From NCBI GenBank assembly GCA_036924855.1, contig JBAGRP010000001.1:3348001-3412000 (forward strand): a stretch of DNA of 64,000 bases. Reading direction: 5' to 3'. This DNA comes from Nitrobacteraceae bacterium AZCC 2146 (GTDB lineage Bacteria > Pseudomonadota > Alphaproteobacteria > Rhizobiales > Xanthobacteraceae). The notes beneath the pieces were generated by a model, which did not search any database, was not told the DNA's origin, and was given only the letters and a program-made list of their open reading frames with translations. Positions 1 through 64,000 of the stretch are shown here, in pieces (position 1 is the stretch's first letter; each line of letters starts with the position of its first letter). The position numbers were made by a program, and so were the translations under genes.

Positions 1-75
1 TGCGCCGTGATCATGAAGCGCGTCGACGAGCGGACCCGCTCCAAGACCAGCATCAACGAATTGCTGCGCGACTGA
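1..75 (+). CDS. dapD: DapD C-terminus (partial): tetrahydrodipicolinate N-succinyltransferase
   Basis: Only the last 24 codons and the TGA stop are inside the window; the gene starts upstream. The peptide ends in KRVDERTRSKTSINELLRD, which I recognise as the usual end of rhizobial DapD, the enzyme that succinylates tetrahydrodipicolinate in lysine and diaminopimelate synthesis. The presence of dapE, which removes that succinyl group, about 540 bp downstream on the same strand supports the call. The identification rests on a short tail, so it is good but not certain. Confidence 0.65.
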   Translation, partial: CAVIMKRVDERTRSKTSINELLRD

Positions 76-143
76 TTTACGTTTCGGCCGGTTTGCGCGT
101 ACCATCGCGCAGACCGGATTGAACCGTTGAACTGGGGGCTGCC

Positions 144-617
144 ATGGATTGGAGCACGCTGCTTTTCAGCTTCAAAGGTCGCATCAATCGCGGCAAGTAC
201 TGGCTCGCGATCCTGATCTACATGCTGGTGTGGGTGGCGTTCGTCGCCGCCGCTTTGATGTGGCTTGGCGGATTGAACACCGAGAACCTGTTCAGCATCG
301 CCGGCGCGGGCCTCCTGATCTGGCTTGCCTTGATCGTGCTCATCGTCGCCGGCACATGGTCCGGCTTCGCCACCGGCATCAAGCGGCTGCACGATCGCGA
401 CAAGAGCGGCTGGTGGATTCTGGTGTTCTGGCTTGGGCCCAGTGCGCTGAGCGGCATCGGCAGTTCGCGCGCCGATAGCAGCTTCGTCTTTCACATCGCG
501 GCATTTGCCGTGACCATCTGGGGCTTCGTTGAGCTTGGCTGCCTGCGCGGCACGCCGGGCCCGAACGAATTCGGCCCCGACCCACTCGCCGAACCCAATT
601 ACGCAACAAGGATCTGA
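144..617 (+). CDS. DUF805 family inner-membrane protein
   Basis: A 157-residue protein with the DUF805 pattern: an N-terminal [15 protein letters not shown] segment leading into membrane helices at about residues 19-42 and 50-72, then the conserved [14 protein letters not shown] stretch, and a further hydrophobic segment near 115-133. The C-terminus has the family's [13 protein letters not shown]805 proteins have no established biochemical role. The stop overlaps the dapE start by one base (TGATG), so the two are probably translated together. The gene sits between dapD and dapE, yet nothing in it suggests a step in lysine synthesis. Confidence 0.85.
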
Positions 618-1786
618 TGTCCACCGACGCCCTCACCATCGCGCAGGACCTGCTGCGGTGCCCCTCGGTAACCCCCGCGGATGCCGGCGCGCTCGGCGTG
701 CTGGAGCGCCTGCTGGGCGCCGCCGGCTTCACCGTGCAGCGCGTCACTTTCAGCGAAGAGGGCACCGCCGATATCGACAACCTCTACGCCCGCATCGGCA
801 CCTCGGCCCCGCATATCAGCTTTGCCGGCCATACCGACGTGGTGCCGCCCGGCGATGAGGCCGCATGGACGCATGGTGCGTTCTCCGGCGACATCAAGGA
901 CGGCTTTCTCTACGGTCGCGGCGCGGTCGACATGAAGGGCGGCATCGCCTGCGGCGTCGCCGCGGCACTGGACTATCTCGCGGCCAACGGCGGCCAACCG
1001 CAAAAGTCCGGTGGGGGCTCGATCTCGTTCCTGATCACCGGCGACGAGGAAGGCATTGCCGTCAACGGCACCGTCAAGCTGCTGCAATGGGCGGCGGCAC
1101 GCGGCGAGAGGTTCGACCACTGCGTGGTCGGCGAGCCCAGCAATGTCGAGGAGATGGGCGACACCATCAAGATCGGCCGCCGCGGCTCGCAGTCCGGCAC
1201 GCTGATCGTCGACGGTGTCCAGGGCCATGTCGCCTATCCACATCGCGCGTCGAATCCGGTGCCGGATATCGCCGCCCTGATCGTGGCGCTGAGCAATGAG
1301 CCGCTCGACAACGGCAACGCGCAATTCCAGCCATCGAACCTTGAATTCACCTCGGTCGATGTCGGCAACACCGCCAGCAATGTGATTCCGGCGCAGGCGC
1401 GCGCCAAATTCAACATCCGCTTCAACGATCATCACACGCAGGAAAGCCTGCGCGAGTTGATCGACAAGCGCGTGGCGGCCGCAGCCGGCAACCGGATTCA
1501 CGCGCATGTGGCGTGGGAGCCGTGCAATGCGGATTCCTTCGTGACAAAGCCCGGCACCTTCACCGATCTCGTGGCGGCGGCGATCGAGGAGGTCACCGGC
1601 CGCAAGCCCGATCTCAACACCGGCGGCGGCACGTCCGATGCGCGCTTCATCACGCGCTACTGCCCGGTGATCGAATTCGGTCTGGTCGGCCAGACCATGC
1701 ATCAGATCGACGAGCGCACGCCGGTGTCCGATCTGGAAAAACTGACTAAAATCTATCGCGGCGTGCTGGATCGGTATTTCGCATGA
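617..1786 (+). CDS. dapE: Succinyl-diaminopimelate desuccinylase DapE
   Basis: A 389-residue M20-family metallopeptidase that hydrolyses N-succinyl-LL-diaminopimelate to LL-diaminopimelate and succinate in the cytoplasm, supplying lysine and peptidoglycan. Zinc-site motifs are in order: [11 protein letters not shown] near residues 70-80, [10 protein letters not shown] near 99-108, the catalytic acidic pair in ITGDEEG near 136-142, and GGGTSDARF followed by GQTMHQIDE near the C-terminus. Length is normal for the family. The ATG overlaps the stop of the DUF805 gene, and its own stop overlaps the next start (ATGA), giving a tight operon with dapD upstream. Confidence 0.97.
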
Positions 1787-2343
1787 CCCAGAAAATTCTC
1801 GTCCTCACCGCGCTCGACGCCGAGCTGGACACCGCCCGTGCGCCGGATGGCATCGAGGTGATCTTCACTGGCGTCGGCAAGATCAACACCACGATCGCTA
1901 CGCTGCTGGCGCTACAGGCGCACAAACCCGCGCTGGTGATCAATTACGGCACCGCCGGGAAAATAAGGGAATCGCTGCACGGGCTGGTTGAGGTCGCCCA
2001 TGTCGTGCAGCGCGACATGATCGCCGAGCCGCTGGCGCCGCGCGGCACCACGCCGTATGCGCCGGAGCTGGACCGGCTGTCGTCCGGCCATGGCGAGGTC
2101 ATCTGCGGCACCGGCGACAGTTTTGTCACGTCCGCCGATCCGTGGCTGAACGCTAATGGCATCGACATCGTCGACATGGAATTGTTCGCCCTGGCCTCGG
2201 TCTGCCGGCACCAGAGCATCCCGTGGCGCGCCTTCAAGTTCATCACCGACGATGCCAATGATTTCGCCCATGAACACTGGACCGCGAATGTCGCGGACGG
2301 ACAGCAGCTGTTCTGGGACGCGGTGAAGAAGCTGAACGGCTAG
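1783..2343 (+). CDS. MTA/SAH nucleosidase-like (PNP/UDP family) protein
   Basis: A 186-residue protein of the purine nucleoside phosphorylase / MTA-SAH nucleosidase fold. Visible features are the start LTALDAELD (equivalent to the conserved acidic residue at the N-terminus of Pfs), [16 protein letters not shown], and the purine/ribose site region [10 protein letters not shown] followed by [10 protein letters not shown] with the catalytic-type Asp. It is about 45 residues shorter than E. coli Pfs, with the middle reduced. It probably hydrolyses methylthioadenosine or a related nucleoside, but the substrate cannot be read from sequence. The start overlaps the dapE stop by 4 nt; the 3' end overlaps convergent truA by 4 nt. 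Confidence 0.8.
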
Positions 2344-3077
2344 TAATCCACCCGCACCAGATACAGCCCGTCCGGCGGCGCGACCGGACCGCAGGCGCTG
2401 CGGGTCTTTGCTGCCAGCGCATTGGCCAGATCGTCCGCGCTCCAGCGGCCATGCCCGACCCATACCAATGAGCCCACCATCGAGCGCACCTGACTGTGCA
2501 GGAACGCGCGCGCTGAGGTCACGATGTTGATGGCGTCGCCATCGCGGATGACGTCGAGCTGGTCGAGGGTCCGCAGCGGCGATTTTGCCTGACATTCGGT
2601 GTCGCGAAACGTCGTGAAATCGTGCTTGCCAATCAGGCGCTGCGCCGCTTCATGCATCGCTTCGGCATTGAGCGGCCGCGCCACGCGCCAGACATGGCCG
2701 AGATCGATGGCCAGGTTCGCGCGGCGGTTGACGATGCGATAGACGTAGTGCCGCTTCAACGCGGAAAACCGCGCCTCGAAATCATCCGGCACGATTTCCG
2801 CACTCAACACACCGATCGGATGCGGCCGCAGATGCGCGTTCAGCCCATCGCGCAATCGCCCGGGCACGAATGATCGTTCGATATCGCAATGCGCGACCTG
2901 GCCCAGCGCGTGAACGCCGGCATCGGTGCGCCCGGCGCCGTGGACGCGGACAGCCTCGCCGCAGATTGCCTTGACGGCATCTTCCAGCGCACCCTGCACC
3001 GACGGTCCGTTGTCCTGGACCTGCCAGCCGCAATACGGCGCGCCGTCATATTCGATGAGGAGTTTGTAGCGCGGCAT
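2340..3077 (-). CDS. truA: tRNA pseudouridine(38-40) synthase TruA
   Basis: A 245-residue enzyme that isomerises uridines 38-40 of the tRNA anticodon arm. The N-terminal [19 protein letters not shown] and the catalytic-Asp motif [15 protein letters not shown] are diagnostic, and the C-terminal [13 protein letters not shown] segment is the usual one. An in-frame ATG lies 9 codons upstream, but MPRYK matches the family start, so I chose 3077. The gene follows fmt on the same strand across a 49-nt gap that holds a dispersed repeat. Its stop overlaps the convergent nucleosidase stop. Confidence 0.96.
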
Positions 3078-3082
3078 CAGGG

Positions 3083-3125
3083 CATGATCCCGAAGAGTGG
3101 ACACCGGTTTTCGGAAAAGATCATG
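3083..3125. repeat. Short dispersed palindromic repeat between fmt and truA
   Basis: The fmt-truA gap is filled by an imperfect palindrome: outer arms CATGATC (3083-3089) and GATCATG (3119-3125), inner arms CCGAA (3090-3094) and TTCGG (3110-3114), around a GTGGACACCGG centre. From memory, elements of this type (ATGATCCCGAAAAGTGG...TTTTCGG...GATCAT) are common intergenic repeats in Bradyrhizobium and Rhodopseudomonas. Here it lies inside what is otherwise an fmt-truA operon and could form an intercistronic hairpin. Confidence 0.6.
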
Positions 3126-3126
3126 A

Positions 3127-4059
3127 TCAAGATAACCGCAGCGGCGGCTTCAGCGGCGTGCCGCGCAGGAAATCGCCGGCCTTCATCGGCTGCTTGCCGG
3201 CGCGCTGCAGATCGAGAATCCGGATCGCGCCGTCGCCGCAGGCAATCGTCAGCCGATCGTCGAGCAGGTCGCCCGGCGCGCCGCGACCTTCGGCGAGCGC
3301 GCAGCGCAGGATTTTTACGCGCACGGCCTCGCCCTCGATCGGCACTTCGCACCACGCGCCGGGAAATGGCGACAGGCCGTGGATATGCCGCAGCACCTCG
3401 CGCGCCGGTTTGCTCCAGTCGATCTTCGCTTCGGCCTTGTCGATCTTGGCGGCATAGGTGACACCGACCTCGCTCTGCTTGCTGAGCTGCAGCCGGCCGC
3501 GCTCCAGCGCGCCCATCGCCCGCACCATCAGGTCGGCGCCGAGCGGCGCCAGCGCGTCATGCAGGTCGGTGGCAGTCATGGCGTCGGTGATGGCGATCCT
3601 CTCGGCCATCGCCACGTCGCCGGTGTCGAGCCCGACATCCATCTTCATCACCATCACGCCGCTCTCGGCATCGCCTTCCATGATAGCGCGGTTGATCGGG
3701 GCTGCGCCGCGCCAGCGCGGCAGCAGCGAGCCGTGCAGGTTGAAGCAGCCCATTGACGGTACATCGAGAATGTTCTGCGGCAGGATCATGCCATAGGCGA
3801 CCACCACCGCAGCGTCCGCCTCATGGCTGCGAAACGTCGCTTCGGCCTCCGGCGTCTTCAAGGTCGTCGGCGTCAGCACGGGGATACCGAGCCGCGTCGC
3901 CTCGAGTTCCACCGGCGTCGGCTGCAGCTTCATGCCGCGCCCGGCGGGTTTTGCGACGCGCGTGTAAACCGCCACGATCTCATGACCATGGGCGACAAGC
4001 TCGAGCAGCGTCGGCACCGCGAAATCCGGCGTGCCCATGAAGATCAAACGAAGCGACAT
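3127..4059 (-). CDS. fmt: Methionyl-tRNA formyltransferase
   Basis: A 310-residue enzyme that formylates initiator Met-tRNA using 10-formyltetrahydrofolate. The N-terminal Rossmann-like domain starts [17 protein letters not shown]. The formyl-transfer site motif is [21 protein letters not shown] near residue 110, followed by [14 protein letters not shown]. The C-terminal OB-like tRNA-binding domain occupies about residues 205-305. It lies directly downstream of def on the same strand, which is the classic def-fmt pairing: Fmt adds the formyl group that Def removes. Confidence 0.97.
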
Positions 4060-4096
4060 ATGCCGGAACCGATCTGTTGCAGAAGTCGGCCGGAGA

Positions 4097-4618
4097 TTAC
4101 TCCCCTGCCCGCTTCGCCTGCTTCGTAAATTTCTTCAGCACGCGGTCGCGCTTCAGCTTGGAGAGGTAATCGACAAACAGCACGCCGTTGAGGTGGTCGA
4201 TCTCGTGCTGGATGCAGGTGGCGAACAGGCCGTCGGCGTCTTCCTCGTGCATCTTGCCGTCAAGGTCCATAAAGCGGATCCGGACCTGCGCGGGGCGCTC
4301 GACCTCCTCGTAATATTCCGGGATCGACAGGCAGCCTTCCTCGTAGACCGAGAATTCCTCCGACGACGACAAAATCTCGGGGTTGATGAAGACCCTCGGC
4401 TTGGCGCCGGTCTCGTCTTCCTTCTTGGCGAGATCCATGGTGATCAGCCGCAGCGGCACCGCGACCTGGATTGCCGCCAGGCCAATGCCAGGCGCGTCAT
4501 ACATGGTCTCGAACATGTCGTCGGCGAGCTTGCGCACCTCCGCCGTTACCGTTTCGATCGGTTTGGAGACGAGCCGCAACTGTTTGTCCGGCAGGATGAT
4601 GATTTCACGAATGGCCAT
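4097..4618 (-). CDS. def: Peptide deformylase
   Basis: A 173-residue metal-dependent deformylase that removes the N-formyl group from nascent proteins. All three family motifs are present: [23 protein letters not shown] (metal-ligand Cys) and QHEIDHLNG (HExxH). The start at [11 protein letters not shown] is the family start; an in-frame ATG 12 codons upstream gives a non-conserved leader and was rejected. Upstream is a 232-bp divergent gap shared with rmuC that carries a phased CtrA-box array, so def/fmt/truA transcription may start inside or next to it. Confidence 0.97.
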
Positions 4619-4684
4619 ATCGGGCGATTTAATCCGCGCGCCAGCCGGGGTCAATGCGCGGGCGGCAGTTGGTTCCGACGGGAT

Positions 4685-4784
4685 TTAACCGGCTGTTAAC
4701 CAAGGAAATTAGGCTGGCGTTAACCACGTCTGTTAAGCGCGCCTTAAGCATGATTTTTAAGATCCTGTTAACCATGAAAATTAG
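4685..4784. promoter_or_regulatory. Phased array of CtrA-type boxes (TTAA-N7-TTAA)
   Basis: Three exact TTAA-N7-TTAA sites lie at 4685-4699, 4733-4747 and 4757-4771, and a one-mismatch site (TTAG-N7-TTAA) at 4709-4723. First half-sites step at 24 bp (TTAA at 4696, 4720, 4744 and 4768). Seen as a tandem repeat, the unit is TTAA-N9-TTAR-N7, repeated four times. TTAA(C)-N7-TTAA(C) is the established full binding site of the cell-cycle regulator CtrA in alphaproteobacteria. The array sits in the def/rmuC divergent gap, 80-166 bp before rmuC. Binding is inferred, not shown. Confidence 0.75.
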
Positions 4785-4850
4785 CCTTTCATTCACCATA
4801 AATGTTCCCTCTTCGTTCGCGTTACCTGCCGAATCGGCTACAAGGGCGGG

Positions 4851-6065
4851 ATGAACGAGATCCTTTTCACGATCGGCGATACGCCGGTAACCGCAGGCGT
4901 GGCGCTGATCGGCTTCGGCGCGCTGGCGCTGGCGCTTTTGCTGACCATCGCCATCGTCATTGCCCGCTCCGGCGGCCGGGGCGCTGCCACGGCGATGGCG
5001 CAGGCGATCCGCGCCGACGAGCTTGAAGAGCGCTTGAGCGAAATGATGCGGGCGCAGAACGAGGCCACCGGCCGCGTCGACGCCATGGGCCAGGCGCTGG
5101 CCAACCGGCAGGCCGAGATGGGGCGCGCCGTGACCGAGCGGCTGGATTCGGTGACCCATCGGGTCGGCCAGTCGATGGAGCAGACCACGCGCAACACCAT
5201 GGACAGTTTGCGGGTGCTGCACGAGCGGCTCGGCATCATCGACAACGCCCACAAGAACCTCACCGACCTCACCTCGCAGGTGACGACCTTGCGCGACGTG
5301 CTCGCCAACAAGCAGTCGCGCGGCGCGTTCGGCCAGGCGCGGATGGAAACTATCGTCAAGGACGGCATGCCGAACGGCGCCTATGCGTTCCAGCACACGC
5401 TCACGTCCGGCAAGCGGCCGGATTGCGTGATCTTCCTGCCGGACCAGCGGCCGTTGTGCATCGACGCGAAATTCCCGCTCGAAGCAGTGACCGCGCTGCA
5501 TGACGCCCGTTCCGACGAGGAAAAGAAATTCGCCGCGCAACGGCTGCGCGCCGACGTGATGAAGCATGTCAGCGATATCTCGGAAAAATACCTGATCGCC
5601 GGCGAGACCCAGGACACCGCGCTGATGTTCGTGCCGTCGGAATCGGTCTACGCCGAAATCCATGACGGTTTCGACGACATCATCCAGAAGGCCTACCGTG
5701 CCCGCGTCGTGCTGGTATCGCCGTCGCTGCTGATGCTGGCGATCCAGGTGATGCAGCAGATCCTGAAGGATGCGCGGATGCGCGACGCCGCCGACCAGAT
5801 CCGCACCGAGGTGATGAACCTCGGCGACGATCTCGGCCGCCTGCGCGACCGCGTGCTGAAGCTACAGACCCACTTTGGCCAGGCCAATGAAGACGTCCGC
5901 CAGATCCTGATTTCCGCCGACAAGATCGAAAAACGCGCCGGACGGATCGAGGAACTGGATTTCAGCAAGAGCGAGCCAGCCGTGGAAGCTGTTCCGCTCG
6001 CAGCCAAAGCCGCTGTTCCCGACATGTTTTCGCCGCTGCCGCGCAAGCTGCAGGCGGGGGAATAG
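4851..6065 (+). CDS. rmuC: DNA recombination protein RmuC
   Basis: A 404-residue RmuC family protein. An N-terminal membrane anchor at about residues 15-38 (VALIGFGALALALLLTIAIVIA) is followed by a coiled-coil-like region at about 50-140. The conserved RmuC core begins near 165 with GQARMETIVKDGMP and includes PDCVIFLPDQRPLCIDAKFPLEA, which looks like the acidic/Lys core of a PD-(D/E)xK-like nuclease fold. E. coli RmuC limits recombination between short inverted repeats; the mechanism is not settled. Divergent from def, with a CtrA-box array upstream suggesting cell-cycle control. Confidence 0.93.
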   Translation: MNEILFTIGDTPVTAGVALIGFGALALALLLTIAIVIARSGGRGAATAMAQAIRADELEERLSEMMRAQNEATGRVDAMGQALANRQAEMGRAVTERLDSVTHRVGQSMEQTTRNTMDSLRVLHERLGIIDNAHKNLTDLTSQVTTLRDVLANKQSRGAFGQARMETIVKDGMPNGAYAFQHTLTSGKRPDCVIFLPDQRPLCIDAKFPLEAVTALHDARSDEEKKFAAQRLRADVMKHVSDISEKYLIAGETQDTALMFVPSESVYAEIHDGFDDIIQKAYRARVVLVSPSLLMLAIQVMQQILKDARMRDAADQIRTEVMNLGDDLGRLRDRVLKLQTHFGQANEDVRQILISADKIEKRAGRIEELDFSKSEPAVEAVPLAAKAAVPDMFSPLPRKLQAGE

Positions 6066-6107
6066 GCCACAGGCGTCGTTGCCGCCCGAATCTGCTAGCA
6101 CTGGGGC

Positions 6108-7478
6108 ATGACTAGCGCGCCTGACAGCCTGCCCGACGCCATCCTCGCCCCAAAGCCCCGCGCCACCTGGCGCGAGGGAATGGCGGTGTATTTGCAGCCA
6201 CGGGTGCTGATCGTGCTGCTGCTCGGCTTTTCCTCTGGGCTGCCGCTGGCGCTGTCCGGTTCGACGCTGCTGGTCTGGATGCGGGAATCCGGCGTCGATC
6301 TCAAGACCATCGGGCTGTTCGCGCTGGTCGGCACGCCCTACACGCTGAAATTCATCTGGGCGCCTTTGGTCGACGCGCTGCATGTACCGTTCTTCACGCG
6401 CCGCTTCGGGCGCCGCCGCGGCTGGCTGGTGTTTTCGCAACTGCTGCTGATCGCGGCGATCCTGCTACTGGCGCTGACCGATCCTGCGCACTCGCCATTG
6501 TTTGTAGCGCTCGGCGCACTGCTGGTGGCGGCGATGTCGTCGACGCAGGACATCGTGGTCGATGCGTTCCGGGTCGAAAGCCTGCCGGAGAGCGAACAGG
6601 CCGCCGGCATGGCGTCCTATGTCGCGGCCTATCGCGTCGGCATGCTGGTCTCTACCGCCGGGGCGCTGTTCCTGGTCAGTGCGTTCGAGAGCACGGGCAT
6701 CGCACGATCCTCGGCCTGGATGGGGGGCTATGTCGCGATGGCGGCGATGGTGCTGATCGGCACCGTTACCGCGCTCGCCGCCACCGAGCCCGCGCAATCC
6801 GCCCGCGCCGAACAGGTCACCCGCGCCGACACCGCCTTCAGGCGCGTCACGCAGGCGGCCTTCGGCGCGCTGTCGGAATTCCTCGCCCGCAACGATGCCT
6901 GGGCGGCGCTGATTTTCGTGGTGTTGTTCAAATTCACCGACGCGTTTTCCGGCACCATGACCGCACCGTTCGTGATCGATCTCGGTTTTACGCGCAACGA
7001 CTACGCCGCCATCGTCAAGGGCGTCGGCCTCGCCGCCACCCTGATCGGCGGCTTCGCCGGCGGCTTCGTCGCGCGGCGCTATTCACTGGCGACAAGTCTC
7101 TGGATCGGCGGCGTGCTGCAGGCGGTGGCCAACCTGTCGTTCTCGTGGCTGGCCATCGTCGGCGTCAATCAATGGGCGCTGGCGTTTGCGATCACGGCGG
7201 AGAATTTCACCAGCGCCATCGGCACCGTGATCTTCGTCGCCTACCTGTCGGCGCTGTGCCAGAATCCGCTGCACACCGCCACGCAATACGCGCTGCTCAC
7301 CGCACTCGCCGCGGTCGGCCGCACCTATCTGTCATCCGGCGCCGGCTTCGTCGCCAGCGCCACCGGCTGGCCGATCTTCTTTGCGATCTGCGTGCTGGTC
7401 GCGGTGCCGAGCCTGATCCTGCTACTATGGCTGCAGCGCCGCGGACATTTCGAGACGCTGGGGACGGTACGGATCTAG
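6108..7478 (+). CDS. ampG: AmpG-like muropeptide MFS permease
   Basis: A 456-residue major facilitator protein with about 12-14 hydrophobic segments. The N-terminal half has the AmpG signature: YLQPRVLIVLLLGFSSGLPLAL, then GLFALVGTPYTLKFIWAPLVD, and GRRRGWLVFSQ at the cytoplasmic loop; SSTQDIVVDAFRVE is also typical. AmpG imports anhydromuropeptides released by cell-wall turnover and so feeds recycling. No amp regulator or beta-lactamase gene is adjacent. It follows rmuC by 42 nt and may be co-transcribed. Confidence 0.88.
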   Translation: MTSAPDSLPDAILAPKPRATWREGMAVYLQPRVLIVLLLGFSSGLPLALSGSTLLVWMRESGVDLKTIGLFALVGTPYTLKFIWAPLVDALHVPFFTRRFGRRRGWLVFSQLLLIAAILLLALTDPAHSPLFVALGALLVAAMSSTQDIVVDAFRVESLPESEQAAGMASYVAAYRVGMLVSTAGALFLVSAFESTGIARSSAWMGGYVAMAAMVLIGTVTALAATEPAQSARAEQVTRADTAFRRVTQAAFGALSEFLARNDAWAALIFVVLFKFTDAFSGTMTAPFVIDLGFTRNDYAAIVKGVGLAATLIGGFAGGFVARRYSLATSLWIGGVLQAVANLSFSWLAIVGVNQWALAFAITAENFTSAIGTVIFVAYLSALCQNPLHTATQYALLTALAAVGRTYLSSGAGFVASATGWPIFFAICVLVAVPSLILLLWLQRRGHFETLGTVRI

Positions 7479-7486
7479 CTCAAACG

Positions 7487-7930
7487 CTAGTTCGGCTTCG
7501 TCACCACGCTCCATTTCGTCACCAGCGCTTCGCTCATCTGCCCGGCCTGTTCGGCGCAGGCAACCTCGGTGACTTTTAGCGAGACTTCCTTGCCGACCAG
7601 CTTCTTCAGCTCCGTCGCCTGGGCATCGTTGGCGGTGACGATCTCGAACGTCTCGGGGCCGGTCTCCAGATTGCACAGGCCGGCCGGCGCCGGCAGCCGG
7701 CGCGGCTCGCTGACGAGCTGGAAGGTGTTGACCCGCTTGCCCTTCGGCGCGCGCACGCGCATCGCGTTGAGCTGCCCGCTCAACACATCGCCGGCCTTCA
7801 TCATTTTGGGCGCGACGGAGGCAGCAGGCGGCTGCGGTGTTTGTGCCCGCGCGTCGCAAGCGCCTGCAGCCACAATCGCCAACACAGCCGCGGTAAAGGA
7901 GGACAATTTAGAAAAGCCAGGTCGTATCAT
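7487..7930 (-). CDS. Small secreted protein of unknown function
   Basis: A 147-residue protein with a likely Sec signal peptide (MIRPGFSKLSSFTAAVLAIVAAGACDARA, cleavage after ARA or AQ). The mature part has a Pro/Ala-rich start, one central Cys in GLCNLETGPETFEIVT and another in VTEVACAEQ, which could form a disulfide. I do not recognise a named domain. It is the last gene of the dnaX-ybaB-recR minus-strand group, 17 nt after recR, but nothing links it to repair. Its 3' end lies 8 nt from convergent ampG. Confidence 0.75.
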   Translation of the reverse strand: MIRPGFSKLSSFTAAVLAIVAAGACDARAQTPQPPAASVAPKMMKAGDVLSGQLNAMRVRAPKGKRVNTFQLVSEPRRLPAPAGLCNLETGPETFEIVTANDAQATELKKLVGKEVSLKVTEVACAEQAGQMSEALVTKWSVVTKPN

Positions 7931-7947
7931 CAGTTCTCTTCCAATAC

Positions 7948-8553
7948 TTAAAACAGCGTCCGCTGCCGCATCGCGGCGGACAGCGTGCCTTCGTCGAGGT
8001 AATCGAGTTCGCCGCCGACCGGCACGCCATGCGCCAGCCGCGTCACCTTCACGCCGGCCTCCTGCAACAGGTCGGTGATGTAATGCGCGGTGGTCTGGCC
8101 ATCGACCGTGGCATTCAGCGCCAGGATGATTTCCGTGACCCTGGTGTCATGCGCACGCGACACCAGTGCGTCGATGGTGAGGTCCTGCGGACCGACGCCG
8201 TCGAGCGGCGACAGCGTCGCGCCAAGCACGTGATATTGCCCGGTGGTGGCGTTGGCGCGCTCCAGCGCCCACAGGTCGGACACGTCGGCGACCACCACGA
8301 TGATCGAGGGATCGCGGCGCGGATCGGTGCAGATGGTGCAGGGATTTTGCGTGTCGATGTTGCCGCAGGTCTTGCAGACCTGAATCTTGTCGATCGCCAC
8401 CTGCAAGGCACCGGCGAGCGGCGTCATCAGCGCCTCGCGCTTCTTGATCAGATGCAGCGCCGCGCGCCGCGCCGAGCGCGGCCCAAGCCCCGGCAGCCGC
8501 GCCAGCAGCTGAATCAGTTTTTCGATTTCCGGTCCGGCAACGCCAGCAGCCAT
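7948..8553 (-). CDS. recR: Recombination mediator RecR
   Basis: A 201-residue RecFOR-pathway protein that helps load RecA onto gapped DNA. Domains in order: helix-hairpin-helix region with [19 protein letters not shown] (about 15-35), the four-Cys zinc motif [16 protein letters not shown] (about 59-74), and a TOPRIM domain starting [16 protein letters not shown]. The start at [13 protein letters not shown] matches family members; an upstream in-frame ATG would add 11 non-conserved residues overlapping ybaB. It follows ybaB by 1 nt, the conserved dnaX-ybaB-recR order. Confidence 0.97.
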
Positions 8554-8554
8554 C

Positions 8555-8875
8555 TCAGGTAAGGCCCAGCCCCGGCGGCAGGCCAAGGCCGCCGGTCAGC
8601 GCCTGCATCTTCTCCTGCATCGCGGCTTCGGCCTTGCGGCGGGCGTCGCCGAGCGCGGTGACCAGCAAGTCCTCGAGAATCTCGCGCTCGTCGGCCTTCA
8701 TCAGCGACGGGTCAATCTTCACCGCCTTCACTTCGGTCTTCGCGGTCATCCGAACGGTGACGAGGCCACCGCCGGACATGCCCTCGACCTCGACGTGGTC
8801 GAGTTCGTCCTGCATCGCCTTCATCTTCGATTGCAGCTGCGCCGCCTGCTTCATCATGCCGAGAAAATCAGCCAT
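8555..8875 (-). CDS. YbaB/EbfC nucleoid-associated protein
   Basis: A 106-residue YbaB/EbfC protein: helical N-terminus [22 protein letters not shown], central [25 protein letters not shown] and C-terminal helices, all typical. Members form DNA-binding dimers and are thought to act as nucleoid-associated proteins. The location between dnaX and recR is one of the most conserved bacterial gene orders and fits a role near replication and repair, although its exact function is unproven. Confidence 0.95.
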
Positions 8876-8911
8876 GAAAATTTCCTTCGAATGGTTTTAT
8901 TACGAATGGTT

Positions 8912-10774
8912 TTATTGATCGTCGCCGTCGAAATTCTCGGGAGCTTCTTCGCCGGTCAGATCGCTATCGCTAACACTGGATTCCGGCGGCTCGGGGGCAA
9001 GCCGGCGGACTTCAACCACCTTGGCGCCGGGAAACCGCGCCAGCACTTCCTGCACGCGCGGATCGGCTTCCGCGGCGCGCTCGCGCTCATTCTTCTGCTG
9101 ATCGAGTTGCGAACGCAACGTCGGCTGGCCCTGCTCGTTGGAGACGATCACGCTCCAGCGCCGGTTGGTCCACTGCTCCAGCTTGCGGGAAAGGTCGTTG
9201 ATCAGCGTCCGCGATGCGGTGCGCTCCATCGCCAGTTCGAGCCGGCCGTCCTCGATCTTGATCAGGCGCACATCGGCTTCGAGCGCGGCTTTTACCATCA
9301 AATCGCGTTTGGACCCGGCAAGCGCCACCAGTTCCGGAAAGGTCGAAATCTTCAGCACGGGCGCGGCCTGCGCTTCCGCCACCGGCGCGCTCATCTGCGG
9401 CCGCGGCGACGTCTCGGCGCTGCCACGCTGCATGGTCACGCCGCGCGGCGCTGACGCCTGCATCGACGACACGGTGGACGACGGCGCGCTGCGCGAACCG
9501 CCATTGCTGCCGATTACCGGCGAAGAACCGCCGCCGTTCTGGTCGAGCATCCGGATCGCCTCATCCGGCGTCGGCATATCCGCCACATAGGCGATCCGCA
9601 CCAGCACCATTTCGGCGGCCGCGGCAGGACGCGTCGCGCCCTGCACTTCCGTGATGCCCTTCAGCAGCATCTGCCACATCCGCGACAGCACCCGCATCGA
9701 CAGCTTCGAGGCGAAATCGCGGGCGCGCAGCCGCTCGGTCTCGCCGAACGCAACATTGTCGGCGGTGGCCGGCACGATCTTCACGCGGGTGACGAAATTG
9801 ACGAATTCGGCGAGGTCGCTCAGCACCACGATCGGATCGGCGCCGACGTCATATTGCTCGCGAAATTCGCGGAAGGCGCTGGCGATGTCGCCGCGCGCCA
9901 GCGAATCGAACAGGTCGATCACCCTTGTACGATCGGCGAGGCCAAGCATCTGCCGGACCGCATCGGCACGCACGGTGCCAGCGGCATGCGCGATCGCCTG
10001 GTCGAACAGCGACAGCGAATCGCGCACCGAGCCCTCGGCAGCACGGGCGATGATCCCCAGCGCTTCCGGCTCGACCTCGACGTTTTCCTTGCCCGCGATA
10101 TTCGACAAATGGTTCATCAGCACGTCGGCATCGACGCGGCGCAGATCGAAGCGCTGGCAGCGCGACAGCACCGTCACCGGAACCTTGCGGATCTCGGTGG
10201 TCGCGAACACGAATTTGGCATGCTCCGGCGGCTCTTCCAGCGTCTTCAGGAAGGCGTTGAACGCCGCGGTCGAGAGCATGTGGACTTCGTCGATGATGTA
10301 GACCTTGTAGCGCGCGCTGGACGGCGCGTAGCGCACGCTGTCGTTGATCTGGCGGACATCGTCGACGCCGGTATGGGACGCGGCGTCCATTTCCAGCACG
10401 TCGATGTGCCGGCTTTCCATGATCGCCTGGCAATGCACACCGAGCGTCGGCATCTGGATGCTCGGGCCCTTGCTCGATCCATCCGCCAGTTCGTAATTCA
10501 ACGCACGGGCCAGAATCCGCGCCGTGGTGGTCTTGCCGACCCCGCGCACGCCAGTGAGGATCCAGGCCTGTGGAATCCGGCCGGTCTCGAACGCGTTGGA
10601 GACGGTGCGGACCACGGCCTCCTGGCCGATCAGGTCGTCAAAGCTCGAAGGACGGTATTTGCGCGCGAGCACACGGTAGGGCTTGCCGGCCGCGGGCGGG
10701 CTACCGATGTCGAAGCCGCCCTGGGCGTTGTCGGCGTCAGTCGGGGGCGTTACGGGCAAGCCAGCGTCGGTCAT
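8912..10774 (-). CDS. dnaX: DNA polymerase III subunit tau/gamma DnaX
   Basis: A 620-residue clamp-loader ATPase of the replisome. Walker A is GVRGVGKTTTAR near residue 76, Walker B is VYIIDEVHMLS, and the sensor/SRC motif is LSRCQRFDLRRV. The N-terminus VLARKYRPSSFDDLIGQE is standard. The C-terminal 250 residues are the tau-type extension with a conserved HolA/DnaX-like domain, ending in an acidic tail. In the zinc-module region only one Cys remains (TLGVHCQAIMESRHIDVLEMDA) where E. coli has four. I saw no clear slippery site for producing a short gamma form. It leads the dnaX-ybaB-recR cluster. Confidence 0.97.
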   Translation of the reverse strand: MTDAGLPVTPPTDADNAQGGFDIGSPPAAGKPYRVLARKYRPSSFDDLIGQEAVVRTVSNAFETGRIPQAWILTGVRGVGKTTTARILARALNYELADGSSKGPSIQMPTLGVHCQAIMESRHIDVLEMDAASHTGVDDVRQINDSVRYAPSSARYKVYIIDEVHMLSTAAFNAFLKTLEEPPEHAKFVFATTEIRKVPVTVLSRCQRFDLRRVDADVLMNHLSNIAGKENVEVEPEALGIIARAAEGSVRDSLSLFDQAIAHAAGTVRADAVRQMLGLADRTRVIDLFDSLARGDIASAFREFREQYDVGADPIVVLSDLAEFVNFVTRVKIVPATADNVAFGETERLRARDFASKLSMRVLSRMWQMLLKGITEVQGATRPAAAAEMVLVRIAYVADMPTPDEAIRMLDQNGGGSSPVIGSNGGSRSAPSSTVSSMQASAPRGVTMQRGSAETSPRPQMSAPVAEAQAAPVLKISTFPELVALAGSKRDLMVKAALEADVRLIKIEDGRLELAMERTASRTLINDLSRKLEQWTNRRWSVIVSNEQGQPTLRSQLDQQKNERERAAEADPRVQEVLARFPGAKVVEVRRLAPEPPESSVSDSDLTGEEAPENFDGDDQ

Positions 10775-10878
10775 CGTTCGATCCGCAATGTGTTGTCTCG
10801 TAAAGCCGGATTGCGGAACAACGGGCGCATCTTCAGGCGGGACGGAAAGCCGGTTCCTGCCGAAAAAGCTGATTGTCC

Positions 10879-10906
10879 GTCGAGCAGAGCGCTGAATTCG
10901 CTCGAC
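10879..10906. other. Inverted repeat just 3' of the SRP RNA gene
   Basis: Seven-bp arms GTCGAGC (10879-10885) and GCTCGAC (10900-10906) enclose a 14-nt loop. On the minus strand this lies about 10 nt after the SRP RNA 3' end, so it could be a transcript terminator or processing signal. There is no T tract after it on that strand, so a factor-independent terminator is not supported. Confidence 0.35.
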
Positions 10907-10915
10907 AAAACAAGT

Positions 10916-11011
10916 AGGAGACTGACGAGCGACCCGATCCGGATCTCGTTAGGGCTGCTTCCTTCCGGACCTGACCCGATTGGCGAGTGGCTCGTCCACC
11001 GCCAATCTCCC
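10916..11011 (-). ncRNA. ffs: Signal recognition particle 4.5S RNA
   Basis: Read on the minus strand, the central hairpin contains GGTCAGGTCCGGAAGGAAGC, the near-invariant SRP RNA domain IV (SRP54-binding loop and GGAA tetraloop). The flanks pair: the 5' GGGAGATTGGCGG and the 3' segment ending CGTCAGTCTCC close the stem, giving about 96 nt, the size of the small bacterial form. It is co-oriented with and upstream of dnaX, a position common in rhizobia. The ends are estimated from pairing and could be off by a few bases. Confidence 0.93.
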
Positions 11012-11170
11012 GGTGCTTATTTGGGGCCAAAACCGCCGGAAAGCAAGCGCGGCGCGGTCGCCCCGTAGTGCATGAAAAAAGACGTGGATAGCGGCCGCAA
11101 AGCCGGGCATGACGGGTGTTGTTTGCAGCTCCACTCTCTGCAACGCTGCCGCCATTGTTCGAGAGCCCCC

Positions 11171-11593
11171 ATGTCCACCGCCCCCGCCTGGTCGCTGCAC
11201 ACGCAGCTGCAAAAAGACACCATCGACATCGGCGACCTGCCGCTCAGCCGCGTGCTGGTGGTCAAGGACGCGCATTATCCGTGGCTGATGCTGGTGCCGC
11301 GCCGCGCCGACGCCGTGGAGATCATCGATCTCGACGAGGTCGAGCAGGGCCAGTTGATGACCGAAATCAACCGCGTCGGCCGCGCGCTCAAGGAAATCAC
11401 CAAATGCGACAAGCTCAACATCGCCGCCCTGGGCAACGTGGTGCCGCAACTGCACGTCCACGTCATCGCGCGCCGTAGCAGCGACGCCGCCTGGCCGCGC
11501 CCGGTCTGGGGGGTGATGCCTCCGCTCGCCCATGATGCCGGCGAGGTGCAGGCCTTCATGACTGAACTCCGCCGCAAAATCTGGCTTGGTTGA
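11171..11593 (+). CDS. HIT family nucleotide-binding protein
   Basis: A 140-residue histidine-triad protein. The C-terminal motif is PQLHVHVIARR: the two functional histidines remain, including the middle one that acts as nucleophile in HIT hydrolases, while the first position of the triad is Gln, as in several bacterial members. WPRPVWG and a C-terminal RRKIWL complete the domain. The family hydrolyses dinucleoside polyphosphates or AMP-linked compounds; the substrate here is unknown. The start MSTAPAWSLH at 11171 was preferred to an upstream ATG because the longer leader is Cys/His-rich and unlike the family. It lies 4 nt from nudC. Confidence 0.87.
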   Translation: MSTAPAWSLHTQLQKDTIDIGDLPLSRVLVVKDAHYPWLMLVPRRADAVEIIDLDEVEQGQLMTEINRVGRALKEITKCDKLNIAALGNVVPQLHVHVIARRSSDAAWPRPVWGVMPPLAHDAGEVQAFMTELRRKIWLG

Positions 11594-11597
11594 ACCG

Positions 11598-12539
11598 ATG
11601 ACAACAAACGCCTTGTTTCCGCTCGGCCGTCCGGCCTTCGTTTCCAATGTACTCGATCGCGCCGCGCATCTGCGCTTCAATGACGAGAAGCTGTTCGCGC
11701 TGGAGGGCAAAAGCGATTCCCGCGCCTATGTGGTGCACAGGGATTCGCTGGTGATGAAGCAGGAGGCGGGCGGCCCGCGCGCGCTATTGACCATCGACGA
11801 GGCGCTGAAATTCGGTGCCAATCCCGGCACCGTCTTTTTGGGCCTGCGCGATGGCGCGGCGGTATTCGGCATGGGCATCGGCGCCGCCGCGGTGGAAAAA
11901 CTGCTGACGCGCAACGACGTCGCCCTCACCGAACTGCGCGGCATGGCGATGCAGGGCGTGGTGCCGCCGGAGCAGCTCTCCGCCATCGCGATGGCGAAAT
12001 CACTGGTGAGCTGGCATCAGCGCCACGGTTTCTGCGCCAATTGCGGCGCCCGCTCGGCGATGGCCGAGGGCGGCTGGAAGCGCATTTGCCCGAGCTGCAA
12101 GACCGAGCATTTCCCGCGCACCGATCCCGTCGTCATCATGCTGGTGGCCAATGGCGACAGGTGCCTGCTCGGTCGCCAGAAGCAGTTTCCGCCGGGCATG
12201 TATTCCTGCCTCGCCGGCTTCGTCGAAGCCGCCGAGACCATCGAGGACGCCGTGCGCCGTGAGATCTTTGAAGAGTCCGGCATCCACTGCACCGACGTGA
12301 AATATTACATGACGCAGCCCTGGCCCTACCCGTCATCCCTGATGATCGGCTGCAGCGCCCGCGCCACCACTGACGCGATTACGGTGGATCACATGGAACT
12401 TGAGGACGCCCGGTGGTTTGACCGTGACGAGGCGATGCTGATGCTGAAGCGCGAACACCCCGACGGGCTCGCGGGGCCGCATCCATTCGCCATCGCGCAT
12501 CATCTGCTCGGCCGCTGGTTGCAGCCGGAGAATACTTGA
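11598..12539 (+). CDS. nudC: NADH pyrophosphatase NudC
   Basis: A 313-residue Nudix hydrolase. The four-Cys zinc site is CANCGARS ... CPSCKTEHFPR near residues 147-175. The Nudix box is canonical (GFVEAAETIEDAVRREIFEE with SGI after it), and the NudC-specific TQPWPYPSSLM follows. NudC cleaves NAD(H) to NMN(H) and AMP and can also remove NAD caps from RNA. An in-frame TTG four codons upstream is possible, but the ATG at 11598 is the simpler start. It is adjacent to the HIT gene, another nucleotide-cleaving enzyme. Confidence 0.95.
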   Translation: MTTNALFPLGRPAFVSNVLDRAAHLRFNDEKLFALEGKSDSRAYVVHRDSLVMKQEAGGPRALLTIDEALKFGANPGTVFLGLRDGAAVFGMGIGAAAVEKLLTRNDVALTELRGMAMQGVVPPEQLSAIAMAKSLVSWHQRHGFCANCGARSAMAEGGWKRICPSCKTEHFPRTDPVVIMLVANGDRCLLGRQKQFPPGMYSCLAGFVEAAETIEDAVRREIFEESGIHCTDVKYYMTQPWPYPSSLMIGCSARATTDAITVDHMELEDARWFDRDEAMLMLKREHPDGLAGPHPFAIAHHLLGRWLQPENT

Positions 12540-12557
12540 CGAGAACAGGACACTTCC

Positions 12558-13496
12558 ATGCAGCCCAAGCCCAAACGCATCCTGTGTATCGGCATGCCGG
12601 TGCGCGACCTCACTTTTCGCGTGGATGCCGTACCGGGACGGGGGGCAAAGTTCAGCGCCGATCATTTCGACCAGATCTGCGGCGGTAATGCGCTCAATGC
12701 CGCGATCGGCATCAGCCGGCTCGGCGGTCATGCCTCCCTCACCGGCCCGATGGGCGACGCCGGGGAAAGCTCCAGCCGGTACATCTTCGAAGACCTCGCC
12801 AAGGAAAGCATCGACACGTCGCCGCTGGTACACATGCCCGGACTGGTGACGCCGATCTCCGCGATCATGATGGATCCCTCGGGCGAGCGGACCATCATCT
12901 CGTTTCGCGACCCCGCACTGTGGAAAGTGCGCCTGCCGGACACCGATCTGCTTTTAAAGGATTGCGACGCGATCCTGATCGAGAGCCGCTGCGCCCCGTT
13001 CGCCACCGGCCTGTGCGCCGAAGCGCGCCGGCGCGGCCTTCCTGTCGTGGTCGATGTCGACAGCGCGATCTCGCAAAGCGAGGGGCTGCTATCCGCCTCC
13101 TCGCACCTGATCTTCTCCGACGAAGCGCTGCAGGCTACCGCCGGGATCACCGACGACGTCGCCGCGTTGAAGAAAATGGCGAAACACACCTCGTCTTTTC
13201 TCGCCGCCACTCGCGGCGCCAAGGGCACGATCTGGCTCGACGAGCAGCAGAACCTGCGGGAGACGCCGGCGTTTCCGGTCCACACCGTGGATACGCTGGG
13301 TGCGGGCGACATTTTCCATGGCGCATTCACCCTGGAACTCACCGCGGGGAAGGATATTCCGCACGCATTGCGGTTTGCCTCCGCCGCCGCGGCGCTGAAA
13401 TGCACCCGCTACGGCGGCGCCTTCGCCTGCCCGCAACGCCCTGAAGTGGAAGAACTTTTGAGCCATTCCACGCCGCCGGCTCCGGCCCGGACCTGA
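12558..13496 (+). CDS. PfkB-family carbohydrate kinase
   Basis: A 312-residue sugar/nucleoside kinase of the ribokinase superfamily. The first PfkB signature is seen as ICGGNALNAAIGISRLGG near residue 40, and the second, with the anion hole and catalytic Asp, as DTLGAGDIFHGAFTLEL near 250. The middle carries PSGERTIISFRDP, reminiscent of sulfofructose or ribokinase-like members. The substrate cannot be read from sequence. It lies 18 nt after nudC in the same direction, so it may be the last gene of that operon. Confidence 0.9.
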   Translation: MQPKPKRILCIGMPVRDLTFRVDAVPGRGAKFSADHFDQICGGNALNAAIGISRLGGHASLTGPMGDAGESSSRYIFEDLAKESIDTSPLVHMPGLVTPISAIMMDPSGERTIISFRDPALWKVRLPDTDLLLKDCDAILIESRCAPFATGLCAEARRRGLPVVVDVDSAISQSEGLLSASSHLIFSDEALQATAGITDDVAALKKMAKHTSSFLAATRGAKGTIWLDEQQNLRETPAFPVHTVDTLGAGDIFHGAFTLELTAGKDIPHALRFASAAAALKCTRYGGAFACPQRPEVEELLSHSTPPAPART

Positions 13497-13513
13497 TTGA
13501 GGCTTGATTTAGA

Positions 13514-13564
13514 AGAATGTTCTATATATGAGGTTCCTCGACCTCTTAATTAGAACAAAGTTCT
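13514..13564. promoter_or_regulatory. Paired inverted repeats before the Lrp-type gene (putative operators)
   Basis: Three dyads lie in the 72-bp gap: AGAATGTTCT (13514-13523), GAGGT-N6-ACCTC (13530-13545) and AGAAC-AAA-GTTCT (13552-13564). The first and third share the AGAA...TTCT core and lie 40 bp apart centre to centre, with the second between them. The last ends 5 nt before the ATG. Lrp/AsnC proteins commonly bind spaced dyads upstream of their own gene, so autoregulation is a reasonable inference. Confidence 0.55.
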
Positions 13565-13568
13565 TCAC

Positions 13569-14078
13569 ATGACCGATCTCGCCGCCCAAGCCACCGAACC
13601 CAACCGCCGCCTCGACGCCATCGATCGCAAGATCCTGATGGTATTGCAGGAAGATGCCTCGCTCTCCGTCGCCGAGATCGGCGATCGGGTCGGGCTGTCC
13701 TCGACGCCGTGCTGGAAGCGAATCCAGCGGCTGGAGGCCGACGGCGTGATCCTGCGCCGGGTCGCGCTGGTCGATCAGAACAAGATCGGGCTCGGTATTT
13801 CGGTGTTCGTCTCGGTGGAAAGCAGCGACCATTCCGACTCCTGGCTGAAGAAATTCGCCGACGCCGTCAGCGCCATGCCCGAGGTGATGGAATTCTACCG
13901 CATGGCCGGCGACGTCGATTACATGCTGCGCGTCGTCGTCGCCGACATGCAGAGCTACGACGTGTTCTACAAGAAGCTGATCAGTGCGGTGGCGCTGAAG
14001 AACGTCACCTCGCGCTTTGCGATGGAGAAGATCAAGTCGGTCACCGCGCTGCCAGTGCCGGCGATGCCGGCGGCGTAA
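13569..14078 (+). CDS. Lrp/AsnC family transcriptional regulator
   Basis: A 169-residue regulator. The N-terminal winged helix-turn-helix runs from LDAIDRKILMVLQEDASLSVAEIGDRVGLSSTPCWKRIQRLEADGVI (about 16-63), and the C-terminal RAM/AsnC effector domain follows, with VMEFYRMAGDVDYMLRVV near 105-123. Such proteins respond to amino acids. No amino-acid gene is directly adjacent; the nearest metabolic neighbour is the PfkB kinase upstream. The spaced dyads in front of the gene suggest it controls itself. Confidence 0.93.
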   Translation: MTDLAAQATEPNRRLDAIDRKILMVLQEDASLSVAEIGDRVGLSSTPCWKRIQRLEADGVILRRVALVDQNKIGLGISVFVSVESSDHSDSWLKKFADAVSAMPEVMEFYRMAGDVDYMLRVVVADMQSYDVFYKKLISAVALKNVTSRFAMEKIKSVTALPVPAMPAA

Positions 14079-14133
14079 CGCCGGACCAAGCTGCGTGCTT
14101 TCAACACAGCCCTTCGCCACACGCTGAAAAGCT

Positions 14134-14261
14134 CCCTCGCCCCGCTCTTGCGGGGGTGAGGGGCTCTTCCCGACCCGCGAATGCTGAATTTAAGTTGAGC
14201 GTAGTACCTGGCCCTTCACCCGGCGCTACGCGCCGACCTCTCCCCGCAGGCGGGGAGAGGT
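14134..14261. repeat. Composite intergenic palindromic repeat
   Basis: The gap between the Lrp gene and the phosphohexomutase holds two strong palindromes: CCCTCGCCCCGC / GCGGGGGTGAGGG (14134-14162) and ACCTCTCCCCGC / GCGGGGAGAGGT (14236-14261, 12-bp perfect arms, 2-nt loop). A GGCGC-TAC-GCGCC hairpin sits just before the latter. This is the CTCTCCCCGCNNGCGGGGAGAG class that is widespread between genes in Rhizobiales. A related copy lies inside hrpB at about 17533. The genes on either side converge, so it may also act as a bidirectional 3' hairpin. Confidence 0.7.
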
Positions 14262-14269
14262 AAGAGACC

Positions 14270-15769
14270 TCAGATCGTCTGATTATACTCACCGACTTCG
14301 GGATGCGTCCGCAGCACCACATTCATCGCCTCGAACATGTCGTGCATGCGCTGCTCCGAGACCGGACTCTCGACCACCACCACCAGTTCCGGCTTGTTGG
14401 ATGAGGCCCGCACCAGGCCCCAGCTGCCGTCTTCGCAGGTGACGCGGACGCCGTTGACGGTGACGAGATCGCGGATCGCTTGGCTCGCAACCTTGTCGCC
14501 GTTTTTCTGCGCGGCCTCGAAGTGCTTCACCACCTGCTCGACGACACCGTATTTGGTCTCGTCGGCGCAATGCGGCGACATGGTCGGCGACGACCAGGTC
14601 TTCGGCAGCGCGTCCTTGAGATCCGCCATGGTCTTGCTGGGCGCGCGATCCAGCATCTCGCAGATCGCGATTGCCGAGACCAGGCCGTCGTCATAGCCGC
14701 GTCCCACCGGCGCATTGAAGAAGAAGTGCCCGGATTTCTCGAAGCCCGCGAGCGCCTTCAACTCGTTGGTACGGCGCTTCATGTAGGAATGGCCGGTCTT
14801 CCAATAGCTGGTTTTCGCACCCTGCTTCTGCAGCACCGGATCGGTGACGAACAGGCCGGTGGATTTCACGTCGACCACGAAGGTCGCGTCCTGGATGACG
14901 GCGGACATATCGCGCGCCAGCATCACGCCGACCTTGTCGGCGAAGATTTCCTCGCCGGTGTTGTCGACCACGCCGCAGCGATCGCCGTCGCCATCGAAGC
15001 CGAGGCCGACATCGGCCTTGTGTTCGAGCACCGCATCGCGGATCGCGTGCAGCATCTCCATGTCTTCCGGATTCGGATTGTATTTCGGGAAGGTATGATC
15101 GAGTTCGGTGTCGAGCGGGATCACCTCGCAACCGATCGCCTCCATCACCTGCGGCGCAAACGCGCCGGCGGTGCCATTGCCACAGGCTACCACCACTTTC
15201 AGCCTGCGCTTCAGCTTAGGCCGGTTGGTGAGGTCGGCTATGTAGCGCGCCGGAAAATTCTCGTGGAACTGATAGGAGCCGCCGGCCTTGTTCTTGAACT
15301 CGGCGTTGAGCACGATCTGCTTCAGCCGGGTCATCTCGTCGGGCCCGAAGGTCAGCGGGCGGTTGGCGCCCATCTTGACGCCGGTCCAACCGTTGTCGTT
15401 ATGCGACGCAGTCACCATCGCGACGCAGGGCACATCGAGCTCGAACTGCGCGAAATACGCCATCGGCGTCACCGCAAGCCCGATGTCGTGGACCTTGCAG
15501 CCGGCTGCCATCAGCCCGGTCATCAGCGCGTATTTGATCGAGGCCGAATAGCCACGGAAATCGTGGCCGGTGACGATTTCCTGCTTCTGGCCGAGTTCCG
15601 CGATCAGCGCGCCGAGCCCCATGCCCAGCGCCTGAATTCCCATCAGGTTGATTTCCTTGCCGAATAGCCAGCGCGCGTCATATTCGCGAAAGCCGGTGGC
15701 CTTCACCATCGGCTCGGATTCGTAGGCGTAGGTGTTGGGCACCAGGACGGGCTGCGGCTTAGGAAACAT
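14270..15769 (-). CDS. Phosphomannomutase/phosphoglucomutase
   Basis: A 499-residue alpha-D-phosphohexomutase. The active-site phosphoserine loop is VTASHNDNGW near residue 120, the metal-binding loop is GFDGDGDRCG near 257, and the C-terminal phosphate-binding loop carries VRASSNKPELVVVVES. The enzyme interconverts hexose 1- and 6-phosphates, supplying precursors for surface polysaccharide and lipopolysaccharide. PMM/PGM bifunctionality is usual for this subgroup but cannot be proved here. It stands alone, with repeats at the 3' side and a retropepsin-like gene beyond its start. Confidence 0.93.
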   Translation of the reverse strand: MFPKPQPVLVPNTYAYESEPMVKATGFREYDARWLFGKEINLMGIQALGMGLGALIAELGQKQEIVTGHDFRGYSASIKYALMTGLMAAGCKVHDIGLAVTPMAYFAQFELDVPCVAMVTASHNDNGWTGVKMGANRPLTFGPDEMTRLKQIVLNAEFKNKAGGSYQFHENFPARYIADLTNRPKLKRRLKVVVACGNGTAGAFAPQVMEAIGCEVIPLDTELDHTFPKYNPNPEDMEMLHAIRDAVLEHKADVGLGFDGDGDRCGVVDNTGEEIFADKVGVMLARDMSAVIQDATFVVDVKSTGLFVTDPVLQKQGAKTSYWKTGHSYMKRRTNELKALAGFEKSGHFFFNAPVGRGYDDGLVSAIAICEMLDRAPSKTMADLKDALPKTWSSPTMSPHCADETKYGVVEQVVKHFEAAQKNGDKVASQAIRDLVTVNGVRVTCEDGSWGLVRASSNKPELVVVVESPVSEQRMHDMFEAMNVVLRTHPEVGEYNQTI

Positions 15770-15899
15770 GCAGATGGCCTCGCTAGAACGTAGCGCTGGA
15801 AAGGAAGCGCCGCAGCCTTAGCGAATGCGTGCGCCGGTGGATAGGCGGGAACGCGACTCTTGGACGGGAATTAAGGCAGATTTGGAGGCGCGGAGCGAC

Positions 15900-16418
15900 T
15901 TACTGCTCCAGCACCATCTTGCCATTGGCGTATTCGAAGCGCTTCAGCTTCGACAGGAACGACAGGCCGAGCAGGTTTTCCGACAGCGCCTCGTCGGGCA
16001 GCACCATGGCATCGACATCGCGGACGATCAGCCCGCCAATCTCGACCATCGCCAGCCGCGTCCGCGCTGCCTTGATGGTGCCGTTGGCGGTGGTCACCGT
16101 GGCGTTGTAATCGGCGCGCGACGGCCGCAACCCGAATTGCGCGGCGGATTTCTCGTTCAGCGCAATCACCGAGGCGCCGGTATCGACCATGAATCCAATG
16201 CGCTGGCCCTCGATGCGACCTTCGGTCTGGAAATGACCGCGCGGATCGCGGGGAATGCTGAGGCTGCGGATGCCGGCCTGTGCGGTGTCCTGCGGGGCCA
16301 CAGCAAGCGACGCGGATTTCGCCATCGCCGGCGTTGTCGCGGTCATCTTGTCGGCGATCTGCGCCATTACGGTGCCCAGTCCGATCAGGATCGCCGCGAA
16401 AAACATGATGCCACGCAT
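15900..16418 (-). CDS. Retropepsin-like aspartic protease, membrane-anchored
   Basis: A 172-residue protein of the bacterial clan AA (retropepsin-like) family. An N-terminal hydrophobic anchor (MRGIMFFAAILIGLGTVMAQIA) precedes a single protease domain with the catalytic motif GFMVDTGASVIALNE near residue 100 and the conserved LLGLSFLSKLKRFEY near the C-terminus. Such proteins would act as periplasmic or membrane-anchored homodimeric proteases; targets are unknown. I chose MRGIMFF as start because it places the anchor at the N-terminus; a longer start adds 20 residues with Cys and acidic residues. Confidence 0.88.
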   Translation of the reverse strand: MRGIMFFAAILIGLGTVMAQIADKMTATTPAMAKSASLAVAPQDTAQAGIRSLSIPRDPRGHFQTEGRIEGQRIGFMVDTGASVIALNEKSAAQFGLRPSRADYNATVTTANGTIKAARTRLAMVEIGGLIVRDVDAMVLPDEALSENLLGLSFLSKLKRFEYANGKMVLEQ

Positions 16419-16558
16419 ACGCAAACTCCACTGATCGCCGCACATTAGACCGGCAATCTCATCACACTCGCCCGCCACCGTCCGTTCCGGCGGCCTCTGG
16501 CTCTGCTATTTTGGCGAAAAGGATGAGCAACGGGTTAATGGACGCGGATTTATCGTGC

Positions 16559-19063
16559 TTACGTCCCGCGCGGCTTCACCCGCCGCGTCGGCATCGCGCT
16601 GGCGGGATCTTCCGGCCAGGGGTGCCGCGGATAGCGGCCGCGCAGATCGGAACGCACGGCGGCATAGCTGCCGCGCCAGAAACCCGGCAGATCGCGCGTC
16701 ACCTGCACCGGGCGATGCGCCGGTGACAGCAATTCCAGCACCAGCGGCACCGCACCCTTGGCAACCGACGGATGGCTGTTGAGCCCGAACAATTCCTGCA
16801 ACCTGACAGCAATCGTCGGGCCCTGTTCAGCTTCGTAATCGATCGGAAGCTGGGTGCCGGTCGGCGCCTCGAAATGCGTCGGCGCTTCGCGCTCCAGTCG
16901 CGCCCGCTGATCCCACGGCAGCAGCGCCATCAGCGCATCCGACAGGTCGCCAGAGGAAAATTCCTTCAGCGAGGTCTTGTCGAACAGCGCCGGCATCAAC
17001 CAGTTTTCGCGCTGCGCGGCGAGCGCGTCATCTGACAAATCAGGCCACGCGTCGCCTTCGGCCGCGCGCAAAAACATCACCCGGCCGCGCCATTGCTGCA
17101 GCGGTTTCGACCATGGCAGCCGATCAATACCGGCCGCCACGAGGCCATCGGCCAGCACCCGCGCGGTGTCCGCCGACGGCGTCAGCGTGAACGGCGCCTC
17201 CGACAGCGTGATGGCGTGCAGCGTGCGCTTGCGCCGGCCGCGCAGCGCCATCGACGGGCGATCGAAAGTGACCTCGTCAACAGCCTCGATCTGGTCGGCG
17301 AAACGCAATTCGATATCGGCTTGCGCGATCGGCGCCGCCAGCAGGATGCGGCCGTTGGCGGCAGTCCCGGTCAGTTCCGCCACCGCGATATAGGGTTCGC
17401 GGGCCAGCGCAGAGGTTGGGTCGATCGAGGCGCCGCGGCCATTGGCGAGCACAAAGCTGCCATTGCCGCGGTTGCGTGCGACCCGATCGGGGAAGGCGAA
17501 GGCGAGCATGATGCCGGTGGTGAGTTCCCGGCCTTCTCCCGCAAGGGGAGAGGGAGCAGAAGCGACCTGCGAAGCCCAGCGCTGCGCCAGTTGCCGCGCA
17601 CTGCCGGCACGCTGCGAGCGATCGCGGCGGAATTGATCGAGCCGGTGGTCGAGATCGACGCTGTCGCCGCCGAGCCCGCGTTCGGTGAGGATCGCTGCGA
17701 TATCCGCGGCGTCTTCGCCGGCACCGAGGCGATGCGAATCCACGATCATCCGCGCCAACCGCGGCGGCAGCGCCAGCTCGCGCAACGCCTGACCTTCCGC
17801 CGTGATGCGACCATCACCATCCAAGGCGCCGAGTTCGCGCAGCAAGCCGCGCGCTTCCTTCAACGCCGGCGCCGGCGGGGAATCAAGAAACGCCAGCTGC
17901 GCGGGATCGCTGACGCCCCATTGCGCGAAGTCGAGCACCAGCGACGACAGGTCGGCGCTGAGAATCTCCGGCTGTGTATAGGCCGGCAGCGATGCGGTCT
18001 GCGGTTCGTCCCACAGCCGGTAGCAGATCCCGGGCTCGGTGCGCCCGGCGCGGCCGCGGCGCTGGTCGACCGCGGCGCGCGACGCCCGCACAGTCTCAAG
18101 TCGAGTCAAACCGATGTCCGGCTCGTAGCGCGGCACCCGGGCGACGCCGGAATCCACCACGATGCGGACGCCTTCGATGGTCAGCGAGGTCTCGGCGATC
18201 GAGGTCGCCAGCACCACCTTGCGGTGGCCCTTCGGCGCCGGCTGGATAGCGCGGTCCTGCACGCCGGCGTCGAGCGCGCCGAACAGCGGCACGATCTCGA
18301 TCGAAGCATCGTGAATGCGCTCGGCGAGGAAAGTCTGCGTGCGGCGGATTTCCGCAGCGCCGGGAAGGAACGCCAGCACTGAGCCGGGATCGGCGCGTAG
18401 CGCCATCGCGATAGCATCGGCCATCTGCCGCTCCAGCTGGGCGTCGGCCTTGCGGCCGAGGTAACGCGTCTCCACCGGAAAGGCGCGACCTTCGCTGGCG
18501 ATCACCGGCGCTTCTCCGAGCAGCTTTGCGACCCGCGCGCCGTCGATGGTCGCCGACATCACCAGGATCCGCAGGTCCTCGCGCAACCCGACCTGCGCGT
18601 CGCGCGCCAGCGCCAGTCCCATATCGGCATCGAGTGAACGCTCGTGGAACTCGTCGAACAGCACCGCGGCGACGCCGGTCAGTTCGGGATCGTCGAGGAT
18701 CTGCCGCGAGAAGATGCCTTCGGTGACGACCTCGATCCGGGTGCTGCGCGAAATCTTCGAGCCGAAGCGGACCCGGTAGCCGACGGTCTCGCCGACGCGT
18801 TCGCCCAGTGTCTTCGCCATCCGCTCGGCGCTGGCGCGCGCGGCGATCCGCCGCGGCTCCAGCATGATGATCTTTTTGCCCTTCATCCATGGCGCATCGA
18901 GCAGCGCCAGCGGCACCCGCGTGGTCTTGCCGGCGCCCGGCGGCGCCACCAGCACCGCAGCGTTGTTCGCCGCAAGCGCGCGCGCGATGTCGTCCAGCAC
19001 CGCGTCGATCGGCAAAGGCGTGTCGAAATGGCGGGTCACAGGCTCATCCGCTGCACGCGCCAT
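16559..19063 (-). CDS. hrpB: ATP-dependent helicase HrpB
   Basis: An 834-residue DExH-box helicase. Motif I is VAPPGAGKTTRVPLAL near residue 40, motif II DEFHERSLDADMG, motif III MSATIDG, and motif VI QRRGRAGRTEPG; the HrpB-specific C-terminal domain (about 560-830) follows, with LPWSKPLQQWRGRV. The in vivo role of HrpB is not established. Odd feature: residues about 501-512 read APSPLAGEGREL, which is the translation of a palindromic repeat (17533-17560) inserted in frame between two conserved regions. Confidence 0.95.
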   Translation of the reverse strand: MARAADEPVTRHFDTPLPIDAVLDDIARALAANNAAVLVAPPGAGKTTRVPLALLDAPWMKGKKIIMLEPRRIAARASAERMAKTLGERVGETVGYRVRFGSKISRSTRIEVVTEGIFSRQILDDPELTGVAAVLFDEFHERSLDADMGLALARDAQVGLREDLRILVMSATIDGARVAKLLGEAPVIASEGRAFPVETRYLGRKADAQLERQMADAIAMALRADPGSVLAFLPGAAEIRRTQTFLAERIHDASIEIVPLFGALDAGVQDRAIQPAPKGHRKVVLATSIAETSLTIEGVRIVVDSGVARVPRYEPDIGLTRLETVRASRAAVDQRRGRAGRTEPGICYRLWDEPQTASLPAYTQPEILSADLSSLVLDFAQWGVSDPAQLAFLDSPPAPALKEARGLLRELGALDGDGRITAEGQALRELALPPRLARMIVDSHRLGAGEDAADIAAILTERGLGGDSVDLDHRLDQFRRDRSQRAGSARQLAQRWASQVASAPSPLAGEGRELTTGIMLAFAFPDRVARNRGNGSFVLANGRGASIDPTSALAREPYIAVAELTGTAANGRILLAAPIAQADIELRFADQIEAVDEVTFDRPSMALRGRRKRTLHAITLSEAPFTLTPSADTARVLADGLVAAGIDRLPWSKPLQQWRGRVMFLRAAEGDAWPDLSDDALAAQRENWLMPALFDKTSLKEFSSGDLSDALMALLPWDQRARLEREAPTHFEAPTGTQLPIDYEAEQGPTIAVRLQELFGLNSHPSVAKGAVPLVLELLSPAHRPVQVTRDLPGFWRGSYAAVRSDLRGRYPRHPWPEDPASAMPTRRVKPRGT
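17533..17560. repeat. Palindromic repeat inside hrpB coding sequence
   Basis: The stretch reads as a short hairpin on the plus strand (CTCCC at 17536-17540 and GGGAG at 17546-17550, with CCTT/AGAGGG flanks), matching the CTCCCC-GC..GGGGAG class seen intergenically at 14134-14261 and 25322-25505. In the hrpB frame it encodes APSPLAGEGRE and leaves the frame open. Confidence 0.55.
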
Positions 19064-19160
19064 GGTTAACGAATTGGCACGGTCGTCCGCGTCTTAGCGC
19101 ACGTCCCGGCGCAGGGCAAAAGCCGCATTCCGTTCATCACAATCCCATGAGGAGGGCAGA

Positions 19161-19176
19161 TTCCGCGATCGCGGAA
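19161..19176. promoter_or_regulatory. Perfect 16-bp palindrome, possible operator
   Basis: TTCCGCGATCGCGGAA is a perfect self-complementary 16-mer in the 176-bp divergent gap between hrpB and the acyltransferase gene, 63 bp before the latter's ATG. A palindrome of this length suggests a dimeric regulator site, but no neighbouring gene encodes an obvious cognate regulator. Confidence 0.35.
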
Positions 19177-19239
19177 AGGCAATGGAAACCGATCCACCCG
19201 AGGATGCGGCAAACTTGTGGCAGACCCAAAGGGACACCC

Positions 19240-20322
19240 ATGACCACAAACGGCACATTTGCCGTCGCCGACCGATCCGCGCTGTCAGGCGCATCAGCGC
19301 CGGCAGGCACAGAGCGAATCGACTGGGTCGACTATGCCAAGGGCATCTGCATCGTCATGGTGGTGATGATGCATTCGGTGCTGGGCGTGGAACTGGCCGC
19401 CGGCCAGACCGGCTACATGCATGTGCTGGTGGCGTTCGCCAAACCGTTCCGGATGCCGGATTTCTTCCTGATCTCCGGCCTGTTCCTGGCCCGCGTCATC
19501 GACCGCGACTGGCGCACCTATCTCGACCGCAAGGTGGTGCATTTCGTCTATTTCTACGCGCTGTGGGTGACGATCCAGTTCGGCTTCAAGGCGCCCGGCC
19601 TCGCCCAAGAGCACGGCTGGGCCTGGGTCGGCGCGCTGTATCTGGAATCCTACATCGAGCCGTTCGGCACGCTGTGGTTCATCTACATGCTGCCGGTGTT
19701 CTTCGTGCTCACCAAGGCACTGCGCCGCGTGCCGCCATTGCTGATCTGGAGCATTGCCGCCCTGCTGGAGATGGCGCATGTCTCCACCGGCTGGACCATG
19801 CCCGACGAATTCGCAGCGCGCTTCGTGTACTTCTATTCCGGCTATCTGTTCGCCACCCAGGTGTTCGCACTGTCGGATCGCGCCCGCGCAAAACCGGTGC
19901 TGGCGCTTGCCGGATTGGCCATCTGGGCGCTGGTCAATGCCGCGCTGGTCCATGACGGCTGCAGCGAATGGCCGGTGATTTCGCTGGCGCTGGGTTTTGC
20001 CGGCGCGGTCGCCATCATCGTCATGGGCACGCTGCTGGCGAAGATGCAGTGGCTCTCTTTCCTGCGGTTCTGCGGCGAGCATTCCATCGTCATCTATCTT
20101 GCCTTCTTCCTGCCGATGGCGACGGCGCGAACGCTGCTGCTGAAATTCGCACCCTTCGACATCGGCACGATCGCACTGATCGTCACCGTGTCCGGCGTGC
20201 TCGGCGCGCTGGTAATCTGGCGGCTCGCACTGGCACTGCGCGCAAACTTCCTGTTCGAGCGGCCGGAAGCATTCTGGATCGCGCCAAAGAAGAAGCAGGC
20301 GACGCTTCAAGCGGCAGAGTAG
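19240..20322 (+). CDS. Acyltransferase 3 family membrane protein
   Basis: A 360-residue integral membrane protein of the acyltransferase-3 family. It begins with RIDWVDYAKGICIVMVVMMHSVLG, which carries the conserved helix-1 His, and has FRMPDFFLISGLFLAR in helix 2 and about ten hydrophobic segments in all. Family members transfer acetyl, succinyl or similar groups to exported glycans and lipids. No polysaccharide cluster is nearby, so the acceptor is unknown. The ATG at 19240 was chosen over a longer in-frame reading that runs back through the hrpB promoter region. Confidence 0.9.
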   Translation: MTTNGTFAVADRSALSGASAPAGTERIDWVDYAKGICIVMVVMMHSVLGVELAAGQTGYMHVLVAFAKPFRMPDFFLISGLFLARVIDRDWRTYLDRKVVHFVYFYALWVTIQFGFKAPGLAQEHGWAWVGALYLESYIEPFGTLWFIYMLPVFFVLTKALRRVPPLLIWSIAALLEMAHVSTGWTMPDEFAARFVYFYSGYLFATQVFALSDRARAKPVLALAGLAIWALVNAALVHDGCSEWPVISLALGFAGAVAIIVMGTLLAKMQWLSFLRFCGEHSIVIYLAFFLPMATARTLLLKFAPFDIGTIALIVTVSGVLGALVIWRLALALRANFLFERPEAFWIAPKKKQATLQAAE

Positions 20323-20325
20323 CCG

Positions 20326-20913
20326 CTACCGCGCGTCCAGTTTCACGCCATCCTTCAGCTCCACCATTTTCGCGCGAAAGCCCTCGGCGTCGCCGAAATC
20401 GGCGAAGCCGACATAATGCGGATGCGGGCCGAGGATGCGCCGCGCGTGCTTGATCGGGCACCAGTAGACTTCGGTGCGTGACGCCACCTCGCGGACAAAG
20501 GCGATGGCGCCGTTGCAATAGGAGCAATAGGCGCAGTTCACCTTCTCGATGATGTTGAGATAGGCCAGATGGTGCCGGTCGAACACCAGGTAATCGCGGC
20601 GGCGGACTTTGGGGATGCCATAGGCGGGAAAGCAGATCGCCTGATAGGCCATGACCCAGAGGTCGACCAGCACGATCGGAACGATTAACGAATAAATCAT
20701 CGGCGCGGTCAGCACGATCAACGGGTTGGCCTGCAGGAAATACCTGGACGCCCGGACCTTGATGGCGCGCTGCAGCTCCTCGATATCCTGTTCGAACACG
20801 ATCTTGCGCCGCTCGAAGCGAAACCGCAGCTCCTCCCGCCGCCGGGTCAGTTCGGCCTCGATCTCCGCCTCCACGCCTTTCATCTTTTCCATCAATTCGG
20901 CGAGCTGCGGCAT
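20326..20913 (-). CDS. Conserved membrane protein with Cys cluster, unknown function
   Basis: A 195-residue protein I cannot name. The N-terminus (about 1-52) is a charged coiled-coil-like helix rich in Glu/Arg. A hydrophobic stretch follows at about 62-92 (LIVLTAPMIYSLIVPIVLVDLWVMAYQAICF), likely two close membrane segments or one long one. Then comes a cytoplasmic-type domain with VNCAYCSYCNGAIAFVREV and a third-site YWCPIKHARR: a C-x2-C-x2-C plus downstream Cys/His pattern that could bind a metal. The C-terminus is hydrophilic. It converges with the acyltransferase, 3 nt apart. Confidence 0.75.
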   Translation of the reverse strand: MPQLAELMEKMKGVEAEIEAELTRRREELRFRFERRKIVFEQDIEELQRAIKVRASRYFLQANPLIVLTAPMIYSLIVPIVLVDLWVMAYQAICFPAYGIPKVRRRDYLVFDRHHLAYLNIIEKVNCAYCSYCNGAIAFVREVASRTEVYWCPIKHARRILGPHPHYVGFADFGDAEGFRAKMVELKDGVKLDAR

Positions 20914-21052
20914 GGTCGGTCCTTGAAGCTGAAATGCCCGCGCAAGGGCTCATGGAACAGGGCGGGATGCAAGTTGATCTCGTGTAAAACCCCCTTGATG
21001 TCATCGCCCGGCTCGACCGCGCGACCCAATAAACACTAATGCCTGCGTGTAC

Positions 21053-21082
21053 TGGATCACCCGGTCAAGCCGGGTGATGACA
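21053..21082. repeat. GGAT-CCGG-TCAAG-CCGG palindromic repeat upstream of polA
   Basis: TCACCCGG (21057-21064) and CCGGGTGA (21070-21077) are perfect arms around TCAAG, preceded by TGGA and followed by TGACAG. The same layout (GGAT, G/C arm, TCAAG, G/C arm, then A-GAC) occurs at the two ends of the GIY-YIG unit at 24239-24603, so these look like members of one dispersed family. Confidence 0.55.
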
Positions 21083-21170
21083 GCAGAGTTTGCGGAAACC
21101 GGATGCAAAAACCGACGGGATGGCCCTCCGGCAGGGTGTCATTTCCGGCGAAAATCCTTAAGTTGCGACC

Positions 21171-24100
21171 ATGCCGAAAACATCAGAACAAGCCGCCACG
21201 CCCGTTGCCGTCAAAGCCCCTGCCAAGATTCCCGGCAAGGGCGACCATGTCTTTCTGGTCGATGGTTCCTCGTATATTTTCCGCGCCTATCACGCGCTGC
21301 CGCCGCTGAACCGCAAGTCCGACGGGCTCCAGGTCAATGCTGTGCTCGGCTTCTGCAACATGCTGTGGAAGCTGCTGCGCGACATGCCGCCGGACAACCG
21401 GCCGACGCATCTGGCGATCATCTTCGACAAATCGGAAAAGACGTTCCGCAACGCGCTCTATGCCGACTACAAGGCGCACCGGCCGCCGGCGCCGGACGAC
21501 CTGATCCCGCAATTTGCGCTGATCCGCGACGCCGTCCGCGCCTTCGACCTGCCGGGCATCGAGCAAATCGGCTTCGAGGCCGACGATCTCATCGCCACCT
21601 ATGTGCGCGAAGCCTGCGAGCGCGGCGCCACGGCTACGATTGTTTCGTCCGACAAGGATCTGATGCAGCTCGTGACCGATTGCGTCACCATGTACGACAC
21701 CATGAAGGACCGCCGCATCGGCGTTGCCGAAGTGATCGAGAAGTTCGGCGTGCCGCCGGACAAGGTGGTCGAGGTGCAGGCGCTGGCCGGCGATTCCGTC
21801 GACAACGTACCCGGCGTGCCCGGCATCGGCATCAAGACCGCGGCGCAACTGATCGTCGAATATGGCGACCTCGAAACCCTGCTGGCCCGCGCAGGCGAGA
21901 TCAAGCAGCCGAAGCGGCGGGAATCGCTGATCGAGCACGCCGAGAAGGCGCGCATTTCGCGAAAGCTGGTGCTGCTCGACGACAAGGTAGCGCTGGATGT
22001 GCCGCTCGACGACCTCGCGGTGCATGAGCCGGACGCGCGAAAACTGATCGCGTTTCTGAAGGCGATGGAATTTTCCACGCTGACGCGGCGGGTGGCGGAA
22101 TATTCGCAGATCGATCCGGCGGATGTGGACGCGGACAGCGCGACGAAAAGCCATGAGGCCAGTTCGTCACCATCCCCACATGCAGCGGGCCGCGACTTGT
22201 TCGCAGACCAGGCTGCTTCCGCCCCGCGCGCACCTGCAGCTGCCAAGGGCAGCGCCCATACCACGGGGCAAGGCAGCAAAGACCAACTCACGCCGATTTC
22301 CCTCGCCGCTGCGCGCGCCGCCGCTGCGCGAAAACTCCCGGTCGATCGCAACGCCTATCAGCCGGTGCGCACGCTGGATCAGCTCAACGGCTGGATCGCG
22401 CGCATCCACGACGCCGGCCACGTCGCCTTCGAAGCCAAGGCGAGTTCGATCGATCCGATGCAGGCCGATCTGGTCGGCATCTCCCTGTCGCTCGGGCCCA
22501 ATGACGCCTGCTACGTGCCACTCGGCCACAAGCAGTCCGGCGATGCCGCCGGCCTGTTCGCCTCGGGGCTGGAACTCGACCAGATCAAGGCCTCGGACGC
22601 GATCGGGGCACTGAAGCCGCTGCTGGAATCCACAGGCCTTCTCAAGATCGGCTTCAACATCAAGTTCACCGCGGTGCTGCTGGCGCAGCACGGCATCGCG
22701 ATTCGCAACCACGACGACGTGCAACTGATGTCCTATGCGCTCGATGCCGGGCGCAATGCCCATGGCCTCGATGCGCTGGCCGAAATCTGGCTCGGCCACG
22801 CCATGCTGACCTATGGCGAGGTGATCGGGTCAGGCAAATCGAAAGTCGCGTTCGACCAGGTGACCATCGACCGCGCCACCGCCTATGCCGCGGAAGATGC
22901 CGACGTGCTGCTGCGGCTGTGGCGGGTGCTGAAGCCGCGGCTTTCCGCCGAGCACATGACCACGGTCTATGAGACGCTGGAGCGTCCGCTGATCTCCGTG
23001 CTGGCACGGATGGAGCGGCGCGGCATCTCCATCGACCGCCAGGTGCTGTCGAAACTGTCGGCCGATTTCGCGCAGACCGCCGCACGCATTGAAGCCGAAA
23101 TCCGTGAGATCGCCGGCGAGGAAGTCAACATCGGCAGCCCCAAGCAGCTCGGCGATATCCTGTTTGGCAAGATGGGATTGCCGGGTGGCTCAAAGACCAA
23201 GACCGGCGCCTGGTCGACGTCCGCGCAGATTCTCGATGAACTGGCCGAAGCCGGCCATGAGTTCCCGCGCAAGATTCTGGACTGGCGGCAGGTCTCGAAA
23301 CTGCGTTCGACCTATACCGACGCGCTGCCGAACTACGTGCATCCGCAGACTCACCGCGTTCACACCACCTATGCGCTGGCGGCGACCACCACCGGCCGGC
23401 TGTCGTCCAACGAGCCGAACCTGCAGAACATTCCGGTGCGGACCGAGGATGGCCGCAAGATTCGCCGCGCGTTCATCGCCGCCCCCGGCCACAAGCTGGT
23501 GTCGGCGGATTATTCGCAAATCGAATTGCGGTTGCTGGCGGAGATCGCCGACATTCCGGTGCTGAAGCAGGCGTTTCAGGACGGCCTCGACATTCATGCC
23601 ATGACCGCGTCGGAAATGTTCGGCGTGCCGGTCAAGGATATGCCGGCTGACATCCGCCGTCGCGCCAAGGCGATCAATTTCGGCATCATCTACGGCATCT
23701 CGGCGTTTGGCCTCGCCAATCAGCTCGGCATTCCCCGCGAGGAAGCCGGCGCCTACATCAAGAAATATTTTGAGCGCTTCCCGGGCATCCGCGCCTACAT
23801 GGATGCGACCAGGGATTTCTGCCGTGCCAACGGCTATGTCGAAACGCTGTTTGGCCGCAAATGTCACTACCCCGACATCAAGGCCAGCAACGCCTCGATC
23901 CGCTCCTTCAACGAACGCGCCGCGATCAACGCACGACTGCAGGGAACGGCAGCCGACATCATCCGCCGCGCCATGACGCGGATGGAGGAGGCATTGGCCG
24001 AGAAGAAGTTGTCAGCGCAGATGCTGCTGCAGGTGCACGACGAACTGATTTTTGAGGTGCCCGACGATGAGGTGGCGGCGACGCTGCCGGTGGTCCAGCA

Positions 24101-24194
24101 CGTGATGCAGGACGCGCCATTCCCCGCGGTGCTGCTATCAGTGCCGCTGCACGTCGATGCGCGGGCCGCGAACAATTGGGAAGAGGCGCATTGA
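21171..24194 (+). CDS. polA: DNA polymerase I (proofreading site apparently lost)
   Basis: A 1007-residue family A polymerase for Okazaki-fragment processing and repair. Domains: 5'-3' exonuclease (about 20-315, starting FLVDGSSYIFRAYHALPP; helix-hairpin-helix VPGVPGIGIKTAAQL), a low-complexity linker (about 325-400), a 3'-5' exonuclease-like domain (about 405-610) and the polymerase (about 640-1007; SADYSQIELRLLAEI, RRAKAINFGIIYGIS, LQVHDELIFEVP). In the exonuclease domain the DxE motif is E421-A-K423 and the second-motif Asp is T500; only the third-motif Y572/D576 remains. Proofreading is therefore predicted absent. A palindromic repeat precedes the gene and a GIY-YIG unit follows. Confidence 0.96.
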   Translation: MPKTSEQAATPVAVKAPAKIPGKGDHVFLVDGSSYIFRAYHALPPLNRKSDGLQVNAVLGFCNMLWKLLRDMPPDNRPTHLAIIFDKSEKTFRNALYADYKAHRPPAPDDLIPQFALIRDAVRAFDLPGIEQIGFEADDLIATYVREACERGATATIVSSDKDLMQLVTDCVTMYDTMKDRRIGVAEVIEKFGVPPDKVVEVQALAGDSVDNVPGVPGIGIKTAAQLIVEYGDLETLLARAGEIKQPKRRESLIEHAEKARISRKLVLLDDKVALDVPLDDLAVHEPDARKLIAFLKAMEFSTLTRRVAEYSQIDPADVDADSATKSHEASSSPSPHAAGRDLFADQAASAPRAPAAAKGSAHTTGQGSKDQLTPISLAAARAAAARKLPVDRNAYQPVRTLDQLNGWIARIHDAGHVAFEAKASSIDPMQADLVGISLSLGPNDACYVPLGHKQSGDAAGLFASGLELDQIKASDAIGALKPLLESTGLLKIGFNIKFTAVLLAQHGIAIRNHDDVQLMSYALDAGRNAHGLDALAEIWLGHAMLTYGEVIGSGKSKVAFDQVTIDRATAYAAEDADVLLRLWRVLKPRLSAEHMTTVYETLERPLISVLARMERRGISIDRQVLSKLSADFAQTAARIEAEIREIAGEEVNIGSPKQLGDILFGKMGLPGGSKTKTGAWSTSAQILDELAEAGHEFPRKILDWRQVSKLRSTYTDALPNYVHPQTHRVHTTYALAATTTGRLSSNEPNLQNIPVRTEDGRKIRRAFIAAPGHKLVSADYSQIELRLLAEIADIPVLKQAFQDGLDIHAMTASEMFGVPVKDMPADIRRRAKAINFGIIYGISAFGLANQLGIPREEAGAYIKKYFERFPGIRAYMDATRDFCRANGYVETLFGRKCHYPDIKASNASIRSFNERAAINARLQGTAADIIRRAMTRMEEALAEKKLSAQMLLQVHDELIFEVPDDEVAATLPVVQHVMQDAPFPAVLLSVPLHVDARAANNWEEAH

Positions 24195-24203
24195 GGGGTG
24201 CCG

Positions 24204-24234
24204 TTAGTGTAGTTTAAGGTTGCTGCAACACTAA
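24204..24234. terminator. Weak stem-loop after polA
   Basis: Arms TTAGTGT (24204-24210) and ACACTAA (24228-24234) with a nested GTTGC-T-GCAAC lie 10 nt after the polA stop and run into AAAATG. The pairing is good, but there is no T tract on the plus strand, so it may be an RNA-stabilising 3' hairpin rather than a true intrinsic terminator. Confidence 0.35.
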
Positions 24235-24238
24235 AAAT

Positions 24239-24603
24239 GTCGTTGCCGGGCTTGACCCGGCAATCCATCATCTTCGGATGAGCTATTGGGTTTACATCCT
24301 TGCCAGCAAGCCGGGTGGAACGCTTTATGTCGGCGTGACCAATAACCTTGTTCGCCGCGTGTTCGAACATCGGGAAGGACAGGTCGCAGGCTTCACCAAG
24401 AAATACGGCGTGAAACGACTGGTCTATTTTGAAGCGCACGACACCGTCATCGCGGCGATACAGCGTGAGAAGAACATCAAGCACTGGTCTCGCGAATGGA
24501 AAATCGATCTGATCGTGTCCATCAATCCGGAATGGCGCGATTTGTATGATGATATTGTCCGCTAGCGCGGACGATGGATGGCCGGGTCAAGCCCGGCCAC
24601 GAC
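24239..24603. mobile_element. GIY-YIG unit bounded by inverted palindromes
   Basis: Two 31-bp sequences in inverted orientation (24239-24269 and 24573-24603) bound a single GIY-YIG gene. Each is itself a hairpin: TTGCCGGG-CTTGA-CCCGGCAA on the left, TGGCCGGG-TCAAG-CCCGGCCA on the right. Aligned in one orientation they differ at two positions only, and these are the two partners of one base pair (T:A against G:C), so the stem is kept. The 365-bp unit has no other gene and I see no target duplication. Mobility is inferred. Confidence 0.55.
24278..24565 (+). CDS. GIY-YIG nuclease-domain protein
   Basis: A 95-residue single-domain protein of the GIY-YIG (UvrC/URI-like, YhbQ-type) family. The core is visible: WVYILAS (GIY position), TLYVGVTNN (YIG position), the catalytic-type Arg in LVRRVFEHREG, and the metal-ligand Glu in IQREKNIKHW, with the usual C-terminus EWKIDLI...PEWRDLYDDI. 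It is a compact domain with no extra DNA-binding region. It is enclosed by inverted palindromic repeats, and a remnant of a paralogue occurs at 31817-31957, so it may belong to a repeat-associated family rather than act as a housekeeping repair enzyme. Confidence 0.92.
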   Translation: MSYWVYILASKPGGTLYVGVTNNLVRRVFEHREGQVAGFTKKYGVKRLVYFEAHDTVIAAIQREKNIKHWSREWKIDLIVSINPEWRDLYDDIVR

Positions 24604-24680
24604 GCCGTTGAGATGATCGACGTTTTGCTCTATCCAAGGGCACCATCGAATTTGCAACATCGATTAGAAGCGTCCTGCCC

Positions 24681-25316
24681 ATGCCCCACCTCACCTCGCT
24701 GCTCGGTTTCGCCCTCGTCTCGCTCGGCATGGTGCTGACGCCCGGGCCGAACATGATCTATCTGATCTCGCGCTCGATCACGCAGGGGCCGATGGCGGGC
24801 ATGGTATCGCTCGGCGGTGTCGCGCTCGGTTTCGTGTTCTACATGCTGTGCGCGGCGTTCGGCATCACCGCGCTTTTGTTCGCGGTGCCCTATGCCTATG
24901 ACGCGCTGCGGCTGTCCGGCGCGGCCTATCTGCTGTGGCTGGCGTGGCAGGCGCTGAAGCCGAACGGACGCTCGCCGTTTCAGGTGAAGGAACTGGCGAT
25001 CGACAGCCCGCGCAAACTGTTCGCCATGGGCTTCATCACCAATCTGCTGAATCCGAAGATCGCGATGCTGTATCTGGCGCTGCTGCCGCAGTTCATCGAC
25101 CCCGCCGCCGGCAGCGTGCTGACGCAGTCGCTGGTGCTGGGCTCGGTGCAGACCACCATCAGCGTCGGCGTCAACGGATTGATCGCGCTCGGCGCCGGAT
25201 CGATCGCGCTGTTTCTCGGCGAGCGGCCGACCTGGCTCAAGCTGCAGCGCTGGCTGATGGGCACCGTGCTCGCCGGCCTCGCGGTGCGGATGGCGCTGGA
25301 GACAAAGCGGAGCTGA
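24681..25316 (+). CDS. LysE/RhtB family amino-acid exporter
   Basis: A 211-residue, six-helix exporter of the LysE/RhtB family. The N-terminal LLGFALVSLGMVLTPGPNMIYLISRSITQG contains the family's PGPN motif, and GITALLFAVPYAYDALRLSGAAYLLWLAWQAL and KLFAMGFITNLLNPKIAMLYLALLPQF are typical. Substrates in the family are amino acids or derivatives such as homoserine lactone and threonine; the specific one here is unknown. It is a single-gene unit between the GIY-YIG element and a long palindromic repeat. Confidence 0.93.
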   Translation: MPHLTSLLGFALVSLGMVLTPGPNMIYLISRSITQGPMAGMVSLGGVALGFVFYMLCAAFGITALLFAVPYAYDALRLSGAAYLLWLAWQALKPNGRSPFQVKELAIDSPRKLFAMGFITNLLNPKIAMLYLALLPQFIDPAAGSVLTQSLVLGSVQTTISVGVNGLIALGAGSIALFLGERPTWLKLQRWLMGTVLAGLAVRMALETKRS

Positions 25317-25321
25317 TCTTC

Positions 25322-25505
25322 CCCCTCCCCCGCGCTTGCGTGGGGAGGGTGGCCGGCCGCCAGGCCGGTCGGGTGGGGGTAGCGCCACATCGACAGCGGC
25401 GCGTGTGGCGCTACCCCCACCCGTCACGTTTGTTCGCTTTGCTCTCAAACGCGCCACCCTCCCCACTGCGCGCAGCTTTGCTGCGCTTGGAGGAGGGAAA
25501 AGAAA
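25322..25505. repeat. Nested long palindromic repeat block
   Basis: The gap between the LysE gene and the GST gene is almost entirely inverted repeats. A 19-bp perfect pair lies at 25371-25389 and 25404-25422 (arm starting GGGTGGGGGTAGCGCC, 14-nt loop). A 14-bp perfect pair, GTGGGGAGGGTGGC, lies outside it at 25340-25353 and 25453-25466. Smaller hairpins (CGTTTG...CAAACG, CCCCCTCCCCCGCG...TGGGGAGGG) fill the rest. The flanking genes converge. It resembles the composite palindromes common between genes in Bradyrhizobium relatives. Confidence 0.7.
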
Positions 25506-25507
25506 GA

Positions 25508-26134
25508 TCAATCCAGCTTCACCTCAAAACCCCGCTTGACGCCCGGCCGCGCCATCAGCGTGTCGTACCAGCGCCCGACATGGGGGAAATCCGCGAACGA
25601 CACCTTGTGACGCTCGTGGCGCCAGGCCCAGCCGAGAATCGCGAAATCCGCGACCGACAGCGGCCCGGCGACGAATTCATGATCGGCAAGGCGGCGATCG
25701 AGTACGCCGTAGAGCCGCCGCGTCTCGTCGGAAAAACGCTTCAACCCGTAGGCACGGTCGGCCTCATTCTCCAGCGCGATGAAATGATGCACCTGGCCGG
25801 GCATCGGGCCGAAGCCCCCCATCTGCCACATCAGCCATTCCAGCACTGGAATCCGCTCGATCAGCGGCTTCGGCAGGAATTTGCCGATCTTCTCGCCCAG
25901 ATAAAGCAGGATGGCGCCGGATTCGAACACGCTGACGCGCTGGCCGTCCGGGTCATCGGGATCGACGATCGCCGGGATCTTGTTGTTCGGGCTGATGGCC
26001 AGGAAATCCGGCTTCATCTGATCGCCCTTGCCGATATTCACCGGAATCACCGTGTAAGGCAGCCCCATCTCTTCCAACGCGACTGATATCTTGCGGCCGT
26101 TCGGCGTATTCCACGTGTGCAGTTCGATCGTCAT
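25508..26134 (-). CDS. Glutathione S-transferase (nu-class/YfcG-like)
   Basis: A 208-residue GST. The thioredoxin-fold N-terminal domain begins MTIELHTWNTPNGRKISVALEEMGLPYTV and carries the glutathione-binding NNKIPAIVDPD and VFESGAILLYLGEKIG motifs; the helical C-terminal domain has LMWQMGGFGPMPGQVHHF. The TWNTPNGRKI start resembles YfcG/YghU-type proteins, which reduce disulfides with glutathione instead of conjugating it. It lies downstream of the LysR gene on the same strand, 54 nt away, and could be in its operon. Confidence 0.92.
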   Translation of the reverse strand: MTIELHTWNTPNGRKISVALEEMGLPYTVIPVNIGKGDQMKPDFLAISPNNKIPAIVDPDDPDGQRVSVFESGAILLYLGEKIGKFLPKPLIERIPVLEWLMWQMGGFGPMPGQVHHFIALENEADRAYGLKRFSDETRRLYGVLDRRLADHEFVAGPLSVADFAILGWAWRHERHKVSFADFPHVGRWYDTLMARPGVKRGFEVKLD

Positions 26135-26188
26135 TGCAGGCCTTTCGCGGCGGGGCTTTGGAAAGCAAAATCCGTCTTTAGCAGCGCG

Positions 26189-27103
26189 TCACTGCTCACG
26201 CACCATCTGCCTGATATGCGCGATCAGGCGTGTCGCCGCGCCGGACGGATGCGCCTCGCGCCATGCCAGATGCAGCGGCGCGACGAGGCCGCCCGCGCCG
26301 GCCAGCGGAATATAGGCGATGCCCTCGGTGTCGAGACGGCGCATCGATTCCGGAATGATCGAGACACCCAGTCCGGCAGCTACCAGACTGAGCGTCGACA
26401 GCATGCGCGGCGCTTCCTGGCCGATCCGGGGGCTGAACCCCGCAGCACGGCAGGCGGCAATGATCGTGTCGTACAGGCCGGGCCCGGTCGGGCGGCGGTA
26501 CAGAATAAAAGTCTCGTCCGCCAGCCTGGCCAGCGCGATGCTTTTCGGCGCGCGCTTGCCGACCAGCGGATGATGGGCCGGTAACGCCACCAGCATTTTC
26601 TCCTGGAGCAGCGCTTCGATCCGGATTCCCGTGGTGTCTCCCATCGGAACACGGAGAAAGGCGACGTCGAGCTGGTCTCTCTGCAGGCCCGCGATCAGTT
26701 CGCCGGTGCTGCTCTCCTCGAGCAGCAAATCGACTTGCGGCGAGATCTGCCGGAACGCACGCACCACGGCCGGGATCAGCGGATGAAACGCCGCGGAGCT
26801 GGTGAAGCCGACCGCCAGCCGGCCCTGCTCGCCACGCGCGGTGCGTCGCGCCGCTTCCACCGCATGTTCGACCTGCGCGATCGCCAAACGCGCTTCGGCG
26901 AGGAAGACGCGGCCGGCTTCGGTCAATTCCACCCCGCGCGGCAGCCGGTTCAGCAACGCCACGCCGATCTCCGCTTCCATCGCCCGTATCTGCTGGCTGA
27001 GCGGAGGCTGCTGGATGCCGAGCCGCAGCGCGGCGCGGGTCACATGGCCCTCCTCGGCCACGGCGATGAAATAGCGGAGGTGGCGCAGGGCGATCATAGA
27101 CAT
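26189..27103 (-). CDS. LysR-family regulator divergent from chromate transporter genes
   Basis: A 304-residue LysR-type regulator. The N-terminal winged HTH is ALRHLRYFIAVAEEGHVTRAALRLGIQQPPLSQQIRAMEAEIG and the effector domain starts near residue 92 (GRLAVGFTSSAAFHPLI). The start is MSMIAL (27103) or MIAL (27097); neither has a strong ribosome site. The coding frame stays open upstream but loses similarity, so the longer reading was rejected. It is divergent from the split chromate transporter, with an ATATGG-N5-CCATAT dyad between, so it probably controls those genes and itself. Confidence 0.93.
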   Translation of the reverse strand: MSMIALRHLRYFIAVAEEGHVTRAALRLGIQQPPLSQQIRAMEAEIGVALLNRLPRGVELTEAGRVFLAEARLAIAQVEHAVEAARRTARGEQGRLAVGFTSSAAFHPLIPAVVRAFRQISPQVDLLLEESSTGELIAGLQRDQLDVAFLRVPMGDTTGIRIEALLQEKMLVALPAHHPLVGKRAPKSIALARLADETFILYRRPTGPGLYDTIIAACRAAGFSPRIGQEAPRMLSTLSLVAAGLGVSIIPESMRRLDTEGIAYIPLAGAGGLVAPLHLAWREAHPSGAATRLIAHIRQMVREQ

Positions 27104-27119
27104 ACTTTTTTGATATGAA

Positions 27120-27136
27120 ATATGGCTAAACCATAT
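27120..27136. promoter_or_regulatory. LysR-type binding dyad (putative operator)
   Basis: ATATGG (27120-27125) and CCATAT (27131-27136) form a perfect 6-bp inverted repeat with a 5-bp centre, 16 bp before the lysR start and 73 bp before the divergent transporter start. LysR regulators typically bind a T-rich/A-rich dyad of about 15 bp in just this divergent setting. Confidence 0.55.
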
Positions 27137-27209
27137 ATTGGACATACACTCCGACGGGGCGTAGGTCGATCCCATCCGCCGGCCCATCCGTCGGACAGCG
27201 GAGAATTCC

Positions 27210-27782
27210 ATGGACGCCGCCACCACCGCCCCGACCGACGTCACGACCCCCGAGCCGCCGACGATCGGCGCGCTGTTTACCGGCTTTCTCGGCCTTGGAC
27301 TGATCGGCTTCGGCGGCGTGCTGCCGATGGCCCGCCGGATGATCGTGGAGAAGCGCCGCTGGCTGACGGAAGCGGAATTCACCGATCTGCTCGGGCTCTG
27401 CCAGTTCCTGCCCGGCGGCAACATCATCAACCTGTCGGTGGCGATCGGCCTGCATTTTCGCGGGGTTGCCGGCGCGGTGGCGTCATTGGTCGGGCTGATC
27501 GCTGCGCCCTCCGCCATCGTCATCATGCTGGGCGTGGTCTACGACCACTTTCAGAACGATCCGCGCGTCCAGCACCTGTTCGCCGGGCTCGCCGCTGCGG
27601 CCGCCGGCCTGCTGATTGCCATGGCGATCAAGATCGCTTTGCCGCTGCGCACCAAGCCGATTGCGATCGTCATCGCGGCGCTCTGTTTCGTCGCCATCGC
27701 CGTGCTGCGGCTGCCGCTGCTGCCGACGATGATCGTGCTGGCATCGCTCAGCATCTTCGCTACCTGGAGATGGCAGTCATGA
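27210..27782 (+). CDS. Chromate transporter, N-terminal-type half (ChrA)
   Basis: A 190-residue membrane protein equal to one chromate-transporter domain: FTGFLGLGLIGFGGVLPMARRMIVEKRRWLTEAEF near the start and LLGLCQFLPGGNIINLSVAIG, with PGGN in the position of the ChrA domain motif PGP. Five or six hydrophobic segments are visible. It overlaps the next gene by 4 nt (ATGA), and the two half-size proteins together equal a full-length ChrA. Substrate could be chromate or another oxyanion such as sulfate. The gene is divergent from a LysR regulator. Confidence 0.9.
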   Translation: MDAATTAPTDVTTPEPPTIGALFTGFLGLGLIGFGGVLPMARRMIVEKRRWLTEAEFTDLLGLCQFLPGGNIINLSVAIGLHFRGVAGAVASLVGLIAAPSAIVIMLGVVYDHFQNDPRVQHLFAGLAAAAAGLLIAMAIKIALPLRTKPIAIVIAALCFVAIAVLRLPLLPTMIVLASLSIFATWRWQS

Positions 27783-28309
27783 CCGCGGTGCTGATTTCGC
27801 TGGCCGCGATCTTTGCCGAACTGTCATTGCTCGCCTTCGGCGGCGGCAACACCATCCTGCCGGAAATGCAGCGTCAGGTGGTTGATATCCATCACTGGAT
27901 GTCGGCGCGCGATTTCAGCGCGATGTATGCGCTAGCCCAGGCCGCTCCGGGGCCGAACATGATGGTGGTGACGCTGATCGGCTGGCGTGTCGCGGGATGG
28001 CCGGGCGTCATCGTCACATCGCTGGCCAAATTCGGACCCTCGTCGATCCTCACCGGGATCGTGCTGAAACTCTGGCAGCGTTTCAAGGACCGGCCATGGC
28101 GCCGCATCGCGCAGCAGGGCCTGGTGCCGATGACAGTCGGCCTGGTGGCCGCCAGCGCGGCACTCATCACGCAAGCCGCGGACCATGAATGGAGCCTCGC
28201 CGTGATCACAGCGGCCTGCGCGCTGGTGGCGGTGACGACGAAGATTCACCCGCTCTGGCTGCTGGCGGCCGGGGCGCTGGCCGGATTGAGCGGAATCGGG
28301 CTGTCCTGA
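27779..28309 (+). CDS. Chromate transporter, C-terminal-type half (ChrA)
   Basis: A 176-residue membrane protein forming the second ChrA half: SLLAFGGGNTILPEMQRQVVD and FSAMYALAQAAPGPNMMVVTLIGW (intact PGPN), with a GWPGVIVTSLAKFGPSSI loop and a hydrophobic C-terminus. The ATG at 27779 overlaps the stop of the first half and has GGAG at 27766-27769, 9 nt away; another in-frame ATG at 27770 is possible. Short ChrA pairs are known to work as heterodimers in other bacteria. Confidence 0.9.
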   Translation: MTAVLISLAAIFAELSLLAFGGGNTILPEMQRQVVDIHHWMSARDFSAMYALAQAAPGPNMMVVTLIGWRVAGWPGVIVTSLAKFGPSSILTGIVLKLWQRFKDRPWRRIAQQGLVPMTVGLVAASAALITQAADHEWSLAVITAACALVAVTTKIHPLWLLAAGALAGLSGIGLS

Positions 28310-28399
28310 CGTCTGTTGATTGTTGACGCGACACCCCGGCTCTGGAATGTCTCGGCTCAGGCCGGTAGATTGCCGCCGATCCAGCCGAAAGAGCCCGCC

Positions 28400-28963
28400 T
28401 TGTCCAAATTAGCCTCCCGCGCCCGCCTGTTCGACATCATCCATGCCCGTTCGTTCGGTTATGGCGAGATCACACTGGCTTCGGGGCGCAAGAGCAATTT
28501 CTACTTCAACCTGAAGCCGACCATGTGCGACCCCGAGGGCGCGGCGTTGCTGGCGGAGTTGACCTTCGACGCGCTGCGCGAGGAGAGGCTCGATTATGTC
28601 GGCGGGCTGGAAATGGGCGCGGTGCCGCTGGCCGGCGCGCTCGCGCAGCTGTCGTGGCTGAAGAACCATCCGATCGCGGCGTTCTTCGTGCGCAAGAAGC
28701 CGAAGGAACACGGTGCGCGCCTCGCCGTCGAAGGCCTCGCCAAGGGCGAGACCCTGCAGGGCAAGCGCATCGTCATCGTCGAGGACGTCACCACCACCGG
28801 CGGCTCCGCCATCAAGGCCCTCGAAGCGGTGCGCGAGGCCGGCGGCAATGTCGTGCTGGTCTATACGATGGTGGATCGCGAGGAAGGCGCCACGGAGAAT
28901 TTCGCCAAGGCCGGCGTGCCGTTCCGCTCGCTCTACAAGGCCGCCGAATTCCTGAAGGTATGA
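28400..28963 (+). CDS. pyrE: Orotate phosphoribosyltransferase
   Basis: A 187-residue enzyme that joins orotate and PRPP to give OMP in pyrimidine synthesis. The PRPP-binding motif is [19 protein letters not shown] near residue 120; the catalytic loop KKPKEHG lies near 100. I chose the TTG at 28400 because the protein then begins [20 protein letters not shown], which agrees with related PyrE starts; a TTG at 28316 would add 28 unlike residues. The stop overlaps the next start (ATGA). Confidence 0.93.
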
Positions 28964-30318
28964 TCGCGACAGCCCATCTCGACGGCGCACTGCTGACCTG
29001 GTTGTGGGCGCTGCCGTTCGCCGGCATCCTGCTCAGCATCGCCACCGGGCCGGTGCTGTATCCGCACCTCTGGGAACATCATTACGGCAAGTTCGCCGCG
29101 TTCTTTGCCGCGCTGGTCGTCATCCCGCTGTTCATCTTCGCCGATAGCACGACGGTGGTTCATACGCTGGCACACACCGTGCTGCTGGAGTACCTGCCTT
29201 TCATCCTGCTGCTGCTGGCGCTGTTCACGGTCGCCGGCGGCATCTACATCGAGGGCAACCTGCACGACAGCGCCTTCACCAACACGGCGCTGCTCGGTAT
29301 CGGCGCGCTGCTGGCCAGCGTGGTCGGCACCACCGGCGCCTCGATGATCCTGATCCGGCCGCTGATCCGCGCCAATGACGACCGCAATCTCAATGCCCAT
29401 ATCGTGGTGTTCTTCATCTTCCTCGTCTCCAACATTGGCGGATCACTGACGCCGCTCGGCGATCCGCCGCTGTTCCTCGGCTTCCTCAAGGGCGTCGATT
29501 TCTTCTGGACGACGAAACACCTGCTGGCGCCGACGCTGTTCGCCGCCGGCATCGTGCTGGCTGTTTTCATGGTGCTCGACGTCATCCTGCATCATCGCGA
29601 AGGCAATTTTCCGAGCAAGGCCGATCCGACGCCGGATTCGCCGATTCGCCTGCACGGCAAGTTCAATCTGCTGCTGCTCGCGGTGATCATCGCAGCGATC
29701 CTGATGAGTGCCAGCTGGAAGCCCGGCGTGTCGTTCGCCTTGATGGGCGCCACGCTGGAGTTGCAGGATCTGCTGCGCGACCTGATCTTCGTGCTGGTCA
29801 CCGTCGCCTCGATGCGGATGACGAAATCCGAACACCGCGCCGCCAACCAGTTCTCGTGGGGACCGATCAAGGAAGTCGCATTGCTGTTCGCCGGCATCTT
29901 CATCTGCATCGTGCCTGTGATGGCGATGCTGCAGGCCGGCGCGCATGGCGCTTTTGCGCCGCTGGTCGCTCTGGTCACCCATGCCGACGGCACGCCAAAC
30001 AATATTGCCTATTTCTGGCTGACCGGCGGGCTGTCGTCGTTCCTCGACAACGCGCCGACCTACCTGGTGTTCTTCGAGCTCGCCGGCGGCGACGCCAGAA
30101 CTCTCATGACCACCGGCGCCGCGACACTGACTGCGATTTCGGCCGGTGCGGTGTTCATGGGCGCCAACTCCTACATCGGCAACGCGCCGAACTTCATGGT
30201 CTACGCCATCGCCCGCGATGCCGGTGTGAAGATGCCGAGTTTCTTCGGCTACATGCTGTGGTCGATCGGCGTCCTGATCCCCGTCTTCCTGCTGCTGACA
30301 TGGGTGTTTTTCCGCTAG
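28960..30318 (+). CDS. Sodium:proton antiporter-like membrane transporter
   Basis: A 452-residue polytopic membrane protein of the ion-transporter superfamily that includes NhaD/CitM-like proteins, with about 11-12 hydrophobic segments. Conserved-looking parts are [51 protein letters not shown] and, in the second half, [22 protein letters not shown] with [18 protein letters not shown]. These repeated SNIGG.LTPLGDP / DNAPTY motifs are typical of Na+/H+ antiporters in this group. The ATG at 28960 overlaps the pyrE stop. Confidence 0.85.
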
Positions 30319-30418
30319 CTCCGGCGCTTGCTTACACCTCGTTTACCATACCGCAGTAGGGTCGAACCGCGCCGGGCGACTCTCTCGCCTGGCCTGAAAT
30401 GCGGTCGCGGAGCTGGCG

Positions 30419-31246
30419 TTGCGTCAAAACTGGAAGTTTTTGCGGATCGGGCGCCGGCTGGCGCTCATGGCAGCTATCGGCCTTGCCGCATCGGTCGCGC
30501 TGACGCCGCATCATGCGGCCGCGCAAGGCTTCTTCGACTTCCTGTTCGGCGGCGGCCCGCCGCAGACACAAAAGCAGCAGCGCAAGGGCGCCCTGCCGCC
30601 GGAAGCGAATTTCTTCGCCGATCCGTTCGGCCTGAACACCCCCGCCGCGCCGCCGCCGCGCCCCGTGCAAAGCGCCGGTGGCTCCGGCCCGGCATTTTGC
30701 GTGCGCAGCTGCGACGGCAAGTATTTCCCCCTGGGCCGCAGCGCCAGCCCGGTCCAGATGTGCCAGGCGTTCTGTCCGGCCAGCACCACAAAAGTGTTCT
30801 TCGGCAGCAGCATCGACGGCGCCTCGTCGAACACTGGCGAGCGCTACGCCGACTCGGAAAACGCCTTTGCCTATCGCAAGGCACTGAAGGCCGACTGCAC
30901 CTGCAACGGCCGCGATCCCGCCGGTCTCGCCCCGGTCGATCTGACGCTGGACAGCTCATTGCGCCCCGGCGATGTGATCGCCACCACCAATGGCTTGGTC
31001 GCTTATTCCGGCGTCCGCGTCGGCACGGGACAGACCGCGGAATTCACCCCGGTAGCGTCCTATCCCGGCCTGACGTCCGATGTTCGCGCCAGACTCGGCG
31101 AGATGAAGGTGGCGCCGGTCTCGGCGGAGATGATCGCCGAGGAAGCGCCGATGCCGGAAACCCGCGACGTCGCGCCGGCGCCGGCCGTCACGGTGGTACC
31201 GAAAAGTGCACCCGCCGCCCGCGCCAAGCGCGCGGATCTGGACTGA
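30419..31246 (+). CDS. DUF2865 secreted protein
   Basis: A 275-residue exported protein. A positively charged start and hydrophobic core (MRQNWKFLRIGRRLALMAAIGLAASVALT, cleavage after HHAAA) form a signal peptide. The DUF2865 core follows: AFCVRSCDGKYFPLGR, MCQAFCPASTTKVFFGSSID, FAYRKALKADCTCNGRDPAGLAPVDL, with conserved cysteines, and a Pro/Ala-rich, basic tail. Function is unknown; the family is largely rhizobial. A TTG at 30419 gives the full signal peptide; the ATG at residue 17 would leave only its core. Confidence 0.85.
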   Translation: MRQNWKFLRIGRRLALMAAIGLAASVALTPHHAAAQGFFDFLFGGGPPQTQKQQRKGALPPEANFFADPFGLNTPAAPPPRPVQSAGGSGPAFCVRSCDGKYFPLGRSASPVQMCQAFCPASTTKVFFGSSIDGASSNTGERYADSENAFAYRKALKADCTCNGRDPAGLAPVDLTLDSSLRPGDVIATTNGLVAYSGVRVGTGQTAEFTPVASYPGLTSDVRARLGEMKVAPVSAEMIAEEAPMPETRDVAPAPAVTVVPKSAPAARAKRADLD

Positions 31247-31262
31247 TCCCAAATCAGCGCCG

Positions 31263-31694
31263 TCAGCGCCCGACGATGACGCCGATGACATTCGGCGCCG
31301 ACAGGTACTTGTCCTCGATCTCGGCGCGCGCCGCAGCGCGGTTTTCCGGCGTCAGCAATCCGCGCTTCTCGGCCAGAATCATCCAGCAATAGCCCCACCA
31401 GTCGGTCAGCATGCCGTTGTCGTCGACGAGGTCGTAGCCCTGCTCGGCGGCGAAGATCCGCGCATGCGCCTCGTCCAGCGTGTCGAGAAAGCTGTGGTCC
31501 TCGAGCGAGAACAACTCGTCGCTGAAATCGTCGGTCGTGTAGCCCCACACCGACAGGCAGACCGCGTTGAATTCGCGGTCAAACTGATCGTCATCGATAC
31601 GATGACGGCGGGCGACCAGATGCAGCCGTGACAGCGATCGCGCGAAATCGGCGATCCGGGTGAGTGCGAACGGATCGAAGGCAATGGTGGACAT
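31263..31694 (-). CDS. Hypothetical soluble protein
   Basis: A 143-residue acidic protein with no signal or membrane segment and no domain I recognise. Notable parts are RHRIDDDQFDREFNAVCLSVWGYTTDDF, the acidic LFSLEDHSFLDTLDEAHARIF, and DNGMLTDWWGYCWMILAEKRGLLTPEN, with a cluster of aromatic residues. The start MSTIAFDPF was chosen because the extra 19 residues of the longer reading are basic and not protein-like. It converges with the DUF2865 gene, 16 nt apart. Confidence 0.65.
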   Translation of the reverse strand: MSTIAFDPFALTRIADFARSLSRLHLVARRHRIDDDQFDREFNAVCLSVWGYTTDDFSDELFSLEDHSFLDTLDEAHARIFAAEQGYDLVDDNGMLTDWWGYCWMILAEKRGLLTPENRAAARAEIEDKYLSAPNVIGVIVGR

Positions 31695-31800
31695 GTAGTC
31701 CTCGCAAGCTGGGACAGACCATAGATATTGACGGCGTATCCGCCGAATCACGATGATATATCAAAGACTTGCTAAAGTGTTCTTAATTTGTTCTATTCAA

Positions 31801-31996
31801 CGTCGTCCCGGCGCGCCTCGTTCATATCGAGGAATTCACTTCGGTCATCGAAGCGATCACCCGCGAAAAGCAGATCAAGAACTGGAAGCGGGATTGGAAA
31901 ATCGAGTTGATCGAGCGGGATAATCGGGATTGGAGCGACCTGTCCCATCTTCTTTAAAATCGGTGGTTATGGGTCCCGGCGTTCGCCGGGACGACG
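31801..31996. mobile_element. Decayed GIY-YIG unit with 13-bp inverted ends
   Basis: A fragment of a GIY-YIG gene is bracketed by CGTCGTCCCGGCG (31801-31813) and its exact reverse complement CGCCGGGACGACG (31984-31996). The right copy belongs to a full palindrome, GTCCCGGC-GTTC-GCCGGGAC (31973-31992); the left copy is cut off just after its first half-arm and joins straight into the gene fragment. The layout matches the intact unit at 24239-24603, but with another palindrome sequence. An internal deletion from the left palindrome to mid-gene explains it. Confidence 0.5.
31817..31957 (+). pseudogene. C-terminal remnant of a GIY-YIG gene
   Basis: The 46 codons before the TAA at 31955 encode LVHIEEFTSVIEAITREKQ then IKNWKRDWKIELIERDNRD then WSDLSHLL. 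This lines up with residues 48 to the end of the intact GIY-YIG protein at 24278-24565 (REKNIKHWSREWKIDLI). The GIY and YIG motifs and the catalytic Arg are missing, and no start codon fits. It is a truncated paralogue, not a working gene. Confidence 0.8.
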
Positions 31997-32125
31997 GACA
32001 GTTGACCTCCTTTGCCCAAATCCGCGCCATGGTCGCGTGAAAACCTCACCAGCCTCCCGGGTTCCGGCAGCGCGAGAATGCGCGTATGATTTCGGGACAG
32101 GGACCCAAGGATCAGGATTGCCGGT

Positions 32126-34651
32126 TTGCCAGATCAATCGAACCCACAAAAATTCCAGCCGCAGAACGCGCCGATCGACGAGTTGGCACTGACCGAAATC
32201 AAGAGCGCCATCCTGACCAAGCTGACGCTCGCGATCGGCAAGGAAGTGTCGTTCGCCACCCGGCACGACTGGTACAAGGCCGCGGCGCTGGCGCTGCGCG
32301 ACCGCATGGTGCACCGCTGGCTGCTGTCCGAGAAGGAGAGCTACGACGCCGGCCGCAAGCGGGTCTACTATCTCAGCCTGGAATTTCTGATCGGCCGGCT
32401 GTTCACCGACGCACTCAACAATATGGGCCTGCTGCCACTGTTCGACGCAGCGCTGGGCGATCTCGGCGTCAGCCTCGACGATCTCCGCAAATGCGAGCCC
32501 GATGCGGCGCTCGGCAACGGCGGCCTCGGCCGGCTTGCCGCCTGCTTCATGGAGAGCATGGCGACGCTCGCCATTCCCGCCTTCGGTTATGGCATCCGCT
32601 ACGATTTCGGCCTGTTCCGGCAGATCATCTCGCACGGCTGGCAGCAGGAATATCCCGACGAGTGGCTCGGCTTCGGCAATCCCTGGGAATTGCAGCGGCC
32701 GGAGGTGATGTACCACGTCCATTTCGGCGGCAGCATCGAGACCGTCGACGATGGCCGCGGCCGCAAGAGCGTGGTCTGGCACCCCGGCGAGACCGTGGAA
32801 GCGGTCGCCTATGACACGCCGATCGTCGGCTGGCGCGGCCAGCACGTCAACGCGCTCAGGCTGTGGTCGGCGCGGGCACCGGATCCGCTCAAACTCGACG
32901 TCTTCAACACCGGCGACTATCTCGGCGCCAGCGCCGAGCAGGCACGCGCCGAGGCGATCTGCAAATTCCTCTATCCGAACGACGAGAGCGCCGCCGGCCG
33001 CGAATTGCGGCTGCGCCAGGAATATTTCTTCGTCTCGGCATCGCTGCAAGACCTGGTGAAACGACATCTGTCATCGGACGGGCAATTGCGCGGGCTGGCC
33101 ACCAAGGCCGCGGTGCAGATGAACGATACCCATCCCAGCCTCGCCATCGCCGAACTGATGCGGATTCTGGTCGACCACCACAACATGCGCTGGGACGCGG
33201 CGTGGCAGATCACCACCGCGACGCTGTCCTACACCAACCACACCCTGCTGCCCGAAGCGCTGGAGACCTGGCCGGTCGAACTGTTCCAGCGGCTGCTGCC
33301 GCGGCATCTTGAAATCATCTACCGCATCAACGAGGCGCATCTCGATCGCGCCGACGCCACCCGTCCCGGCGACACCGTGTATCGCGCCTCGGTCTCGATC
33401 ATCGACGAGACCGCCGGCCGCCGCGTCCGCATGGGCAACCTCGCCTTCATCGGCTCGCACCGTATCAACGGCGTCTCGGCGATGCATTCGGAACTGATGA
33501 AGCAGACCGTGTTTCACGATCTCAACCAGCTTTATCCCGGCCGCATCACCAACAAGACCAACGGCATCACCTTCCGCCGCTGGCTGATGCTGGCCAATCC
33601 GAAACTCACCGACCTCTTGCGCGCGACCTGCGGCGAGGCCGTGCTCGACGATCCCACCCGGCTGCAGCGTCTCGAAGCCTTTGCCGGCGACGCCTCGTTC
33701 CAGCAGCAGTTCCGCAAGGTCAAGCTGCACAACAAGGTCGCGCTGGCGCGCGTGATCGGTGAGAAGCTCGGCATCCAGGCCGATCCTACCGCGCTGTTCG
33801 ACGTGCAGATCAAGCGCATCCACGAATACAAGCGACAGCTGCTCAACCTGCTGGAGACCGTGGCGCTGTACCACGCCATCAAGGACGAGCCGAACAAGGA
33901 CTGGGTGCCCCGCGTCAAGATTTTTGCCGGCAAAGCAGCGGCGAGCTATCGCTACGCCAAACTGATCATCAAGCTGATCAACGACGTCGCCGAAGTCGTC
34001 AACCGCGACACCACGATCGGCGATAAGCTCAAGGTCGCATTCCTGCCGGACTACAATGTCAGCCTCGCGGAAATCATCATTCCCGCCGCCGACCTCTCGG
34101 AGCAGATTTCCACGGCAGGCATGGAGGCCTCCGGCACCGGCAACATGAAACTCTCGCTGAACGGCGCGCTGACCATCGGCACGCTGGACGGCGCCAACAT
34201 CGAGATCCGCGATCATGTCGGCCCGGAGAATATCGCGATCTTCGGCATGGACGCCGCCGAAGTCGTGGCGCGCCGCGCCCGCGGCCTCGACGCGTCAGAC
34301 GTGATCGGCAAATCGCCGCATCTCGCCCGCGCCATTACGGCCATCGAGAGCGGCGCGTTTTCGCCCGACGATCCCGGTCGTTTCGCTTCGGTCGGCCATG
34401 CGCTGCGCCATCTCGACCACTACGTGGTATCAGCCGATTTCGACTCGTACTACGAGGCACAGCGCGGCATCGACACGCGGTGGAAGGCGGGTTCGGCCTG
34501 GAGCCGTGCCAGCGTCCTCAACGTCGCGCGGATGGCCTGGTTCTCGTCGGACCGCACGATCCGCGAATATGCCGAGGACATCTGGGATGTCCCGGTCGCC
34601 GGCGAACCGCCGTCATCGCTGGCGCTGCCAACGCAGCGCAAGGTGCCGTAG
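32126..34651 (+). CDS. glgP: Glycogen/alpha-glucan phosphorylase
   Basis: An 841-residue PLP enzyme that releases glucose 1-phosphate from glycogen or maltodextrin. The N-terminal RVYYLSLEFLIGRLF and ALGNGGLGRLAACFMESMATL, DTHPSLAIAELMRIL, and the PLP-lysine site EASGTGNMKLSLNGALTIGTLDGA near residue 665 are all diagnostic, and the length is normal. The gene starts at a TTG. No other glg gene is in the window, so it stands apart from the synthesis genes. The 3' end converges with a small hypothetical gene, 13 nt away. Confidence 0.96.
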   Translation: MPDQSNPQKFQPQNAPIDELALTEIKSAILTKLTLAIGKEVSFATRHDWYKAAALALRDRMVHRWLLSEKESYDAGRKRVYYLSLEFLIGRLFTDALNNMGLLPLFDAALGDLGVSLDDLRKCEPDAALGNGGLGRLAACFMESMATLAIPAFGYGIRYDFGLFRQIISHGWQQEYPDEWLGFGNPWELQRPEVMYHVHFGGSIETVDDGRGRKSVVWHPGETVEAVAYDTPIVGWRGQHVNALRLWSARAPDPLKLDVFNTGDYLGASAEQARAEAICKFLYPNDESAAGRELRLRQEYFFVSASLQDLVKRHLSSDGQLRGLATKAAVQMNDTHPSLAIAELMRILVDHHNMRWDAAWQITTATLSYTNHTLLPEALETWPVELFQRLLPRHLEIIYRINEAHLDRADATRPGDTVYRASVSIIDETAGRRVRMGNLAFIGSHRINGVSAMHSELMKQTVFHDLNQLYPGRITNKTNGITFRRWLMLANPKLTDLLRATCGEAVLDDPTRLQRLEAFAGDASFQQQFRKVKLHNKVALARVIGEKLGIQADPTALFDVQIKRIHEYKRQLLNLLETVALYHAIKDEPNKDWVPRVKIFAGKAAASYRYAKLIIKLINDVAEVVNRDTTIGDKLKVAFLPDYNVSLAEIIIPAADLSEQISTAGMEASGTGNMKLSLNGALTIGTLDGANIEIRDHVGPENIAIFGMDAAEVVARRARGLDASDVIGKSPHLARAITAIESGAFSPDDPGRFASVGHALRHLDHYVVSADFDSYYEAQRGIDTRWKAGSAWSRASVLNVARMAWFSSDRTIREYAEDIWDVPVAGEPPSSLALPTQRKVP

Positions 34652-34664
34652 CGCCGCGGCGCGC

Positions 34665-35030
34665 TCAGGTCGCCTGCGTCGCCGTGCCGGTGATCAGGCT
34701 GGTATTGCTGGTCACCGGATCGGTCAACGCCGTCTTGATCGTGGCGCTCCCGGCATTGCCTAGCGTGAACTTGCTGTCGCCGATCCGGAACGAATTGTCC
34801 TTGATCAGCACGCTCTGGTATTTCACCGTGGTTCCGCTCTGGTATTTCACCTGCGCGCGGAATCCGCTGACATCAGAGACGGTGAACTTGAAGGCCGCGT
34901 TGTTCGAATAGGTGCCGCTCCAGGTGCCTTCGTAGCTCTTGGCATCCACATTGGTGTAAGGCGTATTCGATGGCGTGACGAGCGCCGAGGACGTATAGCC
35001 CGACGCCAGAATGCTCATGATGTCGGCCAT
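34665..35030 (-). CDS. Small Ser/Thr-rich protein of unknown function
   Basis: A 121-residue protein rich in Ser, Thr, Asn, Gly and Val, with a beta-rich appearance: MADIMSILASGYTSSALV, then YTNVDAKSYEGTWSGTYSNNAAFKFTVSDVSG and repeated short strands to the end. There is no signal peptide, membrane segment or Cys. I do not recognise a domain. The composition recalls secreted or repeat-containing surface proteins, but there is no export signal, so type I secretion is only a possibility. A single-gene unit between glgP and the pckA terminator. Confidence 0.65.
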   Translation of the reverse strand: MADIMSILASGYTSSALVTPSNTPYTNVDAKSYEGTWSGTYSNNAAFKFTVSDVSGFRAQVKYQSGTTVKYQSVLIKDNSFRIGDSKFTLGNAGSATIKTALTDPVTSNTSLITGTATQAT

Positions 35031-35225
35031 ACCACGCGCTCCGCAAAGTTTTCGATGCGGGTACTACGGAGGCGCGGGGTTAACAGGAACCTGCGCGATG
35101 TGTCTTCATGTTTCTGGGGTGCCTCAAGATACAAAATGAAATGAAAAAAAGCTCGTGAGGAGCGCCTGATTTTCGCGGGTCTTCCGTACACAAGCAGACG
35201 GCACCTGGCGCAACGGCTGCCATCG

Positions 35226-35258
35226 ACAAAAAGGGCGGCCTCTCGGCCGCCCTTTCGC
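35226..35258 (-). terminator. Intrinsic terminator of pckA
   Basis: AAAGGGCGGCC (35230-35240) and GGCCGCCCTTT (35245-35255) form a perfect 11-bp stem with a TCTC loop. On the minus strand the stem is followed by a run of T (TTTTTG), the classic intrinsic terminator. It lies 22 bp after the pckA stop. Confidence 0.85.
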
Positions 35259-35280
35259 ATTCGATCAGATGGGTGGAAAG

Positions 35281-36894
35281 TTACTCCGCCGCCATCCTCA
35301 CATCCGGCGCGGCGGCGCGGACGTCGGCATCGACCTGGGCTTCGAACTTGGCAAAGTTCTTCTGGAACATGCCGATCAACTTGCGCGCGGTGGCATCGAA
35401 CTCGGCCTTGTCCTTCCAGGTGTTGACGGGATCAAGGATCTCTGAGGGTACGCCGGGCAGAGCGGTCGGCACCGCGAAGCCGAAGTACTTGTCGGTGCGG
35501 AATTCGACTGATCGCAGCGAGCCGTCCAGCGCCGCGGTGAGCAATGCACGCGTCACCTTGATTGGCATCCGGCTGCCGGTGCCGTATTTGCCGCCGGTCC
35601 AGCCGGTGTTGACCAGCCAGCAATCGACATTGTGCTTGGCGATCAGCTCGCGCAGCATGTTGCCGTAGACGGACGGATCGAGCGGCAGGAACGGCGAACC
35701 GAAGCAGGTGGAGAATTCCGGCTGCGGCTCATTGCCCAGACCACGTTCGGTGCCGGCCACCTTGGCGGTGTAGCCGGACAGGAAGTGATACATCGCCTGC
35801 GCCGGTGTCAGCTTGGCGATCGGCGGCATCACGCCGAAGGCGTCGGCGGCGAGCATCACCACATTCTTCGGCTGGCCGGCACGGCCAGTGTGCGAGGCAT
35901 TCGGGATGAAGTCGAGCGGATAGGCCGAGCGGGTGTTTTCGGTCTTCGAGCCGTCGTCGAAATCCGGCGTACGGGTGCGCTCGTCGAGCACGACATTTTC
36001 CAGCACCGCACCGAAGCGCTTGCTCGCGGCATAGATCGCGGGCTCGGCTTCTTGCGACAGCTTGATGCACTTGGCGTAGCAGCCGCCTTCAAAATTGAAG
36101 ATGCCGTCCTTGCCCCAGCCGTGTTCGTCGTCGCCGATCAGCGTGCGCTTCGGGTCGGCGGACAGCGTCGTCTTGCCGGTGCCGGACAGGCCGAAGAAGA
36201 TCGCGCTGTCGCCATTGGGGCCGACATTGGCCGAGCAATGCATCGGCATCACGCCCTTGGCGGGCAGATAGTAGTTCAGCGTGGTGAACACCGACTTCTT
36301 CATCTCGCCGGCATAATAAGACCCGCCGATCAGGACGATCTTGCGGGCGAAATCGATGGCCACGACGTTCTCGGAGCGGACGCCGTGGCGTTTGGGATCC
36401 GCGCGGAAGCTCGGCAGGTCGATGATGGTGAGCTCAGGCACGAAGTCCTTCAGCGCGGCCGCTTCCGGGCGGATCAGCAGCGTACGGATGAACAGCGAGT
36501 GCCAGGCCAGCTCGGTGAAGACGCGGGTCTTGATCTGGAAGCTCGGATCGGCGCCGCCGTAAAGGTCCTGCGCGAACAGCGTCATGCCTTCGGCGTGCTT
36601 CTTGAAGTCGACATAGAGCGCTTCGAACTGCTCCGATGTGATCGACTGATTGCCTTCCCACCACATGTTTTCGGTGGAAGCGTCACGAACTGTGAACTTG
36701 TCCTTCGGGCTGCGTCCGGTGAATTCGCCGGTGTCGGCACACAGCGCGCCATCGGCGGACAGTTCGGCTTCGCCGGCGCGCAGCGCATGCTCATAGAGCT
36801 GAGGCGCGCCGAGATTCCAGTTCACGGCCTTGAGATTTTTCAGTCCGAATTTGTCGGCGCCAAAGGCACCGTTGCGTACGCCCGTTTCTTGCAC
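35281..36894 (-). CDS. pckA: Phosphoenolpyruvate carboxykinase (ATP)
   Basis: A 537-residue gluconeogenic enzyme converting oxaloacetate and ATP to PEP. The kinase P-loop is [18 protein letters not shown] near residue 230; metal and substrate motifs include MHCSANVG and [21 protein letters not shown] and the [16 protein letters not shown] segment are typical. The start is a GTG at 36894 with a near-perfect ribosome site (AAGGAGGAA, 6 nt before it); longer in-frame starts were rejected. pckA next to chvI-chvG is the usual rhizobial order. A strong terminator follows the gene. Confidence 0.96.
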
Positions 36895-37000
36895 AGAAGA
36901 TTCCTCCTTGAGTCCGCGGACGCCATCTGTGCGATTGTCGCCAGTCGCACATCGGCCGCGGTAGCCTTTAATATAGCCCGTCGGGCCATAGTCCGGCGAT

Positions 37001-37029
37001 CTAATAGTGACGAACATATAAAATGCCAA
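37001..37029 (-). promoter_or_regulatory. Putative sigma-70 promoter of pckA
   Basis: On the minus strand TTGGCA (plus positions 37024-37029) and TATTAG (37001-37006) are separated by 17 bp, a fair match to the housekeeping promoter pattern, about 107 bp before the pckA GTG. A GCCCG-T-CGGGC dyad lies just downstream of it (about 36976-36986), where a regulator could bind. Confidence 0.4.
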
Positions 37030-37076
37030 GCCGATGTCATTATACTTGGTTTATTCCAGCAGCGCCTTGATGCTGC

Positions 37077-37814
37077 TCAATTGTTCACTGCACGCGCTTT
37101 CTCGGCCAACTCTCGCAACACCTGCCGCAGCGCACTCGGAGTGACAATCCGCCGCGGGAAATCCAGCCGCAGCACATGCGTACCGGCCTGCAGGTCGAGG
37201 CCATCGGGATCGCAGCCGGTGCAGATCCATTCGCCCGGCGCGGCGCCCAGCAACTTCGTTGCATAGAGATTGAGCGCGTCGAGGTGATCGGCGTTCATAT
37301 GGGCAACGGCGCCCTCCTCGGCCTCCAGCAATCCCTCTGCGTCAGCAAGATCGGTCAGAAACTGCTCGGGCGCGAGATCGACGATCCGCCCGAAGCCCGC
37401 CACCAGATGAGCACTGCTTGGCCGGATCCGGAAGAACGAAAAATCCTTAAAGTCCACAAACACTTCCGCCGTAGGATGGGCACGGAGATAGCGCTGCCGC
37501 AGGTTCAAAACATCGCTTTCGCCGGCCGCTTCCGCCGTGCCGGCCAGCATGATCCGCGCACCCTCCAGCGGATCGCCCGGCGCGCGCTCGTCGAGCATCA
37601 GCGACACCCGAGGGTCGGCCAGGACGTTGCGTGTGTGCAGCGCGAGGCGTGAAATCAGCAGGATCGGAGAGCCGTCGGGATGGCTGGCAAGGTTGACGAG
37701 CGAGCAATAGGGGGCGCCGCTTGATGACATCAGGGTCGCCAGCGCGCCCTGCCGGCTGCGCCGCAGCAATGAGCGGGCGGTCCGCCCGGGATCGAAATCA
37801 GGTGTCGGCTGCAT
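37077..37814 (-). CDS. HugZ-like flavoprotein (pyridoxamine-phosphate oxidase fold)
   Basis: A 245-residue protein with an FMN-binding split-barrel domain (about 15-150; RRSRQGALATLMSSSGAPYCSLVNLA, LMLDERAPGDPLEGARIMLAG) and a C-terminal DUF2470-type domain (about 165-240) with EEGAVAHMNADHLDALNLYA. This two-domain layout is that of HugZ/HutZ proteins, some of which cleave heme, and of related PNPOx-fold proteins. Whether it binds heme is not visible. It lies between pckA and chvI, on the pckA strand, an insertion relative to the simple pckA/chvI order. Confidence 0.83.
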   Translation of the reverse strand: MQPTPDFDPGRTARSLLRRSRQGALATLMSSSGAPYCSLVNLASHPDGSPILLISRLALHTRNVLADPRVSLMLDERAPGDPLEGARIMLAGTAEAAGESDVLNLRQRYLRAHPTAEVFVDFKDFSFFRIRPSSAHLVAGFGRIVDLAPEQFLTDLADAEGLLEAEEGAVAHMNADHLDALNLYATKLLGAAPGEWICTGCDPDGLDLQAGTHVLRLDFPRRIVTPSALRQVLRELAEKARAVNN

Positions 37815-38029
37815 CCGTTAAATCCAGAATTTCATTGCAAAAACTGCCTTTTTCTCGGCCCATCGCGTGACTATATAGGATGGAACTTACGCCTCATTCA
37901 GACGTTCAGGGAACTCGGCCACATTTCAGCCCAGCTTGCATTGCTCGTTGACTGTGCTCTTAAGGCCACCCCATACGGCAGATCGTCGAATCGTTCACGT
38001 CCGCCACTCCCGCTTCGGAAAGCAGGCCC

Positions 38030-38731
38030 ATGCCCACAATCGCTTTGGTCGACGACGACCGCAACATTCTCACATCCGTCTCGATCGCGCTGGAAGCCGA
38101 AGGCTACCGCATCATGACCTACACGGATGGCGCGTCGGCGCTCGACGGCTTCCGCACCAGCCCGCCGGATCTGGCGATCCTCGATATCAAGATGCCGCGC
38201 ATGGACGGCATGGAGACGTTGCGCCGGTTGCGGCAGAAGTCCGACCTGCCGGTGATCTTCCTGACTTCGAAGGACGAAGAGATCGATGAGTTGTTCGGCC
38301 TGAAGATGGGCGCCGACGATTTCATTCGCAAACCGTTCTCGCAACGTCTGCTGGTCGAGCGCGTCAAGGCCGTGTTGCGCCGTGCCGCGCCAAAAGACCC
38401 GACTGCCGTGCCGAAGGAAACCGACGCCAAGGCGCTGGACCGCGGGCTGCTGCGGATGGATCCCGAGCGCCATACCTGCACCTGGAAGAACGAACCGGTC
38501 ACCCTCACCGTCACCGAGTTCCTGATCCTGCAGGCACTGGCGACGCGTCCCGGCGTGGTGAAAAGCCGCAACGCCCTGATGGACGCCGCCTATGACGATC
38601 AGGTCTATGTCGATGACCGCACCATCGACAGCCACATCAAGCGGCTGCGCAAGAAGTTCAAGGTCGTCGACGACGATTTCGAGATGATCGAAACGCTGTA
38701 CGGTGTCGGCTACCGCTTCAAGGAAACCTGA
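38030..38731 (+). CDS. chvI: Response regulator ChvI
   Basis: A 233-residue OmpR-type regulator. The receiver domain starts [26 protein letters not shown], with the phosphorylated Asp in [14 protein letters not shown] near residue 52 and Lys in LTSKDEEID. The C-terminal winged helix has [21 protein letters not shown] and [16 protein letters not shown]. With ChvG downstream and pckA nearby this is the rhizobial acid and envelope stress response regulator, which controls surface polysaccharide, motility and symbiosis or virulence genes in relatives. Confidence 0.95.
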
Positions 38732-38844
38732 TCGGACGCATGGCCAAGTGGCGGTTGGGGCCTGACGGCCCGGCCACGCTGAGCTAGAATACGGCCACGG
38801 GTCGGTGGCGCATCGCAAGACGTATAGGAAACAACCGGGCAGTT

Positions 38845-40656
38845 TTGGCATTGCTGGATCGCACGCAGCCTGATGGAAGTCTGGATGCCGACGGCACGTC
38901 GCCGCTGGCACCGGAGTCCGATGTCGGTACCGAGACGCGTGGCTGGCAGCGACCGCTGGGCTGGCTGGGTGGCGCCAGGCGCTTCTTTGTCACCCTGACA
39001 TTCTCAAGCCTGACCCGTCGTATCGTCTCGCTGAACCTCGTCGGCCTGATCGCGCTGGTCGCCAGCATCCTCTACCTCTCGCAGTTCCGCGCCGGCCTGA
39101 TCGACGCCCGCGCGCAGAGCCTGCTGGTACAGGGCGAAATCATCGCCGGCGCGATTGCGGCGTCCGCGACCGTCGAGACCAACACCATCACTATCGATCC
39201 CGACCGGTTGCTCGATCTCAAGCCAGGCGAGACCTATGGCGCGCCCGACGAGCTGTCCGGCCTGGATTTTCCGATCAATCCGGAGCGCGTCGCGCCGGTG
39301 CTGCGGCGACTGATCTCACCGACCAAGACCCGCGCCCGGATCTATGACCGCGATGGCGTGCTGATCCTGGACAGCCGCAGCCTCTATGGCCGCGGCGACG
39401 TGCTGCGCTTCGAATTGCCACCGCCCTCGAGCGAGAAGCCGGGCTTTGCCGAGCGCGCGATGATCGCAGTGCGTACCTGGCTCAACCGCGGCGACCTGCC
39501 GCTGTACCGCGAACTCGGGCCGGAGAACGGCAACGGCTATCAGGAAGTCCAGCAGTCGCTCAACGGCCAGAAGAGCAGCATGGTGCGCATCAACGAGCGC
39601 GGCGAGGTTATCGTCTCGGTCGCGGTGCCGGTGCAGCGGTTCCGCGCCGTGCACGGCTCGCTGATGCTGTCCACGCAAGGCGACGACATCGACCAGATGG
39701 TCACCGCCGAGCGCCTCGCGATTCTGAAGGTATTCGCCGTCGCCGCCGTGGTGATGATTGTGCTGTCGCTGCTGCTCGCCAGCACCATCGCCGGTCCCGT
39801 CCGGCGGCTCGCCGACAGCGCCGAGCGAGTCCGCCGCCGCATCCGCACCCGCGTCGAGATTCCCGATTTCACCCGCCGCCGCGACGAGATCGGACATCTC
39901 TCCGGCGCGCTGCGCGACATGACCGACGCGCTGTACAACCGCATTGAGGCGATCGAGATGTTCGCCGCCGACGTCTCACACGAATTGAAGAATCCGCTGA
40001 CCTCGCTGCGCTCGGCAGTGGAGACCCTGCCGCTGGCCAGGAACGAGAACAGCCGCGCCCGTCTGCTCGCCGTGATCGAGCACGACGTGAAGCGATTGGA
40101 CCGGCTGATATCAGACATTTCCGACGCCAGCCGTCTTGACGCCGAATTGCAGCGCAACGACGTTGCGCCGGTGGATGTCCGCCGCCTGCTCACGACGCTG
40201 ACCTCGGTGGCCAACGAGACCAAGCTCGGCCACGATGTCGGCGTCGAAGTCCGCTTCGAGGGTGGCCCGAAAGATACCTTCTCGGTGCCCGGCCATGATT
40301 CGCGGCTAGGCCAGGTGATCTCCAATCTGCTGGTCAACGCACAGTCATTCTCGACGCCCGGCGGCAAGGTGCGGATCGTCTGCCGGCGATTGAAATCCGA
40401 TATTGAAATCACGGTCGATGACGATGGCCCCGGTATCGGACGCGACGCACTGGAGCGGATTTTCGAGCGGTTTTACACCGACCGACCGCATCAGGGTTTC
40501 GGCCAGAATTCCGGCCTCGGTCTCTCGATCTCGAAACAGATCATTGAAGCCCATAGCGGAAAGATCTGGGCGGAAAACCGTGTTGGTCCGGTCAATGCCG
40601 AGGGCGAGATCCCGGTCACCGGCGCCCGCTTCGTGATCCGGTTGCCCGCCAAATGA
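38845..40656 (+). CDS. chvG: Sensor histidine kinase ChvG
   Basis: A 603-residue membrane kinase. The N-terminal cytoplasmic tail (about 1-50) leads into TM1 (IVSLNLVGLIALVASILYL), a periplasmic sensor domain (about 80-300), TM2 (VFAVAAVVMIVLSLLLAST), a HAMP domain (RRLADSAERVRRRIRTR), the H-box FAADVSHELKNPLTSLRSA, and the ATPase domain with N box NLLVNAQSF, DDDGPGIG and GLGLSISKQI. In relatives ExoR in the periplasm holds it inactive until acid exposure. Start is the TTG at 38845; a TTG two codons later is also possible. Confidence 0.95.
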   Translation: MALLDRTQPDGSLDADGTSPLAPESDVGTETRGWQRPLGWLGGARRFFVTLTFSSLTRRIVSLNLVGLIALVASILYLSQFRAGLIDARAQSLLVQGEIIAGAIAASATVETNTITIDPDRLLDLKPGETYGAPDELSGLDFPINPERVAPVLRRLISPTKTRARIYDRDGVLILDSRSLYGRGDVLRFELPPPSSEKPGFAERAMIAVRTWLNRGDLPLYRELGPENGNGYQEVQQSLNGQKSSMVRINERGEVIVSVAVPVQRFRAVHGSLMLSTQGDDIDQMVTAERLAILKVFAVAAVVMIVLSLLLASTIAGPVRRLADSAERVRRRIRTRVEIPDFTRRRDEIGHLSGALRDMTDALYNRIEAIEMFAADVSHELKNPLTSLRSAVETLPLARNENSRARLLAVIEHDVKRLDRLISDISDASRLDAELQRNDVAPVDVRRLLTTLTSVANETKLGHDVGVEVRFEGGPKDTFSVPGHDSRLGQVISNLLVNAQSFSTPGGKVRIVCRRLKSDIEITVDDDGPGIGRDALERIFERFYTDRPHQGFGQNSGLGLSISKQIIEAHSGKIWAENRVGPVNAEGEIPVTGARFVIRLPAK

Positions 40657-41177
40657 CGGCGGACGGTAAAAGCACCCACGCTTCGGCCGTGCTGGTCGGC
40701 GACCGCGCGGTGCTGATCCGCGGCCTCTCGGGCTCCGGGAAGTCCCGGCTGGTATTCGACCTGATCCTGGCCGGCCATGCCGGGCAGACCCCCGAGGCAA
40801 TGCTGATCGGAGACGACCGGGTGATTCTGGAGGCCAAGGACGGGCGGCTCTGGGTGCGCCCGGCGCCGGAGCTGGCCGGGCTGATTGAAATTCGCGGGCT
40901 GGGTATCCGCCGGTTCGACTTCGCCGCCGAGGCGATTGTGGGGCTGGTCGTGGATCTCGCCGCCAGCGACGCCGCGCGCCTGCCACAGCCTGATGCGTTG
41001 CGAATTACCCTCGCCGGGGTCGAATTGCCCCGGATTCCGGTCGGAGAAGGCTTTTCACCCTTACCATTGGTTGTAGCGGCGCTGACGACAATCGAAAGTT
41101 CGACGTGCCGGGACCCTCTGGATGATTGTTCGAAGGGAATTGGTAACCATATTAGTCCCACTATCGCCACCGAATAG
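40653..41177 (+). CDS. hprK: HPr kinase/phosphorylase, short alphaproteobacterial form
   Basis: A 174-residue kinase consisting of the catalytic domain only. The P-loop is LIRGLSGSGKSRLVFDLI near residue 23, with LIGDDRVIL and IRGLGIRRFDF (the HprK signature with Arg) later. Firmicute HprK has an additional N-terminal domain absent here, as is normal for alphaproteobacteria. It phosphorylates HPr on serine, and so can gate the phosphate flow of the regulatory PTS. It overlaps chvG by 4 nt (ATGA), tying PTS state to the ChvG-ChvI operon. Confidence 0.93.
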   Translation: MTADGKSTHASAVLVGDRAVLIRGLSGSGKSRLVFDLILAGHAGQTPEAMLIGDDRVILEAKDGRLWVRPAPELAGLIEIRGLGIRRFDFAAEAIVGLVVDLAASDAARLPQPDALRITLAGVELPRIPVGEGFSPLPLVVAALTTIESSTCRDPLDDCSKGIGNHISPTIATE

Positions 41178-41226
41178 ACCCGCGCCGCCTCCCCCCGCTC
41201 GATCGCATTTTAAGGGAGAATCGCGA

Positions 41227-41250
41227 AGAGCCCCCTTGCATAGGGGCTCT
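41227..41250 (+). promoter_or_regulatory. Stem-loop between hprK and the EIIA gene
   Basis: AGAGCCCC (41227-41234) and GGGGCTCT (41243-41250) form a perfect 8-bp stem with an 8-nt loop, 58 nt before the EIIA start. There is no T tract after it, so full termination is unlikely; it may attenuate, stabilise or process the operon mRNA. Confidence 0.4.
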
Positions 41251-41308
41251 GGATGGTCAAAGTGGCCCTTTCGTGCGGTGCACCAAAAGCACCCACGAGG
41301 AGTTTCCG

Positions 41309-41710
41309 ATGATTGGTCTAGTACTTGTGACCCATGGGCGCCTTGCCGACGAGTTTAAGGCGGCGCTTGAACACGTGATGGGTCCGCAAAAGCAAATAGA
41401 AGCCGTCACGATCGGCGCCGAAGACGATTCCGATTTATGTCGAAGTGACATTATCGAGGCGGTAAATCGCGTCGATAGTGGCGATGGCGTTGCCATCCTC
41501 ACCGACATGTTCGGCGGTACGCCCTCGAACCTGGCGATCTCCTGCATGAGCCGTCCCAAGGTGGAAGTGCTCGCTGGTATCAATCTGCCGATGCTGGTGA
41601 AACTCGCCAAGGTCCGCGAAGAGCGCACGCTGCCCGATGCCATCGCGATGGCCCAGGAAGCCGGCCGCAAATACGTCACCATCGCCAGCCGCGTCCTCGC
41701 CGGCAAATGA
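41309..41710 (+). CDS. PTS EIIA component (mannose-family, regulatory)
   Basis: A 133-residue EIIA of the mannose (PTS-man) family. The active-site His lies in MIGLVLVTHGRLADEFKAALE at residue 10, and LTDMFGGTPSNLAISCM is the usual mid-domain motif. No EIIB or EIIC is present, so it cannot transport sugar alone and is thought to be a regulatory end point fed by HPr. The ATG at 41309 has GAGGAG about 7 nt upstream; a longer reading would add 12 residues. The stop overlaps the HPr start (ATGA). Confidence 0.93.
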   Translation: MIGLVLVTHGRLADEFKAALEHVMGPQKQIEAVTIGAEDDSDLCRSDIIEAVNRVDSGDGVAILTDMFGGTPSNLAISCMSRPKVEVLAGINLPMLVKLAKVREERTLPDAIAMAQEAGRKYVTIASRVLAGK

Positions 41711-42048
41711 GCGACGGGCCCGACGACGCAGGTTCGACCAGCAGCCAAGCTGCGCCCGACGCGCCGTCATCTTCAGCAGGCGCCGTCTCCCGCGAAATTC
41801 CGATCATCAACAAGCGCGGCCTGCATGCGCGGGCGTCGGCCAAATTCGTGCAGATGGTCGAGCGCTTCAACGCCGAGGTCACCGTCACCCGCAATGGCGA
41901 AAGCGTCGGCGGTACCTCGATCATGGGGCTGATGATGCTCTCGGCCGGCCCGGGCACCACCATCATGGTCTCCGCCACCGGCCCTGAGGCCGAAGCCGCC
42001 ATCGCCGCGCTCGCCGAACTGGTCGGCGACAAGTTCGGCGAAGAATAA
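41707..42048 (+). CDS. HPr phosphocarrier protein (NPr-like)
   Basis: A 113-residue HPr-domain protein. Residues about 28-113 form the HPr fold; the phosphorylatable His sits in KRGLHARASAKF near residue 40, and the regulatory serine in the GGTSIMGLMML segment near 71, the target of HprK. The first 27 residues are an Asp/Ser/Ala-rich extension not found in minimal HPr. It receives phosphate from a PTS EI (not in the window), passes it to the EIIA next door and can be blocked by HprK. ahcY, which often follows in rhizobia, is not here. Confidence 0.93.
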   Translation: MSDGPDDAGSTSSQAAPDAPSSSAGAVSREIPIINKRGLHARASAKFVQMVERFNAEVTVTRNGESVGGTSIMGLMMLSAGPGTTIMVSATGPEAEAAIAALAELVGDKFGEE

Positions 42049-42054
42049 TCGCTC

Positions 42055-43323
42055 TTACAATACCTTCGCGATGCTGACACGCAGGCGGCCGGCGGCGATG
42101 CGCACGCGCAGGTCACGGTATTTCATGAGATAACGAATCCCGACGATCGCCGCGATAATCCCCGAGGCGGCGCCGACGCCGAGCGCCCAGCGCGGGCCAA
42201 ACCTGTCAGCGACCCAACCGACAATCGGCGCGCCGATCGGTGTGCCGCCCAAGGCGATGGCGAGCAGGATCGCCATCACACGCCCACGCATCACAGGATC
42301 GGTCGATAGTTGCACCAAGCTGTTGACTGAGGTGGTGAAGGTTTGCGCGGAGACGCCGATGAGGATGAGCGCGAGACCAAACAGCCAGTAGCTCGGCATG
42401 ATCGCAGCCAGTGCGAAGCCGGCCCCGAAAATGGCGGCGCCGGCCAACAACAGCGCAATGTGCGGCTTCGCCCGTCGGGCGGCGAGCAGCGCACCGGCCA
42501 CCGATCCCACCGCCATCATCGATGTCAGGAGCCCGTATTGGCTCGCGCCCGCATGAAAGGCGCTGACGGACATGGTCGAGATGAAGATCGGAAAGTTCAG
42601 GCCGAACGTACCGATCAGAAAAAGCATCAGCAGGATGGCCTTCAGATCGGGGCGATTCCAGACATAGCGAAAGCCTTCGCCGAGGCTGCCGCGGGTTCGA
42701 ACAGCCCTGCTCTCCCGGTGAAGTTCATCGACGCGAAACAGGTTCAGCGAGCACAGCACGGCAACAAACGAAGCCGCGTTGACGAGGAACACCCATCCGG
42801 TGCCGACGCCGGCGATCAGGACGCCGGCGATGGCGGGACCAATCATCCGCGCGGCGTTGAAGGATGTGGAGTTCAGCGCCACGGCGTTCGACAGGTCGGC
42901 TTCCCCGACCAGCTCCGAAACGAATGTCTGACGCGCCGTTGAGTCGAATGCCGTGACGCAGCCCTGCAGCAACGCGAACACGTAGACGTGCCACAACTGG
43001 ACGAACCCGATGACGATGAGAAGTCCCAGTCCCAGAGCAAGAGTTGCCATCGCCGCCTGCGTGGCGATCAGGATTTTTCGCCGATCAAAATGATCTGCCG
43101 CAAAGCCGGTCCACGGCAGCAAAAGGGCCAAAGGTCCGAACTGCAGCGCCATCACCACACCGACGGCAGTCGCATTGTTGTGGGTCAGCTGGGTGAGCAC
43201 CAGCCAGTCCTGGGCGGTGCGCTGCATCCATGTACCCACATTGGATATGATCGCGCCACCAGCCCAGATCCGGTAATTGTAGCTGCTCAGCGAGCGGAAG
43301 GCGCCTGTCGACAGATCGCTCAT
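42055..43323 (-). CDS. MFS efflux transporter (EntS/MFS_3-like)
   Basis: A 422-residue transporter with about 12 membrane helices. SYNYRIWAGGAIISNVGTWMQRTAQDWLVL at the N-terminus and LPWTGFAADHFDRRKILIATQ at the loop 2-3 motif A, with FDSTARQTFVSELVGEADLSNAVALNS, are typical of the MFS_3 group that includes the enterobactin exporter EntS and many drug/unknown exporters. It is the last gene of a marR-hydrolase-membrane protein-MFS operon and overlaps the gene before it by 4 nt, so its export role is probably tied to a compound sensed by MarR. Confidence 0.9.
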   Translation of the reverse strand: MSDLSTGAFRSLSSYNYRIWAGGAIISNVGTWMQRTAQDWLVLTQLTHNNATAVGVVMALQFGPLALLLPWTGFAADHFDRRKILIATQAAMATLALGLGLLIVIGFVQLWHVYVFALLQGCVTAFDSTARQTFVSELVGEADLSNAVALNSTSFNAARMIGPAIAGVLIAGVGTGWVFLVNAASFVAVLCSLNLFRVDELHRESRAVRTRGSLGEGFRYVWNRPDLKAILLMLFLIGTFGLNFPIFISTMSVSAFHAGASQYGLLTSMMAVGSVAGALLAARRAKPHIALLLAGAAIFGAGFALAAIMPSYWLFGLALILIGVSAQTFTTSVNSLVQLSTDPVMRGRVMAILLAIALGGTPIGAPIVGWVADRFGPRWALGVGAASGIIAAIVGIRYLMKYRDLRVRIAAGRLRVSIAKVL

Positions 43324-43658
43324 GCGTCGCCGGGAGAATTGCCGCCGTGAAACCGGCCGAACATGTACGCCATCACCATGCTCATGAGCAGAGCGCCAAG
43401 TCCCGAAGCAACAACATCGGTCGTGGAGCGCAGATCAAAGTCGCCAACGCGGCAGATCAGAACATATCCGACCGCCAGGTTGAAAAATCCCCAGAGCACA
43501 TTGACCGTTGAAGAGGAAAGCCCTTCGCCGGGCGGGCTGGCAAACGGGCTTTGAAACGGCCGTCCCATCACGCCGCTGACAAAATGCGGAACGGCGTTGG
43601 TGAGGAAGGCACTACCGAAAAAATACGACACGTAGTGAGCCCACTGCATCTCACGCAC
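43320..43658 (-). CDS. Small membrane protein in the marR-MFS operon
   Basis: A 112-residue protein with three likely membrane segments: about 7-28 (HYVSYFFGSAFLTNAVPHFVSG), 52-70 (VNVLWGFFNLAVGYVLI) and 83-103 (VASGLGALLMSMVMAYMFG). A short soluble loop (GRPFQSPFASPPGEGLSSS) lies between the first two. I do not recognise a characterised family. It overlaps the MFS gene by 4 nt and the hydrolase gene by 8 nt, so it is co-translated with both. Confidence 0.8.
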   Translation of the reverse strand: MREMQWAHYVSYFFGSAFLTNAVPHFVSGVMGRPFQSPFASPPGEGLSSSTVNVLWGFFNLAVGYVLICRVGDFDLRSTTDVVASGLGALLMSMVMAYMFGRFHGGNSPGDA

Positions 43659-44214
43659 TCCTTTTCTCGAGAAGATTGATGATCTCTTGCGTCGTGCCGG
43701 TTTCGCCCAGCCTCGGGAAAACCTGTGCGATGCTGTAGTCGTGAGCCTCGGGGCGCATGTCGGTCATGGCGTCGATGGCGAGGGTGACGTTGAACCCCTG
43801 CTCATACGCCTGGCGCGCGGTCGCTTCGACACCGGTCCCGGTGGCCACGCCGACGATCACGACCTGTGTGACGCTCCGCGCCTTCAGTTGGTCTTCGAGG
43901 TTGGTGCTCGCGAACGCTCCCCACGTCCGCTTCGTCACAACAACATCACTGGGCTGCTGGTTGAGCTCGGGGATGAGGTCGGTCCATCCGGCGGGAAACG
44001 GTTCGCTATTGCGCGGCCGTTCCGTTCGGCCCGGCGCTCCCCCAGCAACATTGACGAGCACCACCGGTAGATCGTGGCGACGAAACGCGTCGGCGAGCGC
44101 GCTGGCCTGTTTCACGACCTCGCCGATCGGATGCACGGTGGGATAGGCGACGATGCCGCTTTGCAAATCAATCACGATCAGCGCGGTGTTCGGGTCGAGT
44201 GCGGTGAGCGCCAT
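43651..44214 (-). CDS. Isochorismatase-like hydrolase lacking the catalytic Cys
   Basis: A 187-residue isochorismatase/cysteine-hydrolase fold protein: ALIVIDLQSG with D16, VTKRTWGAF with K95, and VVIVGVATGTGVEATARQAYEQGFNVTLAIDAMTD. In active members the last motif has Cys between the Thr and Val (ATNxCVE); here it is Gly128. D16 and K95 are kept. It may use a different chemistry or be a binding protein. The ATG at 44214 was chosen because the longer frame runs into the marR gene. Part of the marR operon. Confidence 0.87.
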   Translation of the reverse strand: MALTALDPNTALIVIDLQSGIVAYPTVHPIGEVVKQASALADAFRRHDLPVVLVNVAGGAPGRTERPRNSEPFPAGWTDLIPELNQQPSDVVVTKRTWGAFASTNLEDQLKARSVTQVVIVGVATGTGVEATARQAYEQGFNVTLAIDAMTDMRPEAHDYSIAQVFPRLGETGTTQEIINLLEKRSA

Positions 44215-44251
44215 GGTGTTGCCCTTCCGGTGATTGAATGGGAGGCCTCGG

Positions 44252-44701
44252 TCAGGAGTCGGCGAGCCGCCTGAGCAGCTCGAGTCCCGTCGCCAGCTGC
44301 TGCTGCTCCTCCGGCGAAAGCTCTTTCTGGATGGCGTGAAACAGCCAATCCTGCCGTGCCGCGCGGCCGGCCCGGATGATCTCCCGGCACGCCGCGGTGA
44401 GAGAAAGAATGGTTTGCCGCCCGTCGGCCGGATCAGGTGCACCGCTGACCAGTCCAGCCGCCTCCAGAACGGCCACCGTGGCGCCCATGGATTGCGGCCG
44501 CATCCCCTCGGCCCGCGCCAGGGCGGTCACCGTGGCAGGGCCCTCACGGTCCAGCCTGCCAAGAATAGCCAGCTGCGACTGCGTGAAATCGCCGGCATCC
44601 GCCTTTTCGCGCAGCCGTCGCTTCATTTTGCCGATCAGGGCGCCGACTTCCGCGGCGAGCGCCAACGCGCGGGCAATTTCGGGATCGTCTTGCTGGTTCA
44701 T
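44252..44701 (-). CDS. MarR-family transcriptional regulator
   Basis: A 149-residue winged-helix regulator. The DNA-binding part runs from FTQSQLAILGRLDREGPATVTALARAEGMRPQSMGATVAVLEAAGLV, with the beta-wing GAPDPADGRQTILSL, and helical ends form the dimer interface. MarR proteins usually repress neighbouring genes until a small aromatic or oxidant ligand binds. It is first in the minus-strand operon with the hydrolase-like, membrane and MFS genes. Possible operator sequence in the 44702-44760 gap: an AGTC-A-GACT dyad and TATGAAG/CTTCTTA arms. Confidence 0.92.
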   Translation of the reverse strand: MNQQDDPEIARALALAAEVGALIGKMKRRLREKADAGDFTQSQLAILGRLDREGPATVTALARAEGMRPQSMGATVAVLEAAGLVSGAPDPADGRQTILSLTAACREIIRAGRAARQDWLFHAIQKELSPEEQQQLATGLELLRRLADS

Positions 44702-44709
44702 GGCCTGAA

Positions 44710-44757
44710 CCTAGCAAGTATGAAGTCAGACTACAAAGGTAAGCTTCTTATAATCAA
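44710..44757. promoter_or_regulatory. Possible MarR operator and promoter region
   Basis: The stretch just upstream of marR is unusually AT-rich for this genome. It contains AGTC-A-GACT (perfect 4-bp dyad) and an imperfect longer repeat TATGAAG ... CTTCTTATA. MarR-type regulators often bind such dyads over their own promoter. The evidence is the dyads and location only. Confidence 0.35.
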
Positions 44758-44823
44758 GCAGATGTGACCGTCGGCGTCCTCGGCGGCGAAGACACCCACG
44801 AACCCAGCCAATGCTTTAGGTCT

Positions 44824-46449
44824 CTACTTCCCCGGCGGGACGATGGTCACGTTCCAGGCCGTCGCGGCGCTCGCATGGCCGCGGAAGAACCGCCGCGTGG
44901 TGATCACCATGCGCTCGCCCCCGGCGGCGTTCTGCTTCATCCAGGCGTCGCAATCCTGCTGCTTCCAGTCGCCGACTTCGCAGACACCGATGAAACCCTC
45001 GCGCTTGGCTTCGGCCAGCGAGGTCAGGCCTGACGGCCATGGCTCGCCGGGCGTCAGCGGCGCTGGATGGTCGGGGCTGTAGAACGTCATCGGCTCGCCG
45101 ACATCGGTGGCGCCGGCGACCACCTGCCAGCGCGAATGAAAGCGCTGGTGCCACAGGTCGGTGAGTTCGCGCGCCAGCTGCGAATGCGAGCCGTGGGTAA
45201 AGCTGCCGGCGGCATCGCGCGGCATGGTGGCCACCGCAATCTGGGGCGCGGCGGCGAGCACCACCAGTGTCAGCACCAGCCAGATCGCGGCGAGCCGCAC
45301 CAAAGCCGCGCGCGGCACCTGCAGCGACGGGATCGCGATCACCGCCAGCGGCACCAGGAAGAACAGCGAGATGCCCCAGTCCGTCTTGATGTAGATCCCG
45401 AACACCAGCGCGCCGATCGGCGGGCCGATCGCGACGATGGCCTGGATCAGCCAGACGTTCAGCGCCTGCGACGTCCGCACGCCGGGATTGCCGCGCAGCG
45501 ACCATGGCCGCGCAAAGAAGGCGCGCGGATCACGGAACGGCAGGCTCCACCAGCGCGGGCTCCACGCCAGCACCCAAGCGGCGAGCGCCACCGGCAGCGC
45601 CAGCAGCGCCAGATTGTGGCCGATGTAACCCAGCGCCAGTTGCAGGCTCTGGAGATGGGTCGAGATCGCATAGGAATCGCCGGCATAGGTGAAGGGCGCG
45701 AAATTGACCTGCTGCAGCCACAGGAAATGCGGGACCATCGCCACCGCCAGCGTCACGATCGCCACCCAGGGCGCCGGCGAACGCAGGAACAGCAGCCGCG
45801 CCGGATGGATCAGCGCGGCGAGGCCAATCGCGCCGATCATGGTCAGCACCCAGTATTTCGTCATCAGCGCCAGCGCACCGGCAAGGCCGAGCCAGACGCC
45901 GGAGCGAATCGTGCGCTTGTCGAACGCATCGAGATAGGCCAGCACCAGCAGCGGCAGGGTGACGAGCTGCAGCAGGTCGGGATTGTATTTGAAGCCCTTG
46001 AAATTGAAGATCGGATAGAGCGCCAGCATCACCACCACGAGGAAGGCGCGGCGGCGATCGACCACACACAGCGCGATTCTCCAGCAGATCATCATGCCCA
46101 CGCCGACCGTGACCATCGCCAGCGCGTAGGTCGACCAGTCCACCGGCGGAAAGATCGCAAACCAGGCACCGGCGACCCAGCCTGACAGCGGCGGGTGCTT
46201 GCCATAGCCGAGCTGGAACTTCTGCCCCCAGGCAAAGGCCTCGGCGACGTCATAGTGGACGTCCTGCGCCGCCTTCAATTGTGTCAGGATCGCGGTCCAC
46301 AGCACCACATGGGCCAGCACGAATCCGGCGACCAGCAGCGAACTCAGCCGGGCGTCGCCGGCCCAGGCGACGAGGCGCGCGGCGCCGCGGCGGCCGATCG
46401 AGCGGAAGCGCGGACGCGCAGCGGAAGGCATGGAAACAGCTTCAGTCAT
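44824..46449 (-). CDS. ArnT/PMT-like glycosyltransferase (GT39/GT83 type)
   Basis: A 541-residue integral membrane protein with about 11-12 hydrophobic segments and a soluble C-terminal domain from about residue 415. The first periplasmic loop has DVHYDVAEAFAWGQKFQLGYGKHPPLSGW, which matches the dolichol-/undecaprenyl-phosphate-sugar transferase pattern (D-E or D-x-A acidic residue followed by Y-x-K-HPP). Such enzymes modify lipid A, lipids or proteins. The ATG at 46449 was chosen: a far longer open frame to 47787 is only the antisense of lepA. The gene diverges from lepA. Confidence 0.88.
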   Translation of the reverse strand: MTEAVSMPSAARPRFRSIGRRGAARLVAWAGDARLSSLLVAGFVLAHVVLWTAILTQLKAAQDVHYDVAEAFAWGQKFQLGYGKHPPLSGWVAGAWFAIFPPVDWSTYALAMVTVGVGMMICWRIALCVVDRRRAFLVVVMLALYPIFNFKGFKYNPDLLQLVTLPLLVLAYLDAFDKRTIRSGVWLGLAGALALMTKYWVLTMIGAIGLAALIHPARLLFLRSPAPWVAIVTLAVAMVPHFLWLQQVNFAPFTYAGDSYAISTHLQSLQLALGYIGHNLALLALPVALAAWVLAWSPRWWSLPFRDPRAFFARPWSLRGNPGVRTSQALNVWLIQAIVAIGPPIGALVFGIYIKTDWGISLFFLVPLAVIAIPSLQVPRAALVRLAAIWLVLTLVVLAAAPQIAVATMPRDAAGSFTHGSHSQLARELTDLWHQRFHSRWQVVAGATDVGEPMTFYSPDHPAPLTPGEPWPSGLTSLAEAKREGFIGVCEVGDWKQQDCDAWMKQNAAGGERMVITTRRFFRGHASAATAWNVTIVPPGK

Positions 46450-46572
46450 GCCTTTGCCTAGCGCGTTTCGAGCGTCAGTGGAATCAGGATGCCGTGAGGC
46501 AAATGGCGCGCAAAAGCGGCGGAAATCTGCAATAAGGTTGCCGCATCGGGGCGCGAATGCTATCCCGCGCCC

Positions 46573-48378
46573 ATGACAACTGTCCCGATTTCGAACGTCC
46601 GCAACTTCTCGATCGTCGCCCATATCGATCATGGCAAATCGACCCTCGCCGACCGGCTGATCCAGATCACCGGCGGGTTGCAGGCGCGCGAAATGAAGGA
46701 GCAGGTGCTCGATTCGATGGATATCGAGCGCGAGCGCGGCATCACCATCAAGGCGCAGACGGTGCGGCTGAACTACCATGCCAAGGACGGCAAGGATTAC
46801 ATCTTCAACCTGATGGACACGCCGGGCCACGTCGACTTCGCCTATGAAGTCTCGCGCTCGCTGGCGGCCTGCGAAGGCTCGCTGCTGGTGGTCGATGCCT
46901 CGCAGGGCGTCGAGGCGCAGACCCTCGCCAATGTCTATCATGCGCTGGATGCCGGCCACGAGATCGTGCCGGTGCTCAACAAGGTCGACCTGCCCGCCGC
47001 CGAGCCCGACCAGGTCAAGCAGCAGATCGAGGACGTCATCGGCATCGACGCGTCGGACGCGGTGATGATCTCGGCGAAAACCGGCCTCGGCGTGCCCGAC
47101 GTGCTGGAAGCCATCGTCACGCGGCTGCCGCCGCCGAAGGGCGATCGACAGGCGTCGCTGAAGGCATTGCTGGTCGATAGCTGGTACGACGTCTATCTCG
47201 GCGTCATCGTGCTGGTCCGCATCGTTGACGGCGTGATGAAGAAGGGCCAGCGCATCCGCATGATGGGCACCAACGCCGCCTATGATGTCGAGCGCGTCGG
47301 CTTCTTCACGCCGAAGATGACGCAGGTGGACGAACTCGGCCCCGGCGAGATCGGCTTCATCACCGCGGCGATCAAGGAAGTCGCCGACACCCGCGTCGGC
47401 GACACCATCACCGACGACCGCCATCCGATTACCGAGATGCTGCCGGGCTTCAAGCCGGCGATCCCCGTGGTGTTCTGCGGTCTGTTCCCGGTCGACGCCG
47501 ACGATTTCGAGACGCTGCGCGCCGCCATGGGCAAGCTGCGGCTCAACGACGCCAGCTTCTCCTTCGAAATGGAAACCTCCGCGGCGCTGGGCTTCGGCTT
47601 CCGCTGCGGCTTCCTCGGCCTGTTGCATCTGGAAATCATCCAGGAGCGATTGAGCCGCGAATTCGACCTCAACCTGATCGCCACCGCGCCATCGGTGATC
47701 TACAAGATGCACCTCACCAACGGCGATGAGATCGAGATCCACAATCCGATCGACATGCCCGACGTGGTGAAGATCGCGGAGATCCACGAACCGTGGATCG
47801 AAGCCACCATCCTGACCCCCGACGAATATCTCGGCAGCGTCCTGAAACTATGCCAGGACCGCCGCGGCTCGCAGAAGGAGCTGACCTATATCGGCACCCG
47901 CGCGATGGTGAAATACGACCTGCCGCTCAACGAGGTGGTGTTCGATTTCTACGACCGGCTGAAGTCGATCTCCAAGGGTTACGCCTCGTTCGACTATCAC
48001 CTCACCGACTACAAGGTCGCCGACCTCGTCAAGATGCAGATCCTCGTCAACAACGAGCCGGTCGATGCGCTGTCGATGCTGGTGCACCGCACCCGCGCCG
48101 AAGGCCGCGGCCGCGCCATGGTCGAGAAGATGAAGGAACTGATCCCGCCGCATATGTTCGTGATCCCGATCCAGGCGGCGATCGGCGGCAAGGTGATCGC
48201 CCGCGAAACCGTCCGCGCCATGCGCAAGGACGTCACCGCCAAGTGCTACGGCGGCGACATCACGCGTAAACGAAAACTTCTGGAGAAGCAGAAGGAAGGC
48301 AAGAAGAAGATGCGGCAGTTCGGCAAGGTCGACATCCCGCAGGAAGCTTTTATTGCGGCGCTGAAGGTGGATAGCTGA
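46573..48378 (+). CDS. lepA: Elongation factor 4 (LepA)
   Basis: A 601-residue translational GTPase that acts on stalled or mispositioned ribosomes. GTPase motifs: G1 [14 protein letters not shown] (about 15-28), G2 region [13 protein letters not shown]3 DTPGHVDF, G4 NKVDLP, G5 SAKTG. The EF-G-like domains II, III and V follow, and the LepA-specific C-terminal domain ends [26 protein letters not shown]. Length and order are normal. It starts 123 bp from the divergent glycosyltransferase. Confidence 0.98.
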
Positions 48379-48585
48379 GGCTCCGCTGCCAGAGCCCTGC
48401 CGGCCGCTGATGCGGCTGCCGTCTCGCATTCCCTTTCCCTGATAACCCATTGTCGCGGGCGCTGCCCGATATGGCGTGGCTAATAAACCGCCCGGTAACG
48501 GCGCTTGCCTCTGTGCCGGACCCCATTCATGCTGGCGGCGTACGGCAACAAAGCCGGACGTAAAAAAAAGAATGGGGAGAACCGA

Positions 48586-49800
48586 ATGACCGGCACGCAC
48601 CGCGCGCTTGCGGCGACGACTTTTGCTGTCGCACTGATACTGGGCGCCCACGCATCTGCGCAACAACCCGCCACGCCTCTGAAGATCGGGATCATGGCCG
48701 ATTTCGCGTCGGTCTATTCCGACATCGGCGGTCAGGGCAATGTCGAAGCCACCAAACTAGCCATCGAGGAATTCGGTGGCACGATGTTCGGCAAGCCGAT
48801 CGAGGTGGTGACGGCCGATCCGCTCAACAAGGCCGACGTGGCCGCCACCATTGCGCGCCGATGGTACGACGCCGAGAACGTCGACATGATCATCGATCTT
48901 CCCACGTCGGCCACAGCGCTGGCGGCGATGGAGATGTCGAAGCAGTTCGAGAAGATCATGATCGTGACCGATGCCGCCAGTTCCGACATCACCGGAAAAT
49001 CCTGCTCGCCCTACACCGCGCACTGGACCTACGACACCTATGCCAATGCGCATACGGTGGGCAGCGCCATCGTCAAGCAGGGCGGCGACAGCTGGTTCTT
49101 CATCACCGCCGACTACCTGTTCGGCCACTCCATCGAGCGCGACACCGGCGATGTCGTGAGGGCGGCCGGCGGAAAGATCGTGGGCAGCGCAAGACACCCG
49201 CTCAACACCGCCGACTTCTCGTCCTTCCTGCTGCAGGCGCAATCGTCCAAGGCCAAAATCGTCGGCCTCGCCAATGGCGGCGGCGACACCATCAACACTA
49301 TCAAGCAGGCTTCCGAATTCGGCATTGTGGCAGGCGGGCAGAAGCTCGCCGGCATCGTCATGTTCATTTCCGACATCCACAGCCTCGGACTGAAGATGGC
49401 GCAGGGCCTCATCATCACCGAGGCCTATTACTGGGATCTGAACGACCGCACCCGCGCGTTCGGCAAGCGCTTTTTCGAACGCATGAAGCGCATGCCGACC
49501 ATGAATCAGGCCGCGACCTACAGCGCCACGCTGCATTATCTCAAGGCCGTGCAGGCCGCCGGCACGAAGAGCACCAAGCCGGTGCTGGCGAAGATGCGCG
49601 AAACGCCGGTGCGCGATGCGTTCACCGACAATGGCATACTGCGCGAAGACGGACGCATGGTGCACAGCATGTTCCTGCTCGAGGTGAAGAAGCCGGAAGA
49701 GTCGAAGGCACCCTGGGATTATTACAAGGTGTTGGCGGAAGTGCCGGGCGACCAGGCATTCCGACCGATCCAGGACGGCGGCTGTCCGCTCGTCAAGTAA
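48586..49800 (+). CDS. ABC transporter substrate-binding protein (branched-chain amino-acid type)
   Basis: A 404-residue periplasmic binding protein of the Peripla_BP_6 / LivJ group. A signal peptide (MTGTHRALAATTFAVALILGAHASA, cleavage after ASA) precedes the first lobe with LKIGIMADFASVYSDIGGQGNVEATKLAIEEFGG and the second with STKPVLAKMRETPVRDAFTDNG. The ATG at 48586 has GGGGAG 7 nt upstream. No permease or ATPase gene follows, so it is an orphan binding protein; ligand unknown (aromatic or branched-chain acids are common in the family). Confidence 0.9.
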   Translation: MTGTHRALAATTFAVALILGAHASAQQPATPLKIGIMADFASVYSDIGGQGNVEATKLAIEEFGGTMFGKPIEVVTADPLNKADVAATIARRWYDAENVDMIIDLPTSATALAAMEMSKQFEKIMIVTDAASSDITGKSCSPYTAHWTYDTYANAHTVGSAIVKQGGDSWFFITADYLFGHSIERDTGDVVRAAGGKIVGSARHPLNTADFSSFLLQAQSSKAKIVGLANGGGDTINTIKQASEFGIVAGGQKLAGIVMFISDIHSLGLKMAQGLIITEAYYWDLNDRTRAFGKRFFERMKRMPTMNQAATYSATLHYLKAVQAAGTKSTKPVLAKMRETPVRDAFTDNGILREDGRMVHSMFLLEVKKPEESKAPWDYYKVLAEVPGDQAFRPIQDGGCPLVK

Positions 49801-49819
49801 CAGGCTTGGAAATATGCCT

Positions 49820-49857
49820 GCGGTCATTGCGCGCGCGAAACCACGCGCAATGACCGC
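49820..49857. terminator. Strong 14-bp hairpin after the binding-protein gene
   Basis: GCGGTCATTGCGCG (49820-49833) and CGCGCAATGACCGC (49844-49857) are perfect 14-bp inverted arms with a 10-nt loop, 19 nt after the stop of the binding-protein gene. There is no T run on either side, so it may be a 3'-end stabilising hairpin, a factor-assisted terminator, or a repeat-family member. Confidence 0.5.
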
Positions 49858-49889
49858 ACGCGCGGCGCTATGCGCAGAAGGCGTCGGCC

Positions 49890-49955
49890 GTGAGCGCCAT
49901 CGAGTCGATCAAGAAGAACACGCCGGGCGCGGCGGTGGACGATCAGACGAAATAA
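49890..49955 (+). CDS. Possible small peptide gene (21 codons)
   Basis: A GTG at 49890 opens 21 codons, VSAIESIKKNTPGAAVDDQTK, ending at TAA. The frame is open back to a stop at 49851-49853 (AQKASAV before the GTG), giving a tail that looks like the hydrophilic C-terminus of a longer helical protein. No clear ribosome site is seen. It could be a gene remnant. Doubtful. Confidence 0.2.
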   Translation: MSAIESIKKNTPGAAVDDQTK

Positions 49956-50016
49956 TAAGGTCTCCGAAGTTCAGGGCCTGACCTGGGACTTGGCCTGGCC
50001 GCGCGCCGGGTTCGCT

Positions 50017-52248
50017 TTACGCCACCTGCGCGCGCACCGACATTTCCGCGTCGGGATCGGCGGTGCATTGCGCCTTTAGCAGTTCGACGATCTCCACGTT
50101 CGGCCGGGCTTTGCTGAACAGGAAACCTTGCGCTTCGTGGCAGCCTTCGGTGCGCAGGCAAGCAAGCTCGGCTTCGGTTTCGACGCCTTCGGCGGTGATG
50201 GTGACGCCGAGGCCCATGCCGAGGCTGATGATCGAGCGCACGATCGCCTGGGCATCGCGGTTGGAGCCGAGGTCGCGCACGAACGACTGGTCGATCTTGA
50301 TCTTGTCGAACGGAAAGCTGCGGAGATAGCTGAGCGACGAATAGCCGGTGCCGAAATCGTCCATTGAAATCCGCACACCGAGCGCGCGCAGCGCATGCAG
50401 CGTCGCCAGCACCTGACTGCTCTTTTCCAGCAGCAGCGTTTCGGTGATCTCCAGCTCAAGCCGCTTGGCCGGCAGACCGGATTGCTTCAGCGCATCCATC
50501 ACCACCGACAAGAGATTGCCGACGCGGAATTGCAGCGGCGACAGGTTGACCGCCACGCGAACCTCGTCGGGCCACTGCGCGGCCTCCATGCAGGCGCGGC
50601 GCAGAATCTGCGCGCCGAGCGCGTTGATCAGGCCGGTGTCCTCGGCGACCGGGATGAAATCCGCCGGCGATATCATGCCGCGCTCCGGATGCGGCCAGCG
50701 CACCAGCGCCTCGAAGCCGGTGATGCGGCCGCTCTTCAGGTCGATCAGCGGCTGGTAATACGGTCGCAGCAGGTCGCTCTGGATCGCGGCGCGCAGATCA
50801 ATCTCGATCTTGCGGCGGCTCTGCGCGCGGGCATCCATGCCGGATTCGAAGAAGCTGAAGGTGCCGCGGGAATCGTTCTTGGCGCGCGACAGCGCCATGT
50901 CGGCATTCTTCAGCAGCCGCTCGGAGTCGTCGCCGTCGCTCGGCGCCATGGCGATGCCGATGCTGGCGCCGATGATGACGGAATGGCCGTCGAGCAGAAA
51001 CGGTTCGCCGATCGCCTCAAGCAGCCGCCGCGCCAGCAGCACGACGTCTTCGGGCCGGTCGATGCCGGTCTGGAGGATGGCGAATTCGTCGGAGTTGAGC
51101 CGCGCGATGGCGTCTTCCTCGCGCAGCGAAGAGCGCAGCCGCCGCGCCACACCGCGCAGCAGCTTGTCGCCGATGCCGTGGCCAAGGGTGTCATTGACGC
51201 CCTTGAAATTGTCGAGGCCGACAAACAGCACGCCGATCTTTTCGCCGCTGCGCCTTGTATGGGCCAGGACTTCATCGAGCCGCTGGCGCAGCAGGTTGCG
51301 GTTCGGCAGGCCGGTGAGGCCATCGTGATGGGCCATGAATGCCAGCCGCATTTCGGCGCGCTTGCGTTCGGTGATGTCCATCAGCGCCAGCATCACCGCC
51401 GGCTCGTCGCCATAGGAGAGATTGCGCGAGTAGATCGCCAGATCGATCAGCGAACCATCGGCCTTGACGTGCTTCCAGGTCCGCGCGGCCTGCTCATCAC
51501 CGGAATGATCGCCGGCCCATGGCGGCTCGGCCTCGAACGCCTGCAGATGGCGGATCGTCAGCTTCTCGAATTCCGCGCGCGTATAGCCGTAATGCTCCAC
51601 TGCGGCGTCGTTGACGCTGAGCACGCGCTCGTCCTCGAGCGCGCAGACGATCATCGGCACCGGGTTGCTGTCGAACAGCAAACGGAACGAGGCTTCGCGC
51701 TGCTTCAGCTCGGTGATGTCGACGCGCAGGCCGATCACGCCACCGTCTTCGGTCAGCCGCTCGTCGATCAGGATGACGCGGCCATCGGCCAGCACCTGCT
51801 CGTGGCGTTCGTCGGGGTGAAACAATTTCGCGACCCGCTCGGCGATCCACTCGTCTTCACGGCCGATCGCTTCCGGATAATCGCCGCGTTCGACACCGAC
51901 ACGGATGGTGTCCTGCAGCCGCGCGCCGGCCACGAATTGATCGGAGCTGCGGTTGTAGATCTCCGCATACTTCTTGTTCCAGAGAATGTAGCGGCCGTCG
52001 GAATCGAGAAACACGATGCCCTGGGGCAGGATGTCGATCGCCTCGCGCAGCCGTTCGTGGGATTTCCGCGCGTCCGCGATCGCGGCCTCGGCCTGCGCGC
52101 GCTTGCGCACGATCTCGCCGATCTCGGTCGAGACCTGACGGCCCTTCGGAACCAGTTTCGGCGCAGCTTTCATCATGCGGCCGGGCCGCGAAACATTCGC
52201 GGCTGCTGGCTTGAGCTTTTTCTTCGCCGCTGGCCGGAATTTCGCCAT
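50017..52248 (-). CDS. PAS-GGDEF-EAL protein with degenerate GGDEF (cyclic-di-GMP phosphodiesterase)
   Basis: A 743-residue signalling protein without membrane segments. A basic N-terminus (MAKFRPAAKKKLK) and helix are followed by two PAS domains (about 55-180 and 185-300), a GGDEF domain (about 305-470) and an EAL domain (about 485-735). In the GGDEF domain the active motif is RLNSDEFAIL near 383-392, so the two glycines are replaced and cyclase activity is unlikely. The EAL motifs look complete: FEALVRW, ITETLLLE, DDFGTGYSSL, KIDQSFVRDL. The likely activity is hydrolysis of c-di-GMP controlled by the PAS domains. Start 52248 has GGAAG upstream. Confidence 0.93.
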   Translation of the reverse strand: MAKFRPAAKKKLKPAAANVSRPGRMMKAAPKLVPKGRQVSTEIGEIVRKRAQAEAAIADARKSHERLREAIDILPQGIVFLDSDGRYILWNKKYAEIYNRSSDQFVAGARLQDTIRVGVERGDYPEAIGREDEWIAERVAKLFHPDERHEQVLADGRVILIDERLTEDGGVIGLRVDITELKQREASFRLLFDSNPVPMIVCALEDERVLSVNDAAVEHYGYTRAEFEKLTIRHLQAFEAEPPWAGDHSGDEQAARTWKHVKADGSLIDLAIYSRNLSYGDEPAVMLALMDITERKRAEMRLAFMAHHDGLTGLPNRNLLRQRLDEVLAHTRRSGEKIGVLFVGLDNFKGVNDTLGHGIGDKLLRGVARRLRSSLREEDAIARLNSDEFAILQTGIDRPEDVVLLARRLLEAIGEPFLLDGHSVIIGASIGIAMAPSDGDDSERLLKNADMALSRAKNDSRGTFSFFESGMDARAQSRRKIEIDLRAAIQSDLLRPYYQPLIDLKSGRITGFEALVRWPHPERGMISPADFIPVAEDTGLINALGAQILRRACMEAAQWPDEVRVAVNLSPLQFRVGNLLSVVMDALKQSGLPAKRLELEITETLLLEKSSQVLATLHALRALGVRISMDDFGTGYSSLSYLRSFPFDKIKIDQSFVRDLGSNRDAQAIVRSIISLGMGLGVTITAEGVETEAELACLRTEGCHEAQGFLFSKARPNVEIVELLKAQCTADPDAEMSVRAQVA

Positions 52249-52604
52249 GATACTTCCACTGCATTCTGCGCGTGGATCGTTTTGCAAGAAGTGTCTAAAA
52301 AAAAGGTATCACTTCCCATGAGCGGGTGGCTCTGACCTGAAGTTGGCCAGCGCATGTGCACAATAGTTGCCTGTGCAACAGGCAAATCCGGCCTCGCAAC
52401 GTTAAGCAATTCCTAATGCACCACGCTTTTGTTAACTCGAAGCATGCAAAATACTGAAAACGCTAAGATAATGGTCCATTTCAGGGGGCCATCCACAGCA
52501 CAGAGACTGTTACGCAAAAAAAAGCGTCAGTGAGCGACATGGTTATCAAAACCTTAACGGCGCGCGGCTGAAATGAGCTGCGACTTCCACTATCATTGGC
52601 CTCC
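52249..52604. other. 356-bp divergent intergenic region
   Basis: This gap separates the divergent PAS-GGDEF-EAL and mepA genes. It is AT-rich compared with its surroundings. It contains a perfect palindrome TTGCCTGT-GCA-ACAGGCAA (52367-52385), a near CtrA site TTAA-N7-CTAA (52402-52416, one mismatch in the second half), other TTAAC half-sites (about 52434 and 52553), and short A or C/G runs. I see no open reading frame with coding character. It probably holds promoters for both genes. Confidence 0.5.
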
Positions 52605-53540
52605 ATGAACCCACGCCTGATTCTCACCCTGCTGCTGTTGCCCGCCGCAATTGTCACAGCCGCCGCTGCGCTGGCGCAGGACAAGGGCAGCGTCGATCCA
52701 AAGCCGTTGCCGGTGCTGGCCAATCCCAACGATCCGCACGTCGCAGCCAAGGAGCTGTTCGGCCGCAAGCTGTTGCCGACGAGAACCCCGACCCAGGTGG
52801 TCGGCTTCTATGCCAAGGGCTGCATCGCCGGTGCCGAAGCGCTGCCGATCAACGGCCCGACCTGGCAGGTGATGCGGCTGTCGCGCAACCGCAACTGGGC
52901 ACACCCGCAAATGGTCGAACTGCTGGAGCGACTGTCGGCCAAGGCGAACAAGGCCGCGGGCTGGCCCGGCCTGCTGGTCGGCGACATGTCGCAGCCGCGC
53001 GGCGGCCCGATGATCACCGGCCATGCCAGCCATCAGGTCGGGCTCGATGCCGATATCTGGCTGACGCCGATGCCGAACCGGCAATTGTCGCGCAACGAGC
53101 GCGAGGAGATGTCGGCGGTCATGATGGTGCGGCGCGACCGACTCGACATCGATCCGATGGTGTGGACGCCGAGCCATCTGTCGGTGATCCGCGCCGCGGC
53201 GCAGGAGCCGAGCGTGGAGCGTATCTTCGTCAACGCCGCCATCAAGAAGGCGCTGTGCCGCGAGGCCAAGGGCGACCGCAGCTGGCTGTCCAAGGTGCGG
53301 CCGATGTACGGCCACGACTATCACTTTCACGTCCGCATCAAATGCCCGTTGGGCAGCACCGAATGCGAATCGCAGCCGGCGCCGGCGGACGGCGAAGGCT
53401 GCAGCGCCGGCGATCTCGCCTACTGGTTCAGCGACGCCGTGCTGCATCCGAAACCGCCGGCCACGCCGCCAAAGCCGAAGCCGCCAATGACTCTGACCGA
53501 ATTGCCCACGGCATGCCGGCAAGTACTGACGGCACCGTGA
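52605..53540 (+). CDS. mepA: Penicillin-insensitive murein endopeptidase MepA
   Basis: A 311-residue periplasmic LAS-family metallopeptidase that cleaves D-alanyl-meso-diaminopimelyl cross-links. The signal peptide is MNPRLILTLLLLPAAIVTAAAALA with cleavage before QDKG. Zinc motifs are GGPMITGHASHQVGLDADIWL (HxxxxxxD) near residue 140 and the C-terminal HDYHFHVRIKC near 240. A Pro-rich tail ends the protein. The ATG at 52605 gives a clean signal peptide; a TTG three codons earlier adds nothing. The molybdate operon follows. Confidence 0.95.
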   Translation: MNPRLILTLLLLPAAIVTAAAALAQDKGSVDPKPLPVLANPNDPHVAAKELFGRKLLPTRTPTQVVGFYAKGCIAGAEALPINGPTWQVMRLSRNRNWAHPQMVELLERLSAKANKAAGWPGLLVGDMSQPRGGPMITGHASHQVGLDADIWLTPMPNRQLSRNEREEMSAVMMVRRDRLDIDPMVWTPSHLSVIRAAAQEPSVERIFVNAAIKKALCREAKGDRSWLSKVRPMYGHDYHFHVRIKCPLGSTECESQPAPADGEGCSAGDLAYWFSDAVLHPKPPATPPKPKPPMTLTELPTACRQVLTAP

Positions 53541-53710
53541 TCGTATCTCGCTGAACGGCTATTCCTGCAGCGGCGAAATGCGCTAGGATGGGATGTCGTC
53601 ACGCCGTAAGCGGACGACGCCAACGGCGACGACGGTCCCGATTTCACATTTCCGCATCTGTCAGCAAGTGCGCGGCATCGTCGCGTGCGGCTCAATCCTG
53701 TGAGATCATC

Positions 53711-53917
53711 ATGCGCATCAGTGCACGCAACCAGATCAGGGGCACGGTCCTCGAAGTGACGAAGGGTGCGACCACGTCGCATGTCCGCGTCGATATCGGC
53801 GGCCAGGTCGTGACCTCTTCCATTACCAACGAAGCGGTCGACGATCTCGCCATCAAGGCCGGCGGCAAGGTCATCGTGGTAGTGAAAGCCTCCGACGTCA
53901 TGATCGCGGTGGATTGA
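53711..53917 (+). CDS. mop: Molbindin (single TOBE/Mop domain)
   Basis: A 68-residue Mop-type protein: SARNQIRGTVLEVTKGATTSHVRVDIGGQVVTSSITNEAVDDLAIKAGGKV, then IVVVKASDVMIAVD, the full molybdate-binding TOBE repeat. Molbindins form hexamers that bind molybdate in the cytoplasm for storage or homeostasis. It heads the molybdate uptake gene group; the downstream ModC lacks the TOBE domain that usually follows the ATPase, so this free-standing unit may provide it. Its TGA overlaps an alternative TTG start of the next gene. Confidence 0.93.
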   Translation: MRISARNQIRGTVLEVTKGATTSHVRVDIGGQVVTSSITNEAVDDLAIKAGGKVIVVVKASDVMIAVD

Positions 53918-53919
53918 CC

Positions 53920-54414
53920 ATGCGCGCGCGTCTGATCGTAGCGCTGACCCTGCTCGGCTCAGTGCCCGCCTGGGCGGCCGAGCCAAGCGGCTGCGACAAA
54001 TTCAAATGGCCAATCGACCGCGACCGCGCGGCGCTGACCTCGCCGGACCGGCCAAAGCTCGCTTCCGGCGCGGAAATCACCGCACCGGCGATCATGCTGA
54101 GCCTGCTGTCGCCGGCTGCTGCCAATCTGCCGACGCCGCCCGAGCGTGCGCCAAAAGACGGCACCTTTGCCGGCTTTGCGACCCTCAAGACGTCGCCGAA
54201 AGCCGGCATCTACACGATCAGCCTGTCGTCCGGCGCCTGGGTCGATGTGGTGCAGGATGGGCATATCCTGAAGCTCAAAGCGTTCAGTGGCGCCACCGAC
54301 TGCGACGGCATCCGCAAGACCATGAAGTACGAACTCGCGGCCAGCCCGTTCGTGATCCAGATCAGCGGCGCGACCGAGAATGCCATCGGCCTGGCCGTGC
54401 TGCCCTCCGATTAG
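53920..54414 (+). CDS. Secreted protein of unknown function in the molybdate operon
   Basis: A 164-residue exported protein. Signal peptide MRARLIVALTLLGSVPAWAA, cleaved before EPSGCDK. The mature part has SPAAANLPTPPERAPKDGTFAGFATL, KAGIYTISLSSGAWVDVVQDGHILKLKAF and two cysteines (near residues 27 and 127) that may pair. I do not recognise a domain. Its position between the molbindin and modA suggests a role with periplasmic molybdate or tungstate, but this is inference only. A TTG 2 codons upstream overlaps the mop stop; the ATG at 53920 is likelier. Confidence 0.72.
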   Translation: MRARLIVALTLLGSVPAWAAEPSGCDKFKWPIDRDRAALTSPDRPKLASGAEITAPAIMLSLLSPAAANLPTPPERAPKDGTFAGFATLKTSPKAGIYTISLSSGAWVDVVQDGHILKLKAFSGATDCDGIRKTMKYELAASPFVIQISGATENAIGLAVLPSD

Positions 54415-54445
54415 CGTTGGGGGCCTTTACCCCCATTGTCAGCCT

Positions 54446-54467
54446 GATATTGTCCCCTCGCGATATC
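54446..54467. promoter_or_regulatory. Weak inverted repeat before modA
   Basis: GATAT (54446-54450) and ATATC (54463-54467), 12 bp apart, form a short dyad in the 169-bp gap before modA. ModE-type Mo-boxes are longer inverted repeats of the general form ATAT...ATAT, so this is at best a degenerate candidate for molybdate repression of modABC. Confidence 0.25.
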
Positions 54468-54583
54468 CCTGCGGATCGTAAGTCCCAGGGATTGCCGGAA
54501 CGGCGCTTCCGCCTGTCGCATTCACATCCAACCAACGCCTGATTTGCGCGCGCATTGCGCTGCGAACTCGCATGGAGCGCCAG

Positions 54584-55381
54584 ATGAATCGCCTTATGAG
54601 TCCCCTTGCCGGAATTTTCGCGGCCTTTTCGATCCTGTTGGGATCGACCCTTTCGCCTGTGCTAGCGCAGGACAAGAGCCTGACGGTGTTCGCCGCCGCC
54701 TCGATGAAGAACGCCCTCGATGACATCGACGCCGCCTACACCGCAAAGACCGGCGTCAAGATCACCACCAGCTATGCCGCGAGCTCGGTGCTCGCCAAGC
54801 AGATCGAACAGGGCGCGCCCGCCGATGTGTTCGTCTCCGCCGATACCGACTGGATGGACTACGCGATCGGCAAGAAGAACATCAACGAGCCGACCCGGGT
54901 CAATCTGCTCGGCAACAGCATCGTGCTGATCGCGCCGAAGGATTCCAAGCTCGACAACGTCACGATCGGCCAGGGCTTCGATCTCGCCAGACTGGCCGGT
55001 GACGGCAAGATCGCCACCGGCGACGTCAAGTCGGTGCCGGTCGGCAAGTACGCCAGGGCCGCGTTGGAGAAGCTCGGCAGCTGGGCTGCGGCGGAGCCGA
55101 AATTCGCCATGGCCGAGAGCGTTCGCGCCGCATTGACGCTGGTGTCGCGCGGCGAAGCCACGCTGGGCATCGTCTATGCGACCGACGCCAAGGTCGATCC
55201 CGGCGTCAAGATCATCGCCACCTTCCCGACGGATTCGCACCCTGCGATCATCTATCCGGTGGCGGCGACGACAACGGCAAAGACCGAGGCCGCCGACTAT
55301 CTCGCCTTCCTGAAGACAAAGGCCGCAAAGACCATTCTCGAAAAGTATGGCTTCACCTTCCTGGTCAGCCCGACGACCTGA
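54584..55381 (+). CDS. modA: Molybdate-binding protein ModA
   Basis: A 265-residue periplasmic oxyanion-binding protein. The signal peptide runs to VLAQ (about residue 28), and the mature part has LTVFAAASMKNALDDIDAAYTAKTG, with SYAASSVLAKQIEQGAPADVFVSAD, the oxyanion-binding serines and the usual end. It captures molybdate (or tungstate) for ModBC. The ATG at 54584 has GGAG six nt before it, better than the ATG four codons upstream. Five nt before modB. Confidence 0.96.
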   Translation: MNRLMSPLAGIFAAFSILLGSTLSPVLAQDKSLTVFAAASMKNALDDIDAAYTAKTGVKITTSYAASSVLAKQIEQGAPADVFVSADTDWMDYAIGKKNINEPTRVNLLGNSIVLIAPKDSKLDNVTIGQGFDLARLAGDGKIATGDVKSVPVGKYARAALEKLGSWAAAEPKFAMAESVRAALTLVSRGEATLGIVYATDAKVDPGVKIIATFPTDSHPAIIYPVAATTTAKTEAADYLAFLKTKAAKTILEKYGFTFLVSPTT

Positions 55382-55385
55382 GAAC

Positions 55386-56081
55386 GTGTTCGATATCACT
55401 CCCACGGAATGGACGGCGATCCTGCTTTCAGTACGGGTCGCCGTCATTGCCACACTGATCTCGACGCCGCTCGGAATCGGCGTCGCCTGGCTGCTGGCGC
55501 GGCGCGATTTCTGGGGAAAGGCGATCGTCGATGCCATCATCTATCTGCCGCTCGTTCTGCCGCCGGTCGTGACCGGCTATCTGCTGCTGCTGACGCTCGG
55601 CAAGCGCGGCCTGGTCGGCGCCTGGCTCGCCGAACATCTCGGTATCGTCTTCGCGTTTCGCTGGACCGGCGCGGCATTGGCCTGCGGCGTGATGTCGTTT
55701 CCCTTGTTGGTGCGGCCTATCCGGCTTTCGATCGAGGCCGTGGACCGTAAACTTGAGCAGGCGGCAGGCACGCTGGGCGCGGCGCCGTGGAAAGTGTTTG
55801 CGACGGTGACGCTGCCGCTGGCGATGCCCGGCGTGCTGGCCGGCATGGTGCTCGGCTTCGCCAAGGCGATCGGCGAGTTCGGCGCTACCATCACCTTCGT
55901 GTCCAATATTCCCGGCGAGACCCAGACGATTTCTTCGGCGATCTATTCGCTGATCCAGACTCCGGATGGCGACACCGCTGCGTTGCGGCTGGTGGTCATC
56001 TCCATTGCCATCGCCTTCTCGGCGCTGATCGCATCGGAATGGTTCGCGCGCCGCGCGACGCAACGCCTGCATGGGAATTGA
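55386..56081 (+). CDS. modB: Molybdate ABC transporter permease ModB
   Basis: A 231-residue inner-membrane permease with five or so helices and the conserved EAA loop EQAAGTLGAAPWKVFATVTLPLAMPG near residue 135. TYPICAL parts are VDAIIYLPLVLPPVVTGYLLLLTLGKRG and GEFGATITFVSNIPGETQTISSAIY. Start is the GTG at 55386 giving MFDITPTEWTAILLS; a longer reading would overlap modA by 35 nt. The stop is 2 nt before the modC GTG. Confidence 0.95.
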   Translation: MFDITPTEWTAILLSVRVAVIATLISTPLGIGVAWLLARRDFWGKAIVDAIIYLPLVLPPVVTGYLLLLTLGKRGLVGAWLAEHLGIVFAFRWTGAALACGVMSFPLLVRPIRLSIEAVDRKLEQAAGTLGAAPWKVFATVTLPLAMPGVLAGMVLGFAKAIGEFGATITFVSNIPGETQTISSAIYSLIQTPDGDTAALRLVVISIAIAFSALIASEWFARRATQRLHGN

Positions 56082-56083
56082 TC

Positions 56084-56752
56084 GTGCTGCGCGTTGACGT
56101 CTTCAAGAAGCTTGGTGATTTTGCAGTAGAAGTAGCGTTCGCGAGCGAAGGCCGCGTCACCGGTCTGTTCGGCTCGTCCGGCGCCGGCAAGACTTCGCTG
56201 ATCAGCATGATCGCCGGTCTCGTAAAGCCCGATCGTGGCATCGTCGCCATCGACGGCGACGTGCTCGATGACACCGCGGCGGGCGTGCACGTTCCCTCGC
56301 ATCGCCGCCGCATCGGCTATGTGTTTCAGGACGCGCGGCTGTTTCCGCATCTCAACGTCGCGCAGAACCTCGATTACGGGCGGCGGATGAACCGCCTCGC
56401 CCGCGACCCGACGCAGGAAGGCCGCATCGCCGACCTGCTCGATATCGGAAACCTGCTGGATCGCCGACCCGGCGGCCTGTCCGGCGGCGAGCGGCAACGT
56501 GTCGCGCTGGGCCGCGCCTTGCTGTCACGGCCGCGGCTGCTGTTGCTCGACGAGCCCCTGGGCGCGCTGGACGAGGAGCGCAAGGCAGAAATTCTGCCCT
56601 ATCTGGTGCGGCTGCGCGACGAGGCCGACGTGCCGATGGTCTATGTCAGCCACGATGCCGACGAGATGCGGCAATTGGCGACGCAGATCGTGATGCTGAA
56701 GCGCGGTTGCGTCGCGGCGTTTGGCGGTGCCGAAGTCCTGCCCCAAGTTTGA
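56084..56752 (+). CDS. modC: Molybdate ABC transporter ATPase ModC, no TOBE domain
   Basis: A 222-residue ABC ATPase: Walker A TGLFGSSGAGKTSLISM, Q loop GYVFQDARLFPHL, signature LSGGERQRVALGRAL, Walker B RLLLLDEPLGALD, and the switch His in VYVSHDADEM. It ends shortly after the ATPase domain (AFGGAEVLPQV). Standard ModC is about 350 residues with a C-terminal TOBE molybdate-binding domain that is absent here. The reading frame stops without a frameshift sign. Start is the GTG at 56084 with GGGA 7 nt before it; a TTG two codons earlier would overlap the modB stop. Confidence 0.94.
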   Translation: MLRVDVFKKLGDFAVEVAFASEGRVTGLFGSSGAGKTSLISMIAGLVKPDRGIVAIDGDVLDDTAAGVHVPSHRRRIGYVFQDARLFPHLNVAQNLDYGRRMNRLARDPTQEGRIADLLDIGNLLDRRPGGLSGGERQRVALGRALLSRPRLLLLDEPLGALDEERKAEILPYLVRLRDEADVPMVYVSHDADEMRQLATQIVMLKRGCVAAFGGAEVLPQV

Positions 56753-56777
56753 AGTTCTGCCCCAGGCCGGATGGCCA

Positions 56778-58571
56778 TCAGGCGCCGGACAGCGAAGACC
56801 ACATATCAGCCAGCTTGCGCTTCAGCGCTCCTCCGCGCGTCAGTTTCGGCGCCGGCTCTTCGTCTTCCGGCAGGCGCAGACCCACCACATTGACGCGGCC
56901 ACCGCCGAGGCTGCGTGCGACCAGATCGATGGTATCGACCGTCAAGGCCGCACCGACGGTTGGTGCGTGATCGAGATGGACGTCGAAATAGTCGGCCAGG
57001 GTCAGGCTCGCCTGCTCCGGATCGACAGCGATGCCATAGATGGCAGCGAGATCGCCGAGGGTAATCTCGCCGGACACCACGAAGTCGCCGAGCAGATGCG
57101 GATCCGGCGCCGAACTCGGCGACATATCAACGAAGAAGCGATCCAGCGCCTCGGCCTTCTCGGGCGGCGCTAACAAATAGATGTAGTCGCCGGCCACGAC
57201 CGGGTCGGCTTCGGCGGGCGAAAGGATGCGCTGGTCGCGAATGACCAGCGTCGGCTTCGACCAGGACGGAATCAGGCCGCGCTTCAGATACAGGCTCTTC
57301 GGCCGCACCGAATAGCCGACCAGCTGCTGCTCGAGCTGGCCGGGCAGATCGAGCTCGATGCGCCGCGGCCCCTTGTCGGTGCGCGGCAGCGCAACGTGGA
57401 GTTTTCGCGCGGCAACGGCCAGGGTCCAGCCCTGCAGCAGCAGCGAAATGATCACGACAACGAAGGCGACGTCGAAATACAGATAGGCTTTCGGGAGCCC
57501 GACCAGCATCGGGATCGACGCCAGGAAGATCGCCACCGCGCCGCGCAGGCCGACCCAGGCGACGAACGCCTTCTCGCGCCAGTTGAAGCGGAACGGCGCC
57601 AGGCACAGGAACACGGCGATCGGCCGCGCCACCAGCATCAGAACGAGCGCTACCGCGACCGCGGGAATAATGCTGCTCACCAGACGCTGCGGCGACACCA
57701 GCAGGCCGAGCAGCACGAACATCACGATCTGCGCCAGCCAGGTGGCGGCATCGAGAAACGCGACCACCGAATTGTGCGCGCGGGTTGGCCGGTTGCCGAT
57801 GATGATGCCGGCGAGATAGACCGCGAGGAAGCCGGAAGCGTGGAAGATCTGCGCCAGCCCGAAGATCACCAGCGCCGCGGTGCAGACGAACGGCGCGTGC
57901 AGTCCCTGCGGCAGAGCGACGCGGTTCAGCGCCAGCACCACGAGCCGGCCACCGACCACGCCGATCAGCGTGCCGAGCACGGCTTCCTGGGCAAATTCCA
58001 TCGCGACATGGCCGGCCGACGTGCCACCGAGCGCAATCAGCTTCACCAGCATCAAGGTGAGGAACACCGCGAACGGATCGTTGGTGCCGGATTCGACTTC
58101 CAGCGTCGCGCCGACGCGGGGCCGCAGGCGCAGGCCCTGCGCATGCACCAGCAGAAACACCGCGGCCGCATCGGTCGAGGCCACCACGGCGCCGATCAGC
58201 AAGGCCTCGGTCCAGTTCAGGTCGAGGGCATATTTGGCCACAGGCGCGGTAATCAGGGCCGTCAGCAGCACACCGGCGGTGGCCAGCACCATCGATGGCG
58301 CCAGTACCGCCCGAATGCTTTGAAACCGCGTCTTCAGCCCGCCATCGAACAGGATCAGCGCCAGCGCCACCGAACCGACGAGATAGGTGGTGTGCACGTC
58401 GTCGAAACGCAGTCCGCCGGGCCCGGATTCGCCGGCGAACATGCCGATGAACAGGAAGAACAGCAGCAAGGGCGCGCCGAAGCGCAGCGCGAGCAGGCTC
58501 GACAGAATACCGGCCATCACCAGAACGGCGCCAAGCAGGACGGCGATGCTGACTGAATCAAGTGAGGCCAT
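56778..58571 (-). CDS. Potassium/proton antiporter (CPA1 family, CvrA/NhaP2-like)
   Basis: A 597-residue antiporter. About 12-13 membrane helices (residues 8-395) hold GLRFDDVHTTYLVGSVALALILFDGG and the ion-site region GAVVASTDAAAVFLLVH. A cytoplasmic tail has a TrkA-C/RCK-like domain (about 420-500; LYLKRGLIPSWSKPTLVIRDQ) and a CorC/HlyC-type domain (about 500-575) ending in a basic KRKLADM. This layout matches NhaP2/CvrA, which exchange K+ for H+ and protect at low osmolarity. It converges with modC; the gap is 25 nt. Confidence 0.93.
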   Translation of the reverse strand: MASLDSVSIAVLLGAVLVMAGILSSLLALRFGAPLLLFFLFIGMFAGESGPGGLRFDDVHTTYLVGSVALALILFDGGLKTRFQSIRAVLAPSMVLATAGVLLTALITAPVAKYALDLNWTEALLIGAVVASTDAAAVFLLVHAQGLRLRPRVGATLEVESGTNDPFAVFLTLMLVKLIALGGTSAGHVAMEFAQEAVLGTLIGVVGGRLVVLALNRVALPQGLHAPFVCTAALVIFGLAQIFHASGFLAVYLAGIIIGNRPTRAHNSVVAFLDAATWLAQIVMFVLLGLLVSPQRLVSSIIPAVAVALVLMLVARPIAVFLCLAPFRFNWREKAFVAWVGLRGAVAIFLASIPMLVGLPKAYLYFDVAFVVVIISLLLQGWTLAVAARKLHVALPRTDKGPRRIELDLPGQLEQQLVGYSVRPKSLYLKRGLIPSWSKPTLVIRDQRILSPAEADPVVAGDYIYLLAPPEKAEALDRFFVDMSPSSAPDPHLLGDFVVSGEITLGDLAAIYGIAVDPEQASLTLADYFDVHLDHAPTVGAALTVDTIDLVARSLGGGRVNVVGLRLPEDEEPAPKLTRGGALKRKLADMWSSLSGA

Positions 58572-58793
58572 GGAGCTCCGCAGTCGTAAATACTTGCAAC
58601 TGCATCCTTATCGTCGGCTCCCTTCGAGGCCAACCGATTTCTGTCCGCAGCGACATTGTGCCTGATTTGCTGGCAAATGCAGGCGCTTCTGCATCCGCAG
58701 TCGATGGCGCTGACGCGGCGCCTGTGTGAATCTAGCGCACATTCGAATCAATTACGGCGCGGCGGCGCTTTCGCGCGAGATGAGATTTTGGCG

Positions 58794-60107
58794 ATGCCCG
58801 ACCTCAACGACACCCACGAATTCCTGCTCACCACGGCCCGCTCATTTGGCGCGGAAGTGACCTCGCCGTGGTTTTATTTCCAGCTCGGGTTGATGATGGC
58901 CGGCGGCGGAATGGCCTTTGCGATCGGAGCCGCCATCCGGTCCCGGATCGACATGACCTCGCTGGCGATGGGCTGGCCGGCGCCGCTGCGGATGTTCGCG
59001 CGCATCCTGATCGGCAGTTCATCCACCGCCGCCTTCGCGGTGCTGATGACCATCGACCGGGTCGTGATGCTGAACTCAACCTGGCCGAGCCGCAGCTATC
59101 TGCTCGCAGTGTCTGCCAAGCTGGCGCTGGCGTGGCTGGTGATAAGGCTCGTCACCAGCGTGATCCGCAATGAATTCATGGTCCGGCTGGTCTCGATCTC
59201 GGCCTGGTTCGTCGCGGCGCTCAGCATTCTTGGCCAGCTCGATCCGACCGTCGAGATGCTGGATTCGATCGGCATCGAACTCGGCGGTCTCAGGCTGACG
59301 CCGCTGCTGCTGATCAAACTCGGCGTGCTGCTGGCCGTGGCGCTGTGGCTGTCGAACGTCGCCAGCAATTTCATCGAGGGCCGGATCAACCAGTCCCGCG
59401 ACCTGACGCCATCGATCCAGGTGCTGCTGACCAAGCTGGTGCGGCTGCTGCTGATGATCTTCGCCGTCGCGCTGGTGATGGGCGCGGTTGGCATCAACCT
59501 CTCGGCGCTAGCGGTGTTTTCCGGTGCGGTCGGCGTCGGCATCGGTTTCGGCCTGCAGAAGATCGTCGCCAATTTCATCAGCGGCGTGATCCTGCTGGCC
59601 GACAAGTCGGTGAAGCCGGGCGATCTCGTGACCATCGGCGACAGTTCCGGCCGGATCAGCGCGATGAATACGCGCTATATTTCGGTCGCCGCTGGCGATG
59701 GCCGCGAATTCCTGATCCCGAACGAGGACCTGATCACCCAGAAGGTGGTGAACTGGACCTACACCGACAAGGACACGCTGATAAAAGTCAATTTCGGCAC
59801 CAACTACGATGCCGATCCGCGGCTGGTGTGCAAGCTGGCCATCGAGGTGGCTGCCGCAACACCTCGCGCCACCAAGCTGAAGCCGCCGAACTGCATCCTC
59901 ACCGAATTCGCCGAGGCCGGCATGAAGTTCTCGCTGACGTTCTGGATCTCCGAGCCGGACGGCATGGACATCGTCCGCAGCGACGTCATGCTGTCGCTGT
60001 GGGATGCGTTCAAGCGCGAGGGCATCCGGGTGCCCTATCCGGTCCGCGAATTGCGGATTCGCGGCGGCGCGCTGCCGGTGGAAACCACCGTCGAAGTCCC
60101 CACCTGA
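58794..60107 (+). CDS. Mechanosensitive channel of the MscS family
   Basis: A 437-residue protein with about five to six membrane helices and the MscS pore helix and beta domain: [50 protein letters not shown], then [18 protein letters not shown], typical. The C-terminal cytoplasmic domain follows. It releases solutes at hypo-osmotic shock; its neighbour, the K+/H+ antiporter, is also osmotic. The ATG at 58794 gives [12 protein letters not shown]; a longer reading from 58656 adds a Cys/Met-rich leader and was rejected. Confidence 0.94.
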
Positions 60108-60112
60108 TCGTC

Positions 60113-60826
60113 ATGAAATTTGCCGTCGAACTCGTTCCGGCGACGCTGCTGCGGCGCTACAAGCGCTTCCTCGCCGACGTCGAGCTGGCCGATGGCAGCG
60201 TGATCACCGCCCATGTCGCCAATCCCGGCGCCATGACCGGACTGCAGGCAACCGGCGCGCGGGTCTGGCTGTCGAAATCACCAAGCGCGACGCGCAAGCT
60301 GCCGTATTCGTGGGAACTGATCGAAGCCGATTTCGGCGGCGGCTCTGAACTGGTCGGCGTCAACACCATGCACCCCAACGCTATCGTCGCGGAGGCGCTG
60401 GCCGCGCAGGCGATCCCGGAGCTGGCCGGCTATGCCAATATCCGCCGCGAGGTGAAGTATGGTGTGGCGTCACGGGTCGATTTCCTGCTGGAAGATCCGG
60501 CGCGTCCGCTTTGCTATGTCGAGGTCAAGAACGTGCACATGATGCGCCGGCAGGGCCTCGCCGAATTTCCGGATTCGGTGACGGCGCGCGGCGCCCGGCA
60601 TCTGGAAGAACTGGCGATCGTGGCGGCAACTGGTGCCCGCGCCGTGATGCTGTTCGTGATCCAGATCGGCTCCTCGACCGCCTTCGCGCTGGCCCGCGAC
60701 ATCGATCCGGCCTATGGACGGGCTTTCGACATGGCCCACGTCGCGGGCGTCGAGGCGATCGCCTATACCTGCGGGATCAGCCGCGATGGCCTCGTCCTGG
60801 CTGGGCCGGTGCCAATCGAGCCATAA
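60113..60826 (+). CDS. sfsA: SfsA family protein
   Basis: A 237-residue SfsA protein: [38 protein letters not shown] at the start, then [12 protein letters not shown] and [15 protein letters not shown], the conserved [23 protein letters not shown], with Asp and E-x-K like a PD-(D/E)xK nuclease, and [17 protein letters not shown]. coli SfsA was named for stimulating maltose genes and is thought to bind DNA; its function is not established. It begins 6 nt after the MscS stop and may be in the same transcript. Confidence 0.95.
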
Positions 60827-60945
60827 CAGAGCCATGAGAATAGAGCCATGCGCGGCAGCTCTGGCTTGCGCTGAGCGCCCCGATCATTAAATTGGGACTT
60901 CAAACCACACATTCCCGTCACAGACCCGCCTGGCAAGATCACCTG

Positions 60946-61770
60946 ATGAGCTACGTCGAAGCCTCCGAAACCTCCCAGCGCAAGACCGGGCAGATCAAGC
61001 TGCACGGCCCCGGCGCCTTTGCCGGCATGCGCAAGGCTGGCGCGCTGGTATCTCTGTGCCTCGACGACCTCACCGATCTGGTCAAACCGGGCGTGCTGAC
61101 CTCCGAGATCGACGATTTCGTCCGCAATTTCGCCTTCAGCAACGGCGCCTACCCCGCTACCCTGATGTACCGCGGCTACCGCTATTCCACCTGCACCTCG
61201 ATCAACCACGTGGTCTGCCACGGCATGCCCGGCGACCGCGCGCTGAAGGAAGGCGACATCGTCAATATCGACGTCACCTTCATCGTCGATGGCTGGTATG
61301 GCGATTCCAGCCGGATGTACGCCGTCGGACCGATTGCCCGGAAGGCCGAACGGCTGATCGACGTCACCTATGAATCGCTGATGCGCGGCATCGCCGCCGT
61401 GAAGCCCGGCGCCACCACCGGCGACATCGGCCACGCCATCCAGAGCTTCGTCGAACCGCAGCAGATGAGCGTGGTCCGCGATTTCTGCGGCCACGGCCTC
61501 GGCCGCATGTTCCACGACGAGCCGAACATCATCCATGTCGGCCGCCCCGGCGAAGGCGTGCCGCTGAAGCCCGGCATGTTGTTCACCATCGAGCCGATGA
61601 TCAATCTCGGCAAGCCGCACGTCAAAGTGCTGTCCGATGGCTGGACCGCGGTGACCCGCGACCGCTCGCTGTCGGCCCAGTTCGAACACACCGTCGGCGT
61701 CACCCCCACCGGGGTCGAGATTTTCACGCTGTCGAAGCGGCACGGCGAAAAGCCGCCGACTGCGGCTTGA
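60946..61770 (+). CDS. map: Methionine aminopeptidase type I
   Basis: A 274-residue metalloenzyme that removes the initiator Met after deformylation. Metal ligands lie in NIDVTFIVDGWYGDSSRMY (two Asp), FCGHGLGRMFHDEPNI (His), and FTIEPMINLG and SAQFEHTVGV (Glu). The start MSYVEASETSQ was chosen; the longer frame (60892) has a His/Arg-rich leader. The substrate pathway links it to fmt and def earlier in the window. map followed by radC is a common rhizobial order. Confidence 0.96.
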   Translation: MSYVEASETSQRKTGQIKLHGPGAFAGMRKAGALVSLCLDDLTDLVKPGVLTSEIDDFVRNFAFSNGAYPATLMYRGYRYSTCTSINHVVCHGMPGDRALKEGDIVNIDVTFIVDGWYGDSSRMYAVGPIARKAERLIDVTYESLMRGIAAVKPGATTGDIGHAIQSFVEPQQMSVVRDFCGHGLGRMFHDEPNIIHVGRPGEGVPLKPGMLFTIEPMINLGKPHVKVLSDGWTAVTRDRSLSAQFEHTVGVTPTGVEIFTLSKRHGEKPPTAA

Positions 61771-61892
61771 TCCAGTGCGCCTGATCCAGGGCACTTGATC
61801 TAAGGGTGTTTTCCGACCTCGGGCAATTCGTAGTTGCAAAAACTGTCGGGCACGGCATGCTGGTGTGCATCGCTCACTGACCTGTTGCGTCC

Positions 61893-62612
61893 ATGCCCGC
61901 AGATGCCAACGATCCGATATCCCCATCAGGCCTCGCCGAAGCGCCGCATTACCACGGCCATCGCGAACGGCTGCGCGAACGTTTCCGCGGCGTCGGCGCC
62001 GATGCGCTGAGCGATTACGAATTGCTTGAGATGGTGTTGTTTCGTGCGCTGCCGCGCCGCGACGTCAAACCGCTGGCGAAATCGCTGATCACAAAATTCG
62101 GCTCCTTCGCCGAAGCTGTACATGCGCCAGATGCGCGTTTGCGCGAAGTCGGCGGCCTCGGCGAGGCCGCGATCACCGAGATCAAGCTGATCGCGGCCGC
62201 CGCGAACCGTGTCGCCAAGGGCCAATTGAAGCAGCGCACCGTATTGTCGTCATGGGCGACGGTGATCGACTATTGCCGAACCGCGATGGCATTCGCCGAC
62301 AAGGAGCAGTTCCGCATCCTGTTTCTCGACAAGCGCAACCAGCTGATCTCGGACGAGGTGCAGCAGGTCGGCACCGTCGATCACACGCCGGTCTATCCGC
62401 GCGAGGTGGTGAAGCGCGCGCTGGAATTATCGGCGACCGCCATCATCATGGTGCACAACCATCCCTCCGGCGATCCGACGCCGTCGCAGGCCGATGTGCA
62501 GATGACCAAGGCGGTGATCGATGTCGCCGCGCCGCTCGGGATTTCGGTGCACGACCACATCATCGTCGGCAAGAACGGACATGCGAGTTTGAAGGGGCTG
62601 AAGCTGATCTAG
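61893..62612 (+). CDS. radC: RadC family JAB-domain protein
   Basis: A 239-residue RadC/YsxA-type protein. The N-terminal helix-hairpin-helix region (about 20-100; [41 protein letters not shown]) precedes the JAB/MPN metallo domain with the motif [18 protein letters not shown] (H-x-H-x-D) and upstream Glu in [10 protein letters not shown]. Despite the name, a DNA repair role is not proven in bacteria. It follows map by 122 bp and overlaps the convergent Inh-type gene by 4 nt at the stop. Confidence 0.93.
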
Positions 62613-63316
62613 TTATTCCGCATCAGGATGACCGGATCGGCGCTGTCCGGCACGCGGCGCCATTGCGCATTGTCGTCGGCCTCGAAATGCCAGGTCTCGC
62701 CGCTGGCGGACATCATCAGCAATTCGCCGCGCTCAAGTCGCCATACCGTCGGATTGAAATTCACGACAATGGGATCGCAGCGCGGCTTCAGGAACACCGC
62801 AAAATTGTCCGGCGTGGCTTCGGTGTTGGTCAGGGTCAGGCCGCAGATCGCGCGGCCATTGCCGCGCACCACCGACCAGTCGCCGATCATCTGATCCATC
62901 GATTTCGCCAGCGACCGCGCTGCCGCAAGATTCTGCAGGATGTAGACGCCCTCACCGGTTCGCAGGCCCTCGAAGATGCCGCTCTCGACTTCCGTGAAGT
63001 CGATCACCGCCTGGCCGGTCGCATCCTGCAGTCGCACGATATCGAGGCCCCTCACGCTCCACGCCGTGATGTCTTTGGTGAACGGCAAAGCCTTCGGGCA
63101 AGCTGGCTCCAGCTCCAGCTTCAGCCCCTGCGGCGAGCCGTCACCTTTCAAGGTGACGACGCAGGTCTTGCTGCGTTCGGTGGTGGACAATTCCCATTGT
63201 CCAACCATGTCTTTCTTCAAGCTCCCGGCGTCCTGCGCCCGCCCCGGCACGCCACCGAGCATCACGCCGGCGATGGCCAGCGCGACACATCGGCCGCTAA
63301 CGGACAGCGGGCCCAT
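62609..63316 (-). CDS. Secreted AprI/Inh-type metalloprotease-inhibitor-domain protein
   Basis: A 235-residue exported protein. The signal peptide is [28 protein letters not shown]. The mature part holds two copies of the Inh-type beta-barrel: the first has [23 protein letters not shown] and the second [23 protein letters not shown], each with the W...C pattern of the family; CPKALPF and CDPIVVN give the partner cysteines. Known members inhibit serralysin-type metalloproteases in the periplasm. No protease gene is near. Its start is 2 nt from the hydroxyacid dehydrogenase stop, so they form an operon. Confidence 0.85.
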
Positions 63317-63318
63317 GA

Positions 63319-64000
63319 TCAGCGGCCTTTCACCGGCGTTTCCGGAATCGGCGTCATCGGCGCCTTGCCGGTGAACCAGAGCTTGAGGTTATCGACCACC
63401 AGTTGATCCATCGCGTTGCGCGTCACCACCGACGCCGAACCGATATGCGGCAGCAGCACAACGTTCTGCATCGCGCGAAGTTCATCCGGCACTTTCGGTT
63501 CCTGCGCAAACACATCAAGGCCGGCGGCGAGAATGGTTCCGGATTTCAGCGCGGCAATCAAAGCGGGCTCGTCGATCACCGAGCCACGGGCGACGTTGAC
63601 GATGATGCCGCGCGGACCGAGCGCGCTCATGACCTCGGCGTTGATCAGGTTGGCCGTCGATGGTCCACCCGGCGTGATGACGATCAGCGTATCGACGAGC
63701 TTCGCCATCTCGATCAGGTTTGGATAGTGCTTGTAGGAAACACCCGCGGCCGGATTGCGCGAATGATAGACGACCGGCACCAGCGAAGCGTCAAGGCGAC
63801 GTCCGATCGCCTGGCCGATGCGGCCCATGCCAACCATGCCGACCTTGCGATCGCGGAGCGAGCCGACGCTCAAAGGATAAGGCTGCGTCAGCCACAGGCC
63901 GGAACGCAGATAGCGATCAGCCTTGATGAATTCGCGCGCGGTAGCGATGAACAGGCCGAGCGCGGTGTCGGCGACTTCTTCGGTCAGCACATCCGGCGTG
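63319..64000 (-). CDS. D-2-hydroxyacid dehydrogenase, C-terminal part (partial)
   Basis: The 3' part of a D-isomer-specific 2-hydroxyacid dehydrogenase; the 5' end lies beyond the right edge. Visible are the NAD-binding motif VGMVGMGRIGQAIGRRL, the conserved LIVITPGGPSTANLINAEVMSALGPRGIIVNVARGSVIDEPALIAAL with the Arg, DVFAQEPKVPDELRAMQNVVLLPHIGS with Glu and the catalytic His. It reduces a 2-keto acid (glyoxylate, hydroxypyruvate or similar). The frame continues to the edge (TPDVLTEEVADTALG). It forms a unit with the downstream Inh-type gene. Confidence 0.9.
   Translation of the reverse strand, partial: TPDVLTEEVADTALGLFIATAREFIKADRYLRSGLWLTQPYPLSVGSLRDRKVGMVGMGRIGQAIGRRLDASLVPVVYHSRNPAAGVSYKHYPNLIEMAKLVDTLIVITPGGPSTANLINAEVMSALGPRGIIVNVARGSVIDEPALIAALKSGTILAAGLDVFAQEPKVPDELRAMQNVVLLPHIGSASVVTRNAMDQLVVDNLKLWFTGKAPMTPIPETPVKGR

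Follow-up and report, generated by a model that had tools for sequence, protein, structure and literature searches.

The closest described relatives of the palindromes studied here are the CGTC-tagged REPs, a superfamily defined by Di Nocera, De Gregorio and Rocco (2013; PMC3733652). These repeats carry a CGTC tag, which in many is changed to TGTC or CCTC, an 8–9 bp stem, a 4–5 nt loop and a CCA tail, and the consensus has A-T at stem positions one and two. They are mostly dimeric, often with two slightly different members paired, they are known from five phyla, and dRS3 of Neisseria is a member. In that paper the CGTC REPs are described as apparently having no dedicated transposase, associations with other transposase genes are described as just a few and fortuitous, and the authors left open what moves the repeats. 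The GTAG-class REPs, on the other hand, are stated there to possess RAYTs.

The window, meaning the whole stretch of 64,000 nucleotides that was analysed, contains a GIY-YIG nuclease gene placed between two such palindromes. Gene and palindromes together probably make up a single unit of the CGTC superfamily, with a REP at one end and an inverted REP at the other, in which the protein would be the dedicated nuclease of its own repeat family.

The window element and its palindromes

The features of this element, and of a second, decayed one in the same window, are collected in Table 1.

Table 1. Features of the two GIY-YIG elements, in window coordinates.
Feature	Position	Strand	Details
GIY-YIG nuclease gene, REP-associated clade	24278..24565	+	95 codons, predicted catalytic residues intact
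Left REP palindrome, tag outward	24239..24272	+	TGTC 24238-24241; stem 24243-24250 with 24256-24263; loop CTTGA 24251-24255; tail CCA 24265-24267
Right REP palindrome, inverted, tag outward	24570..24603	-	CGTC 24604-24601; stem 24599-24592 with 24586-24579; loop CTTGA
Second element: truncated GIY-YIG remnant with REPs of a different family on either side	31811..31945	+	
Partial left REP of second element	31801..31813	+	CGTCGTCCCGGCG
Intact right REP of second element	31968..31996	-	CGTC tag, 8-bp stem, 4-nt loop, CCA tail

The window protein is a single 95-residue domain matching PF01541 at 5.4e-16, and no NUMOD or other added Pfam domain was found in it by the same Pfam domain search. Residues Y17, G19, R27, H31 and E64 are invariant in 45 sequences and Y6 is present in at least 90%; the catalytic assignment of GIY-YIG residues beyond the published motif description is our assumption.

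A sequence-only reading of this DNA had reported 31-bp inverted repeats around a 95-residue GIY-YIG gene. The gene and its flanking pair were recovered, but the inverted arms measure 34 nt rather than 31 bp; they are 91% complementary and 297 nt apart, and the start and stop of the gene lie only 4–5 bp from them. The hairpin with an 8-bp stem and a 5-nt loop that was claimed for each end was confirmed by folding, each arm folding alone on either strand (z -3.8 to -4.9), and the compensatory T:A to G:C difference between the ends is indeed seen, at the second stem pair (left T:A, right G:C). The pair has the features of CGTC REPs, with a TGTC tag on the left and CGTC on the right, an 8-bp stem, a 5-nt loop and a CCA tail. 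The outermost stem pair of the window REPs is degenerate, with both arms reading GTCGT and pairing G with T, where many relatives read GTCAT..AT.

Within the window, the palindrome has two matches at up to 3 mismatches, with 0.21 expected and 1/100 shuffles reaching two, so the pair is not a chance occurrence. Its exact 16-bp core occurs in the 7.64-Mb genome only at the two arms of the element, with no spread beyond it; the 17-bp core is present in 120/148 family genomes, with up to 100 copies. At up to 2 mismatches the 16-bp core gives 58 matches in its own genome and the reversed pattern gives 37, so that many of the looser matches are background.

Other repeats are also present in the window. 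A lone CGTC-type REP at 21051-21081 on the minus strand, GTCATCACCCGGCTTGACCGGGTGATCCAGT, resembles the repeats flanking GIY-YIG genes in sister genomes (L040, L044, L062). Behind a LysE-like gene, at 25317-25500, there is an imperfect inverted repeat, GGTGGGGGTAGCGCCAC and its complement, which by eye is another repeat type.

Gene, repeats and genomic sites

The association of gene and repeats was scored as the best inverted match between the 220 bp upstream and the 220 bp downstream of a gene, with a flank score of at least 16 counted as flanked. In a first set of 80 relatives, picked by protein similarity alone and including broken genes, 65 were flanked, compared with 0/124 other ORFs of the same loci and 7/2023 shifted windows; chance as the origin of the pairing was ruled out by these two controls. 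A wider set from Pseudomonadota, which was non-random (28 best-hit loci and 80 regions hand-picked down the match list, several per genome) and may overlap slightly with the first, gave 74 flanked loci out of 106 scored and 0/36 other ORFs. Two of its 108 loci were left out, L264 being too short and L274 a 10-base region, and the remaining 32/106 fell below 16, some with no visible repeats. A strong excess of palindromes near GIY-YIG genes of this clade, on which the sequence-only reading had staked its proposal in advance, was thus found in both sets. Stems of at least 8 bp occur in 225/394 flanks vs 30/280 control flanks. The association of gene and repeats is general in the clade of the window protein.

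It also extends to plasmid-collection loci, of which 8/10 score at least 16 (10 of 36 records, with 250-bp flanks), among them loci from Neisseria gonorrhoeae, bracketed by dRS3, Planktothrix (Cyanobacteriota) and Spirosoma (Bacteroidota), whilst a Zixiibacteriota locus (L144) has a flank score of 21.5. Phage carriers are represented by three records, at 38–40% identity. The window's own genome has five GIY-YIG loci, three with a full repeat pair, one with a truncated arm in its pair and one with a single repeat; only the window copy of the gene is intact, with the other four showing a stop, frameshift, decay or truncation.

The window element sits behind polA. It is absent from behind polA in 17 other genomes of the genus, in which there is also no GIY-YIG hit within about 5 kb of polA, and its closest relatives within this genus, at 77% and 80% identity, lie on contigs other than that of polA. 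In two relatives (L153, L155) the gap behind polA is occupied by a toxin-antitoxin-like module, which we take to be of HigBA type. Requiring a match on both flanks places the 80 relatives at 52 sites, an upper figure owing to short contigs (matching either flank gives 41 groups, with the window counted), and by this test the window shares its site with none of them; the GIY-YIG loci are not a single orthologous site, which the sequence-only reading had named as a ground for refutation. Vertical inheritance also occurs, since 27 of the 80 relatives, mostly Bradyrhizobium, share one site. From this shared site, 165 pairs gave a median dN/dS of 0.07 (median dS 0.9), which shows purifying selection.

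At another Bradyrhizobium site, two genomes (G191, G521) have the gene-bearing unit, a third (G434) has a repeat pair of that family with no gene inside, and different repeats are present in others; the gene is present in 1/29 relatives' loci examined here, out of 195 genomes matched. The comparison of empty with filled sites that had been proposed came out in part, with this Bradyrhizobium site holding a gene-less pair, a gene-bearing unit or neither, but with no clean empty site for the window copy, as the stretch downstream of polA in the 17 relatives is too variable to place a junction. Four loci (L316, L319, L322, L324) have GTAGGATGGGT-type, GTAG-like repeats at the intergenic site of the G191 unit. 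Separately, in L276 at 1950-2216, two things recur beside the GIY-YIG unit, a stretch resembling the upstream gene's end and one more copy of the repeat, a repetition that is possibly a trace of repair-mediated copying.

No target-site duplication was detected in 105 elements, the direct identity of the outer flanks being not above that of permuted ones. This hallmark of a classical insertion sequence is missing, and classical transposition is not indicated.

Repeat copy number is linked to the presence of the gene. Across 148 family genomes, GCCGGGCTTGACCCGGC has a median count of 14 in the 18 genomes with a cognate gene (one at 70% identity or more among the matches listed), 7 in the 101 with another GIY-YIG hit and 1 in the 29 with no hit. 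For a second motif, GTCATTCCGGGNCGCG, the window's genome gives 82 matches against 0 for the reversed control, and this motif is commoner in genomes of the genus with a cognate gene (8 vs 10 genomes, p 0.013); the cognate classes for GTCATTCCGGG (8 vs 10 genomes, p 0.013) were assigned by reading flank listings, with the cognate copies of G000 being broken, and the copy-number p-values (0.013 and 2e-5) ignore kinship between genomes. Genome G002 has just 8 GTCATTCCGGGNCGCG matches, two of which flank its GIY-YIG gene. Genomes G631, G692 and G250 have 27, 17 and 13 REP copies with no window-protein hit among the matches listed, G250 having one weak match (1.4e-9) to a broader GIY-YIG alignment, and these high counts are read as remnants.

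The alternative that survives best is that a free-standing GIY-YIG homing endonuclease invades REP pairs, such that the repeats are its target, rather than the ends of a unit, and are not spread by the nuclease. GIY-YIG homing enzymes exist, and both a repeat pair found with or without the gene at one Bradyrhizobium site, which does not decide the matter, and the lack of target duplication in the 105 elements would be in keeping with such an enzyme. GIY-YIG homing enzymes typically bear extra NUMOD domains, whereas the window protein is a single domain; additionally, no split spacer is seen in the window, because the repeats lie so close to the start and stop codons, and a higher repeat copy number in genomes with the gene is not predicted for a pure invader of repeats. 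Homing of this kind is considered unlikely.

If the protein is instead the nuclease of its own repeat family, as preferred here, the palindromes would be extruded, either as cruciforms or, in single-stranded DNA, as hairpins. The GIY-YIG protein would recognise a hairpin bearing the (C/T)GTC tag and the CCA tail, and would cut beside it. Host repair could then copy or rejoin the cut unit elsewhere, by which both the gene-bearing unit and gene-less REP pairs (REPINs) may spread and stay alike. What the analysis shows directly is the anatomy of the unit, its restriction to one clade, the cognate matching, purifying selection, the link to copy number and the variation between sites; recognition, cutting and copying are inferred, copying by repair being suggested by the lack of target-site duplications. 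In a Legionella evolution experiment, eleven mutation hotspots are described as intergenic regions adjoining a GIY-YIG nuclease family protein (PMC12308824). These hotspots fit active flanking repeats, but may also be a read-mapping effect.

Clade specificity and matching of repeat to protein

The repeat association is specific to one clade of small GIY-YIG proteins. A distant single-domain group, here called YhbQ-like, provided the comparison, and none of 30 YhbQ-like genes reached a flank score of 12; these came from 30 of 40 genomes that were selected for having the YhbQ-like clade only and were unmatched for repeat content. As these genomes had been selected for absence of the REP clade, a matched control was added, comprising 20 genomes with both clades and 21 REP-clade loci from 17 of them (manual count). 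In this control the YhbQ-like genes again gave 0/20 at a score of at least 12, compared with 10/21 at 16 or above and 12/21 at 12 or above for the REP clade, a flanking rate that is lower than in the first and wider sets, though the contrast with the YhbQ-like genes persists. In a tree of 91 proteins, 56 REP-clade proteins, including weakly flanked ones, form one group (support 100/99) and the 30 YhbQ-like proteins stand apart (support 96/78). A C-terminal motif, N..W..[LIM], is found in 176/188 of the REP clade and in 0/30 of the YhbQ-like proteins.

A third small GIY-YIG lineage was observed in the window's genus (L050, L051, L059-L061; 30–36% identity). All five loci are flanked, with scores from 18.5 to 27.5, by inverted repeats of another kind, of the CCTGAGG...CGAAGGATG type, and this is perhaps an independent pairing of gene and repeat.

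Repeat families differ widely among elements and match within one element, and the type of repeat tracks the protein, not the host genome. Across 143 elements with flank scores of at least 16, which were taken after 28 ids had been marked for exclusion as duplicates or as belonging to one orthologous site, and in which some arms have two repeats, protein identity correlates with repeat similarity (Mantel rho 0.42, 0/999 permutations). Proteins at least 70% identical in different genomes have similar repeats, with means of 0.76 and 0.83 for the similarity in two bins. Among paralogs within one genome at below 60% identity (17 pairs), the repeats differ roughly as much as they do between different genomes. 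Mere genome background as the source of the repeats was ruled out by this coupling together with the matched control, in which YhbQ-like genes of genomes with both clades were scored.

It is also conceivable that the hairpins serve the gene by terminating its transcription or stabilising its mRNA, and that the nuclease works in DNA repair in the manner of UvrC. COG2827 genes in Caulobacter have been discussed as possible repair nucleases, one with an SOS box, and REPs are described as able to act in RNA, but such a role leaves the matched inverted pair on both sides, the cognate coupling and the dispersed gene-less pairs unexplained, and we regard it as very unlikely. A further alternative is that the nuclease gene is a passenger, REP pairs being widespread cassettes of intergenic DNA that have caught many different genes between them, in keeping with the many dispersed REP copies in these genomes. 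This is most improbable given that no other ORF of the same loci is flanked in either set, that YhbQ-like genes are unflanked even in genomes with both clades, and that repeat type tracks the protein.

Searches with PF01797 (RAYT) gave no match in 17/18 genomes of the genus, the window's own included, and 0/11 in the best assemblies, with the eighteenth genome having one hit barely above the cut-off (23.3 vs 23 bits); as a positive control, the model matched in 5/14 control genomes. RAYT as the mover in this genus is unsupported. That the REPs are moved by RAYT or another transposase, with the GIY-YIG gene just riding along or trimming repeats, borrows from the GTAG-class precedent but is hardly credible when GTCATTCCGGGNCGCG is held by all 18 genomes and the published links of CGTC REPs to other transposase genes are so few.

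Comparison with known systems

The GIY-YIG clade is proposed here as the missing enzyme of the CGTC REPs, which would make it an unrelated analogue of RAYT. Whether the whole superfamily, including dRS3 of Neisseria, is mobilised by a GIY-YIG nuclease of one domain, in Pseudomonadota and (with one locus each) Cyanobacteriota, Bacteroidota and Zixiibacteriota, is a broader claim to which we give an even chance. In the literature searched, which comprised no preprints and few subscription papers, no description of this clade as the CGTC REP enzyme was found. The sequence-only reading knew one case; the arrangement is frequent and belongs with repeats of an already described superfamily to which no enzyme had been assigned. 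That interpretation is upheld in part, namely in the palindrome excess at genes of the clade, the multiple sites and the REP-RAYT-like architecture.

A cognate nuclease gene between paired repeats makes the mover of CGTC REPs directly testable, and would point to two or more separate origins of REP systems, each with a nuclease unrelated to the other. Proteins whose annotation now goes no further than 'GIY-YIG nuclease family protein' or 'excinuclease ABC subunit C' would thereby gain a role. A GIY-YIG transposition engine, if true, would differ from the DDE, HUH, tyrosine and serine types.

Among mobile elements, the GIY-YIG homing endonucleases (I-TevI type) share the catalytic domain and the character of a selfish unit, whereas no NUMOD or other added domain was found in the window protein and its unit is bounded by hairpin repeats. 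The YhbQ/UPF0213-like proteins share the domain with the window protein and are of similar size, but they form a separate tree group that has neither REP flanks (0/30; 0/20) nor the N..W..[LIM] motif. With the CGTC REP superfamily, the window REPs share the (C/T)GTC tag, stem, loop, CCA tail and the dimer of slightly different members, and dRS3, one of its members, brackets a GIY-YIG gene of the window protein's clade in Neisseria. The differences are that the outermost A-T stem pair is degenerate in the window copy, and that the superfamily was published with no dedicated enzyme, for which a gene is proposed here.

The REPtron, a RAYT (TnpA-REP) with GTAG REPs and REPINs, has in the same way a nuclease gene between cognate inverted REPs, with gene-less pairs elsewhere. 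The REP-RAYT analogy drawn by the sequence-only reading is supported by this architecture, by the gene-less repeat pairs, by cognate matching and by the scarcity of RAYT hits. The window unit is not a member of the REPtron family, because its GIY-YIG enzyme is unrelated to the HUH Y1 enzyme of RAYT and its tag is TGTC/CGTC rather than GTAG; additionally, several units of different repeat families occur here in one genome. By analogy, the window unit is best described as a GIY-YIG counterpart of the REPtron for CGTC-tagged REPs.
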